This document shows positions 1 to 53,530 of a DNA stretch of 53,530 nucleotides, in pieces. The notes under the pieces are model-generated. The model made no database searches. It was not told the origin of the DNA and saw only the letters and a list, made by a program, of their open reading frames with translations. The translations under genes were made by a program, and so were the position numbers. Each line of letters begins with the position of its first letter. The first letter of the stretch is position 1. The DNA comes from Candidatus Colwelliibacteriota bacterium (lineage in GTDB: Bacteria > Patescibacteriota > Minisyncoccia > UBA6257 > Colwellbacteraceae), in assembly GCA_028718505.1 (NCBI GenBank), contig JAQULQ010000003.1:1-53530 (forward strand). The letters run 5' to 3'.

Positions 1-1
1 T

Positions 2-571
2 GATTTCGATGTGTTAATCGGAGTAAGGCGGGGAAGGATTTTTACCAACCGCTTTTTTGCCGTGTTAGTCCTCGGACTAGCGGGCTATTTCAAGCACAAC
101 ATGCATGAACAGGAGAAAGCTAAAGATATGATTTGTCCGAATCACTTTGTAGCGCCGGGGGCATATAGGCTCACTCCGCCGTACATAGATTATGACCAGG
201 CAATCTATGCCGGGCTGGTTCCGGTAATGGGAAATGAGACGAAGATAGAGCAGTTTTTTAGGGCCAACGACTGGATGAAGCCACGGCGGGTATATAAAAA
301 GGACCAGCGCTATCTGGGAGAGGCGAATTCTTTGTTTAAGAGGGCGGTAGAATGGCTATTGGGAGGTTGGCTGGGGGACCTCGCCGAGAGGCTCAAGTTC
401 GTGCAGATCTCTGAAATTAGCCGGGGTCTTCCCCCAAAAATGCCTGCCGGAGCGCGGTTTGTCTGCAATGAGAATGAGCTTAGGTTTCACCTAAATTCAG
501 CGCAAACTATCACTAAGTGGCGAGAGCGGAAGCAGAAAAAAACATTTAAAACTGCCTCGTTCCATTATTGA
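2..571 (+). CDS. Nucleotidyltransferase-like protein, C-terminal part (5' end outside window)
   Basis: Frame is open from the window edge; 'DFDVLI' at the edge resembles an NTase D-x-D active-site strand. Product inferred. Confidence 0.5.
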   Translation, partial: DFDVLIGVRRGRIFTNRFFAVLVLGLAGYFKHNMHEQEKAKDMICPNHFVAPGAYRLTPPYIDYDQAIYAGLVPVMGNETKIEQFFRANDWMKPRRVYKKDQRYLGEANSLFKRAVEWLLGGWLGDLAERLKFVQISEISRGLPPKMPAGARFVCNENELRFHLNSAQTITKWRERKQKKTFKTASFHY

Positions 572-596
572 CAAGCGCTGCTAAACAGCGTATAAA
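568..596 (+). promoter_or_regulatory. groESL promoter with inverted repeat in the spacer
   Basis: TTGACA (568-573), 17-nt spacer with CGCTG-CTAAA-CAGCG (576-590), TATAAA (591-596); predicted +1 about 603, ATG 606. Confidence 0.75.
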
Positions 597-605
597 ACTA
601 TCGCC

Positions 606-902
606 ATGAAGTTAAAACCATTATCTAACAGGGTCTTTTTGGAGCCCATAGAAGAAGAAAACACTACGGAGTCGGGTATCGTTATCCCCGAAACCGCCGA
701 AAAAGAGCGTCCTCAAAAGGGCAGGGTCTTGGGAGTCGGCCCAGGAAGGCTGAACGAAAAGGGAGAACGGATCTTAGTTTCAGTTAAAGAGGGCGACGTA
801 GTTCTTTTTAAAAAATACGGGCCGGATGAAATAGAGATAGATAAAAAGAAATATCTGGTCGCGGATGAAGACGATATTTTAGCAATTATAGTCGAAAAAT
901 AA
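606..902 (+). CDS. groES: Co-chaperonin GroES
   Basis: 98 aa; 'MKLKPLSNRVFLEPIEEE..GIVIPETAEKERPQKGRVLGVGPG' is a typical Cpn10 sequence; followed by groEL. Confidence 0.97.
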   Translation: MKLKPLSNRVFLEPIEEENTTESGIVIPETAEKERPQKGRVLGVGPGRLNEKGERILVSVKEGDVVLFKKYGPDEIEIDKKKYLVADEDDILAIIVEK

Positions 903-923
903 ACCGGTAATTCTAAAAGAAAA

Positions 924-2558
924 ATGGCAAAAGAAATTCTTTTCGATGCTAAGGCGCGTCAGGCGATCAAAAAGGGGATAGATAAGTTGGCGGATGCTGT
1001 CCGCATGACCTTAGGACCTCGCGGTCGGGCGGCTGTTATTGAAAAATCGTACGGAGCTCCGCAGGTAACCTTTGATGGCGTGTCGGTTGCAAGAGAGGTT
1101 GAGTTGGAAAATAAGCAGGAAAATCTCGGAGCCGAACTCATTAAACAGGCGGCCGATAAAACTAACGATGCTGTCGGAGACGGCACCAGTACGGCGGTCG
1201 TCTTGGCTCAGGCTATGATTGATGAAGGTGAAAAATTGATCCAAGAAAAAGGCTTCAACGTAATTCAGCTTGCAGAGAAACTAAAACAGGAAAGCACAAA
1301 GATAGTCGAAGCCCTAGAGGCGCAGAAAGAGCCGGTAGATGACAACAAGAAAATAGAAGAGGTTGCCTCCCTTTCGTCTAAAGACAAGGAAATAGGTAGA
1401 CTAATTGCTGAGGTGATGGAACGAGTGGGTAAGGACGGAGTGGTAACGGTGGATGATTCGAATACAGTCGGTAATTCTTACGAAGTGGTGGAGGGAATGC
1501 AATTCGATCGTGGGTATGTCTCTCCTTATATGATCACCGATCAGGAGCGAATGGAAGCTGTTCTGGAGAATCCGTATATTTTGGTAACCGATCAAAAAAT
1601 AACGTCTATCTCAGATTTGCTGCCGATTCTTGAGAAGGTAATGAAGAGCGGGAAAAAGGAGCTGGTGCTGATAGCCGACGACGTTGAAGGCGAAGCCCTC
1701 GCCACCTTAGTTGTTAATAAACTTAGGGGAGTGTTTAACGTGCTGGCGGTTAAGGCACCGGGTTTTGGCGACAGAAAAAAGGAGATGCTGCAGGATATAG
1801 CGGTCGTCTCTGGAGCGAGCTTTATCTCGGGAGATCTAGGTAAAAAACTGGAAAGTGTTGAGATCGCAGATCTTGGAAGCGCAGAGAAAGTAGTAGCCGA
1901 TAAAGACGACACAACTATCGTTGGCGGGAAAGGAGACAAGGGAGAGATAACAAACCGCGTTAATCAGCTTAAAAGTCAGTTGGAGATGAGTGATTCTGAA
2001 TTTGATCGTGAGAAGATAGAGGAAAGACTAGGCAAGTTGTCCGGCGGGGTGGCAGTTATTAAGGTGGGAGCTCCGACGGAATCAGCCCAAAAAGAACTGA
2101 AAGACAGAGTAAACGATGCTGTTCATGCTACCAAAGCGGCGATGGAAGAGGGCGTTGTTCCGGGCGGAGGCATGGCTTTTTACAATGTCTATCTCGCTGA
2201 GAATAGCAAGACGCCCGTTGATAAGGTGGGCGAGGCGGTGCAGGCGATTTTGAGGCGCGCTCTGCATGCTCCGATCAAGGCTATTATCCTCAACAGCGGT
2301 GGGGATGAGAAAACATTCAAAGAGTTTGAGCACCGGAAGCAGGAGCTGAACAATGGGTGGCTCGGCTTTGATGCCCTGACTAATAAAGTAGTTAACCTAA
2401 AAGACATAGGCGTTAGCGATCCGCTCAAGGTGACCAAGACTGCATTTCTGAATGCTGTCTCGGTAGCAGCTACATATATGACTCTTGGTGCGGTGCTAAC
2501 CGAAATCCCTAAAAAAGAGCAGGGCTTCCCGGGCGGAGGTATGCCTGGCGAGATGTAA
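924..2558 (+). CDS. groEL: Chaperonin GroEL
   Basis: 544 aa; '[19 protein letters not shown]', '[14 protein letters not shown]', 'VVPGGGMAF', C-terminal 'GGGMPGEM'. Confidence 0.98.
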
Positions 2559-2559
2559 T

Positions 2560-2582
2560 ACTCTCTTAGGGAGTGGTATAAT
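2560..2582 (+). promoter_or_regulatory. lemA promoter: hairpin then extended -10
   Basis: ACTCTC-TTA-GGGAGT (2560-2574), TGgTATAAT (2574-2582); predicted +1 about 2589, ATG 2590. Confidence 0.65.
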
Positions 2583-2589
2583 CACCCCC

Positions 2590-3141
2590 ATGACATTAAC
2601 TACCTATACATTAATAGCGGTTGGTTTTTTGGCCGTTTGGCTGGTCCTCACCTACAACGCCTTGGTTAGAATGCGCATGCGGGCCAAGGAGGCCCTCTCG
2701 GATATAGATGTCCAGCTTAAGCGGCGTTTCGATCTAATCCCGAACCTGGTCGAATCAGTTAAGGGTTATGTTAAGCACGAAAGTTCGGTGCTCGAGAACG
2801 TTACTAAAGCCAGGGCCGAAGTGGCCAAGGGAGGGGACCCCCTAGAGAGGGCGGGGGCGGAGAACACTCTTTCAGAGACGCTCAAAACCTTATTTGCCGT
2901 GGCTGAAAATTATCCGGACCTAAAAGCCAATGCCAATTTCCTGGATCTTCAGCGCGAACTTTCTGATACAGAGAATAAAATCCAGGCATCACGGAGATTC
3001 TTCAACACTACCGCCAAAGACTTAAATACTAAAGTTCAATCTTTCCCGGTAAATATGATAGCCAGGATGCTCAGATTTAAAGAAATGGATTTCTTTAAAA
3101 CCGATGAAGACGAGAAAGAGCCGGTTAAAGTTAGCTTCTAG
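2590..3141 (+). CDS. lemA: LemA family protein
   Basis: N-terminal TM then 'YNALVRMRMRAKEALSDIDVQLKRRFDLIPNLVESVKGYVKHE'. Confidence 0.95.
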   Translation: MTLTTYTLIAVGFLAVWLVLTYNALVRMRMRAKEALSDIDVQLKRRFDLIPNLVESVKGYVKHESSVLENVTKARAEVAKGGDPLERAGAENTLSETLKTLFAVAENYPDLKANANFLDLQRELSDTENKIQASRRFFNTTAKDLNTKVQSFPVNMIARMLRFKEMDFFKTDEDEKEPVKVSF

Positions 3142-3143
3142 GG

Positions 3144-4031
3144 TTGGCATCTCTTTATACGCATAAGTCGGTCAATATTTGCAAGACTTGGGCGCTTGTC
3201 AGCGGTTTCCTCGTCCTAGTCATTGGTGTCGGCTGGATCTTCTCCAGGGTTTACGGCGACCCCTCCATTTTGTTTATAGCCGTGCTCTTCAGTACGGTCA
3301 TGAGCGTCGTCAGCTATTGGAGTTCAGATAAAATAGTACTGGCTATGCATCGCGCGCGGGAGATAAATATGCAGAATAACCCCGAGCTTTATCGTATCGT
3401 GGAGAACCTTGCTATCACTGCCGGACTGCCGATGCCCAAAGTTTACGCGGTTCCCGAAGAGGCACCGAACGCGTTTGCTACCGGCCGTGATCCCGAACAT
3501 GCAGTAGTGGCGGTGACGGATGGCCTGCTGGCGAAACTGGACAGAAGTGAGCTGGAAGGGGTACTAGCGCATGAACTTTCCCATATAGGTAATCGTGATA
3601 CTCTAGTGGCCACGATGGTGGTGGTACTGGTCGGCTTCGTGTCTCTGCTGTCCGATATGTTCACGCGCTCGATGTTCTACGGCGGGCGCAGGGACAGCCG
3701 TGACAGCGGCGGAGCGGTGCTCGTTCTGATAGGCCTGCTCTTATCGGTTTTAGCTCCCATTTCGGCCACCTTGATACAGCTGGCCATTTCGAGAAAAAGA
3801 GAACTTTTGGCGGATGCCTCGGGCGCTCTGCTGACACGCTATCCAGAAGGTTTAGCCAGCGCTCTAGCAAAAATATCGGCCGATAGTACACCTATGCGTA
3901 CGGCCAACAACACAACAGCCCATCTTTGGGTAGAGGATCAATATAAGAAGGCAGGTTTTCTGCATAAGCTTTTTATGACACATCCGCCAGTTGAAGAAAG
4001 AATAAAGGCATTGGGAGGACTAGAAGTATGA
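3144..4031 (+). CDS. htpX: M48 family zinc metalloprotease HtpX (TTG start)
   Basis: 'GVLAHELSHIGNRDT' HExxH motif, multiple TMs, adjacent to lemA. Confidence 0.95.
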   Translation: MASLYTHKSVNICKTWALVSGFLVLVIGVGWIFSRVYGDPSILFIAVLFSTVMSVVSYWSSDKIVLAMHRAREINMQNNPELYRIVENLAITAGLPMPKVYAVPEEAPNAFATGRDPEHAVVAVTDGLLAKLDRSELEGVLAHELSHIGNRDTLVATMVVVLVGFVSLLSDMFTRSMFYGGRRDSRDSGGAVLVLIGLLLSVLAPISATLIQLAISRKRELLADASGALLTRYPEGLASALAKISADSTPMRTANNTTAHLWVEDQYKKAGFLHKLFMTHPPVEERIKALGGLEV

Positions 4032-4639
4032 GTGTAGATAGCCATAGTTCAGAAACCCCGGAAGAAAAGATGGAAAGGTTGGAAACCCGGATTTTGGAGT
4101 TAGAGCTTGAGGTTGAAGAACAGAAGAAACTAATAGCTGAATATAGAGCACTTGCCCTACAGGATCCGCTGCTTAGGGATCTATATAACAGAAGGGGGTT
4201 CGAGGAGACATTAAAGGAAGTAGAGACGGAAGATGACAGAAGAGATCCAGAACACACAAGAAAGCTCGCAATTATATTTATCGACGTGGACAATTTTAAG
4301 AGTATCAATGACACCTACGGCCATCAGGCGGGAGATAGGGTGTTGTTAGCCCTTGCTGACATAGTTGTGAATGAGGGCAGAACAGATGACACTCTAGTCC
4401 AGTTGCCGGAAGCTATTGCTGGCCGCTTGGGGGGAGATGAAATTGCAATAGCATTGCCTGGAGCAGACGAAGAAGGCGCTCGGAAGGTCTTAGAACGCAT
4501 TAAAAGAAAAGTAGAGGCGCTGGAGATAGAATCAGAAGGCGAAATCATCCGGTTTACTATAAGCGGGGGAGTAGGAAAAGGCATAGACGCAGCTGATAAA
4601 GGTATGTATAAAGACAAGAGAGGGGACCGAGCTGACTAA
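4028..4639 (+). CDS. GGDEF-domain protein (putative diguanylate cyclase, GGDEI variant)
   Basis: 'IFIDVDNFKSINDTYGHQAGDRVL' and 'GRLGGDEIAIALPG'; N-terminal coiled coil; ATGA overlap with htpX. Confidence 0.88.
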   Translation: MSVDSHSSETPEEKMERLETRILELELEVEEQKKLIAEYRALALQDPLLRDLYNRRGFEETLKEVETEDDRRDPEHTRKLAIIFIDVDNFKSINDTYGHQAGDRVLLALADIVVNEGRTDDTLVQLPEAIAGRLGGDEIAIALPGADEEGARKVLERIKRKVEALEIESEGEIIRFTISGGVGKGIDAADKGMYKDKRGDRAD

Positions 4640-4644
4640 TCAGA

Positions 4645-4721
4645 GGAGGAGTGGCCGAGCGGTTTAAGGCGCACGCTTGTTCCCGATTCGCCTAAACTCT
4701 GTTAGATTTTAGGTGTAAATC
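4645..4721 (+). pseudogene. 5' half of a class II (Ser/Leu-type) tRNA, ending in the anticodon loop, followed by a 12-bp hairpin
   Basis: GGAGGAGTGGCCGAGCGGTTTAAGGCGCACGCTTG (4645-4679) matches acceptor-5', D-arm and anticodon-stem-5'; no matching 3' half nearby. Hairpin GATTCGCCTAAA (4685-4696) / TTTAGGTG-TA-AATC (4708-4721). Confidence 0.6.
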
Positions 4722-4738
4722 GCAGTCCCGCTTAAGGC

Positions 4739-4823
4739 GGAAGGGTGCCGGAGTGGTCTAACGGAACGGCTTGGAAAGCCGTGACTCGCAAGGGTCCCGT
4801 GGGTTCGAATCCCACCCCTTCCG
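4739..4823 (+). tRNA. tRNA-Ser(GGA)
   Basis: GGAAGGG / CCCTTCC acceptor, ACGGC-TTGGAAA-GCCGT anticodon arm, long variable arm, GGGTTCGAATCCC T-arm. Confidence 0.96.
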
Positions 4824-4891
4824 CTATCTTTCACCAAAGCTTCAAAATGGATGGGGCTGAATCGTTGAGATTACATTCCCCGTTTTGTTGG

Positions 4892-4897
4892 TATAAT
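4892..4897 (+). promoter_or_regulatory. Extended -10 (TGgTATAAT, TG at 4889-4890) for the 4914 gene
   Basis: Exact TATAAT with TGn; predicted +1 about 4904. Confidence 0.6.
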
Positions 4898-4913
4898 GAG
4901 CTAAATTGCGCGT

Positions 4914-5861
4914 ATGATCGTAAACGTACTGCTTTATCTTGCCTCCTTGGCCGTTATCTGGTTCGGCGCCGGTTTAATCATCAAGTCTATTGATCGTATA
5001 GCTCATAGCTTGAAGCTGTCTTCTTTCGCCGTCTCCTTTTTTCTGCTGGGCATTTTGACATCCATTCCCGAGACGGCTATCAGCGCCACCGCTATCGCCG
5101 ATCACAATCCCGAAATTTTTGTTGGTATACTTTTGGGCGGCACCATCGTTCTCTTTCTGCTGATAATCCCATTCTTAGCAGTTTTCGGAGGGGGTATTAG
5201 GATAAATCATGACCTAAGTCGGGAGAATATTCTCTTAACGTTAGCCGTGATAGCCATGCCGGGCCTTTTTGTGTTAGATCATCGCGTAACCAATCTCGAA
5301 GGGATAGCTCTGTTAGCCTCTTACGCCGTTCTTTTTTATTTCCTCCAGAGGAAACATGGCATATTAGATCATAATTCTGTCGAGGCGATGGCGCTCAAAA
5401 GGTATTCCTTTCTAGACCTGCTCAAGGTGGGGCTAGGGGTGGGGATAGTATTCCTCTCTAGTCAATATATCGTCAATCAGACTATCGCCCTCTCTCAGGC
5501 CTTTGACATCTCGGCTTTCTATATTAGTTTGTTGGTTCTATCGGTTGGAACGAATCTTCCAGAACTGTCACTAGCAATGCGCGCTATCCTTTCCAAAAAA
5601 AAAGACATTGCTTTCGGCGATTATCTGGGATCGGCGGTGGTCAATACCTTACTCTTCGGATTCTTTACGCTTATTAACGATGGAGAAGTGCTGACGATTA
5701 ACAGCTTCTTTATTACCTTTTTGTTTATTCTGTCTGGATTGGGCATGTTTTATTTTTTCTCTAAATCAAGGCGGAATATCTCTGTGCGTGAAGGAGTGAT
5801 CCTATTCGGAGTCTATTTTCTCTTCGTCATCTACGAGCTGAGTAGGGGCTTACTCGGTTAG
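4914..5861 (+). CDS. Sodium/calcium exchanger (CaCA) family membrane protein
   Basis: About 10 TMs; repeated motif 'FFLLGILTSIPETAISATA' and 'LLVLSVGTNLPELSLAMRAI'. Confidence 0.88.
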   Translation: MIVNVLLYLASLAVIWFGAGLIIKSIDRIAHSLKLSSFAVSFFLLGILTSIPETAISATAIADHNPEIFVGILLGGTIVLFLLIIPFLAVFGGGIRINHDLSRENILLTLAVIAMPGLFVLDHRVTNLEGIALLASYAVLFYFLQRKHGILDHNSVEAMALKRYSFLDLLKVGLGVGIVFLSSQYIVNQTIALSQAFDISAFYISLLVLSVGTNLPELSLAMRAILSKKKDIAFGDYLGSAVVNTLLFGFFTLINDGEVLTINSFFITFLFILSGLGMFYFFSKSRRNISVREGVILFGVYFLFVIYELSRGLLG

Positions 5862-5875
5862 CCGAGGTTCTTCTA

Positions 5876-7372
5876 ATGCAAATGAGCCACCCAAACGATA
5901 AATATACCTCTGTATCCTCGATGCCACCCTCTTTTCCTCTAAAAAAAGAGATGGTTACTCTAATTATAGTTCTGGCGATCGCTTCGTTTTTTCGTCTCTA
6001 CAACACAACCGAGGTACCGCCGGGTTTGTATCCGGATGAGGCTATGAACGGCAATAATGCGCTCGAAGTTTTAGAAACTGGGGAATGGAAAGTTTACTAT
6101 CCGGAAAACAACGGTCGGGAGGGACTTTTTATTAATATCCAAGCACTTTTGCTTTCACTTACCGGCGTGAACGAGCCTTGGATATTGCGTTTGCCTTCGG
6201 CTATTTTTGGCGTTCTCACCGTGCTCGGCTTCTATTTGATGCTGCGCGAGCTTTTGCTGCTGACAAAAATGCGAGGGGTGCAGACGATCGTGCTTGCAGG
6301 TTCGTTCTTTATGGCTACTAGTGTTTGGCACATTATTTTTTCGCGCATAGGATTTCGGGCGGTGATGGCGCCCCTGTTTCTCGTTTGGGGCATATATTTT
6401 CTGGCTCTTGCACTTAGGAAGCGCCGTTTGAGCTGGGCGTTTCTGGCGGGTATACCCTTTGGCTTAGGGATGTATACCTATATCGCTTATCGCCCGATGC
6501 CTATTTTGGCGGTTGTCTTAGCATTCTTTTGCCACAGACAAAAAGACGTTTGGCGCGCTCTGCTGGGGACAGCGGTGGTGGCAATGATCATTGCTCTGCC
6601 CCTCCTCCTTTTTTTCTATCAATCTCCGCAGGAATTCTTGGGTAGAACAGGACAAATCTCCGTTTTTAATTCCGAGACTCCTTTCATGGACCTTACTCAG
6701 AACACGGCTCTGACACTTGGGATGTTCAATATCCACGGAGACAGTAATTGGCGGCACAATATTGCTGGTGAGCCTCAGCTTTTCTGGCCGGTGGGAATTT
6801 TATTTATTCTCGGTTTTATTTTAGCAATACGCCGCCGTTCTGCTTTTGACTGGCTGATGATGATTTGGTTCGTCTTGGCGCTTCTACCGGTTGTTATCTC
6901 AAATGAGGGTATGCCCCATGCACTGCGGGCAATTTTGATCCTACCGCCGGTAATGAGTTTCGCCGGCACTGGATTTCTCTGGATTTGGCAGACTCTGGCG
7001 AACCGGTTGCGTCCGCAAGTCCTTTATTCGTTGCTGGCTTTGGGTGCACTTATGCTGATCGTACATACTTACACCGCCTATTTTGTTACTTGGGCAGAGA
7101 GTCCGCACGTAGCAAGGGCGTTCAGCGCTGAATACGTTGAATTGGGTCGGGCTATCAATGCGGTACCGCCGTCAGAGTCCAAATTGGTTGTAGTGCGGGC
7201 GGGCGGAGTGCCGGTGCGCGGTCTTTCTATGCCGGCGCAGACAGTCATGTTCATTACCGACTCGTTCACTGCAGCCAAACAGAATGAGAAGAATATAAGA
7301 TATATGACGGACGCCGAATACAAAACACTCGAGGGGGTCGTTTCTTCAGAGCACGTGTTTTTTATTGATTGA
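5876..7372 (+). CDS. GT39-like polytopic membrane glycosyltransferase
   Basis: 'RLYNTTEVPPGLYPDEAMNGNNALE' near the first TM, multi-TM; ArnT/PMT-like layout. Confidence 0.75.
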   Translation: MQMSHPNDKYTSVSSMPPSFPLKKEMVTLIIVLAIASFFRLYNTTEVPPGLYPDEAMNGNNALEVLETGEWKVYYPENNGREGLFINIQALLLSLTGVNEPWILRLPSAIFGVLTVLGFYLMLRELLLLTKMRGVQTIVLAGSFFMATSVWHIIFSRIGFRAVMAPLFLVWGIYFLALALRKRRLSWAFLAGIPFGLGMYTYIAYRPMPILAVVLAFFCHRQKDVWRALLGTAVVAMIIALPLLLFFYQSPQEFLGRTGQISVFNSETPFMDLTQNTALTLGMFNIHGDSNWRHNIAGEPQLFWPVGILFILGFILAIRRRSAFDWLMMIWFVLALLPVVISNEGMPHALRAILILPPVMSFAGTGFLWIWQTLANRLRPQVLYSLLALGALMLIVHTYTAYFVTWAESPHVARAFSAEYVELGRAINAVPPSESKLVVVRAGGVPVRGLSMPAQTVMFITDSFTAAKQNEKNIRYMTDAEYKTLEGVVSSEHVFFID

Positions 7373-7391
7373 AAAAGCAGTTGGGAGCCCC

Positions 7392-7721
7392 ATGGAACAG
7401 ATAGAATTCGAAGATTTTAAAAAACTGGATATCCGTATCGGCAGAGTTATCTCGGCCGAGAAGGTGCCGGATTCGGATAAGCTGATAAAACTCCTCCTAG
7501 ATATAGGCGATCATCAGCGCCAGGTAGTAGCCGGCATAGCGGGCGTTGTTGTAGACGCTAATGACTTAGTGGGACGGGAGATGCCCGTTCTTATCAATTT
7601 GAAGCCGCGCACTCTTAGGGGCGAAGAGAGCAACGGAATGATATTGGCTGTTAATTTTGGAGAAGTACCGGTACTGTTTTCTCCAGACAAAGAGGTTCCG
7701 CCAGGCAGTCCTGTTACTTAG
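7392..7721 (+). CDS. tRNA-binding (MetRS beta / Trbp111-like) OB-fold protein
   Basis: 'IEFEDFKKLDIRIGRVISAEKVPDSDKLIKLLLDIG...GEESNGMILA'. ORF also open from 7365. Confidence 0.88.
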   Translation: MEQIEFEDFKKLDIRIGRVISAEKVPDSDKLIKLLLDIGDHQRQVVAGIAGVVVDANDLVGREMPVLINLKPRTLRGEESNGMILAVNFGEVPVLFSPDKEVPPGSPVT

Positions 7722-7751
7722 TCTATCTACATAGACTTAGGTTTGCCGGCT

Positions 7752-7760
7752 TGTTATATT
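7752..7760 (+). promoter_or_regulatory. Extended -10 (TGtTATATT) of ddl
   Basis: Predicted +1 about 7767; ATG at 7768. Inverted repeat AGTCTAT-CTAC-ATAGACT (7720-7737) just upstream. Confidence 0.55.
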
Positions 7761-7767
7761 TAGGGTA

Positions 7768-8733
7768 ATGGAACTCCATAGGACACGGGTGGCCCTTTTG
7801 GTCGGCGGCCCCTCATCTGAACATGAGATATCTCTTCTCAGCGGAGAAGCGATTCGCAAACACCTAGATAAGAAAAGATTTAACGCGATTCCCATATTAA
7901 TAGACAGAAAAGGAGAATGGCCCATCTCTCCAAAAAGGCTGCCGGATATTGCCGATGTTGCATTTGTAGGTATTCACGGAGAGTACGGTGAGGACGGTGT
8001 CCTGCAGGAAATTTTGCAGGATCTAGAGATCCCATACACCGGAAGTGATCCTATGACTAGCGCCCTGGTCATCAATAAACCGCTAGTTTACAGGGTCCTT
8101 CAGGCGCACGGGATTAAAGTCCCGAATGCCAGAGTTATCGATAGACATAATAGTTCCGATCTTCAGGCAGAGATTTTAGAGCTGCCTGTTGTGGTTAAGC
8201 CGGTGAATAAGGGTGCCTCGGCGGGCGTTAGCTTAGTCAGAAGGGCTGATGGGCTGAAGGCGGCTCTCGAGAGAGCATTTGCTTTTAACCGGAGCATAAT
8301 GATCGAGGATTTTATTCCCGGATTGGAATTTTCGTGCGGGGTTATGGACGATGGAATGGGAAATGTTTTTCCACTGCCGGTGGTGAGTGAGATCGCCAGG
8401 GCGGGCGTTCATCTTGAACACGACCATTATCGCACCGGCATTCCCCGCGAGATCAGGCTGATAGGATTGCCGCCCGATGATATAAATCGGGCCCAAGCTA
8501 TAGCGGTAACAGCTCACCAGGCGGTGGGAGCTTCGGGTGTTTCCAGAACGCATATGATTTTCGGGGAAGATGGAGAACTCTATGTCTTAGGGGTCAACAC
8601 TATCCCAGAAATGGCAGAGACCAGTTTTCTGTCCCGTGCGGCCCAGGCTCACGGGCTAAGCCTTGCGGAAATGTTCGAGAGGCTGATCGAGGCGGCATTT
8701 ATCCGGCACCAATTATCACGAAGGTTAAAATAA
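7768..8733 (+). CDS. ddl: D-alanine--D-alanine ligase
   Basis: 'VALLVGGPSSEHEISLLSGEAI', 'GIHGEYGEDGVLQ', 'EVNTIP'-type 'GVNTIPEM'. Confidence 0.94.
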   Translation: MELHRTRVALLVGGPSSEHEISLLSGEAIRKHLDKKRFNAIPILIDRKGEWPISPKRLPDIADVAFVGIHGEYGEDGVLQEILQDLEIPYTGSDPMTSALVINKPLVYRVLQAHGIKVPNARVIDRHNSSDLQAEILELPVVVKPVNKGASAGVSLVRRADGLKAALERAFAFNRSIMIEDFIPGLEFSCGVMDDGMGNVFPLPVVSEIARAGVHLEHDHYRTGIPREIRLIGLPPDDINRAQAIAVTAHQAVGASGVSRTHMIFGEDGELYVLGVNTIPEMAETSFLSRAAQAHGLSLAEMFERLIEAAFIRHQLSRRLK

Positions 8734-10463
8734 TGCTTCCCTCCGAGGAGATAAAAGAAAAGCTTGACCTAGTCGAGTTTCTAAAGGGCTATGTTGAGCT
8801 CAGGCCAGCGGGCAGGAACTATAAAGGCCTTTGCCCGTTTCATAACGAAAAAACACCGTCATTTATAGTTTCACCGGAGCGTCAGATATGGCGCTGTTTT
8901 GGGTGCGGAGAAGGCGGGGATATTTTCCGATTCCTGATGCGTTATGAAAATCTTGAATTTTACGAAGCACTCGGGGTTTTAGCCGAAAAAGCCGGTATCG
9001 ATATTAAAAGAGGGGCATCCGCTGACCAGCGGCAGTTCAATACTCTCTACGAAATTAATAATGCAGCCAAGGATCTGTATCGGGATAAACTGAAAACCTC
9101 TAAGCTGGCCATCGACTATCTTAAGGGACGGAAACTTGAGGACAAGACGGTCTCTGAGTTTGAGGTCGGTTTTGCACCCCAGGGATTCGACGCCGTCACC
9201 ATCGAGTTAATTAACCAAGGCTATCGGATGGAAGATGTTGTGCGCGCCGGACTGACCGTGAAAACGGAAAAGGGACGATATCTGGATCGGTTCCGGAACA
9301 GGATAATGTTCCCGATCCACAATCACTTTGGAAAAGTGGTTGGGTTCTCCGGCAGAATAATGCCCGGCGGGGATAGTGAAATGGCTAAGTATATCAACAG
9401 CCCTGAAACCCCGATCTTTAATAAATCGAGGGTGCTTTATGGCTTCTGGCGGAGCAAAAAAGCCATTCGTCAGGAGCGGAAAACCCTCTTAGTTGAAGGA
9501 CAAATGGATTTTTTAATGCTTTGGCAGAGAGGTATTGAAAATGTCATTGCAACTTCTGGTACCTCGCTGACTCAGGACCATCTTAAATCCTTAGGAAGGG
9601 TGACTAATAATTTAGTGCTGGCTTTTGATAGTGATGAGGCGGGGCTGATGGCGGCTGAAAGAGTAATTGATATGGGCGGGGCACGTGACTTTAACGTACT
9701 TGTTATGGGCCTCGGCAAGTATAAGGACCCGGCTGAGGCGGCCGAGAGCGACCCGCAGTTCCTGAAAGAGGCTATTGCCGGAGCTAAGCCGGCGATGGAA
9801 CACTACTTCGATTATTATCTGAAAGAGGAGGCTCTCAAAACAGCAGCTAACAAAAAGGAGGTGATTCGCAAAGTCTTGGAGAAAATAGCTAATCTCTCAA
9901 GCGGAGTAGAGAGGGTACACTGGCTAAGGGAGTTAAGTTATAGAGTTAGCATTCCGGAGGCCGAACTCTTAACGGAAACGGAAATGCTGGCGCTAGAAAC
10001 AGAACCGGAGGAGTATATTGCCCAAGATAATCAAGAGAAAAGAAAGCTTTCCCGATCCGAATTGATCGCCGAGAGAATACTCCATATTTTAAGCAATCGG
10101 GACGACTTGAGCGAGTGTGTCACCAGCTATGAGCAATATATTCCCGAGACCTATCTGCAGATTTACAAAGCGATTATCAATAAACAGGAGCTGACCGGAG
10201 AGGCAATGGAAATCATGAATTTGGTCAGCCTCTATCCGGACTATGATGAGGCTCTTAGGGTCGGTGATATACGTCGAGAGGAGCTTGAAGCTCTGTTGGG
10301 CGAACTTGAATACGAGCACCTCAATACTATTAAAGAGCGTCTTCGAAGGGAGATATTGATCGCGGAGAGACGCGGCGAACTTGAGGCCGTGAATGAGAAA
10401 CTAAAAGAGTTTGACGATACTATGCACAGAATGCAAGATATAAGACATGCCAAAGAAAACTAG
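8733..10463 (+). CDS. dnaG: DNA primase
   Basis: '[36 protein letters not shown]' CHC2 zinc finger; '[10 protein letters not shown]' Toprim. Confidence 0.97.
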
Positions 10464-11724
10464 GGTTGTCAGGTCGGCTAATCGGAGAAAAACGGCACGG
10501 AGAACCGCTCAAAAAGTTAAAAAGATCCGCCCGAAGCGCAGACTTTTGCACTCTGCCACGAAGAAAACTGCTAAAAAAGCGTCCCTCAGGCGTAAGCCCG
10601 TTGTGAGGAGAAAGTCTCACATTAAGAAATCTTTACGTGGAGATCTGAAAGCCGCCGGCGGAAAGGAAAAACAGCTTCTAGAGCTTATAAAACGAGGCCA
10701 GGACAAGGGATTCGTGACGGATATAGAGATTATGGATTACTTTCCGGATATAGAAACAGATACTGCTTTTCTGGAGAAGATCTACGACGAACTCGAACAC
10801 AATAGTGTACGGGTTATAGAGGTAGAATCACTTTTGAGCGCACCCTCTGAAGAGATCAGCGAAAAAGAGCTTAGAGAAGCCACCAGCATTAAGGGGACTC
10901 TGCCAGATAATGTACAGATGTATTTGAGGGAGATAGGCAAAACCCCCCTTTTGACTAAACAAGAAGAGAGGGATCTGGCTAAGCGTATTCTAAAGAATGA
11001 TGAAGCTGCCCGACAGCAGCTGATCAAAGCCAACCTTAGATTAGTTGTTTCTATCGCCAAGCGCTATGTTAACCGCAGCCCTCTTTCCATCTCTGATTTG
11101 ATTCAAGAGGGGAACATTGGTCTTTTCAAGGCTGTAGAAAAGTTCGACTACACAAAGGGATTCAAATTCTCTACCTATGCTACATGGTGGATAAGACAGG
11201 CTATTACCCGGGCTTTGGCCGACCAATCACGTACCATTCGCATTCCCGTGCATATGGTAGAAACCATCTCGAAGTTCACTCAAGCCAAGAGGAAATTAGC
11301 CCAGCAGTTGGGGCGAGAGCCGATGGTCGAAGAAATCGCTCTAGAAATGGATCTCTCTGCCGACAAAGTGAGAAATATCCAGAAAATTTCACAAGAAGTG
11401 GTATCGCTGGAGTCACCGATAGGGGACGACGACGATAAGTCGACTCTAGCTGACTTCATCCAGGACGAGAAAAGTCTGACCCCGAACCAGATGACCTCAC
11501 AGCAGCTTTTGAAAGATCAGATTAAAGAGATCATTCAGGACTTGACCGAGAGAGAAAGAAAGATCTTAGAAATGCGTTTTGGCCTTGAAGACGGGGTAAC
11601 CCACACGCTGGAAGAGGTTGGCAAGGTTTTTAATGTTACTCGGGAAAGGATAAGACAGATCGAAGCAAAGGCACTTGAGAAAATCCGGCTGCACGATCAG
11701 TCCAAGCGGTTATCAGATTATTAA
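10447..11724 (+). CDS. rpoD: RNA polymerase primary sigma factor with long basic N-terminal extension
   Basis: '[35 protein letters not shown]', '[17 protein letters not shown]'; first 68 aa contain 30 K/R. Confidence 0.96.
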
Positions 11725-11726
11725 TA

Positions 11727-13457
11727 ATGGTGTCCGAAGAAATAAGAAAAAAATTCCTGGATTTCTTCATCCACAGAGACCATAAACTGGTCGGATCTTA
11801 TTCACTAGTGCCGAGCGACCCGTCGGTTCTGTTAACCAGCGCCGGTATGCAGCAATTCAAAGCCTACTATACAGACGGAGTTGACGCGGATAAGGACTTT
11901 GGCTCCCGCAACGTTGTCTCTGTGCAGAAATGTTTTCGAACCAGCGATATTGATGAGGTTGGAGACGAAACTCATCTGACGTTTTTTGAAATGCTGGGCA
12001 ATTTTTCTTTCGGCGGATATTTCAAAAAAGAGGCTATAAAGCTAGCCCACGAATTTATTACCCAGACGCTCGGTCTCAAGATAGACTACGTAACCATTTT
12101 TGGGGGGGATGAAGATGTGCCCGAAGATGAGGAGTCGCGAGAAATATGGAGAGCTATTGATCCCGGCATGAAAGTTATCGGAGCAGGACGCAAAGATAAT
12201 TTCTGGGGTCCAACCGGCAGTGAGGGACCCTGCGGCCCCACTACTGAAATTTATGTGAATGGTGTAGAGGTGTGGAACCTGGTTTTTAATGAGTTTTATC
12301 TTCGGCCGGATGGCAAGCTAGAAAGGCTGGAAAGTCCAGGCGTGGATACGGGTTGCGGTTTGGAAAGGCTAACGGCCGTGATGGACGGGTCTGGTCATAT
12401 TTTTGAGACGGATATCTTTGGGGAAACCGTTGAAAAAATAAAAGAGTTAAAACCCGATTTAGAAGAAAAAGTGGTCAGAATTTTCGCTGACCATTTGAGA
12501 GCCTGCTGCTTCCTGATCGCAGACGGCATTCGGCCAGCCAACAAAGAGGCTGGTTATATCCTCCGCCGGCTGATTAGAAAACTCATCGCCTATGAATTGA
12601 AGTTCGATTTTCACACTAGCTCCTTAACGGAGGTACCGGCGATTATTGTAAGAAAGTTCCAAGATATTTATCCAGAGCTGGACGAAAATCAGATAACTGA
12701 GGTTTTGGATGAAGAAAGGACCAAGTTCAAGACGGCTATCAGCCGGGGGTTGAAAGAGCTGGCAGACTGCCAACGGCTCACAGCCGCCGAAGCTTTTCAC
12801 CTCTATGAGACTTACGGTTTGCCCTTCGACCTGATAAAAGAAATGGCCCCTAGTGACCTCGGTCAGAACCTAAGTTATAAAGACTTTGAAAATGAGTTTG
12901 GGAAACATCAAGAAGTCTCACGGGCAGGAGTTGAGAGGAAGTTCGGGGGGCACGGGCTGCTTTTGGACACGGGCGAACTAAAGGCAACGGATGAACAGGA
13001 ATTGAGGCGCGTTACACGCTTGCACACTGCCACCCATCTTATGCAGGCAGCGCTGAAGAAAGTTCTGGGTGATAAAATTGAACAGCGCGGTTCAGATATT
13101 ACAACCGAGCGGACGCGCTTCGATTTTTTGTTTGACCGCAAATTGACTGACGACGAGATCCGGCAGGTTGAAGACCTGGTTAATGATGTAATTCAGAGAG
13201 ATTTGCCTGTTAATTTTGAAGAAATGCCCCTTGAGCAAGCGAAGGAAACGGGTGCCTTGTATTTCTTCAAGGGTAAATATCCGCCGGTGGTCAAGGTTTA
13301 CTATGTGGGCAGTTCCATAAAGAATGCATTTTCCAAAGAACTGTGCGGAGGACCTCATGCTGAGCGCACCGGTGAGATGGGTAAATTCAGAATCCGACAG
13401 CAGAAAGCGGTAGCCGAGGGGGTCAGGCGTATTAAAGCTGACTTAGAAGAGTTATGA
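11727..13457 (+). CDS. alaS: Alanyl-tRNA synthetase, short form lacking C-Ala domain
   Basis: 'LLTSAGMQQFKAYYTDG', 'HTATHLMQAAL', 'CGGPHAERTGEMGKFRI'; ends at 576 aa just after the editing/SAD domain. Confidence 0.94.
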   Translation: MVSEEIRKKFLDFFIHRDHKLVGSYSLVPSDPSVLLTSAGMQQFKAYYTDGVDADKDFGSRNVVSVQKCFRTSDIDEVGDETHLTFFEMLGNFSFGGYFKKEAIKLAHEFITQTLGLKIDYVTIFGGDEDVPEDEESREIWRAIDPGMKVIGAGRKDNFWGPTGSEGPCGPTTEIYVNGVEVWNLVFNEFYLRPDGKLERLESPGVDTGCGLERLTAVMDGSGHIFETDIFGETVEKIKELKPDLEEKVVRIFADHLRACCFLIADGIRPANKEAGYILRRLIRKLIAYELKFDFHTSSLTEVPAIIVRKFQDIYPELDENQITEVLDEERTKFKTAISRGLKELADCQRLTAAEAFHLYETYGLPFDLIKEMAPSDLGQNLSYKDFENEFGKHQEVSRAGVERKFGGHGLLLDTGELKATDEQELRRVTRLHTATHLMQAALKKVLGDKIEQRGSDITTERTRFDFLFDRKLTDDEIRQVEDLVNDVIQRDLPVNFEEMPLEQAKETGALYFFKGKYPPVVKVYYVGSSIKNAFSKELCGGPHAERTGEMGKFRIRQQKAVAEGVRRIKADLEEL

Positions 13458-14353
13458 GGATAACAGAGCTTCACCCAGATCAGGCGGTCACAATTTTCTC
13501 AGCCGTTAAAATAGCGCGGGAGCATCCGACGCGAGCCCTCACGCCCGTTGATTTGGAGAATTATATCTCGCAGGCTGTTTGGAAGTTCTTTGATCGGTGC
13601 CGAGGAGAAGCCGCTGCCAAACTCAATGTTCGGGAGATGGATTTGGTGCTAAGTGATGTGCGCATTACCGGCGTGCGCATCGATGGCCATCAGATTATTA
13701 ACCCGACTGGCTTCACGGGGAGTGAGTTCGAAATAGGCCTGAGCTTAACGGTGACAAGAAGCGGGGTCGCGGATGAGGGTGCCTATTTGGTCGAGGGGGG
13801 AAGCATGCGAGCCTATATGCTGGCCAAGATCTTAGGATTAGGGCGAGCTTTTTTTATCGAGAGCGGAGGCAGGACAACCAGTATCTTTTCTATTAATGGG
13901 AGTGAGATTCACCATCTTAATAGTTTCCAGTGGGGTAAGAATAATATTATTGAATCGCTGAACCAAAGCATTCTGGTGTTGGAGGAGGGCGTTCTGCACG
14001 GGCTTTATGATAAGTACGCAATAGGCAACACCTCAGAGAAACTGTGCCGAAAGATCGATAAGGTTTTTTATCAGGCATTTGATGCGATCGTTGGCGGTGC
14101 TCTCACGAGCGTCAAGAATGCCGGAGGGATGCGTTTTAACACACCGCCAACGATATATTTTTATCCTCGTTTCTCCGTGCCGTCAGGGGTATACCGAAAG
14201 TATTTTCCCTCCGGCCGGATGAAATTGAGGTTTTTCAAAGTAGATGAAGACCTCGATATCGAGACTTTTATTAATGAGAATATTCACGGAGTCTACGAAG
14301 AGCTTAATGAATTAGCTGCCAGGCGTATCAAGTGGCTTATGCCAGCTTTGTAG
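13454..14353 (+). CDS. FtsA/PilM-like actin-fold protein (divergent)
   Basis: 'DLVLSDVRITGVRIDGHQIINPTGFTGSEFEIGLSLTVT' resembles SHS2 region of FtsA-type proteins; inferred. Confidence 0.45.
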   Translation: MRITELHPDQAVTIFSAVKIAREHPTRALTPVDLENYISQAVWKFFDRCRGEAAAKLNVREMDLVLSDVRITGVRIDGHQIINPTGFTGSEFEIGLSLTVTRSGVADEGAYLVEGGSMRAYMLAKILGLGRAFFIESGGRTTSIFSINGSEIHHLNSFQWGKNNIIESLNQSILVLEEGVLHGLYDKYAIGNTSEKLCRKIDKVFYQAFDAIVGGALTSVKNAGGMRFNTPPTIYFYPRFSVPSGVYRKYFPSGRMKLRFFKVDEDLDIETFINENIHGVYEELNELAARRIKWLMPAL

Positions 14354-14392
14354 GTTTCTAAAATTAACAGTAAGGGGATATAATGATACCTG

Positions 14393-15946
14393 TTGGTGAG
14401 TAAGAAGATATATCTAAATAAGTCTGATTCGGTCGCGTCGGCCATAGACAAAGTGATAAACGCCCCTGACGAAGAGGTCGTTTTATATATCCCGCGCGAT
14501 GCTGAAGCGGCTAAGACAAAGCGGGATATCGAGCTCATTAAAAGAGAGGTGGAGGCCTCCGGGAAAAGTATTGCCATTGAATCAGTAGATGATGAAACTT
14601 TGGAATTGGCAGCCGCCTCGGGTATCAAAGCCACTAATCCATTTTTGGGAAGAAGTAAAAATACCGTTTCTGACATCATTGTAGCCAAGCCCCGGAGACA
14701 GATGGCTAATGAAGTCGGGGAAGCGGGGAGAACCGCAGTTGAGAAAAAGGCCGCCAGAGTGAGAGTCGGCGCGGTCCGGTCCGCTCATTCATCTTCAGCC
14801 AAAGGTTTGAAGAGAACACTGATTATCGTGGGGCTCATTGCCGGCCTGACTGTAGTTGCGACGCTTGCCCTAGTGGCTATGCCGCGGGTCACGGTCGGTC
14901 TGACTCTGGAAAAAATCCAGCATGGGTATATAGGTGCTTTGCAGGTTTCGCCATCTATCGAAGAGAGCACGGTTGACGATTCAATGGTAAAACTAAGAGG
15001 GATTTTGTCATCGAAGCAAAAAAATATTACGGAACGTTATCCGGCGACCGGGACCGATAGCGTAGGTAGAAAAGCACAGGGAATTATCACGATCTATAAC
15101 AATTTCAGCACAGAACCGCAGGCCCTAGTTAAGTCCACTCGTTTCGAAACACCCGAAGGCTATATTTATCGGTTAGACCAAGGTGTTACGGTGCCTGGGG
15201 CAACAAGTGAGGGGGGCGTGCTTGTTCCCTCCTCTATGGAGGCTGCTGTGACGGCTGATCAGCCTGGAGATAAGTATAATATTGACCCTGTGGCTAAATT
15301 TACCATCCCGGGCTTCCGCGGCTCTTCAAAGTTCGAAGGCTTTTACGGCGAATCAAAGGAGGCGATGAGGGGTGGTTCCACGGGAGAGGTGGAGGTAGCT
15401 ACGGACGAAGATATAGAGAGTGCGCGTGCGGACATTGAGCAGACTCTTAAAGAGGCACTTCAGGCAGAAATTCTTATGGATATGCCAGAGGATATCAAAA
15501 TATTAGAAGACGCCTACGATTTTATTGTGGTAAAAGAACAAATCGATGAGATAGCGGATGAAAACGGCGAGTTCAGCATTACTCTTTATGGAGAGATATC
15601 CCTTATCGGTTTCGATGAAGACGAGCTGTTGACGGTTTTAGGCAAACGCTTTTCAGAAGAATCGGGTAAAGAGTTGATGAACTTCAGTAAAAAAATTGAG
15701 TATGGTCAGGTTAAAATTGACCTGACGGCTGGGGTATTGGACTCAGCCATCAATGTGGAATCAGAGTGGATCCAGCCGTTTAATGAAGACGAGTTCAAGC
15801 AGGAGATAGCCGGCATGACGAAGAACCAGCTAAAAGAAACCGTTTTTTCAACGCCGGGAGTTATCAGGGGGGAGGTTAAGATGTGGCCGTTCTGGGTAAA
15901 CAAAGCCCCCAAAGATCTGGATAAGATCACCGTTGACGCTATCTAG
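14393..15946 (+). CDS. Baseplate J-like domain membrane protein (TTG start, or GTG at 14396)
   Basis: Cytoplasmic N-term, single TM ('TLIIVGLIAGLTVVATLALVAM'), then 'KAQGIITIYNNFSTEPQALVKSTRFETPEGYIYRL' typical of baseplate-J-annotated proteins. Confidence 0.6.
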   Translation: MVSKKIYLNKSDSVASAIDKVINAPDEEVVLYIPRDAEAAKTKRDIELIKREVEASGKSIAIESVDDETLELAAASGIKATNPFLGRSKNTVSDIIVAKPRRQMANEVGEAGRTAVEKKAARVRVGAVRSAHSSSAKGLKRTLIIVGLIAGLTVVATLALVAMPRVTVGLTLEKIQHGYIGALQVSPSIEESTVDDSMVKLRGILSSKQKNITERYPATGTDSVGRKAQGIITIYNNFSTEPQALVKSTRFETPEGYIYRLDQGVTVPGATSEGGVLVPSSMEAAVTADQPGDKYNIDPVAKFTIPGFRGSSKFEGFYGESKEAMRGGSTGEVEVATDEDIESARADIEQTLKEALQAEILMDMPEDIKILEDAYDFIVVKEQIDEIADENGEFSITLYGEISLIGFDEDELLTVLGKRFSEESGKELMNFSKKIEYGQVKIDLTAGVLDSAINVESEWIQPFNEDEFKQEIAGMTKNQLKETVFSTPGVIRGEVKMWPFWVNKAPKDLDKITVDAI

Positions 15947-15961
15947 CCCGTATGTTAGTAT
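15933..15961 (+). promoter_or_regulatory. Promoter of the infA-rpmJ-rpsM... operon
   Basis: TTGACG (15933-15938), 17-nt spacer, TGt-TAGTAT (-10 at 15956-15961); predicted +1 about 15968, ATG 15975. Confidence 0.65.
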
Positions 15962-15974
15962 CATCCCGCATTAA

Positions 15975-16172
15975 ATGACCGTTGAAGGGACAGTGGTAGA
16001 AGCCCTGCCAGGGGCAACCTTCAGGGTTAAGTTAAGCGACGAGAGGGAAGTCCTGGCTTATATTGCCGGCAAGATGCGGATACGCCACATCAGGATTCTA
16101 CCCGGGGACAAGGTTAAGTTAGAATTACCAGAATCCAACGGCGATAGGGGCAGGATAACCTGGCGAATGTAG
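15975..16172 (+). CDS. infA: Translation initiation factor IF-1
   Basis: 65 aa S1/OB fold '[18 protein letters not shown]...[18 protein letters not shown]'; ribosomal operon position. Confidence 0.93.
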
Positions 16173-16179
16173 CGGTTCT

Positions 16180-16296
16180 ATGAAGGTTCAAGCGTCAGTT
16201 AAAAAAATTTGTAAGAAGTGTCAGACCATCCGCCGCAAAGGGCGGGTTTACGTAATTTGTAAGGCCAGTTCGAAACATAAGCAAAGACAAGGATGA
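16180..16296 (+). CDS. rpmJ: 50S ribosomal protein L36 (not in supplied ORF track)
   Basis: Translated by hand: [38 protein letters not shown], 38 aa; zinc ligands C-x2-C ... C ... H; between infA and rpsM. Confidence 0.97.
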
Positions 16297-16676
16297 GACT
16301 TTTCGGAATTAACATACCTGACGAGAAGAAAATAGGAATTGCTCTAACCAGTGTTTATGGTCTAGGGCGGACAAGCGCTGCTAAAATTTTAACGGAAGCT
16401 AAGATCAGTCCAGATAAGAGAACGAAAGAATTGAACCAGGACGATCTAAGTAAGATTAAGCAGTATATAGAACAACACCATAGAGTCGAGGGGGAGCTGC
16501 GGCAGGATATAAGACAGAACATCGGCCGTCTAAAAAATATCAAGAGCTATCGCGGTATTCGGCACCTAAAACACTTGCCGGTGAGAGGACAAAACACCAA
16601 AAGAAATTCGAGAACAGTGAGGGGAAATGTGAGAAATACAATGGGGAGCGGACGTCGAAAACTTTCTTTGAAGTAA
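16293..16676 (+). CDS. rpsM: 30S ribosomal protein S13
   Basis: '[24 protein letters not shown]', '[23 protein letters not shown]'. Confidence 0.97.
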
Positions 16677-16677
16677 T

Positions 16678-17136
16678 ATGGGTAAGAAAAAAGTAATTGA
16701 GAAGGGATTAGATGTGGCAGAGGGCAAATCTGATAAAGCCGCCGAGGGGATGCCTGCTGCCGGCCGTAAAAAAACGGAACTGCGCGGGAGAATAGAGAAG
16801 GGAAGGATTTACATAAAATCTTCTTACAACAATACGACTATTACTGCTACTGACGAAAAGGGTAATGTCGTGGCTTGGTCATCTGCCGGTTCAATGGGAT
16901 TCGCGGGCCCCAAAAAGGCTACTCCATTTGCAGCTTCGAAGGTAATCGCTGCCATTGTTGAGAAAACGGATAAAACCGGACCCAAAAAAGTTGACCTGTA
17001 TGTATCTGGCATCGGCCCGGGCAGAGATTCAGCCGTCAGGTCTCTAGCTGTACAGGGATTTGAGATAGAATCGATCCGCGACGTCACCCCGATAGCTCAC
17101 AACGGTCCTAAACCCCGTAAAGTAAGGAGAAATTAG
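16678..17136 (+). CDS. rpsK: 30S ribosomal protein S11
   Basis: 'IYIKSSYNNTTITATDEKGNVVAWSSAGSMGFAGPKKATPFAA'. Confidence 0.97.
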   Translation: MGKKKVIEKGLDVAEGKSDKAAEGMPAAGRKKTELRGRIEKGRIYIKSSYNNTTITATDEKGNVVAWSSAGSMGFAGPKKATPFAASKVIAAIVEKTDKTGPKKVDLYVSGIGPGRDSAVRSLAVQGFEIESIRDVTPIAHNGPKPRKVRRN

Positions 17137-17139
17137 AAC

Positions 17140-17769
17140 ATGCCGCGTATTTTAGAAAAAAAGGAAAGAAGCCTTGGGGTTAAGCTTTCGCGCAAGGGTG
17201 AAAGAGCCAATTCTCCCAAAGCAGCTCTTGTCAGAAAACCGTACCGGCCTGGACCGCAGGGGAAAAGATACAGAGGGAAGGTTAGCGAATACGGCCTGCA
17301 GCTGCAGGAGAAGCAGAAGGTTAAGTTCAGTTATGGAGTAACCGAACGTCAGCTGAGGAATATTTTTAAATCCGCTCTTAAGCGGGCCAGAAGCCGGGGG
17401 GTCTCTGAAACAGTATCTGTTATGAATACGCTCGAGAAGCGCTTGGACAACGTTATCATGCGCTTGGGCCTGACGGAGGGCCGCTCTTTGGCCAGACAGA
17501 TGGTTTCCCATGGACACTTTTTAGTAAACGGCAAGAGAGTTAAAACACCCTCATATCAGGTTAAGGTCGGTGATAAAATCTCTATCAGGCCGCAGTCGCA
17601 GGGCATGGCTTATTTTGGAGAGTTGAGGGATAAGATAAAAAAATATGAGCCGCCTGTATGGCTCAAGCTTGACCAGACTCAGCTAGAAGGAGGGGTGGTG
17701 GGGGAGCCGGAGGCTGTTGATGTTCCCTTTAATATAAGTTTAATAGTCGATTATTATTCTAAAAAATAA
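17140..17769 (+). CDS. rpsD: 30S ribosomal protein S4
   Basis: 'LEKRLDNVIMRLGLTEGRSLARQMVSHGHFLVNGKRV' S4 domain. Confidence 0.97.
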   Translation: MPRILEKKERSLGVKLSRKGERANSPKAALVRKPYRPGPQGKRYRGKVSEYGLQLQEKQKVKFSYGVTERQLRNIFKSALKRARSRGVSETVSVMNTLEKRLDNVIMRLGLTEGRSLARQMVSHGHFLVNGKRVKTPSYQVKVGDKISIRPQSQGMAYFGELRDKIKKYEPPVWLKLDQTQLEGGVVGEPEAVDVPFNISLIVDYYSKK

Positions 17770-17771
17770 AC

Positions 17772-18560
17772 ATGGAATACATTTATCTAAGCGAAACAGT
17801 CAAAGTTAAGAAGGTCTCGGAAAGCACTTCGCAGGGTTCGTTCGAAATAGAGGGTTTGTTCCGGGGGTATGGGATTACCATTGGTAATGCGCTTAGGAGG
17901 GTTCTGATCTCTTCTTTACCTGGCGCAGCTATCACTAGATTCAGCTTGAAGGGGGCGGGACATGAATTTACCACTATTCCGGGAATGGTAGAGAACATTG
18001 TTGAACTCGGCCTGAATCTTAAAAAGGTCAGGTTTAATTTTCATGCCGATGAACCTCAAGAGTTGTCTCTTAAATTTAAAGGAGAGGGAGATGTGAAGGC
18101 GGGAGATATCAAGGGCAATCCGCAGGTTGAAATACAGAATCCGGATCTGCATATAGCAACGCTCACTACCAAGGGAGCTGAAATAGACATGAGGCTGACG
18201 GTTGAAAAGGGATTAGGTTACGTTCCTATTGAGTCACAGAAGATCGACAGGCTGCCGATCGGGACGGTTGCTCTCGATGCGATTTTTTCACCGGTAACTA
18301 ACGTTAATTTCAACGTGGAGAATATGCGTATCGGTGATAGAACAGACTACAACCGGATAAAACTGGATATAGAAACGGATGGTACTATTTCGCCCTCTCG
18401 TGCCCTGCACAAAGCCGCTAATGTTCTGATTGACCACCTCAAAAAGATATCTGAGATCGAGATTAGTGAGGAGAAGGTACCGGCTAAGAACTCGGGGGCA
18501 AAGAAAACAGCAACTCCCAATAAGTCCAAGACGGGCGATTCGGCGAAGAAAAATGAATAG
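17772..18560 (+). CDS. rpoA: RNA polymerase subunit alpha, N-terminal domain only (no alpha-CTD)
   Basis: 'GYGITIGNALRRVLISSLPGAAI' and 'ALHKAANVLIDHL' of alpha-NTD; ends in low-complexity 'AKNSGAKKTATPNKSKTGDSAKKNE' with no HhH CTD. Confidence 0.95.
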   Translation: MEYIYLSETVKVKKVSESTSQGSFEIEGLFRGYGITIGNALRRVLISSLPGAAITRFSLKGAGHEFTTIPGMVENIVELGLNLKKVRFNFHADEPQELSLKFKGEGDVKAGDIKGNPQVEIQNPDLHIATLTTKGAEIDMRLTVEKGLGYVPIESQKIDRLPIGTVALDAIFSPVTNVNFNVENMRIGDRTDYNRIKLDIETDGTISPSRALHKAANVLIDHLKKISEIEISEEKVPAKNSGAKKTATPNKSKTGDSAKKNE

Positions 18561-18569
18561 GAGGGAACA

Positions 18570-18920
18570 ATGAAACATCTTAAGCAAGGGCGCAAGTTTG
18601 GCTTAAAAACCGGTCAGCGCAGGTCTTTCTTACGGATTTTGGTACATAACCTCGTAATGAAAGGGAGCATTAAAACTACTGAAGCGCGGGCCAAAGAGAT
18701 CCGCCCACGGGTAGAGAAGCTGGTGACGATAGCCAAAAAGAACGACTTAGCAGCCCTTAAGCTCCTGAGCGAGAGATTGCCTAAGACTTCAGCATACAAG
18801 CTTTACCATGAGGTAGCCCCTCGGTATCAAGGCCGGAAGGGAGGATATTTACGGATCAAGAAAGTAGCTGACAGAAGAAAAAGGGACGGGGTGTCTCAAG
18901 TGGTAATAGAATTTGTTTAG
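18570..18920 (+). CDS. rplQ: 50S ribosomal protein L17
   Basis: 'MKHLKQGRKFGLKTGQRRSFLRILVHNLVMKGSIKTTEARAKEIRPRVEKLVT'. Confidence 0.97.
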   Translation: MKHLKQGRKFGLKTGQRRSFLRILVHNLVMKGSIKTTEARAKEIRPRVEKLVTIAKKNDLAALKLLSERLPKTSAYKLYHEVAPRYQGRKGGYLRIKKVADRRKRDGVSQVVIEFV

Positions 18921-18926
18921 TTTCAT

Positions 18927-19277
18927 ATGACAGACCACATCATAGATGCAAAAGATAAACCCCTAGGCAGACTGGCGTCCCAGATAGCTGGATTACTGCA
19001 GGGCAAAAACCTACCTGATTATGCGCCCCACAAAATTGGCGGCAACCGAGTGATAGTTAAGAACATCGGTTCTTTAAAGATAACCGGCGATAAAGCATCC
19101 CAAAAGGTTTATTATAGGCACAGCGGTAAGCCGGGGAATTTGAGACAGAGGAAATTCAGTGATGTTTTTCGAGAAACGCCCGAACGTGTTCTGATAAGTG
19201 CCGTGAAAGGCATGCTGCCGCGCAATCGGCTTCGTAACGAAAGACTAAAACTGCTTGTTATCGAAAAGAATGGCTAA
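18927..19277 (+). CDS. rplM: 50S ribosomal protein L13
   Basis: 'DAKDKPLGRLASQIAGLLQGK', 'YRHSGKPGNLR', 'AVKGMLPRNRLRNERLKLL'. Confidence 0.96.
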   Translation: MTDHIIDAKDKPLGRLASQIAGLLQGKNLPDYAPHKIGGNRVIVKNIGSLKITGDKASQKVYYRHSGKPGNLRQRKFSDVFRETPERVLISAVKGMLPRNRLRNERLKLLVIEKNG

Positions 19278-19689
19278 GAAAACCGGCTCAGATAAATATT
19301 TTGAAGGAATAGGAAGACGCAAGACCGCCGTAGCGCGCGTTCGCTTCTTGCCAGCTAGCAAGGAGTTGTTCTATCGAGTGAATGGCAAAGATTATCAGTT
19401 ATATTTTGATGTTAAGAGATTGAGTCAATTGGTGGTCGCTCCTCTTAAGGTTCTTGATGGGACCGCACGCAAAGAGTCTGCGGTGGAGGTTAAGGTGCGT
19501 GGAGGCGGGATTACAGCCCAATCTGAAGCTGTTGTTCTGGGTTTGGCCAGGGCTCTAACCAAATTTAACGAAGACTTTAAGAAAGAATTAAGAGTCATGG
19601 GATATTTAACTCGTGATTCGCGAAGAGTGGAGAGAAAGAAATTCGGCCTCAAGAAAGCCCGCCGAGCCCCGCAATGGAGGAAGAGGTAG
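19270..19689 (+). CDS. rpsI: 30S ribosomal protein S9
   Basis: 'GIGRRKTAVARVRFLP', C-terminal 'DSRRVERKKFGLKKARRAPQWRKR'. Confidence 0.96.
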   Translation: MAKKTGSDKYFEGIGRRKTAVARVRFLPASKELFYRVNGKDYQLYFDVKRLSQLVVAPLKVLDGTARKESAVEVKVRGGGITAQSEAVVLGLARALTKFNEDFKKELRVMGYLTRDSRRVERKKFGLKKARRAPQWRKR

Positions 19690-19690
19690 A

Positions 19691-20113
19691 ATGACTAGAT
19701 ATATTTTGAGGCGTAATTTGACGGTTTTTCTTCTGTCTTTTTTCGCTCTGCACTCAGCTGTTTCCGCCGGCGGTCTCTATAGATCTATGGCCTGGGTAGA
19801 TATGCCAGTGCACTTCTTAGCGGGCGTTCTCTCGGCGGCCGTTTTCTATTGGTTCTTCCAGAGATTCCCGAGCCACTTTGATGCTAGTCGGCATTTTTGG
19901 ATAACGCTTTTAATGGTTCTTGGGTGGGGGGCCCTGGTCGGTGTTGCTTGGGAATTCACAGAATTTATATACGACCTACTAGTCGCGGAATACGGCCTTA
20001 GCTTACATACCCTGCAATTTGGGTTGCGAGATACGCTCGGCGACCTTCTGTTCGACATACTAGGCGCCCTGACTTTGGCTATTTTTGTGAAGCTTCGCTA
20101 TCATAACCGGTAA
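19691..20113 (+). CDS. Small polytopic membrane protein (VanZ/DUF2238-like)
   Basis: Several TMs; 'DMPVHFLAGVLSAAVFYW', 'WEFTEFIYD', 'DTLGDLLFDILGA'. Confidence 0.6.
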   Translation: MTRYILRRNLTVFLLSFFALHSAVSAGGLYRSMAWVDMPVHFLAGVLSAAVFYWFFQRFPSHFDASRHFWITLLMVLGWGALVGVAWEFTEFIYDLLVAEYGLSLHTLQFGLRDTLGDLLFDILGALTLAIFVKLRYHNR

Positions 20114-20886
20114 TGTTTAAATCAGCGCCGTATCTATCGGTCGTTATCCCGGCCTACAACGAATCTAAGCGTTTGCCGTTAACGCTCGTGGACATTGACC
20201 GGCATCTTTCGAAAGAGGATTTTTCGTACGAGATTTTAGTTGTGAACGACGGCTCCAAAGATGATACGGCTGCCGTCGTCGAAAAACTATCCAGGCTCGT
20301 TCCCCACCTTAGGTTGGCTAGTTATGAGCCCAATCAGGGGAAAGGATATGCTGTAAAGTTCGGCATGCTCGAGGCCAGGGGTAGATACAGGCTTCTTATG
20401 GATGCGGATAATTCAACCACCGTTGATCAGTTTTCAAAGATACAGCCTTTCCTAAAAGAGGGGTATCACGTAGTCATCGGCTCGAGAGATATAAAGGGTG
20501 CTGTCGTTGACCCGCCTCAGCCTTTCTTCAAGAGAATTCTGGGTAATTTAGGCAATATCTATATACAATTGCTTTTTCTGCCGGGCATTTGGGATACGCA
20601 GTGTGGGTTTAAGTGCTTTAGCGAAGAAGTCGCCGAGAAGGTTTTCCCCCTTTCGAGAGTTAAGCGCTTTGGCTTTGATCCAGAGATATTATATCTGGCT
20701 AAAAAATTCGGCTATAAGATTAAACAAGTGCCGGTCCACTGGGTGAATGATGCCGCTTCTTTGGTCACGCTGGTGGGTGCTAATTCGTATATAAAAGTTC
20801 TTTTGGATGTTACCAAGTTGCGCTTTTGGTTCTGGTTCGATGTTTACGGACTGCGGACCGGATCCTCTAAAAATAAACCCGCATAG
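20113..20886 (+). CDS. Family 2 glycosyltransferase (dolichyl/polyprenyl-phosphate glucosyltransferase-like)
   Basis: 'LSVVIPAYNESKRLPLTL', 'LLMDADNSTTVDQF', 'DTQCGFKCF'. Confidence 0.9.
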   Translation: MFKSAPYLSVVIPAYNESKRLPLTLVDIDRHLSKEDFSYEILVVNDGSKDDTAAVVEKLSRLVPHLRLASYEPNQGKGYAVKFGMLEARGRYRLLMDADNSTTVDQFSKIQPFLKEGYHVVIGSRDIKGAVVDPPQPFFKRILGNLGNIYIQLLFLPGIWDTQCGFKCFSEEVAEKVFPLSRVKRFGFDPEILYLAKKFGYKIKQVPVHWVNDAASLVTLVGANSYIKVLLDVTKLRFWFWFDVYGLRTGSSKNKPA

Positions 20887-20950
20887 CCCCTTTGCTCCCT
20901 TTTTGTTTTTGGAGTAGAATTTACGCCTGGCCGTTCAAACAAGCCTGAAT

Positions 20951-21409
20951 ATGGAATATTTTTTAACTAAGAAGAAACTTGTACAACTTCAGGAGGAATT
21001 AGAAACTCTGAAAACCAAAGGGCGGAAGGCTATTTCTGAAGACCTGCAGACAGCCAAAGAATTGGGTGATCTCTCAGAGAACTCTGAATATATAGAAGCA
21101 CGTGAGAGACAGCAAAGAATCGAGAGAAAGATCGCGGAGCTTGAACAGACGGTCAGAAATGCGGTGGTTATTGATGAACGCGCTAAGAAAAGAGAGGCAG
21201 TAGATGTCGGTTCAACCACAGAGGTTGTGCGCGACGGCGAGAAGCTCGTTTTCTTTATTGTGGGCAGCAACGAAGCTAAACCCGAAGAGGGTTTTATCTC
21301 GAATGAATCCCCGTTGGGGTGTGCCCTGCTGGGGCATAAAGTGGGGGATAGCGTGGAGTTAAAAACTCCTCGGGGGAAATCAAGATATAAAATTGTGAAG
21401 GTGAGTTAG
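20951..21409 (+). CDS. greA: Transcription elongation factor GreA
   Basis: Coiled coil 'AKELGDLSENSEYIEARERQ', C-terminal 'ESPLGCALLGHKVGDSVEL'. Confidence 0.95.
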   Translation: MEYFLTKKKLVQLQEELETLKTKGRKAISEDLQTAKELGDLSENSEYIEARERQQRIERKIAELEQTVRNAVVIDERAKKREAVDVGSTTEVVRDGEKLVFFIVGSNEAKPEEGFISNESPLGCALLGHKVGDSVELKTPRGKSRYKIVKVS

Positions 21410-21461
21410 TGGCTTGGATATCTTCGCTCTGGGTGTGGTATTCTATGAAGGGTGTACCAAA

Positions 21462-22808
21462 ATGTTAAGCGATATCCGTAAAGAACGGCTGAAGAAGCTA
21501 GAAAAAATCAGAGAAGAGGGCATTGACCCGTATCCGGCAAGGGTTAAAGCGCGCATTTCCCTGGACGAGGCTAGCGGACGGTTTAATGCCCTAGGCCGGA
21601 GCAAGAAAAAACTCTATTTAGCGGGCAGAATAGTATCTCTGCGTGATCAGGGGAGGCTTTTCTTCTTCGACATCGATGACGGTACCGGCAAGATGCAGGT
21701 TTTTGCATCCAGGCGTGAAATGAAGCGCTTTGATCTATGGAAAGAAACTCTGGATATAGGTGATTTTGTGGGCGTAAAGGGGATGCTTTTTAAGACTAAG
21801 AGCGGGGAGAAAAGCTTAAGATGTACCAGCTTGGATATGTTAGCCAAGAGCTTGCGTCCTCTGCCCGACTATTGGTTCGGCCTCAAAGATGTTGAGGGGC
21901 GTTTTCGTAGGAGATATCTGGATCTTTTGATGAACAGGGAGGTCAAAAAGACCTTTGAGCTGCGGTCATCGGTTCTTAGGAAATTAAGAGAATTTCTATG
22001 GAAAGAGGGGTTTATAGAGGTTGAGACACCGGTTCTTCAGCCCATACCCGGAGGAGCGACGGCCAGGCCCTTCAAAACTTATCACAACGCCTTAGGTGAA
22101 GAATTTTATCTCAGAATTGCTCCGGAGCTGTATCTGAAGCGCCTTCTGGTTGGCGGTTTCAATAAAATTTTTGAGATGAGCCGTGTTTTTAGGAACGAAG
22201 GTATAGATAAGGATCACAATCCGGAGTTCACAATGCTTGAACTATACTGGACATATCAGAATTATACGGGACTGATCAAATTTACGGAGAAATTACTAAA
22301 ACCATATATCAAGAGCAGTTGGAAGAAGATAAGTTATGCCGAGGCCTTCCGCAAGTATGCCGGCCGGGAGCTAAACGGAATAAAAGACAAAGGATCAATA
22401 GACGATATTTTCAAAAGGAAAGTTCTGCCGGCACTGAAGCACCCCACTATCATTTACGGACACCCTAAGTCCATATCGCCCCTCTCGAAGCTACAGTCCG
22501 GGGGTGGGGATACCACCGAGAGATTCCAGTTCATCATCGATTCGGTGGAGATAGTCAACGGTTTTTCAGAGCTCAATGATCCTATCGACCAGCGTGAACG
22601 TATGGAATACCAAGAAAAATTATTCCGCAAAGGCAACCAAGAGGCTGCACGTATAGACAAGGACTTTTTGGAAGCCCTTGAATATGCAATGCCGCCGGCC
22701 GCCGGTTTGGGCATCGGTATAGATCGGCTGATCGCGATCATTATCGGTAGAAAATCGATCAAGGAATCCATTCTTTTTCCGACCCTCAGGACAGAAAAAA
22801 AGGATTAG
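21462..22808 (+). CDS. lysS: Lysyl-tRNA synthetase, class II
   Basis: OB domain; 'RRRYLDLLMNREVKKTFELRS', 'FIEVETPVLQPIPGGATARPF', 'AGLGIGIDRL'. Confidence 0.96.
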   Translation: MLSDIRKERLKKLEKIREEGIDPYPARVKARISLDEASGRFNALGRSKKKLYLAGRIVSLRDQGRLFFFDIDDGTGKMQVFASRREMKRFDLWKETLDIGDFVGVKGMLFKTKSGEKSLRCTSLDMLAKSLRPLPDYWFGLKDVEGRFRRRYLDLLMNREVKKTFELRSSVLRKLREFLWKEGFIEVETPVLQPIPGGATARPFKTYHNALGEEFYLRIAPELYLKRLLVGGFNKIFEMSRVFRNEGIDKDHNPEFTMLELYWTYQNYTGLIKFTEKLLKPYIKSSWKKISYAEAFRKYAGRELNGIKDKGSIDDIFKRKVLPALKHPTIIYGHPKSISPLSKLQSGGGDTTERFQFIIDSVEIVNGFSELNDPIDQRERMEYQEKLFRKGNQEAARIDKDFLEALEYAMPPAAGLGIGIDRLIAIIIGRKSIKESILFPTLRTEKKD

Positions 22809-22814
22809 CAGCAG

Positions 22815-24134
22815 ATGTTAGATATAAAATATATCCGGGAGCACGTCGATGGTCTTAAGAAGGCGATCGGGCAGAAACATATTGAACTTGACCTGGATAA
22901 ATTGCTCAAACTCGACGAAGAACGCCGTGAAATGATCGGACTGATCGATGAGTTGCGGTCAGAGCGTAAAAAAAATGCCGATGCGTCAGCGGGAGCAAGC
23001 AACGACAAAAAAGAAAAGTTTGCTCAGTCGGGCAGAGAGCTCAAAGAAAAAATCTCTAAACAAGAAGACGAACTCGCTATTCTCGAAGAGCAATTCGAAG
23101 AACTAATGGCGAAGGTACCCGTTATCCCTGCGCCCGATACTCCAGAAGGAGAGGATGACAGCGGTAATCTTGAGATTTTCCGCTCACAGGAGCCGACTAC
23201 ATTTAAGTTTATCCCGAAGGACCATATCGAGTTGGCGAGAAACTTAGACCTCATTGATTTTGAGAACGGAGCTAGGGTAAGCGGCTACCGCGGATATTAT
23301 GTCAAAAACGAAGCCGTCATGCTTCAAATGGGTCTATTGATGCACGCTCTTCAGAAAGCGATCAAGCATGGATTTAAACCCATTATCCCGCCGACATTGG
23401 TCAAAGAAGCCGTCCTTTATGGGAGCGGCTATTTCGCCGGCCGGAAATTTAATCCTGATATTGATGAAGTTTATAAGATAGCTAACGATGAAAAATCAGC
23501 CGAAGGCACTCTCAAAAAAGAGGATAAATTCCTGATAGGTACAGCTGAGCCTTCATTGTTAGCATATTTTGCCGATCAGGTGATATCCGTCGACGATCTG
23601 CCGATCAAACTTTGCGGGTTCTCGCAGTGCTATAGGAGCGAGATAGGTAGCTACGGTCGGGACACGAAAGGTCTGTACCGCGTCCACGAATTTATGAAGG
23701 TTGAATTGATAGCTATTACTCCGGCCGACATCGAGGTGGCCGATGGTCTACATAAAGAGATGGTTGATCTAGCCAAAGAACTCCACGATGACCTGGAGGT
23801 CCCTTACCGCATCATCCGCATGTGTACCGGGGCTTTGACCGCCGGTAAATATAAGCAATTTGACTATGAGGCTTGGACTCCGAGCCGGAACGGCTGGGGT
23901 GAAACTGGCTCAGCGTCTAATTTTCTTGACTGGCAAGCAAGGCGTCTGAATGTGCGTTATCGGGAGAAAGGAGGCAGCACGAGATATGTTTATATGCTGA
24001 ACGCGACGGCCTTGCCGTCCCCGCGTCCTCTTATCGCTATTCTTGAAAATCATCAAACCAAGAACGGCAGCATTAAGGTGCCGAAAACTCTCCGGCCCTA
24101 TGTCGGCAAGAAAGAGATCAAGAGAAAGGGGTAG
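22815..24134 (+). CDS. serS: Seryl-tRNA synthetase
   Basis: N-terminal coiled coil; 'LIGTAEPSLLAYFADQV', 'CYRSEIGSYGRDTKGLYRVHEF', 'NATALPSPRPLIAILENHQ'. Confidence 0.97.
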   Translation: MLDIKYIREHVDGLKKAIGQKHIELDLDKLLKLDEERREMIGLIDELRSERKKNADASAGASNDKKEKFAQSGRELKEKISKQEDELAILEEQFEELMAKVPVIPAPDTPEGEDDSGNLEIFRSQEPTTFKFIPKDHIELARNLDLIDFENGARVSGYRGYYVKNEAVMLQMGLLMHALQKAIKHGFKPIIPPTLVKEAVLYGSGYFAGRKFNPDIDEVYKIANDEKSAEGTLKKEDKFLIGTAEPSLLAYFADQVISVDDLPIKLCGFSQCYRSEIGSYGRDTKGLYRVHEFMKVELIAITPADIEVADGLHKEMVDLAKELHDDLEVPYRIIRMCTGALTAGKYKQFDYEAWTPSRNGWGETGSASNFLDWQARRLNVRYREKGGSTRYVYMLNATALPSPRPLIAILENHQTKNGSIKVPKTLRPYVGKKEIKRKG

Positions 24135-24828
24135 ACTTAGGGCGGTCTTCTTCTTGATGCTAGGACTGCTTGCGCTGGCGGGCGGATTCTATTTAGTTTA
24201 TTTCTCGAACGTCTTTAAAATTCAGGAGATAGAGATTGCTGGAAGTGAATATGTCGAAGGAGGAGGGCTGGGTCTTTCCCCGGGCGGTAACATTCTTTGG
24301 TGGGAACCGGATGTTGATCTGGCAGAACTCCCCAAGGTATCAAGCCTGAGCGTAGAGAAAAGATATTTGGAACGCAAAGTCATCATCACGCTTACATCTC
24401 GAGAACGTTATGCTATTTGGTGTGTGACTGGTGCGGATAAGTGTTTTTGGGTAGATGAGGTCGGGTTTGCTTTTAGCGAAGCACCCGACCTACAGGGGCC
24501 CCTTATTTTTCGGTTAATTAGGGATAATTCGGGCCGAGAACTTGCCTTGGGGGATAGGGTCTTGGACAGCGAGCTCTTCACCAACCTTACGGCCGCCTTT
24601 GCCTTTCTGGAGAAAATAGACGTAGACCTGCAGGAATTTAGGATAGAAGACCTCAAGTTCAAAGAAGCCGTAGCCCAGATTAAAGACGGACCAGATATAT
24701 ATTTTAGCTTGACCTTGGACCCGCACTTCGGCTTAGGGGTGGTGAGCTCCTTACGTCAAAGCGGTGAGTGGAATGTCATTAAGTACCTTGATCTAAGGGT
24801 GCCTAACCGCGCTTATTACAATGGCTAG
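24100..24828 (+). CDS. FtsQ/DivIB-like cell division protein
   Basis: Basic N-term, single TM, POTRA-like 'FKIQEIEIAGSEYV'; overlaps serS 3' end. Confidence 0.65.
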   Translation: MSARKRSRERGRLRAVFFLMLGLLALAGGFYLVYFSNVFKIQEIEIAGSEYVEGGGLGLSPGGNILWWEPDVDLAELPKVSSLSVEKRYLERKVIITLTSRERYAIWCVTGADKCFWVDEVGFAFSEAPDLQGPLIFRLIRDNSGRELALGDRVLDSELFTNLTAAFAFLEKIDVDLQEFRIEDLKFKEAVAQIKDGPDIYFSLTLDPHFGLGVVSSLRQSGEWNVIKYLDLRVPNRAYYNG

Positions 24829-26648
24829 GCGGGGCGATCTAGCTGGAAGACAAAGATAGATTTTCCCACCACGAAATCCGGGGAAGTCGGATGTTTGAGC
24901 CAAGGGTATTCGTCTGCGGCGGTGCGGTTAAACCCTGGGGTAAGCTTGCCGATTGAATTCTGGATTTGGTTAATGGATATCGCTGCCCACTTTATGTCGC
25001 TCTCAAGCGGACTGCCTTTGCTCGAATACCATTCCTCTGCTTTCTCGCCCAGGTAATACTTCGGAGACCCGCCCCCGAAGTAATTAACAGCAATTCTATC
25101 TATATTATGTTCGTCGACGAAGTTGACTAAGCGTTTGAGGTCTTGTCCCCAGTCATAATTCGAATCAACGACATACCGCCAACCGTTGTCGGTGCCTGTC
25201 GTCTCGTTAAAATACGATAGGTAATGAGGATAGGCGGTGAGCGATCCGAGGACAAACCAAATAAACATAAAAGCTATGAAAGCTAGTTTGAGCTGCTGTT
25301 TGTAGTAGTTGGTGTGAACGTACTTTTTAAGAACTCCGATCGTGAGAATATATATCAGAGGGAGGATAGGCATTAGATGTCTGAAGCCGATGTTCAGCGA
25401 GCTGGTGATGCTATAAAGTGTGTAAATGGATACAAAAACTATAGCCGAAAACTCATGTAAATTGGTGATAAGATATTCCTTAAACTTTGGTCTCCTTGCA
25501 AAGATCGCCCTGACGATGCCGTAAAGGCCGAACAGTGCCGCTATAAGTATTAATATCAGTATCGGCAGGCTTTCCTTCATAAGATACACAAGTGGAAAGT
25601 ACAGGGGACCTCCGGTGTTAGCTACTTCCCCTAAGAAGTAAATCATGTTCCCTCCTACAGACCGCTGCGTTACCATGAGAAGTCCTAACATATACTGAGA
25701 GTAGGGTCTGATCAATGGTTTATCAGCCCCCCATATTGTTAGATCCACCAGGCACCTTAGGGGATGGCACATCTGCCCCTCTGGTGTTTGGGGGGCGGGG
25801 AAGCTTTGTAGCATAGCGACGGTGTCCGCGACCTGCCTTTCGGGTGGGTAATGAATAGTTGTTAGCCAATAGACCGGATAGATAACAGCCGCCCCGATTA
25901 CGAAGATAACTATGGCTCTCCCTAAGTACCGAGCGGTCATTCTAGTAGTCTGTCTGAGAGGGTGCCCACCCGACTTGGATATTCTGCTGAGAGCGACAGC
26001 AAGACTAACAATTAAGAAGTGAAACACCAAAAGAATAGCCGAGAACTTCATTAACTGCGCGACGCCGAAAAAGATACCCGCCCAGATAAGGTTCTTCTTA
26101 GTGGGAGTGGCAAGGTATCTAGTAAAGAAGAAAAGAGAAAGAACGATACCTAGCGTTGCTCCAATATCGGTGGTTACATAATGTCCGTGAGCAAGGAAGT
26201 TAGGCGAGAGGGCGGTGGCCAAAGCCGGTAAAAGTGCCCACCAGCTTCCCATTACTTCCGCTGACCAGATATAGACTATCAAAACTAGAAGAAGCATTAG
26301 CACCATCGGTCCGATTCTGGAGACCTGGATGATTTGATCAGCATTATTTCCAGATTCATATAAGAAAAGGCGACCAGCATCCCATTGGCCGTTAACTGCC
26401 GTCTGCCAGGCCTGACTATCAGTGGGGAATTGTAAATCAAGCGCCAAAAGGGGCAGGCCCGCCATCATTTTAACCAGGGGCGGGTGTTCAGGGTTAAGCC
26501 GGTAATCAAGGTATTTAACATAGCTATAGCCGGCAGGGATGTGTGCCAGTTCGTCCATAGTAGCCGATTCCTGCCGAGAAGAGCCGATCATAAGCATTAG
26601 CGAGGCAATCAGTATCAACCCTAAGGCTATTTTGTTGAGCGAACTCAT
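24825..26648 (-). CDS. GT39-like membrane glycosyltransferase
   Basis: 'ATMDELAHIPAGYSYVKYLDYRLNPEHPPLVKMMAGLPL', many TMs, C-terminal soluble domain. Confidence 0.8.
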   Translation of the reverse strand: MSSLNKIALGLILIASLMLMIGSSRQESATMDELAHIPAGYSYVKYLDYRLNPEHPPLVKMMAGLPLLALDLQFPTDSQAWQTAVNGQWDAGRLFLYESGNNADQIIQVSRIGPMVLMLLLVLIVYIWSAEVMGSWWALLPALATALSPNFLAHGHYVTTDIGATLGIVLSLFFFTRYLATPTKKNLIWAGIFFGVAQLMKFSAILLVFHFLIVSLAVALSRISKSGGHPLRQTTRMTARYLGRAIVIFVIGAAVIYPVYWLTTIHYPPERQVADTVAMLQSFPAPQTPEGQMCHPLRCLVDLTIWGADKPLIRPYSQYMLGLLMVTQRSVGGNMIYFLGEVANTGGPLYFPLVYLMKESLPILILILIAALFGLYGIVRAIFARRPKFKEYLITNLHEFSAIVFVSIYTLYSITSSLNIGFRHLMPILPLIYILTIGVLKKYVHTNYYKQQLKLAFIAFMFIWFVLGSLTAYPHYLSYFNETTGTDNGWRYVVDSNYDWGQDLKRLVNFVDEHNIDRIAVNYFGGGSPKYYLGEKAEEWYSSKGSPLESDIKWAAISINQIQNSIGKLTPGFNRTAADEYPWLKHPTSPDFVVGKSIFVFQLDRPA

Positions 26649-26649
26649 T

Positions 26650-26664
26650 TATAATTCAATTATA
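26650..26664. promoter_or_regulatory. Compact bidirectional promoter
   Basis: TATAAT on + (26650-26655) and TATAAT on - (ATTATA 26659-26664) inside a 20-bp divergent gap between starts 26648(-) and 26669(+). Confidence 0.6.
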
Positions 26665-26668
26665 CATT

Positions 26669-26974
26669 ATGAAAGAGCTTTTTTGGACGAAACATGCCCG
26701 AGATAAAATGCGGTATTACCGTCTGCCTGAGTCGCGGGTAAGACGGGTCATCAAGTCCCACGAAAGAATAGAGGAAGGGGTTGCCGAAAACACCATTGCT
26801 CTGATGCAAAGAACGGGTTCCGGTAAAAATGAACATGAAATATGGGTGATGGTTGCCGATAAAGGGAAACAGCGGAGAGTGGTATCGGCCTGGCGGTACC
26901 CGGGGAAAACAGAACCGGGAGTATCACTTCCGGACGAGATTTTAAGAGAGTTCAGAGCGGCCGCTCTGGACTAG
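26669..26974 (+). CDS. DUF4258-like small protein (possible RelE-like fold)
   Basis: 'WTKHARDKMRYYRLPESRVRRVIKSHERIEEG' typical of DUF4258; inferred. Confidence 0.5.
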   Translation: MKELFWTKHARDKMRYYRLPESRVRRVIKSHERIEEGVAENTIALMQRTGSGKNEHEIWVMVADKGKQRRVVSAWRYPGKTEPGVSLPDEILREFRAAALD

Positions 26975-27011
26975 TCGACATCGGGTATATGTATTACGCT
27001 AAAGCGGACTG

Positions 27012-28022
27012 ATGAGCAAGATCTCTGTTGGCATAGTCGGGCTGCCGAACGTCGGCAAATCAACCCTTTTTAAAGCCCTGACACAGGTGGATGTGAATAT
27101 TGCTAATTATCCATTCGCGACGGTTAATCCAAATGTAGGTATAGTTTCCGTCCCGGATGAGCGCCTCGATAAGCTAGCTGTGCTTTCACATTCCGAAAAA
27201 AAAGTCCCGACGGTGGTTGAGTTTTATGACATTGCCGGCTTAGTCAGGGGCGCGAACCAAGGTGAAGGCCTCGGGAATAAGTTCTTGGCGCATATCCGTG
27301 AGGTCAAGATAATAGTGCATGTGGTTCGGATTTTTAAGTCAGATGAGATCATACACGTAGAGGGGTCCGTAGATGCGGTGCGCGACATAGATACTATCAA
27401 TACGGAACTGATGCTCAAGGATATGGAGACTTTAGATAGGCGGATGGCGAGCGCTGAAAAAGAGTCTAGGGCAGGCGATAAACATTCTGCCCAAAATCTG
27501 GAGATCTTAAAAAAAATAAAAACAGTGCTGGATAGCGGTAATCTGGCTATTTTTGCAGGGGAGGAGATACTCCGCGAGCCGGTCGTTACGGAGCTCGGTC
27601 TTTTGACCGCCAAACCTCAAATTCTGCTTTTGAACGGACATAAGCAAGAGGTAGAAGAAGATTTTAGGAAAATAATGAAAGAGCTTGGATTTCACTGGTT
27701 GGTGGCTGATTTAAGCAGGGACGCAGACCTGGATGAGCTTATCAGGGAATCATATCGAGCCCTTGAGCTCGTCAGTTTTTTTACCAGCGGACCCAAAGAA
27801 ACCCGCGCTTGGACTATCAGGCGGGATAGTAATGCTCCTCAGGCCGGAGGAGCTATCCATACAGATTTCGAAAGTAAATTTATCAGAGCTGAGGTTATCG
27901 CCTGGGATGCTCTTTTGAGCGCTGGAGGCTGGAATGAGGCGCGGGTGAGGGGGCTCATTCGCACCGAGGGCAAGAACTATATAGTGCAGGACGGCGATGT
28001 TCTTCTGATCCGCCATTCTTAG
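27012..28022 (+). CDS. ychF: Ribosome-binding ATPase YchF
   Basis: '[20 protein letters not shown]', '[26 protein letters not shown]', C-terminal TGS. Confidence 0.97.
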
Positions 28023-28064
28023 AATATTGGGATACACACCTGCGTTTATGATAAAATCTAACTG

Positions 28065-28286
28065 ATGGGAACTTTGGCAGATCTCTTGGAGGATTTTGCC
28101 CCGGGTGTTCTGTGGGTCGTTTTCTTCGTGGTAATGCTTTTCACCGTAGCGGTGGCGGTAGCGCTCTCTTATCACTGGCGCGAATATGCGGTTGACTCTC
28201 ATAAGAACGATCTGATGTTCCGCGGTTATTTAATTGTCGCCGGCATATTCGCTTTTATCATGCTTATGGCAATCCTTTTCTATTAA
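28065..28286 (+). CDS. Small two-TM membrane protein
   Basis: 73 aa, two hydrophobic segments, TGaTAAAAT promoter element at its start. Confidence 0.55.
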   Translation: MGTLADLLEDFAPGVLWVVFFVVMLFTVAVAVALSYHWREYAVDSHKNDLMFRGYLIVAGIFAFIMLMAILFY

Positions 28287-28287
28287 A

Positions 28288-28812
28288 ATGGTTCTAAAAG
28301 CCGGAGAGAAAGTTATGTTTGAAATCCGTCGCCACTGGTTTGTGGTTGTTTCAGAATCTACTGCCGTTGCCCTCTTAGCCCTGATACCTTTCATAGCCTT
28401 AGGTGCCAGCAGCGCAATTCATCTTTCGCCCGAACTTTTTTACGTAATTTTGTCCCTTTGTGCGGGATGGCTTCTGATACTTTGGTCAATCTTTTTTATA
28501 ATCTGGACTAATTATTACCTGGATGTTTGGATCGTCACAGACCAGCGCATTATTGATATAGAGCAAATTACTTTATTTAACCGTGTTGTCTCTGAATTTC
28601 GTCTGGATCGCGTACAGGACGTGACCATTAAGGTTAACGGGCTGATTGCTACGCTTCTTGATTTTGGTGATATCCATGTTCAGACCGCCGGAGAGATGGA
28701 GAAATTTCTCATTAAAGGTGTTCCCAAACCCTACGTAGTGAAAGACAAGATCATAAAAGAACACGACAGGGCAATTAGATTAGCTCAGGGGCGTAATCAT
28801 GAAGGTATTTGA
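28288..28812 (+). CDS. PH domain-containing (bPH2-like) membrane protein
   Basis: Two TMs then 'YYLDVWIVTDQRIIDIEQITLFNRVVSEFRLDRVQDVTIKVNG'. Confidence 0.8.
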   Translation: MVLKAGEKVMFEIRRHWFVVVSESTAVALLALIPFIALGASSAIHLSPELFYVILSLCAGWLLILWSIFFIIWTNYYLDVWIVTDQRIIDIEQITLFNRVVSEFRLDRVQDVTIKVNGLIATLLDFGDIHVQTAGEMEKFLIKGVPKPYVVKDKIIKEHDRAIRLAQGRNHEGI

Positions 28813-28821
28813 TATTAAAAT

Positions 28822-29154
28822 ATGGGCAAAAACAGCGAACTGAGAGGACAACGAAATTTCGAGGGGGAAGAAAGTGAGAGCGAACCGGTTTTGGTTAAGC
28901 TAGAAAAACCAGATGAAGATGGTAATTTTTGGGCAGTCTCTCTACGGGACAAGAGGGATCGGATAAAGTTCGGTCTTTCTCCAGATAAAACTAGGCTCCT
29001 TATCATTGCAGAAGAGGGTTTTCTACAGCCCAATGAGCGTCAGCAAGCTTTCAAGTTTGCTTCGGGTGTACTCTTTGAGGCTGAGGAGACCGGTAGATTT
29101 AGGCCTAAACAACAAACGCCCGTTCAGGAAAACCAGGCCGAGTTCCCGATTTAG
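28822..29154 (+). CDS. Hypothetical protein
   Basis: 110 aa ORF, charged termini, no recognisable motif. Confidence 0.45.
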   Translation: MGKNSELRGQRNFEGEESESEPVLVKLEKPDEDGNFWAVSLRDKRDRIKFGLSPDKTRLLIIAEEGFLQPNERQQAFKFASGVLFEAEETGRFRPKQQTPVQENQAEFPI

Positions 29155-29157
29155 GAC

Positions 29158-30597
29158 TCAGTATCTCTCCAATGCCTTGCCTTCATTAAATCCGGCCGTT
29201 GTTTGCACTCCTAGGATTGCCCTCTCATGGAACTCATTTAAATTCTTGGCGCCGGTGTAGCTAAGGGCACTTCTTAAGCCGGACATCATAAGGTCAATAA
29301 TATCCTCAGCGCTCTCTAGACCCGGTTTGATATAAATTCTTCCCTCGCTGATGCCCTCTTCGAAATATCCCTTAAGTGCTTGAGTGAAGGCGTTGTCGTT
29401 GCGTGATCTTTCGTGAACAGCCCTACGCGACGCCATGCCAAAATTGATCTTATATAATTGGCCACTTTCATCCTTATGAATATCTCCCGGACTTTCATAG
29501 GTGCCTACCCAAGGTGTTCCCCACATAGCACTGGCGGCTCCTGCCGCTAGGACTAAGGCTAGATCGCGGGGCTCTCGGATTCCGGCATCCGACCAAATAT
29601 GAGCGCCGGCCCGGCGGGCGGCCTTAGCGCACTCTATGACAGCTGAAAGCTGAGGTCTTCCATGAGCGGTGCGCATGCGAGTGATACAACTGCCGCCAGC
29701 ACCGATGCCCACCTTGATGATATTAGCTCCCGCCCCGATAAGATCCTCCGTTCCCTTGGCGGTCGTTACGGTGCCGGCATAAATGATTTTGTTCTGGCCG
29801 ATAGCGCTACGTACTGCTTTGAGTGCTTCGATCATGCGCTGAGAATGACCGTGAGCCGTATCTACTGCGAAGATATCTACGCCCATCCTTAACAGGGCCT
29901 CGGCGCGCTCGGCGGCGCCATTGCTGATGCCGATAGCGACGGCAGTCAGAAATTTACCCTCATTGTTAAGCGCCGGCTTATAAATCGTTGAGCGGATAGC
30001 ACCTTTGGCTGTGATAACGCCCAGAAGTTCTCCCGACTTTTTAATAATAGGCAAAATCGGAATGTGCTCGGACTGCAGTCTTTCGAACGCCTCACGAGGG
30101 GTTATCTGTTCGTCAGCTGAGATGATATTGCGGGACATTACCTCCCTCAGGACCGCGAAACGATCCTTGTCCTCGGCGTCTTTCTCAGTAAAGACTCCCA
30201 CGGGCTTGTTGTCTCTGTCTACAATTATGACTGCTCCATGAGCCCGTTTGTGAATGAGATTGAGACCGGTTTGGATGCATTCTGTGTCCTCCAAAGTAAC
30301 TGGTGTTTCAAAGACGGGGTGACGGGTTTTAAGGTATTGAACGATGGCTTCCACCCTGTCTAAGGGCATGTCCTGAGGTAAAATTACCAGCCCCCCCCGG
30401 CGGGTAACGGTTTCGGCCATTCTTTTGCCGGCTGCCGAAGTCATATTGGCGACCACAACCGGGATGGTGGCGCCGGTGCCGTCCGGTGGAGTTATATCCA
30501 CATCCATGCGGGATTTTATTTCAGAGTATTGAGGTAGCAGAAAAGCATCCTCATAAGTTAATTCCTTCTTCTCGTCTTCCTTGTGCAGAAAATGCAT
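29158..30597 (-). CDS. IMP dehydrogenase/GMP reductase family, GuaB1-like, with CBS pair
   Basis: 'YEDAFLLPQYSEI', CBS region, catalytic loop 'GIGAGGSCITRMRTAHGRPQLSAV'. Confidence 0.9.
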   Translation of the reverse strand: MHFLHKEDEKKELTYEDAFLLPQYSEIKSRMDVDITPPDGTGATIPVVVANMTSAAGKRMAETVTRRGGLVILPQDMPLDRVEAIVQYLKTRHPVFETPVTLEDTECIQTGLNLIHKRAHGAVIIVDRDNKPVGVFTEKDAEDKDRFAVLREVMSRNIISADEQITPREAFERLQSEHIPILPIIKKSGELLGVITAKGAIRSTIYKPALNNEGKFLTAVAIGISNGAAERAEALLRMGVDIFAVDTAHGHSQRMIEALKAVRSAIGQNKIIYAGTVTTAKGTEDLIGAGANIIKVGIGAGGSCITRMRTAHGRPQLSAVIECAKAARRAGAHIWSDAGIREPRDLALVLAAGAASAMWGTPWVGTYESPGDIHKDESGQLYKINFGMASRRAVHERSRNDNAFTQALKGYFEEGISEGRIYIKPGLESAEDIIDLMMSGLRSALSYTGAKNLNEFHERAILGVQTTAGFNEGKALERY

Positions 30598-30694
30598 TCC
30601 TAAAGTTATGTGAGAACAGAAGTCATTGTATCTTAAAGGTCGAGAGGATACGAATTTTTTGTGTATAGGAATCGTCTGCGGTAAGATAAAGAAT

Positions 30695-30952
30695 ATGTTT
30701 CAAGGCCTAGAAACAAACCTTATGGTCGAGGGTGGGGCTTTTTGGACGCTTGTGGCTATCCAGCTTTGGGAGATCCCCTGGAAAGCTGTAGCGCTTTGGA
30801 GAGCCGCTTGCAATAAACACACAGGTTGGTTTGTCGCTCTTATGCTGGTGCATATGGCCGGCCTGATAGATATTATTTACATTTTCTATTTCAGTGAGAC
30901 CAAGAAGAGGATAGTTCCTCGTGTACGTAGGGCGGTGAAAGATGCAAAATAA
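30695..30952 (+). CDS. DUF5652-like small membrane protein
   Basis: 'QLWEIPWKAVALWRAACNKHTGWFVALMLVHMAGLIDIIYIFYFS'. Confidence 0.65.
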   Translation: MFQGLETNLMVEGGAFWTLVAIQLWEIPWKAVALWRAACNKHTGWFVALMLVHMAGLIDIIYIFYFSETKKRIVPRVRRAVKDAK

Positions 30953-31805
30953 CCGAAAGAGGCCCCTTTTAGGCGCTCATGTTTCTGCCGCCGGTGGCTT
31001 GTCTCGAGCGATTAAAAACGCGGAAGAGCTTGGGACCACCGAAGTTATCCAAATATTCGGCGCTTCACCGCGACAGTGGAGAACTAAACTGCCGTCGCGC
31101 GCCGATGTCAAAGAATATAAAGAGACACTAAAGAAAAGCAACGTGCGATCTGTTTATCTACACGCAGCCTATCTGGTTAATCTGGCGGCTGCCGACCCTC
31201 ATTTGTATGAAAAATCCGTTGAAAATCTTTCCGCTCACCTCAAGATCACTGAACTAATTGGGGCTCAAGGTCTGGTATTTCATCTTGGTTCGGATACAGA
31301 TCCGGACAGGAGTTCTGCCTTAGACCGTGTTATCGGCGGAATAAAGATCGTGCTAAAGAACGTGCCCGGGAGATCTAGGCTCCTGATGGAGAACTCGTCC
31401 GGAGGAGGCAGAAAGGTGGGCGGTTCGCCTGAGGAGATCGGGAAGCTTCTGCGTGGCGTGCCGTCCCGGAGAATCGGGGTCTGTTTGGATACTGCCCACG
31501 CTTATGAGGCAGGAGAAATTAATTATACACCGAAGAGCATCAGAGACTTTTTAAAGAGATGGAAGAGCCATATTGGTTTGCGGAATTTGATAGTTGTACA
31601 TGCTAATGATTCTCAAACTCCCTTTGCCTCCGGGGTAGATAGGCACGAGAATATTGGTCGGGGATATATCGGCCTGAAGGGTTTTGGAAATTTGGCTAAA
31701 GAAAAAAGCCTGTGGAAAGCGGATTGGATATTAGAGGTACCCGGTTTCGCCAACAACGGGCCGGACAAAAAGAATTTAGATACACTTAGAAACTGTTTTA
31801 AATAG
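30942..31805 (+). CDS. nfo: Deoxyribonuclease IV (AP endonuclease)
   Basis: 'LGAHVSAAGGLSRAIKNAEELG', 'VCLDTAHAYEAG', 'VHANDSQTPFASGVDRHENIGRGYIG'. Confidence 0.96.
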   Translation: MQNNRKRPLLGAHVSAAGGLSRAIKNAEELGTTEVIQIFGASPRQWRTKLPSRADVKEYKETLKKSNVRSVYLHAAYLVNLAAADPHLYEKSVENLSAHLKITELIGAQGLVFHLGSDTDPDRSSALDRVIGGIKIVLKNVPGRSRLLMENSSGGGRKVGGSPEEIGKLLRGVPSRRIGVCLDTAHAYEAGEINYTPKSIRDFLKRWKSHIGLRNLIVVHANDSQTPFASGVDRHENIGRGYIGLKGFGNLAKEKSLWKADWILEVPGFANNGPDKKNLDTLRNCFK

Positions 31806-31806
31806 A

Positions 31807-32343
31807 TTGAAAAAACTTTTCATCGCCATTGATATAGGAGATAACGTCGCTAGCTATCTGGGCAGTTATGTTGAAGGGCTGCCAAATCTGGGCGGAGCCA
31901 GGATCGTCCCGGAGGAGAATTATCACATCACGGTTCATTTTATAGGGTATGTCAACGAAGAGTCTCTTAAAGAGATCCAAGACCGTATTAAACAAGCTGC
32001 ATCTCGCAGCCGCCCCTTTGCTTTGCGGTTGAAAGGAGTTGTGCTCGCACCTCCCGGAAGAATCAGCACTATGCTTTGGGCGGTTTTTGAGGACGTTGAA
32101 GCATTTGTTAAATTATCTGACGATTTGCAGCAGGCCCTCTCTAAATTTGGCGGTGACACCCAGGAAAAAGTTCCTCATGTCACTTTGGTCAGATCCCGCA
32201 AATCCCTCGGGGGCGTTCGCCGTTGCCCCGACGTTAAGAAGATAGACCAACTTCACGTTAATCAGATAACACTCATGGAATCCACAGAGGCGCAGGGAGG
32301 AGTCTATTATAAACCGCTTGCGCACTTTCTTTTAGAACAATGA
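31807..32343 (+). CDS. thpR: RNA 2',3'-cyclic phosphodiesterase (TTG start)
   Basis: HxTx motifs 'YHITVHFIG' and 'VPHVTLVR'. Confidence 0.92.
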   Translation: MKKLFIAIDIGDNVASYLGSYVEGLPNLGGARIVPEENYHITVHFIGYVNEESLKEIQDRIKQAASRSRPFALRLKGVVLAPPGRISTMLWAVFEDVEAFVKLSDDLQQALSKFGGDTQEKVPHVTLVRSRKSLGGVRRCPDVKKIDQLHVNQITLMESTEAQGGVYYKPLAHFLLEQ

Positions 32344-32558
32344 AAATAAAGGTTGTTGTTAAGACAGGCGCCAAAGCTTCCAACGTAGTCAGCGAGGCGA
32401 ACGGCGTTTATGCAGTTTCAGTCAAATCTCCGGCCAAGCAGGGCAGGGCTAACACCGAACTAATTAAACTGCTGGCTGATTATTTCGGGATTACCCGCTC
32501 TTCGGTCAGTATAATATCGGGATTGAAGTCAAAGCATAAAGTGATTAATATCAGCTAG
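32340..32558 (+). CDS. DUF167 / YggU family protein
   Basis: 'VKTGAKASNV...SVKSPAKQGRANTELIKLLADYFGI...ISGLKSKHKVINI'. Confidence 0.9.
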   Translation: MKIKVVVKTGAKASNVVSEANGVYAVSVKSPAKQGRANTELIKLLADYFGITRSSVSIISGLKSKHKVINIS

Positions 32559-32575
32559 ACGGCGGATCAAAACCT

Positions 32576-33262
32576 ATGCAAGCAGTTATTTTAGCAGCCG
32601 GAGCAGGTAAGCGGTTAAGACCACTCACTAATGATATTCCCAAACCGATGGTGGTTGTGTCTGGTAAGCCGATCCTTGAAAGAACGCTCGAGATACTCCC
32701 GGACGAGATAGAAGAAGCCATTATGGTGGTCGGTTATAAAAAAGAGAAAATTATTGAGTATTTCGGCGGTCAGTTCGGGCATGTCAGGATCCGATATGTG
32801 GAACAGGCAGAGCCAAAAGGAACATACGATGCTCTAGAATGCGCCAAGCCGCTTTTAAACGGGGGATTTTTTCTATTCCTCCACGGAGATGAGCTTTATC
32901 ATCCCTATGATCTACAGAGATGTGTTGAATCAAATCAGCCGACGGTTCTCACTGTTGAAACAGGGCACCCCGAAAGATATGGCATTTGCACCGTTGACCA
33001 AAACGAGTATTTATTAGGCGTCCAGGAGAAACCCGCAGATCCAAAAAGCAATTTAGCCATTACCGGAGCTTATCTTCTCAATTCAGATATTTTTGAGATG
33101 TCCAAGAGCGAATCGAGCGCCACAAAGGGCGAGTATGTCTTAGCAGAACAGATCGGCAGGTGGGCTGCAAGGACAAAAATTAAAGTTATGAGAGCGACTT
33201 TTTGGTATACGGTTAGCTATCCAGAAGACGTTCATATCGCTGACAAATTTTTGGGAATGTGA
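32576..33262 (+). CDS. Sugar-phosphate nucleotidyltransferase
   Basis: 'MQAVILAAGAGKRLRPLTNDIPKPMVVVSGKPILERTLE'. Confidence 0.93.
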   Translation: MQAVILAAGAGKRLRPLTNDIPKPMVVVSGKPILERTLEILPDEIEEAIMVVGYKKEKIIEYFGGQFGHVRIRYVEQAEPKGTYDALECAKPLLNGGFFLFLHGDELYHPYDLQRCVESNQPTVLTVETGHPERYGICTVDQNEYLLGVQEKPADPKSNLAITGAYLLNSDIFEMSKSESSATKGEYVLAEQIGRWAARTKIKVMRATFWYTVSYPEDVHIADKFLGM

Positions 33263-33309
33263 TCGACTCACAATAGTCTTGGCTTAAGATGGGATATAAT
33301 TAAGTCAGG

Positions 33310-33972
33310 ATGTTCAGATTCTTAAGTCCCATAGACACAATTTCCTCTCTAGCCCTTCTTGTGCTGGCCGTTTTTGGGCTGGTCCAATTATCTACCGCCC
33401 TTCGGCACAGTCTTTATTTAAATAGACGACACTTGATTATCTTGCGTATCGACCCGCGATTGGTGACCGACAGGATCGGAGACTTCTTGGGATCCATCCG
33501 TCCGCCTTTTACTTTTGAGGCAGCCGTTCATTATTTAGGCAGAGAGGTCAACTATTATGTTGTTTTGCCTCGGAAGAGAGCTCGGGAGCTCATGGCCCGT
33601 GAGGGTATAAATGAAGTAGATGATTATGATCTATTTCACCATGGAGGCGAACACTTGGGAGCATATTTGAAGGGAGGCGAAGTATGTCCGGCCATTGATG
33701 TTGGGAAAATAGATCTTTCGAAGGTGAATGAGATCGGAGAGGGAGTAGCGATCCAAATGGTCTTTGGGCGCCGGCGAGGCCGGAAATTGATGGCGAATTT
33801 CAGGATTCTAGTATCGGCTCCGTCTAATTATCAAGCAAAAGAGATTCTGGCAGCTATTAAACCTTCGTTCCCCGGATTCAATTTGATTGAATCCCGCAGC
33901 GACGATTTTATTAGTCGGGTTAACTTCAGAGAATACGACGCTAAACAGTCGACCTGTTGGGAGCCGGTTTAG
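33310..33972 (+). CDS. Hypothetical single-TM protein resembling N-terminal domain of CPR conjugation-type ATPases
   Basis: N-terminal TM, then 'PPFTFEAAVHYLGREVNYYVVLPRKRARELM'; similarity recalled from N-termini of TraG/VirD4/HerA-like proteins; inference. Confidence 0.35.
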   Translation: MFRFLSPIDTISSLALLVLAVFGLVQLSTALRHSLYLNRRHLIILRIDPRLVTDRIGDFLGSIRPPFTFEAAVHYLGREVNYYVVLPRKRARELMAREGINEVDDYDLFHHGGEHLGAYLKGGEVCPAIDVGKIDLSKVNEIGEGVAIQMVFGRRRGRKLMANFRILVSAPSNYQAKEILAAIKPSFPGFNLIESRSDDFISRVNFREYDAKQSTCWEPV

Positions 33973-33988
33973 AATATTCTCAGCCGAG

Positions 33989-34018
33989 TTGAAAGAAGAC
34001 GGCACCGCACGTTAGAAT
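33989..34018 (+). promoter_or_regulatory. Promoter for candidate ncRNA
   Basis: TTGAAA (33989-33994), 18-nt spacer, TAGAAT (34013-34018); predicted +1 about 34025. Confidence 0.55.
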
Positions 34019-34022
34019 GGGG

Positions 34023-34130
34023 ATGGAGCGGCATACAGGGCACTCACTCAACACAGAGGCTTAGGAGGCCACCATGCTGCTCCATATCACAGCCTTTAAC
34101 AGCCCTCGTTTTGTCGAGGGCTGTGATATT
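34023..34130 (+). ncRNA. Candidate structured RNA of unknown family
   Basis: 12-bp stem 34023-34034/34074-34085 (one G-U); 10-bp terminator-like hairpin 34099-34108/34115-34124; alternative 11-bp pairing 34084-34094/34119-34129; no long ORF. Confidence 0.5.
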
Positions 34131-34144
34131 CTTATAGTGAAGAT

Positions 34145-35074
34145 ATGCAGTTTGAAGAAAATGTTCCCTTGGCTGCTTATAGCAACCTGAAAATAGGCGG
34201 GCCCGCCAGATATTTCAAAGTAATCCGGAATAAAAAGGAGCTGATCGAATCTTTATATTTGGCTGAAGAAATGGACCTGCGCGTTTTTGTTTTGGGCGGA
34301 GGAACGAATATTCTTTGGAGTGACCGGGGGTACGATGGGTTAGTGTTAAAGCCGGAAATGGATTTTATTGTGAGAAATGGGAACGAACTTACCGTCGGCG
34401 CAGCTGTCCCCATGAAAGACATAGTCGGTTTTTCAGTAAAAGCAGGGCTAGCTGGCCTGGATTGGGCCGGGGGCCTGCCTGGCACTTTGGGCGGCGCAAT
34501 TTTTGGAAATGCCGGTTGTTTCGGGGGTGAAATGAAAGACTCTGTAGCTGAAGTAGAAAGCGTCGACCTGAAGAGCGCTGAATCTAAGAGAAGGAACAAT
34601 CAGGAGTGCGGGTTCGGATATCGCGACAGTGTCTTTAAGTCGGGAGGGATCAGCGAGATCATCGTCCAGGCAACTTTGCGCCTAGAAGAGGGGAATGCGG
34701 ACGACTTAACCAGAAGGGTTGCAGACGAGGAGAAGTACAGAGAAGAACATCAGCCTTTGGACAAACCGAATATAGGAAGCTTCTTCAAAAATGTGAGAGT
34801 TGAGGGATTGCCAAGGGTGCAAGTCGATCCCTATCGGCATACGCTCAAGACAGATCCGTTCCCAGTTATCCCCGCTGCCTATCTTATTAATGAAGCTGGA
34901 TTAAAGGGGGCTGCGTGCGGAGGGGCGGTTGTCTCTTCCAAACACCCCAATTTTCTGGTCAATAATGGCGGAGCGACAACCGCCGATTTTATAGCATTAA
35001 TAGAGCAGGTCAAAAAAGAGGTAAAAAGCAGAACTGGCATAGAGTTAGAGGAAGAAGTAAGGGTGATAAAATAA
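34145..35074 (+). CDS. murB: UDP-N-acetylmuramate dehydrogenase
   Basis: 'NLKIGGPARYF', 'LGGGTNILW', 'GLPGTLGGAIFGNAGCFGGEMKD', 'KPNIGSFFKN'. Confidence 0.95.
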   Translation: MQFEENVPLAAYSNLKIGGPARYFKVIRNKKELIESLYLAEEMDLRVFVLGGGTNILWSDRGYDGLVLKPEMDFIVRNGNELTVGAAVPMKDIVGFSVKAGLAGLDWAGGLPGTLGGAIFGNAGCFGGEMKDSVAEVESVDLKSAESKRRNNQECGFGYRDSVFKSGGISEIIVQATLRLEEGNADDLTRRVADEEKYREEHQPLDKPNIGSFFKNVRVEGLPRVQVDPYRHTLKTDPFPVIPAAYLINEAGLKGAACGGAVVSSKHPNFLVNNGGATTADFIALIEQVKKEVKSRTGIELEEEVRVIK

Positions 35075-35079
35075 GTATA

Positions 35080-36381
35080 ATGCCCGGCAAAATCCAGAAT
35101 TTTAAACAGTTAGCTACTACAGAGCTGAGACAGGCGCTTTTGGAGATCATTGAGGCCGGCCTCGAGGCAATCGACACCAAAGATGTCGTCAGGAGTGAAA
35201 TCTCATTGAACGGAGACGAACTTAAAATAGCGGATCACAGATATTCTCTAGAGAAAATAAGGAACCTCTATGTCTTCGGGGCAGGCAAGTGTGTGCTTGA
35301 GGCGGCCGAGGTGCTGGAGGAGATCTTAGGCGATCGGCTGACGGGAGGTTTTATTATAGATGTACGAGTGCCCGCGAGACATTCCCTTCGGAAGATAAAA
35401 TGTATCGAAGGTACGCACCCCCTGCCCTCGGCCGTTAATGTTAAGGCCTCGAAGCGGATGCTGAAAGAGCTGAAGGGGCTGGGGGAGGAAGATTTCGTGC
35501 TGTTCGTGATCTCGGGCGGAGGCTCAGCCCTTCTTTGCCTCCCACAGAACGGAAAGGATTACCGCAAAGAAATCAGCATTCAAAAAGCTCTGGCTGAAAG
35601 GGGAGCGGAAATCGAAGAGCTGAATACGGTGCGTAAGCATCTTTCACTAGTACGCGGAGGTTACCTGGCTGAGTATGTTCATCCAGCTAGGGCGGTGAGC
35701 GTCATTTTTTCTGATGTCCCCGGTAACGAGTTAGATTTTGTGGCATCTGGGCCGACCGTTAAGGACGAAACTACAGTGGCTGATGCCGGGGATGTTGTCC
35801 GGAAATACGGAATCGAAGAGTATATTCACCCCGATGCTTCGCAGTTCATAGAAACCCCTAAGGAGAATAAGTATTTTATGAACGTGGATAACATTATGCT
35901 GATATCGAATGAGCGTGCCCTGAAGGCTATGGTTAAGAAGGCCAGAGATTTAGGCTATAAGCCCACAGTCGTTACTGATAATCTGACCGGAGAAGCACGA
36001 AACGTCGCTCTCAAGATCGTGCAGGAACTGCATAGTTGTGCTTCCAAAACCGTACTTCTTTACGGCGGAGAGACGACAGTTACTATCCTGACCAAAGGGG
36101 AAGGCGGACGTAATCGAGAACTGGTTCTGTCTGCTCTGCAGGCAGTCAAAAGAGATGAGGGATTAGCCTCAGTTGCTTCGGATGGACGGGACAACGGTCA
36201 GTCTGCTGGGGCTATCGCTGACAGCGAAACTCTTCAGCACGCCGCGGCTCATCAGCTGGATATAGAACGGCACCTCAACGGCAACCAGTCAGCTAAGTTC
36301 TTTAAAAAGACAGGAGACGATATAATGACTGGAGATACAGGTTCTAATATCTCAGATCTGGTCATCGCCGTTAAAAATTAA
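35080..36381 (+). CDS. Glycerate 2-kinase (DUF4147/MOFRL type)
   Basis: 'YVFGAGKCVLEAAEVLEEIL', 'VISGGGSALLCLP', 'NTVRKHLSLVRGG', 'ASDGRDNGQSAGAIAD'. Confidence 0.92.
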   Translation: MPGKIQNFKQLATTELRQALLEIIEAGLEAIDTKDVVRSEISLNGDELKIADHRYSLEKIRNLYVFGAGKCVLEAAEVLEEILGDRLTGGFIIDVRVPARHSLRKIKCIEGTHPLPSAVNVKASKRMLKELKGLGEEDFVLFVISGGGSALLCLPQNGKDYRKEISIQKALAERGAEIEELNTVRKHLSLVRGGYLAEYVHPARAVSVIFSDVPGNELDFVASGPTVKDETTVADAGDVVRKYGIEEYIHPDASQFIETPKENKYFMNVDNIMLISNERALKAMVKKARDLGYKPTVVTDNLTGEARNVALKIVQELHSCASKTVLLYGGETTVTILTKGEGGRNRELVLSALQAVKRDEGLASVASDGRDNGQSAGAIADSETLQHAAAHQLDIERHLNGNQSAKFFKKTGDDIMTGDTGSNISDLVIAVKN

Positions 36382-36406
36382 TAAAAACGAATATATCGAA
36401 GTAGCT

Positions 36407-38824
36407 ATGAAGAAACTGATCATTGGTATTGATAAAGTGGGACTGAAAGATGTTCCGCTGGTGGGAGGCAAAAATGCAAGCTTAGGTGAGATGCTTCGCC
36501 ACCTTGGTCCTAAGGGAATCCCCATACCTAACGGGTTTATTACTACTGCTGATGCCTACCGGTATTTTTTGAGCTCAACCGGTCTGGATGTTTTTATCAG
36601 GCGAACTCTGCGTGGACTTGATACCCAGAATATCTATGATCTAAAAGAGTGCGGCCGGAAAATTCGGCACGCCATTATTACTACACCCTTCCCGGCAGAA
36701 TTGGAAAATGCTATTAGGCAGGCCTATCGGGCAATGGAGAAAAAGTACGGTCGGAATACAGATGTGGCTGTGCGCTCGAGCGCTACGGCTGAAGATCTGC
36801 CAGGAGCAAGTTTTGCCGGCCAGCACGAAACCTATCTGGGGATCAAGGGGATCGATGACATACTTGTGGCCATTAGATCATCAATGGCTTCTCTTTTCAC
36901 GGATCGGGCTATTTCTTACAGAGTCGATAAGGGTTTTAAACACGTAGATGTTGCTCTCTCAGTGGCTGTACAGATGATGGTTCGTGCCGATCTGGGCGTA
37001 TCGGGAGTGCTTTTTACATTAGATACAGAATCCGGCTTTAAAGACACCGTTCTCATCAATTCTGCCTGGGGTTTGGGAGAAATGGTGGTACAGGGGAAGG
37101 TAAATCCGGATGAGTATGTGGTGGCTAAGAAGTTCTTAGACAGGGCATCCCTGCCTATTATATCCAAGGTGCTTGGTTCAAAAGATCGCAAGATGATTTA
37201 TGCAGCGGGCAAGGGGGGCATTCGGCCGGTGAAAATCGTCACCACCTCGGCCAGTGAAAGAGCAAAATTTACCCTGAGTGACAAAGAGATCCTGCTCTTA
37301 GCGAAGTGGGGGATTGAAATAGAGAAGCACTATACCAAACGTTATGGAAAGTGGACGCCGATGGATATTGAGTGGGCAAAAGACGGCAAAACCCAGAAAC
37401 TTTTTATTTTACAGGCTAGGCCGGAGACGATTCATGCCGAACGTGATTTTTCAAAGATCAAGGAATACACCCGTTCGGGGGATGGAAAAATCTTGGTTAG
37501 GGGAGTCTCCGTGGGGAGTAAGATCACTGTTGGCCGGGCCAGGGTCATTTTTGATGTTAAAGATATCCACAAGTTCCAGGCGGGTGAGGTGCTGGTAACC
37601 GATATGACCGATCCCGATTGGGAACCGATCATGAAGATCGCTTCTGCTATTGTGACCGATGAAGGCGGACGCACTTCTCATGCCGCGATTGTCAGCCGGG
37701 AGCTTGGTATACCGGCTGTGGTCGGGGCGGGTAATGCGACCAGCAGGATTAAAACCGGCTCTATGGTTACGGTTGACACGGTCGGGAGCGATGGGCTTGT
37801 GCTGGAGGGTGCGCTTAAATTCAGTGTTAGAGAGCGGGATCTTAGGCGTATTCCTAAGACGCGCACCAAGATAATGATGAATATCGGCACACCGGAGACG
37901 GCCTTTGAGAAATCCTTTTTGCCCAATCGGGGAGTAGGACTGGCGCGGGAGGAATTTATTATTGCTTCAGAGATAGGCATCCATCCGATGGCCCTCATCC
38001 ACTACAGGACACTTCCCGCACCTCTTAAAAAGAAAATAGACATCAGAACCGTGGGCTGGCCCGATAAAAAACAGTTCTATATAGACCACCTTGCTTATGG
38101 AATAGCTAGAATAGGTACGGCCTTCTATCCGCATCCGGTAATAGTGCGGTTCTCAGACTTCAAAACTAACGAGTACCGCACCCTTTTAGGCGGAGATCTA
38201 TATGAACCAATAGAGCAAAATCCAATGATCGGCTGGCGGGGAGCCTCACGCTATTATCACTCCGGTTTTAGGGAGGCCTTCAAATTGGAGTGCGCAGCTC
38301 TCAAAATGGCCCGCGAGAAAATAGGTTTGACCAATTTGGTGCCGATGGTGCCATTCTGCCGTACACCGGAAGAGGGGATTAAAACGCTCAAATTGATGAG
38401 AGAAGCCGGACTGAAGCCAAAATATCTAAGTAAGGGAAAAGACAGCATGCCGGTTTATGTGATGTGTGAGATACCCTCGAATATTATAAACGCAGATAAA
38501 TTTCTGGACATTTTTGACGGTATGTCGATCGGCTCGAATGACTTAGCACAGCTGATTTTGGGACTAGACAGGGATTCGGAAATCGTAAGCAGGGTGGGTA
38601 ACGAGATGGATCCGGCCGTCATGTCGGCTGTCGCCGATGTTATCCAAAAATGCCGCAAAAGACATAAATATATCGGTATCTGCGGCCAAGCCCCCTCTGA
38701 TTATCCGGACTTCGCTAAATTTTTAGTCAGCGAAGGTATCGAAAGCATGTCGCTGATCCCGGATACCGTCGTCGAGACGACTATCGCCGTCGCTAAACAG
38801 GAAAAGAGAAAAAAACATGGCTAA
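36407..38824 (+). CDS. ppsA: Phosphoenolpyruvate synthase
   Basis: 'DVPLVGGKNASLGEML', 'AVRSSATAEDLPGASFAGQHETYLG', 'TDEGGRTSHAAIVSRELGIPAVVG', 'SIGSNDLAQLILGLDRD'. Confidence 0.95.
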   Translation: MKKLIIGIDKVGLKDVPLVGGKNASLGEMLRHLGPKGIPIPNGFITTADAYRYFLSSTGLDVFIRRTLRGLDTQNIYDLKECGRKIRHAIITTPFPAELENAIRQAYRAMEKKYGRNTDVAVRSSATAEDLPGASFAGQHETYLGIKGIDDILVAIRSSMASLFTDRAISYRVDKGFKHVDVALSVAVQMMVRADLGVSGVLFTLDTESGFKDTVLINSAWGLGEMVVQGKVNPDEYVVAKKFLDRASLPIISKVLGSKDRKMIYAAGKGGIRPVKIVTTSASERAKFTLSDKEILLLAKWGIEIEKHYTKRYGKWTPMDIEWAKDGKTQKLFILQARPETIHAERDFSKIKEYTRSGDGKILVRGVSVGSKITVGRARVIFDVKDIHKFQAGEVLVTDMTDPDWEPIMKIASAIVTDEGGRTSHAAIVSRELGIPAVVGAGNATSRIKTGSMVTVDTVGSDGLVLEGALKFSVRERDLRRIPKTRTKIMMNIGTPETAFEKSFLPNRGVGLAREEFIIASEIGIHPMALIHYRTLPAPLKKKIDIRTVGWPDKKQFYIDHLAYGIARIGTAFYPHPVIVRFSDFKTNEYRTLLGGDLYEPIEQNPMIGWRGASRYYHSGFREAFKLECAALKMAREKIGLTNLVPMVPFCRTPEEGIKTLKLMREAGLKPKYLSKGKDSMPVYVMCEIPSNIINADKFLDIFDGMSIGSNDLAQLILGLDRDSEIVSRVGNEMDPAVMSAVADVIQKCRKRHKYIGICGQAPSDYPDFAKFLVSEGIESMSLIPDTVVETTIAVAKQEKRKKHG

Positions 38825-39824
38825 GATCGCGTTCTACGGTGTTCAACCATGGGAACAGGAATATCTGGAACGATCCCTGCAAAAGCATCAGCTAACTTTT
38901 TGCCCCGAGTATTTGGATGAAAAAAAGTCGTTGGAAAGAAGCGATACGGAAATTATTTCTGTTTTTGTTGACTCCAATGTCTCTAAGAAGATCATTGACC
39001 TTTTTCCCTCTCTGAAGTTCATCGCTACTCGCTCAACCGGTTTTGACCACATAGATCTTGAGACGTGTAAAGAAAGAGGTATCGCCGTCTCGAATGTCCC
39101 CTCATACGGCGATAACACGGTGGCCGAATATGTGTTCGCTCTTATTTTGGCGCTCTCCAGGAAAATATATATTGCCTACGAGCAGGTGCGGGAGGAAGGT
39201 GATTTTAGCTATGATGCTCTGCAGGGGTTTGACCTGTTGGGGAAGACTATGGGGGTTATAGGCACGGGCAGGATAGGAAAATATACCGCGCGCATAGCTA
39301 AGGGGTTCGGTATGCGGGTATTGGCCTATGACATAATGCCGGATAGAAAATTCGCCAGAAAAATCGGAGTGACATATGTGAGTTTAGAAGAACTCTTAAA
39401 AGAGAGCGATATTGTTTCTATCCACGTTCCCTACGCTAAAGAGACGCACCATCTGATAGATAAAAATAAAATGGCCCTTATGAAGAAGGGAGCCTATCTC
39501 ATCAATACAAGCCGGGGGGCAGTGGTGGACACACAAGCCCTAGTGGTGGCTCTCAAGAGCGGACAGTTAAGCGGTGCGGGTTTAGACGTGCTTGAGGAGG
39601 AGGACGCGATCAAAGATGAGGTTGAATTTCTTCTTAATAAAAAGGTTACCGAGCACGATTTGCGCAATGTCATTGCTAATCACATCCTGGTCGATATTCC
39701 TAACGTTATTATTACTCCGCACACCGCCTTTAATACTAAGGAGGCACTGATGCGTATCTTGGATACAACCGTGGCTAATATCAACAGCTATCTTAAGCGC
39801 AAGCCCCAAAACTGCGTTAACTAG
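38817..39824 (+). CDS. D-isomer-specific 2-hydroxyacid dehydrogenase (D-lactate dehydrogenase-like)
   Basis: 'IATRSTGFDHIDLETCKERGIAVSNVPSYGDNTVAEY', 'GVIGTGRIGKYTARIAKGFGM', 'INTSRGAVVDTQAL'. Confidence 0.9.
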   Translation: MAKIAFYGVQPWEQEYLERSLQKHQLTFCPEYLDEKKSLERSDTEIISVFVDSNVSKKIIDLFPSLKFIATRSTGFDHIDLETCKERGIAVSNVPSYGDNTVAEYVFALILALSRKIYIAYEQVREEGDFSYDALQGFDLLGKTMGVIGTGRIGKYTARIAKGFGMRVLAYDIMPDRKFARKIGVTYVSLEELLKESDIVSIHVPYAKETHHLIDKNKMALMKKGAYLINTSRGAVVDTQALVVALKSGQLSGAGLDVLEEEDAIKDEVEFLLNKKVTEHDLRNVIANHILVDIPNVIITPHTAFNTKEALMRILDTTVANINSYLKRKPQNCVN

Positions 39825-39827
39825 AAC

Positions 39828-40979
39828 GTGGTCAGAATCAAGGATATTAAGGCCTCTAAAATTCTGAATTCACGGAGCGACTGGACTCTTTCAATTGAGA
39901 TGCTCCTCGGAGATGGTACTCCGATCAGAGTTTCTGTGCCGGAGGGTAAAAGCAGCGGCTCTCATGAGGCTGCTTCGGTAGGCGTGGAAGAAGCTATTAA
40001 TAACATTGAGAAGATAATTTTGCCGGCCGTGAGAGGCTTTGATGTCTCTGACCAACCAGGTTTGGACAGAATGCTTATCAGACTGGATGGGACACCCAAT
40101 AAGTCCAGGCTGGGAGCTAACGCTATTCTGGCGGTATCAATGGCCGCTGTTCGGGCTTCAGCCTTGAAGGCGGGAGTTCCGCTTTGGCAGTACATTCGGG
40201 GAATAGCGCGCTTGGAAAGCCCTCGGGTGAGGCCCAGAATTTTTGCCAATGTCATCAATGGCGGATTGCACGCGGGCAATGCTTTAGATATACAGGAATA
40301 TTTAATTATTCCCCGCACGCACAATATCAGAGAAAGCGTTGATATTATCCACGCTGTTTACCATAAGCTGGGTACGATCTGCAATGGAAAATACGGGCAT
40401 TCAGCATGCTTGGTGGGCGATGAGGGCGGGTATGCTCCGGCTCTAGACAACAACCTTAGTCCTCTGAGTCTGATACAAAGCGCGGCCGAAGGTCACGCGG
40501 TTGATTTTGGGATAGATGCTGCTGCCAGCAACATTACGATGGACAAGAATAAACTCCTCGATCTTTATAGAATTATGGTTGACCAATTCAAATTGGCCTA
40601 CATTGAAGATCCGTTCCAAGAGGATGATTTTCAGAGCTTTACGGAAATGACCGCTGGTTATGGGGACTCAGCTATTATTACCGGAGATGATCTGACAGTA
40701 ACAAATGTAAATCGTATGGAAGAGGCCTGGGAAAGAAAAAGCGTTAACGGCGTGATCATTAAGCCCAACCAGGTAGGGACTATGACTGAAGCCATCGAGG
40801 CAGTCCGTCGGGCACGTGACTATGGCTGGAGCGTGATAGTTTCGCATCGCTCCGGTGAAACTAACGACGATTTTATTGCCGATTTTGGTGTGGGTGTGGG
40901 TGCAGATGGTATCAAAATCGGCGCTCCTTCAAGGGGAGAGCGTGTGGCTAAATATAACCGGTTGCTAGAGATCGGTTAA
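39828..40979 (+). CDS. eno: Enolase (short, divergent; GTG start)
   Basis: 'VGDEGGYAP', 'IEDPFQEDDF', 'ITGDDLTVTN', 'IIKPNQVGTMTE', 'SHRSGETNDDFIADFGVG'. Confidence 0.93.
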   Translation: MVRIKDIKASKILNSRSDWTLSIEMLLGDGTPIRVSVPEGKSSGSHEAASVGVEEAINNIEKIILPAVRGFDVSDQPGLDRMLIRLDGTPNKSRLGANAILAVSMAAVRASALKAGVPLWQYIRGIARLESPRVRPRIFANVINGGLHAGNALDIQEYLIIPRTHNIRESVDIIHAVYHKLGTICNGKYGHSACLVGDEGGYAPALDNNLSPLSLIQSAAEGHAVDFGIDAAASNITMDKNKLLDLYRIMVDQFKLAYIEDPFQEDDFQSFTEMTAGYGDSAIITGDDLTVTNVNRMEEAWERKSVNGVIIKPNQVGTMTEAIEAVRRARDYGWSVIVSHRSGETNDDFIADFGVGVGADGIKIGAPSRGERVAKYNRLLEIG

Positions 40980-41912
40980 CAAAAACAGGGCCTCTTCCGT
41001 CATATCCTCTTTATCTAAAGTAAAAACAAATTCCCGATCCAGGTTCCAAAGCTCTTTCCAGCCGGTGTCGCCGACCAGAAAATCTATCTCTGAACACCGC
41101 TCTGTATTCGCCTTTTTAATCTGCTCAAAGATCAATAATTTACCTATATTTTCGTGCTGCGGGTTAAAACCCCCATTGAGTACGTAATAGATATTCTTAT
41201 AAATAGCTGCCATCTCTATCCCGATGGTCTTATCGTTCATTTCGGCGGTCAGGGTGATCAAGCAATCGGTCCGTTCTAAATGTTCAGCGAATGACCGGAA
41301 TTGTCGCAGCGTCTTATTATCGAGAAAATCAGAATGCTCCGCGAAACGTTCTTTGTTAAGCCTGATCATATTTTCCAGGGGTTCGGCACTGGTATCCCAG
41401 CGAACAGTAACTCCGCCTCCCATCAGCTTGCGCATATCGTAGAAGAGGTTTTTACGATGTTTGGAGCTGAATTTTGCGAAGTATCTATCTAGGTCATGGT
41501 TAAGACCCTTCAAATCGAGATAATATCTGTTCTCATCATGAACAAAATAATCCTTATATTGAGGATAGAAATGAAGAACGTCTTTTACTGAACGTTCGTT
41601 GATATCGTAGAGAACTGTCCGTTTGGGCATTGCTCGGAAAAAGACAGAAAACAATTCAGCTGGGAACCAAAAAGTTCTGTTCTCTGGCAGATCCCCGCCG
41701 AAGAAAAAATAGCGTCCGCTTTCTTTGCTCAGCCACAGCGGGAGCAGGCCCTGCCGCCCGCCATCTTCTAAAAAAATAAAATATGGCTGAAAGAACTCAG
41801 GACTGTAAAAAGATAAAATAGTTTTCCACAGGTCCCAGATACTTGTATTCGGTGAAAATTGGTACCATAATTTTTCACACAGGCTTATGTCTTCTACAAT
41901 TATCTTCTTCAT
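40965..41912 (-). CDS. BioF2/FemAB-like GNAT acyltransferase
   Basis: 'RYFAKFSSKHRKNLFYDMRKL', 'IGIEMAAIYKNIYYVLNGGFNPQHENIGKLLIFEQIKKA'; ATG at 41912. Confidence 0.75.
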   Translation of the reverse strand: MKKIIVEDISLCEKLWYQFSPNTSIWDLWKTILSFYSPEFFQPYFIFLEDGGRQGLLPLWLSKESGRYFFFGGDLPENRTFWFPAELFSVFFRAMPKRTVLYDINERSVKDVLHFYPQYKDYFVHDENRYYLDLKGLNHDLDRYFAKFSSKHRKNLFYDMRKLMGGGVTVRWDTSAEPLENMIRLNKERFAEHSDFLDNKTLRQFRSFAEHLERTDCLITLTAEMNDKTIGIEMAAIYKNIYYVLNGGFNPQHENIGKLLIFEQIKKANTERCSEIDFLVGDTGWKELWNLDREFVFTLDKEDMTEEALFLLTDL

Positions 41913-41914
41913 GT

Positions 41915-43264
41915 ATGGCAAACGGTAATCACGCTATCACCAGTCCCGTTAATGATATCACTCCTTCTTTTGAGAAAAAGAAGTTTTTATTTGTGTCTCT
42001 CGAAAGTCTGAGCGGAGATTTAGCCTGGACGTTAGTAAAAGAAGGACACGAAGTTAAAGCTTATATAAAATCACCTCTGGATGCAGGTGTTTACGAAGGC
42101 TTCATCGAAAGGGTGGGTGAGTGGAAGCCTCATACCGACTGGGCTGATGTTATAGTTTTTGACGATGTTGAATTCGGCACTGCCGCCGCTAATCTGCGCA
42201 AGAAAGGCAAGCTAGTTATTGGAGGCACCGAGTACACGGACCGCTTGGAAATAGACCGCGAATTCGGTCAGGCTGAATTAAGACGTCATGGCATTAATAC
42301 TTTACCGAGCTGGCAATTCTCGGACTACGATGAAGGTATTAGGTTCATCAAAGAGACCCCCGGCCGCTATGTTTTTAAGCCCGGCGGCAATACTCCTTCG
42401 ACCAGCAAGGGGACCCTTTTTCTGGGCCAGGAAGAGGATGGACGCGACATTTTAGAACTCTTGGAGCAGAACAAAACCGTTTGGCAGAAAGACACTCCAA
42501 TTTTCTTTCTACAGAAATATATTTCTGGTGTGGAGGTGGCAGTCGGGGCGTTCTTTAACGGCCACGATTTTATCTATCCCATCAATGTTAATTTTGAGCA
42601 CAAGCGTGTTTTTCCTGGGGATATCGGTCCCTTTGCGGGCGAGATGGGTACTCTTATGTACTGGAGTGAGCCGAACAAGCTGTTTAAGGCAACTCTTGAG
42701 AAGATGCTGCCCGCTATCAGGGAGTCTGGTTATGTGGGCTATATTGATATCAACTGTATTGTGAACCATCGCGGGATTTACCCCTTGGAATTCACTTCGC
42801 GTTTTGGGTATCCGACTATCCCCATTCAGCTGGAGGGCATTAATATGCCGACCGGCGAGTGGCTTTATCGTATGGCCGCCGGTGAAGATTTTGTCTTGAA
42901 AGCGCGCCGTGGTTTTCAGATAGGTATCCGAATACTAGTGCCCTCTTATTTCTCAGACAGCCATAACGATGACTCTGTTAGAAAGTATCGGGACCTGGCA
43001 GTCACCTTTAAAAATCCAGCCATCAAAGAAGGTCTTCATATTGAGGATATCCGCAATGATAATGGCATTTGGCGCGTGGCCGGTATCTCCGGAGTGGTAA
43101 TGGTGGTCACTGCCAGTGGTACGACAGTCGAAGAGGCCAGAAGGCTGGTTTATAACCGGGTTCAGAATATTATGATCCCGAATATGATCTACCGTACCGA
43201 CATCGGTGCTAAGTGGCCGAATGACAGTGACCGGCTTCACACTTGGGGATACCTAGAATCCTAA
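41915..43264 (+). CDS. PurD-like ATP-grasp ligase
   Basis: 'GRYVFKPGGNTPSTSKGTLFLG', 'GYVGYIDINCIVNHRGIYPLEFTSRFGYP', C-terminal 'VEEARRLVYNRVQNIMIPNMIYRTDIG'. Confidence 0.85.
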   Translation: MANGNHAITSPVNDITPSFEKKKFLFVSLESLSGDLAWTLVKEGHEVKAYIKSPLDAGVYEGFIERVGEWKPHTDWADVIVFDDVEFGTAAANLRKKGKLVIGGTEYTDRLEIDREFGQAELRRHGINTLPSWQFSDYDEGIRFIKETPGRYVFKPGGNTPSTSKGTLFLGQEEDGRDILELLEQNKTVWQKDTPIFFLQKYISGVEVAVGAFFNGHDFIYPINVNFEHKRVFPGDIGPFAGEMGTLMYWSEPNKLFKATLEKMLPAIRESGYVGYIDINCIVNHRGIYPLEFTSRFGYPTIPIQLEGINMPTGEWLYRMAAGEDFVLKARRGFQIGIRILVPSYFSDSHNDDSVRKYRDLAVTFKNPAIKEGLHIEDIRNDNGIWRVAGISGVVMVVTASGTTVEEARRLVYNRVQNIMIPNMIYRTDIGAKWPNDSDRLHTWGYLES

Positions 43265-43273
43265 AAGCTTTAA

Positions 43274-44065
43274 CTATTTAATCTCGTAAGTCAGGTAGAC
43301 CGTAACGGTGATGCTTTGCGAACCGGGTTCAACGGCTGGGCTAGCGCTGGCTAACGCTTCTTCTCCACCCTTGCCTCCGTAGCCATAATCCGCATAGTAA
43401 GGTATCGGATATGACGTATCGCTGGTGCTGATGGAGACTAATTTACCGATTCTGAAACCGCCGGCTTCGGCTATGGCTTCCGCCTTCGCCCTAGCCTTAG
43501 CTGTTGCCTCCTCTATAGCATCCTGTTTGGCTTGGGCGGGATCATCTACCTCGAAAGCCAGTTCAGATACCGTGTTAGCGCCATTCTCTACTGCGCCGCC
43601 GACCAAAGTGCCGGCATTCTCCAGGTCCCTGACTTTAACGGACAGAATGTGCTCTATGGTATAACCCACGATATCTGGCGGGGGACAGGCTTCGGCTGTC
43701 TCGCTGGATAGAGCAGAGTAAACCGGCCGACAGTCGTAGTACCGATAACGAGGGTTGATGTAGTAACCGGTAGATTTTATATCTTCCTTAACTACTCCCT
43801 GCGCCTTCAGGTATTCGATTACTTTGTTAGATGCCTCCGTATTCTTGATCTGGGCATCGGCGGCGTCTCCGCTTCCTTCAGTCAGAACGCTGAATGTGAA
43901 CTTTCCTATGTCGGGGATAGATACGATCTCTCCCTCGGCATCAACCGAGAATGTCCGCTCGCTGTAATCAGGCCGGGTAACTACGAAACCGACGGCAGCG
44001 AACGCAAAGGCCAAAGAGGCGATTATTAACGCCATCCCTAAGTAGTTTTTGATTTTTTCGCTCAT
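43274..44065 (-). CDS. SIMPL-domain (DUF541) exported protein
   Basis: Signal/TM then 'VSIPDIGKFTFSVLTEG...VIEYLKAQGVVKEDIKSTGYYINPRY'. Confidence 0.88.
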   Translation of the reverse strand: MSEKIKNYLGMALIIASLAFAFAAVGFVVTRPDYSERTFSVDAEGEIVSIPDIGKFTFSVLTEGSGDAADAQIKNTEASNKVIEYLKAQGVVKEDIKSTGYYINPRYRYYDCRPVYSALSSETAEACPPPDIVGYTIEHILSVKVRDLENAGTLVGGAVENGANTVSELAFEVDDPAQAKQDAIEEATAKARAKAEAIAEAGGFRIGKLVSISTSDTSYPIPYYADYGYGGKGGEEALASASPAVEPGSQSITVTVYLTYEIK

Positions 44066-44071
44066 GTTCGT

Positions 44072-44077
44072 ATTATA
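44072..44077 (-). promoter_or_regulatory. -10 box of the SIMPL-domain gene
   Basis: TATAAT on minus strand (ATTATA on +); predicted +1 = 44065 = A of ATG. Confidence 0.6.
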
Positions 44078-44144
44078 CAACGTCTGTAAACCGCCTGCTT
44101 TACTTGTTAAACAGCGGGTGGCTATAATTGAGGTGTAAGAAAAA

Positions 44145-44462
44145 ATGAATATTGATATAAAATCTTCGGGGCTGGAACTGACAGAGGCTCTTAAACAGTA
44201 TATAAATACGCGCATGAATTCCTTAGAAAGGCAGCTGCACCGATATGACCCCGCCGGCTTACGGATCGAATTCGAGGTAGCCCGGACCACTAAACACCAT
44301 TTGCACGGAGACGTTTTTTACGCCGAAGCCAATCTGGAGCTCCCCGGTAAAATGCTCAGGGCTACCCACGAAGCCTCTGATATCCGGGTGGCAGTGGATA
44401 AGATAAAAGACATTCTTCAGAGAGAGATAGAAAGACATAAAGAACAGCAAGAAGAGCATTAG
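44145..44462 (+). CDS. hpf: Ribosome hibernation promoting factor (short form)
   Basis: 'MNIDIKSSGLELTEALKQYINTRMNSLERQ...LHGDVFYAEANLELPGKMLRATHEASDIRVAVDKIKDILQREIERHKEQ'. Confidence 0.92.
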   Translation: MNIDIKSSGLELTEALKQYINTRMNSLERQLHRYDPAGLRIEFEVARTTKHHLHGDVFYAEANLELPGKMLRATHEASDIRVAVDKIKDILQREIERHKEQQEEH

Positions 44463-44465
44463 TCT

Positions 44466-47045
44466 ATGAGTCTGATAAAGGGTATCGGGAAGCGCCTCTT
44501 CTCAAGTTCTCCTAAACGCCCCAAGGAAATTGATGAGATAAACGCCCTCGAAGAGGAAATTTCTGGTTATAGCGACGAAGAGCTAAGGGGTGAAAGCCTG
44601 AAGCTTAAAGATGCTGCCATCGGCGGGCAGGTTTTGGATGAGCTGCTGGTGCGGGCTTTTGCTTTGGTTAGGGAGTCGGCTAAGAGACGTCTGGGACAGC
44701 GGCATTTCGACGTTCAGCTTTGGGGAGGATTGGTTATGCATCGCCACGGTATTGCCGAGATGGTGACGGGTGAAGGTAAGACTTTGGCTGCCACCGCCCC
44801 CGTTTATCTAAACGCCTTGAGCGGAAAAGGAGCACATGTGATCACGGTTAATGATTATCTGGCAAAACGTGATGCGGTTTGGATGGGGCAAATTTATCAT
44901 ACCTTAGGCTTAAGCGTGGCCTGCCTGATACATGACCAGGCCCTGTTTTACGATCCCGAGTGGAGATTAACAGGGGAAGAGGGGAAAAAAGCGGATGCAG
45001 AGAGAGATATAAAGGGAAGTTTTGAGGTGCGGGAAGAATTTCTCCGGCCTATTGAAAGGAAAGAAGCTTATCTGGCTGACATTGTTTACGGGACCAACCA
45101 CGAATTCGGCTTTGATTACTTAAGAGATAATCTTAAGTATTCTTCCGAAGAACAGGTCCAGCGCGAGCATAATTTTGCGGTCGTTGACGAGATTGACTCT
45201 ATTCTGATCGATGAGGCGCGTACTCCGCTCATTATTTCTATACCCGACAGCGGGTCTTCGGATTACTACCGTGTTTTTACAGGAGCAGTTAGACACCTGA
45301 CAGCAGAAGAAGATTATATCGTTGATGAGAAACTGCGCTCTGTTGAGATTACCGAGCCGGGTATAGATAAAATAGAGAAGAAAACCGGCATCAAAAACTT
45401 GTACGACGTGCATAATCTGCGCCTCGCTCATTACCTGGAGGCCTGTCTGAAGGCGCGGGCGCTTTATGAGAAGGATAAAGAATATGTTGTTAAAGACGGT
45501 GAGGTTATTATAGTTGACCAGTTCACGGGCCGTTTAATGTACGGACGACGTTACAGTGCCGGTATTCATCAGGCCATTGAGGCTAAAGAAGGTCTCAAGG
45601 TCCAGGATGAATCCCAGACGTATGCGCAAATTACTATTCAGAATTATTTCCGTCTTTACGCGAAATTAGCCGGTATGACCGGCACTGCTCAAACTTCAGC
45701 CGAAGAGTTCCATAAGGTTTATGGGCTGGAAGTGATCTCGGTCCCGACTAATAAGCCCCTTATCCGCAAGGATATGCAGGACGTCATTTACAAAAGCTTA
45801 AAAACGAAATATGAAGCTATCGTTAGAAATGTTCGGGAACGTCACGAGAAAGGCCAGCCAGTGCTGATCGGCACGGTCTCGATTGATAAAAACGAAGAGC
45901 TGTCGGGCGTATTGAAGAAAGCAGGTATTTCCCACGAAGTCCTGAACGCCAAGAATCACGAGCGCGAAGGCGCCATTATTGCTCAGGCTGGCAGATGGGG
46001 AGCTGTCACCGTTGCTACCAATATGGCAGGTAGAGGAGTGGACATCGTGCTTGGAGGTAACCCCCCCGACCCCGAAAAGGCCAAAACCATTAAGGGCTTG
46101 GGTGGATTGCATGTTATTGGAACTGAGCGCCACGAAGCTAGACGCATCGATGATCAGTTGCGGGGAAGGTCCGGACGTCAGGGAGATGAGGGCTCTTCTC
46201 AATTTTTCCTTTCTCTGGAGGATGATCTGATGCGTATTTTCGGGGGAGAAAGACTCCAGGGTCTGATGGAAAGGTTCGACGTTCCGGACGATATGCCTAT
46301 TGAGAACAAAATGGTCTCTCGGGCGATCGTGCAGGCCCAGAATAAGGTGGAGGGTTTCAACTTCGATGCACGCAAGCATCTTCTCGAATACGACGACATT
46401 ATTAACCGCCAAAGAAAAAACTTTTATGAGAAAAGACAGGCTTTTCTGCACGGTTTGGACGGCGACGAGACTAAGGTACGCGATTTTATAATGCAGGCTT
46501 TTATGAATCAGCTGGAAGTTTTCCGAAAGGCTGAGATGCCAGCAGAGCAAAGGAGGAGAATTTTGGCTGAGATATTGGCACCTACAGAGGATTTAGATAA
46601 ATTAGGCCCATTAGCCGAAGAGAAGCTTAAGCAAATCGAGGATGTACACCCCCTAGGTTATCAGCTTTTGGGGACTTTGGACACCTTATGGATGCATCAT
46701 TTGGAAGATATAGATGCTCTTCGGGAATCAGTGCGTATCCGAGCTTATGGGCAAAGAGATCCACTGGTCGAATACAGGCGGGAGAGCAAGGCTCTTTTTG
46801 ATAGGCTGAACGGTAATTTTGAGGCCTGGATCTTCACACGCCTTTTCCGCATTAAAACGGAAGGAGGGGATGAGTCTAATGACCGTCCGCGAGGCGTTCT
46901 CATTTCTTCGGCTGCACCGAACAGGGAAAAAGTGGGGCGTAATGATCCCTGCCCGTGCGGAGCCGTCAATCCCGAGACTGGCAAACCCTACAAGTATAAA
47001 AAATGCGGGCTGATAAATGCGCCCCATCACAAAGTTAAACGTTAA
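44466..47045 (+). CDS. secA: Preprotein translocase ATPase SecA
   Basis: 'RHFDVQLWGGLVMHRHGIAEMVTGEGKTLAATAPVYLNAL', 'VDEIDSILIDEARTPLIIS', 'ATNMAGRGVDIVLGG'; C-terminal zinc motif. Confidence 0.98.
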   Translation: MSLIKGIGKRLFSSSPKRPKEIDEINALEEEISGYSDEELRGESLKLKDAAIGGQVLDELLVRAFALVRESAKRRLGQRHFDVQLWGGLVMHRHGIAEMVTGEGKTLAATAPVYLNALSGKGAHVITVNDYLAKRDAVWMGQIYHTLGLSVACLIHDQALFYDPEWRLTGEEGKKADAERDIKGSFEVREEFLRPIERKEAYLADIVYGTNHEFGFDYLRDNLKYSSEEQVQREHNFAVVDEIDSILIDEARTPLIISIPDSGSSDYYRVFTGAVRHLTAEEDYIVDEKLRSVEITEPGIDKIEKKTGIKNLYDVHNLRLAHYLEACLKARALYEKDKEYVVKDGEVIIVDQFTGRLMYGRRYSAGIHQAIEAKEGLKVQDESQTYAQITIQNYFRLYAKLAGMTGTAQTSAEEFHKVYGLEVISVPTNKPLIRKDMQDVIYKSLKTKYEAIVRNVRERHEKGQPVLIGTVSIDKNEELSGVLKKAGISHEVLNAKNHEREGAIIAQAGRWGAVTVATNMAGRGVDIVLGGNPPDPEKAKTIKGLGGLHVIGTERHEARRIDDQLRGRSGRQGDEGSSQFFLSLEDDLMRIFGGERLQGLMERFDVPDDMPIENKMVSRAIVQAQNKVEGFNFDARKHLLEYDDIINRQRKNFYEKRQAFLHGLDGDETKVRDFIMQAFMNQLEVFRKAEMPAEQRRRILAEILAPTEDLDKLGPLAEEKLKQIEDVHPLGYQLLGTLDTLWMHHLEDIDALRESVRIRAYGQRDPLVEYRRESKALFDRLNGNFEAWIFTRLFRIKTEGGDESNDRPRGVLISSAAPNREKVGRNDPCPCGAVNPETGKPYKYKKCGLINAPHHKVKR

Positions 47046-47060
47046 ACGTTAAACGTTTAC
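47034..47060. repeat. Short tandem repeat (GTTAAAC)x3 plus GTTTAC between convergent stops
   Basis: Read directly: GTTAAAC-GTTAAAC-GTTAAAC-GTTTAC; contains the secA TAA and the opposite-strand TAA. Confidence 0.9.
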
Positions 47061-48143
47061 AACCGTCCTGACTATCTCTGCAAAGCGTTTTTTAAAACTC
47101 TCTTTTGAGAATCTTTCGGCGGTTTTAGCCACCGTTTTCGGATCAAAGTTTAATTTTTCAAAGCGTCTGACGGCATCCATCACTCCTTCCTCGGTTTGGC
47201 TGTCGAAGAGGATCCCGTTCACTCCGTCTTGAACCACTTCTACAGTTCCGCCCCGGTTGTACCCGATAACGGGCGTTCCGCAGGCAATCGATTCAGCTGT
47301 TACCAGACCAAAGTCCTCTATTTGCGGGATAATCGAAGCCTTAGCTCCGCAGATGATTTCCCTAAGTTTATTCTCATCTTTGATGAAAGACAGATATTGG
47401 AATCCATTCGTCCCGTTCATTAACTCCCTGACAGTATGCTCTTCGGGTCCAGCACCCACGACTTTAAGGGGCAGCCCCAGCCGTTTAAAGGCCCGAATAA
47501 CCATCGGGAACTTTTTATAGTGGATGATTCGGCCATAGATAAGATAGTAGTTCTGTTTTTGGATGTGGGGGTCCCGGTAAAAGAGGGCGTCTTCTACTGG
47601 CGGATGGAGAACGGCTGCCTCCCGCCCGTAGAAATCCCTTATCTTACCGGCGATGTGGTGTGAATTAGCAAGGATGTAGTCCGGCTTCTGCGCCGATCTT
47701 TTGTCCTGCCAGCGCATATATCGGATCGCCGGCATGCCAGCCCATATCAGCGGCCTGGGGAACAGGTCTGGAAGATATGTCCATGGTTCCCACGCATAGC
47801 GCAACGGAGAGTGAATATAGGAGAGATGGAAGCCGCGTTTATAGCGGATGTTTTTTACGAATCCCATTGTGTTGCTGATAATGAGATCGTATTTGTCGCC
47901 CAGGTCAAGGCTCTGCGCGGCGTGGCCCAATATCGGGATAAAGAGACGGTGCCTTTTACGGATAAAGGGCTTATCGGCGAAGCTGGTATGGATTTCCTTA
48001 TCCCCGAACAGGTGTCCGAGTGACTGTGGCTCATAAAGCAGGGTGTAAACCGGTGCTTCCGGGAATATTTCAATCAGGTTCAGCAGTACCCTTTCCTGGC
48101 CCCCGAACTGGTCTAAATAATCGTGGACTAAGGCGACCTTCAT
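47049..48143 (-). CDS. Glycosyltransferase family 4
   Basis: 'VALVHDYLDQFGGQERVLLNLIEIFPEAPVYTLLY', 'EDFGLVTAESIACGTPVIGYNRGGTVEVV'. Confidence 0.92.
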   Translation of the reverse strand: MKVALVHDYLDQFGGQERVLLNLIEIFPEAPVYTLLYEPQSLGHLFGDKEIHTSFADKPFIRKRHRLFIPILGHAAQSLDLGDKYDLIISNTMGFVKNIRYKRGFHLSYIHSPLRYAWEPWTYLPDLFPRPLIWAGMPAIRYMRWQDKRSAQKPDYILANSHHIAGKIRDFYGREAAVLHPPVEDALFYRDPHIQKQNYYLIYGRIIHYKKFPMVIRAFKRLGLPLKVVGAGPEEHTVRELMNGTNGFQYLSFIKDENKLREIICGAKASIIPQIEDFGLVTAESIACGTPVIGYNRGGTVEVVQDGVNGILFDSQTEEGVMDAVRRFEKLNFDPKTVAKTAERFSKESFKKRFAEIVRTVVNV

Positions 48144-48211
48144 TCTAGTTTATAGTGAATGATTTCTAGTTGTCCTGTTCTAGCCGCTAATCACTAGTCA
48201 CTAGCCAGGGG

Positions 48212-48220
48212 TGCTATAAT
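48212..48220 (+). promoter_or_regulatory. Extended -10 (TGcTATAAT) of the 48235 sugar transferase
   Basis: Perfect extended -10; predicted +1 about 48227. Confidence 0.65.
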
Positions 48221-48234
48221 TTTAACACCCTCTA

Positions 48235-48837
48235 ATGCATTATCCCTTGTGGAAAAGGTTGTTTGATATTATAGGCAGCACCTTAGGACTGGTGCTTATT
48301 TTGCCTTTTACCCCCCTGATCGCTCTAGCTATTAAACTAGATAGCCGGGGGCCGGTATTTGAGAAATTAAACAGGGTCAGTGGGGGTAAGGTAGTAAAAG
48401 TTTATAAATTTCGCTCGATGGTGGAGAATGCCCAGGCGCTGAAGTCGAAGCTTGCACACCTGAATGAACGCAGGGACGGTCCTCTCTTTAAGATTAAAAA
48501 TGACCCGCGCGTTACTCGGGTCGGGCGGTTTTTGAGAAAATTCCGCATCGATGAGGCCCCTCAGTTTATCAATGTGTTTCGGGGTGAATTAGCTTTCGTC
48601 GGCCCTCGGCCACGCGAGCCGCAGGAGGCAGAACAGTATCCGGAAAACTACAGAATAGTCCTTGATTTTAAGAATGGTGTAACCGGCTTATCTCAGGTGA
48701 ACGGTGCCTCCAGCCTGCTCTTTTTGAGAGAGCTGGAGTTAGATAAATATTATGTTGAGCACGTCTCTTTTTGGCTCGATTTAAAAATTTGTCTGAAGAC
48801 TTTAGCGATTTTATTTTTCGACCCCACCGCCGTATGA
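48235..48837 (+). CDS. Polyprenyl-phosphate sugar phosphotransferase (bacterial sugar transferase)
   Basis: 'KRLFDIIGSTLGLVLILPFTPLIALAIKLDSRGPVFEKLNRV', 'RVTRVGRFLRKFRIDEAPQFINVFRGELAFVGPRPRE'. Confidence 0.95.
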   Translation: MHYPLWKRLFDIIGSTLGLVLILPFTPLIALAIKLDSRGPVFEKLNRVSGGKVVKVYKFRSMVENAQALKSKLAHLNERRDGPLFKIKNDPRVTRVGRFLRKFRIDEAPQFINVFRGELAFVGPRPREPQEAEQYPENYRIVLDFKNGVTGLSQVNGASSLLFLRELELDKYYVEHVSFWLDLKICLKTLAILFFDPTAV

Positions 48838-48844
48838 TGGGCAT

Positions 48845-50818
48845 ATGGATCCGAGTCATAGCCGCCGTGTGGCAGATATCAAGCACCCTCATGGGCGAAT
48901 GCGCGATGATGCCATTCAGCAGTCTGGGCGATTCCATCGGGATCAGATCTCGAAATATATTGGTATAGGCCTTCTTCTTCTGTTGCTGGTTATTGCCTCT
49001 GTTTACGTCGCCCTGAATATCAGGGAAAGCACCCTGAATATTTATCGGGGCTTTAAGGGTGTGATAGATGACATCAGGAGTTTCGGCGGTTCTGATCTTG
49101 AGAATTCGCTAAACTCCATCGAACAGGATCTGGATGAGCTGGATGAGCGGGCGCGCTTCCTAAGTCTTGCCCCTAAGTTGCGTGAAATACCCGGAGCCAT
49201 CAATGATCTTAGGGAAATCATTTCGGTTGTTGCCAATCTCGGTAATACTTTTGAGACTCTGCGCTCCGACGGGCTGGCGTTTGCTTTCTCGGGCAGAGGA
49301 GAAGAATTGCTGACGGCCTTAAGACTCATGAGGTTCGATCTTGGACGGCTGGGAGATCTGAGCGATGGTCTCCTAGTCAGAGCCAAGGAATTCGGGGCTT
49401 ATGAAGAAGACGTCGAGTCTATGAATAGTCAGCTGGCTGGGCTTGAAGAAGGCCTGAACGTAGTTATTAATTTCTTGGATACAGAGGGAGAGAAAAGGAT
49501 TGTCTTGCTTTTTGAAAATCACTCCGAGCTGAGGCCGTCCGGAGGTTTTGCCGGCAGTTATGGCGAATTAGTGCTGGAAAGGGGCAATATCAAAAGTTTA
49601 GAAGTTAATGATATTTATTATCCAGACAAATTCTTGGTCAAGAAGGTGATCCCGCCTCTCCAGCTTCAGGGGATTACGCCCAACTGGGGTGCCCGTGACA
49701 CAAACTGGTTCTTCGATTTTGCTGATTCGTCCGAGAAGCTTCTTGAATACCTAGAGGCCTCTACTCTTTATGGCGATCAAGATATTACTTTCGATGGTGT
49801 TATCGCCATGAACGTAAGAGTGATAGAAGATATTCTGCGTTTGACAGGACCGTTGGACCTGTCCGACTATGGGCTTTCACTGAACGTCGACAATTTTCTG
49901 AGAGAGATCCAAGCGGAGGTTGAGGTGGACAAAAACCCCGGGGAAAACCCTAAGCTTATCCTGAAGTCGGCCGCCCCGCTTTTGCTCGAAGCCATCGGCA
50001 AATTAGACAACAGCAGTCAGAGCAGTTTGCTAGATGTTTTTCTAAGCCGGGCAAAGAATAAAGATGTTAAGTTCTATTTCCGCAATAAGCCACTGGAGTT
50101 CTTGGTTTCCGACTGGAGTGTGGGAGGAAGAGACTATGAGTTGGGAGCGGATTTTGTGGGAGATTACCTGGCCGTGGTGAATGCTAATGTGGCTGGAGGT
50201 AAAACCGATGTCTTTGTAGATCAGACGGTTGAGCTTGCTAGCCAGATAGGCGCGGACGGCACCGTGTACAATGATCTGACAGTCTCCCGGACTCATCGCG
50301 GAGGCAATGAGCCAGAGTATTTCTATAACAAGATCAATCAGAACTTTCTGAGGATCTTTACGGTCCCGGACGCACAGCTCGAATCTATCCAGGGCGGTAT
50401 CCGCAAGGAGATACAGCCCCTCGTGAACTACGTTGGAAGCGTTTACGCTGAAGATGAAAACTTGTCAGAGTTGGAAGACAGCCGTACGCTTCTGAATACG
50501 CCCACCGACGGTTATGCTGAAAAATATACTCATTCCGGCAAATGCATCTTCGGTACTTGGCTGAATATTCCTCCGGGCGAGAGCCGTGTGCTTGTGATGC
50601 GGTATTCCGGCGATAGCATACCGCTTATTGACGGACAGCAGTATAAATTTGTCATAGATAAACAGTCGGGCAGCGAAATGGTTTTTGGCTATACCATTAC
50701 AGCTCCTGCCGGATTTGAGTGGCTGGAGAGCGGAGGCCAGGTTTTTCGCCATCAAACGAGCGATCTGCCTGCTCGGCTTGAGATAGACTTGACTCTTAAG
50801 AAAAGTCATGCCAATTAG
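48845..50818 (+). CDS. DUF4012 domain-containing membrane-anchored protein
   Basis: N-terminal TM, then 'LLFENHSELRPSGGFAGSYGELVLERGNIKSLEVNDIYYPDKF', characteristic of DUF4012. Confidence 0.88.
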   Translation: MDPSHSRRVADIKHPHGRMRDDAIQQSGRFHRDQISKYIGIGLLLLLLVIASVYVALNIRESTLNIYRGFKGVIDDIRSFGGSDLENSLNSIEQDLDELDERARFLSLAPKLREIPGAINDLREIISVVANLGNTFETLRSDGLAFAFSGRGEELLTALRLMRFDLGRLGDLSDGLLVRAKEFGAYEEDVESMNSQLAGLEEGLNVVINFLDTEGEKRIVLLFENHSELRPSGGFAGSYGELVLERGNIKSLEVNDIYYPDKFLVKKVIPPLQLQGITPNWGARDTNWFFDFADSSEKLLEYLEASTLYGDQDITFDGVIAMNVRVIEDILRLTGPLDLSDYGLSLNVDNFLREIQAEVEVDKNPGENPKLILKSAAPLLLEAIGKLDNSSQSSLLDVFLSRAKNKDVKFYFRNKPLEFLVSDWSVGGRDYELGADFVGDYLAVVNANVAGGKTDVFVDQTVELASQIGADGTVYNDLTVSRTHRGGNEPEYFYNKINQNFLRIFTVPDAQLESIQGGIRKEIQPLVNYVGSVYAEDENLSELEDSRTLLNTPTDGYAEKYTHSGKCIFGTWLNIPPGESRVLVMRYSGDSIPLIDGQQYKFVIDKQSGSEMVFGYTITAPAGFEWLESGGQVFRHQTSDLPARLEIDLTLKKSHAN

Positions 50819-52544
50819 AAATTTCGTTATTATCGCTCATATTGATCATGGCAAGAGTACCCTCGCGGATAGGTTTCTTGAGCTCACAAAAACCGTCCCG
50901 ATGCGCAAAATGAAGGAACAGTATCTTGATTCTATGGAGCTGGAACGGGAGAGGGGTATCACTATTAAAATGGCCCCGGTACGGATGCTCTACAGAGGTA
51001 CTATTCTTAATTTGATCGATACTCCCGGCCACAGTGATTTCTCCTACGAAGTTTCACGAGCTTTGAAAGCAGTGGAAGGGGCGATTTTACTTGTAGATGC
51101 GACTCAAGGAGTTCAAGCTCAGACTTTGGCCAATTTGGAGATGGCACGGCAGAGCGGACTGAAGATTATCGGGGCTCTTAATAAGGTGGATATGTCTCCT
51201 CCCGGTATAGATGAGCTTGCTGAAGAGCTGGCAGTCCTTATTGGCCAGCCTCTATCCGCTATCCATAAAGTTTCTGCCCGAACGGGCGAGGGGGTGGAGA
51301 AGTTATTGGACAGCGTTGTAAATGATTTCCCCGAACCCGCATTGGATAAGCACGAATCAGCTCTGATCTTTAGCTCCCTTTATGATGAACATAAGGGCAT
51401 CATTGCTTTCGTGCGGGTGATGGGAGGTAGTTTTGCAAAAGATAAAAACACTACCCTGCAGGCTTTCAGGCACCACTTTAAAGTAAAAGAGGTTGGTTAT
51501 TTTACGCCGGAGCTTGAGTCGACAGCCGTCCTGAAGCCCGGGGAGATAGGATATATCGCTACGGGGGTTAAGGATCCTGAGAAAATCAGGATCGGGGATA
51601 CCATCGGCACCCAAGCTTTGCCGGGCTTTCAAGTACCGAAACCCGTTGTTTTCGTCTCTCTCTATCCGGACGAAGGAGGGGATTACGATGACCTTAAGGT
51701 TGCTCTTGAGAAACTGAAACTTAAGGATTCTTCGCTGGATTTTTCACCCGATGCCAGTCAGGTTTTGGGCAGGGGCTTTAAGTGCGGTTTTCTAGGCAGG
51801 CTGCATTTCGAGATCACCATGCAGAGACTGGAGCGCGAGTTCGGGCTGGAGACAGTGAACAGTTTTCCGTCCGTTGCCTACCGGGTCGTTAAGCGCGGAG
51901 GTAGGGAAGTGGCGATTGAAAATGCCCGTGATTTCCCGGACGACTATGAGAAAAGTCTCGAGCCGATCGTTAACCTGAACATTCTGACACCCAGCCGCTA
52001 TCTGGGCTCAGTTTTAGGATTAAGCGACGTCTTCCGTTTGAGCGATATCAGCACCGATAATGCCGGCCGAAATATCAGAGTGACTGCCCGGCTGCCCTTA
52101 TCAGAACTGATTTTGAACTTTGATGACAAACTTAAATCTGTTTCCCAAGGATTCGCCTCTTTCAGTTATGAGCCCGCCGGTTATCAAGAAACGGAGTTGA
52201 GACGGATGGATATTTTGGTGGCGGGCGAATTGGTGCCCGGCTTAAGCCGTGTTGTCTATAAGGAAGATATGGAAAACGAGGGCAGACGGATGGCCGCTAA
52301 GCTTAAAGAGTATATGCCTCGCCGGCAGTTCGTTCAGCCGGTTCAAGCAGTTGTGGGCGGCAAGATCGTAGCTCGGGAGAATATCAAGGCGATGCGGAAA
52401 GATGTCACGGCACCCCTTTACGGAGGCGATATTACCCGGAAAAGGAAACTTCTAGAGAGGCAGAAGAGGGGTAAAAAGAAGCTGGCGAACGTGACTAAGG
52501 TGAGTGTTCCGCCGGAGGTTTTTAAAGAATTGCTGAAAAAATAG
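50808..52544 (+). CDS. lepA: Elongation factor 4
   Basis: 'IAHIDHGKSTLADRFLELT', 'ERERGITIKMAPVRMLY', 'VLGRGFKCGFLGRLHFEI'. Confidence 0.97.
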   Translation: MPIRNFVIIAHIDHGKSTLADRFLELTKTVPMRKMKEQYLDSMELERERGITIKMAPVRMLYRGTILNLIDTPGHSDFSYEVSRALKAVEGAILLVDATQGVQAQTLANLEMARQSGLKIIGALNKVDMSPPGIDELAEELAVLIGQPLSAIHKVSARTGEGVEKLLDSVVNDFPEPALDKHESALIFSSLYDEHKGIIAFVRVMGGSFAKDKNTTLQAFRHHFKVKEVGYFTPELESTAVLKPGEIGYIATGVKDPEKIRIGDTIGTQALPGFQVPKPVVFVSLYPDEGGDYDDLKVALEKLKLKDSSLDFSPDASQVLGRGFKCGFLGRLHFEITMQRLEREFGLETVNSFPSVAYRVVKRGGREVAIENARDFPDDYEKSLEPIVNLNILTPSRYLGSVLGLSDVFRLSDISTDNAGRNIRVTARLPLSELILNFDDKLKSVSQGFASFSYEPAGYQETELRRMDILVAGELVPGLSRVVYKEDMENEGRRMAAKLKEYMPRRQFVQPVQAVVGGKIVARENIKAMRKDVTAPLYGGDITRKRKLLERQKRGKKKLANVTKVSVPPEVFKELLKK

Positions 52545-52568
52545 TTCGGGTTAAACTGAATTAAGGAC

Positions 52569-52841
52569 ATGAAAAAGATCTTCACAACCATAATTGCCCT
52601 GCTTATCTTGTCCTGGCTGGGCTTTCAGGTTTATCTTTTGCAGAAAGAAAGAATTACCCTTGCTAAGGAATATCAGATGGTTAAGCAGGAGTGCGATGAG
52701 CTTTCGGTGGACAATCTGGAAGTGGCGGAGAGATTAAATTATCTTGCCGAACCGCACAACTTGGAGAAAGAGCTAAGGTCGAAATTCAACTATATTCGTC
52801 CGGGTGAAAAGCTGATGATCGTTATCCCGAAAGAGGAGTAA
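52569..52841 (+). CDS. FtsB/DivIC-like septum formation initiator
   Basis: 90 aa; TM then coiled coil, 'KEYQMVKQECDELSVDN..LEKELRSKFNYIRPGEKLMIV'. Confidence 0.78.
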   Translation: MKKIFTTIIALLILSWLGFQVYLLQKERITLAKEYQMVKQECDELSVDNLEVAERLNYLAEPHNLEKELRSKFNYIRPGEKLMIVIPKEE

Positions 52842-52912
52842 GCGAGTGTCGTACAGTGGTAGTACGCTTGCTTCCCAAGCAAGCAACGGGGGTTCGATTC
52901 CCCTCACTCGCT
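52842..52912 (+). tRNA. tRNA-Gly(CCC)
   Basis: GCGAGTG/CACTCGC acceptor, CTTGC-TTCCCAA-GCAAG anticodon arm, GGGGGTTCGATTCCCCT T-arm. Confidence 0.96.
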
Positions 52913-52920
52913 CCTAGATT

Positions 52921-52970
52921 TGGGGCGGGGCCAAGTAGGAAGCGCGGGTTCGGTTCCCGCATCCCAACCA
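52921..52970 (+). pseudogene. Anticodon-arm-less tRNA-like element (tRNA-Gln-like) with encoded CCA
   Basis: TGGGGCGGGGCCAAGTAGGAAGC (tRNA-Gln-like 5' end and D-arm start) joined directly to GCGGG-TTCGGTT-CCCGC T-arm and ATCCCA-A-CCA. Confidence 0.6.
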
Positions 52971-52978
52971 AGCAAATT

Positions 52979-53488
52979 ATGGGAAACATAATAAGCAGAC
53001 ATATTAAAGATATAATCTTCGGAGCGAATGATGGTATTGTAACCACCTTTGCGGTGGTGGCGGGAGCGATGGGAGCTGGTCTGTCGGCCAGGGTAGTTAT
53101 CATCATGGGTATAGCTAATCTTTTGGCGGATGGTTTTTCTATGGGAGCGGGCAACTATCTGGGTTCTGTTTCAGAAGAAGAGGTGGCTGAAGAAGGGGGT
53201 CAAAAACATAGAAGAATTTCTCTCGCTCCGGCCATTTTTACGTTCGTGAGTTTTGTGCTCGCCGGTCTTCTGCCTCTCCTGCCGTTTATTTTCGGCGCAG
53301 CCGACAGCTTTGTGCCGGCCATCGTTACAACTGGTTTGGCTCTCTTTGTGGTTGGCGCTCTTCTGGGGCACATTGTCCTGCGCCGACACTGGCTGTTTCT
53401 TGGCTTTCAGATGCTGTTTGTCGGCGGTACGGCCGCCGGCATTGCCTATAGCATCGGCTATCTTGTAGAGTCGATACTTAGTTTGTAA
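52979..53488 (+). CDS. VIT1/CCC1 family transporter-like protein
   Basis: 'DIIFGANDGIVTTFAVVAGAMGAGLSARVVIIMGIANLLADGFSMGAGNYLGSVSEEE'. Confidence 0.9.
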   Translation: MGNIISRHIKDIIFGANDGIVTTFAVVAGAMGAGLSARVVIIMGIANLLADGFSMGAGNYLGSVSEEEVAEEGGQKHRRISLAPAIFTFVSFVLAGLLPLLPFIFGAADSFVPAIVTTGLALFVVGALLGHIVLRRHWLFLGFQMLFVGGTAAGIAYSIGYLVESILSL

Positions 53489-53530
53489 GCTTTTTGAGTG
53501 AGGGCTCGCCGCTAAGACGAAATCATCTTA

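Follow-up and report, generated by a model that had tools for sequence, protein, structure and literature searches.

Genomes across the class Paceibacteria (Parcubacteria) carry an undescribed family of structured RNAs, and the existence of this family is certain. It was restricted to the class and almost always occurred as one copy per genome. Conservation, covariation, single copy, class restriction, promoter enrichment, terminator enrichment and gene linkage were all observed. In our judgement the element is likely a structured RNA that is independent and acts in trans, its tip binding a protein or the ribosome; transcription of the copy described here, action in trans and the partner are inferred.

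The RNA locus in the window

The window, i.e. the whole stretch of DNA analysed, comprised 53,530 nt of a Candidatus Colwelliibacteriota genome. A first-pass annotation had proposed a promoter, a 12-bp helix with one G-U pair and a 3' hairpin upstream of murB, and direct reading of the sequence placed all three exactly where it had claimed (Table 1). TTGAAA-N18-TAGAAT was the best promoter-like site (10/12), with three sites in the stretch compared to 0.3 expected in shuffles. The folding energy of positions 34019-34135 was -49.4 kcal/mol, against -31.8 ± 3.5 kcal/mol in shuffles (z -5.0, 0/200). Here, the apical core consisted of an asymmetric internal loop, an inner stem and a conserved loop, the inner stem being formed by CUC (34043-34045) and GAG (34065-34067) plus the pairs G34038-C34070 and G34039-C34069. 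The only terminator-like site in the stretch was ACAGCCCTCG-TTTTGT-CGAGGGCTGT (34099-34124). A competing, longer form of this hairpin, in which AUAUCACAGCC (34084-34094) pairs with GGCUGUGAUAU, was favoured by RNAalifold in the three congeners.

Table 1 Coordinates of the RNA locus and linked genes in the window.
Feature	Position	Strand	Basis or remark
Promoter: -35 TTGAAA (33989-33994), 18-nt spacer, -10 TAGAAT (34013-34018)	33989-34018	+	Promoter-site search
Predicted ncRNA transcript unit, from main-stem start to T-rich stretch after second hairpin	34023-34130	+	Ends inferred, not mapped experimentally
Main stem, 5' arm AUGGAGCGGCAU	34023-34034	+	Covariation of homologous pairs
Main stem, 3' arm AUGCUGCUCCAU, one G-U	34074-34085	+	Covariation of homologous pairs
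Conserved apical core GGGCACUCACUCAACACAGAGGCUUAGGAGGCCACC	34038-34073	+	Class-wide consensus GCACUCACU.AA..ACA..A...UUGGAG
3' terminator-like hairpin, then TCTTAT	34084-34129	+	Kept in genus only, no covariation
murB, commonest downstream neighbour of the RNA family	34145-35074	+	Context survey
hpf (ribosome hibernation factor; matches 44145-44450), then secA (from 44481)	44145-44819	+	tblastn

The same annotation had credited murB with its own -10 box at 34133-34138. This box was weak and is not a conserved murB promoter, because the murB ATG of the congeners lies only 3-5 nt after the stretch. In the window, hpf-secA lay on the same strand as the RNA, ~10 kb further downstream. An ORF at 33310-33972 (+) encodes a protein of 220 aa whose N-terminal part includes a hydrophobic segment; it was conserved 5' of the RNA in much of the family.

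Occurrence of the RNA across the class

A DNA search of 60 relatives recovered a core that was 91-92% identical in both congeners and 73-81% identical in other genera of the family, whilst the DNA flanking it did not align. The homologues that would be expected of a real RNA were thus present in relatives, and covariance models extended their range. A model built from seven aligned sequences (R1) found one copy each in 20/27 genomes of the family. A pattern derived from the core occurred in 14 contigs of the GTDB collection, titled Parcubacteria, Jorgensenbacteria, Colwellbacteria, Paceibacter, Patescibacteria or 'bacterium'. The occurrence rose to 80/387 class genomes with 34 sequences in the model (R2) and to 146/377 with 99 rows (R3), of which 145 had exactly one match. 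More permissive scoring within the order gave exactly one match each in 33/40 genomes (27 families). More than half of the class genomes had no match, although further genomes continued to be gained as the models were widened iteratively (80 to 146).

No match fell outside the class in a phylum-wide sample of 287 genomes, where all 12 matches were in the same class (read as Paceibacteria from contig titles), and a plasmid search gave no match. The retention of one copy per genome across the whole class suggests an important housekeeping role.

A variable, covarying stem and a conserved tip

In the 99-row alignment, 88% of cells paired and 371 cells were changed on both sides. The covariation score of the main stem (0.603) exceeded that of shuffles (0.170; 0/500) and of slid structures (≤0.147), and compensatory changes in the main helix were likewise found when the 34-sequence alignment was tested. 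As the 99-row alignment had been fitted to a covariance model, an independent control was performed by swapping arms between genomes. Arm complementarity across the core averaged 34.9 for own pairs compared to 17.1 for swapped pairs, and 81/98 loci exceeded the 95th percentile of the swapped pairs. On comparative evidence, the main stem of the family is therefore proven by covariation. Both helices of the window copy had been expected to covary. Abundant compensatory changes bore this out for the 12-bp main helix; the 10-bp 3' hairpin showed none and was confined to the genus, and is therefore regarded as a terminator-like tail rather than part of the family core.

The main stem varied in length from 9 to 20 bp or more, reaching at least 20 bp in L045, L063, L068, L151 and L171 when individual extended loci were folded. 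The tip was the conserved part, with a family consensus of GCACUCACUnAA..ACA..A...UUGGAG(U/G)..ACC. This included a (near-)invariant GCACUC, followed by A(C/U)UnAA..ACA..A...UUGGAG(U/G)..ACC. Within the tip, the internal loop was asymmetric (GC-A / nnACC), the inner stem short ((A)CUC/GAG(U)) and the loop A-rich, at ~15-20 nt. The inner CUC/GAG stem was almost invariant, with U-A replaced by C-G in three sequences. Extended rods or a second core-like segment adjoined the RNA in L151, L171, L158 and L160 (e.g. GGCAACACUCUUUAAAAGAUUUUUUGGAGUUAACCGGCG in L160), as if the element were duplicated or nested there. Owing to its near-palindromic hairpin, one locus, L133, also gave an antisense match, an artefact that was taken out of the context counts manually.

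Two other readings of the element were rejected. A short reading frame starting from ATGGAGCGGCAT... in the window was not kept (G020 has ATGAGCGGCAG...) and paired changes dominate, so a coding function was discarded. Mimicry of a Shine-Dalgarno sequence through the GGAGG of the tip was also discarded as the main reason for conservation, because the GGAG lies within a helix, the U-A to C-G change in three relatives gives GGGG/CCC, and the base after GAG varies. Complementarity between the tip and 23S (partial), 5S, tmRNA and RNase P RNA was limited to runs of chance length; the 16S gene was absent from the assembly.

Transcription signals accompany the RNA

A TATAAT-like box (at least 5/6) began 7-18 nt upstream of the stem in 59/98 loci, compared to 15/98 in a control stretch. 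Intrinsic-terminator-like hairpins occurred within 100 nt downstream of the RNA in 24/98 loci (6.2 expected), a T-run directly followed the main stem in 26/98 (background 14%), and the terminators after the RNA in L157 and L162 were perfect. In the window, the second hairpin takes the part of the terminator. The attributes of an independent structured ncRNA gene, namely a covarying structure, its own promoter and its own terminator, were thus all met, in the absence of transcript data. The view of the first-pass annotation that the element stands alone holds class-wide, on the strength of these promoters and terminators and of loci without a co-directional gene behind the RNA; it remains unproven for the window copy, which a co-directional murB follows after 60 nt.

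Gene neighbourhood and the possibility of a cis-acting leader

The nearest mapped downstream gene in the 98 loci was murB in 58, secA in 14, hpf in 11 and a glycerate kinase in one (G004). By this measure, murB, hpf or secA was the next gene downstream and on the same strand in 83/98 loci, a few being more than 1 kb away. The recurrent orders were RNA-murB-hpf-secA, which was the commonest, and RNA-hpf-secA and RNA-secA, both in other families.

This linkage makes a cis-regulatory leader of the murB-hpf-secA operon the main rival of a trans-acting RNA. The element would then be a riboswitch or protein-bound attenuator, and its tip would recognise a ligand or protein and, through termination or initiation, control the gene that follows. 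The element shares the strand of murB, hpf or secA, which usually begins 5-150 nt further downstream; a promoter stands directly before the element and, in some loci, a terminator follows it. These are also features of the small riboswitches and attenuators found at operon heads, promoter-proximal hairpins with an invariant tip that often precede a gene, and in size and pattern (variable stem, invariant tip) the RNA resembles small aptamers. In G017 the murB ATG abuts the hairpin stem, so co-transcription is probable there; some genomes thus probably transcribe the RNA together with murB.

However, the downstream gene was inconstant, and a leader of murB would always lie upstream and co-directional. 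This was not the case, as murB was the nearest downstream gene in 58/98 loci and was divergent in five (L142, L154, L157, L165 and L171), lying there on the opposite strand and pointing away from the RNA. In L132, L141, L154, L157, L162 and L165, no long same-strand ORF preceded the next gene, which faces the RNA, leaving no close co-directional gene. In those genomes, with murB facing away or nothing on the same strand behind it, the RNA is therefore an independent gene. The congener G002 retained the RNA (91% identity) despite a murB only 32% identical to that of the window, its neighbours being 60-65% identical. At L003/L022, the G002 murB, at 355 aa, exceeded in length those of the two other species of its genus; judged from these sequences, it looks to have been replaced in place. 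The divergent murB beside a conserved RNA, together with the loci in which murB faces away or the next gene faces the RNA, argues that the RNA is not tied to any single gene behind it. Moreover, outside one genus there was no sign of a conserved terminator/antiterminator switch, and the RNA was single copy even where murB, hpf and secA were not adjacent. We consider a cis-acting leader unlikely as the general explanation, but such a role in some genomes is not excluded.

Comparison with known RNA families

The first-pass annotation had also taken the RNA to be undescribed and without SRP or 6S hallmarks, and the database searches agreed on both counts. In Rfam (release 15), the window had nothing at the gathering threshold (only sub-threshold noise up to E = 5), no family matched at 26 loci in relatives (noise only, E up to 1-2), and no SRP RNA or 6S match coincided with the locus. 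Our literature search, which left out the majority of subscription papers and preprints, found no description of an RNA of this sort in Parcubacteria/Patescibacteria. On these searches, the Paceibacteria RNA belongs to no known RNA family, although its general kind, structured bacterial ncRNA, is known. Rfam models recovered tmRNA, RNase P RNA, 5S, 23S and tRNAs from the genome of the window, and neither SRP RNA nor 6S RNA above threshold. A marginal selenocysteine tRNA match on contig C6 of this tiny genome (L090:16167-16252, -; 49.4 bits, cut-off 47) could represent an unusual tRNA.

The best functional parallel is the raiA motif RNA or ModT (RF03072) of Bacillota and Actinomycetota. This structured RNA is widely conserved and transcribed on its own, its molecular function is unclear, and it often lies beside hpf/raiA (raiA neighbours it in 66% of cases) and has 8 paired regions and 2 pseudoknots (PMC11706538). 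Both RNAs are single, independently transcribed and structured, and the description of a free RNA beside hpf/raiA fits the Paceibacteria RNA too, hpf being nearest downstream in 11/98 loci and present somewhere in the surveyed stretch in many others. It is nevertheless very unlikely that the RNA is a relative of ModT, drastically reduced, or a functional substitute for it: RF03072 was in the searched library and matched neither the window nor the 26 relatives even at relaxed E, the phylum differs, and the Paceibacteria RNA is a single ~65-nt hairpin that also neighbours murB and secA. Adjacency to hpf is a resemblance, not membership.

We give equally little credence to a minimal 6S-like RNA that binds RNA polymerase. 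The element is a single-copy stem with an internal bulge or bubble, and no 6S RNA was found above threshold in the genome of the window or in 144 class genomes. Yet RF00013 had no match at the RNA locus, the Paceibacteria RNA is a third of the size at only ~65 nt, and its invariant tip is unlike the bubble of 6S RNA, a sequence-variable promoter mimic. Sub-threshold 6S-like candidates (20-33 bits; cut-off 46.4) were seen at L188 (G000:C1:43047-43133, +) and L185-L187, and these might be genuine divergent Paceibacteria 6S RNAs. Such candidates lay elsewhere in the genome of the window, G067 and G157, all of which also carry the Paceibacteria RNA.

A highly derived SRP RNA, suggested by a single-copy, housekeeping-like rod with a conserved tip near secA and by the lack of RF00169 matches in 40 relatives (0/40 at E ≤ 1; controls 13/14), is scarcely tenable and already contradicted by the absence of Ffh/FtsY, since the genome of the window had no Ffh (TIGR00959; controls 14/14), 114 class genomes had no real SRP-type GTPase domain (PF00448; best 25 bits, mostly short P-loop fragments), and the RNA has neither sequence similarity to SRP RNA nor a GGAA-type tetraloop or AGCAG core. 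As far as the genome of the window, the 114 class genomes and the 40 relatives were searched, the class seems to lack the signal recognition particle altogether; no paper stating this absence was found in the literature search.

Proposed role of the RNA

Under the preferred reading of an independent trans-acting RNA, the transcript would be made from its own sigma-70-type promoter, with the predicted +1 at the base of the main stem. The covarying stem would serve as a structural handle that displays the strongly conserved tip, and this tip may be where a conserved protein or a ribosomal partner binds. The RNA would act in trans as a single-copy housekeeping RNA. Its putative partner most plausibly functions in ribosome hibernation or secretion, a proposal made because hpf and secA are persistent neighbours and the class seems to have lost SRP. 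A bolder version, which we regard as doubtful, is that the RNA is an essential part, specific to the class, of a ribonucleoprotein that associates with the ribosome, contains Hpf and/or SecA or else an unknown protein, and serves protein targeting or ribosome storage in SRP-less bacteria.

Paceibacteria are among the largest groups of uncultured, ultra-small bacteria. To our knowledge, few RNAs are kept at one per genome across a whole class (SRP RNA, 6S, tmRNA, RNase P and ModT). Here, an uncatalogued RNA defined by strong covariation occurs in a class where SRP appears lost. The family gives transcriptomic and pull-down experiments a precise target, can serve to mark Paceibacteria genomes and provides a lead on the way ribosomes and secretion are organised in SRP-less cells.
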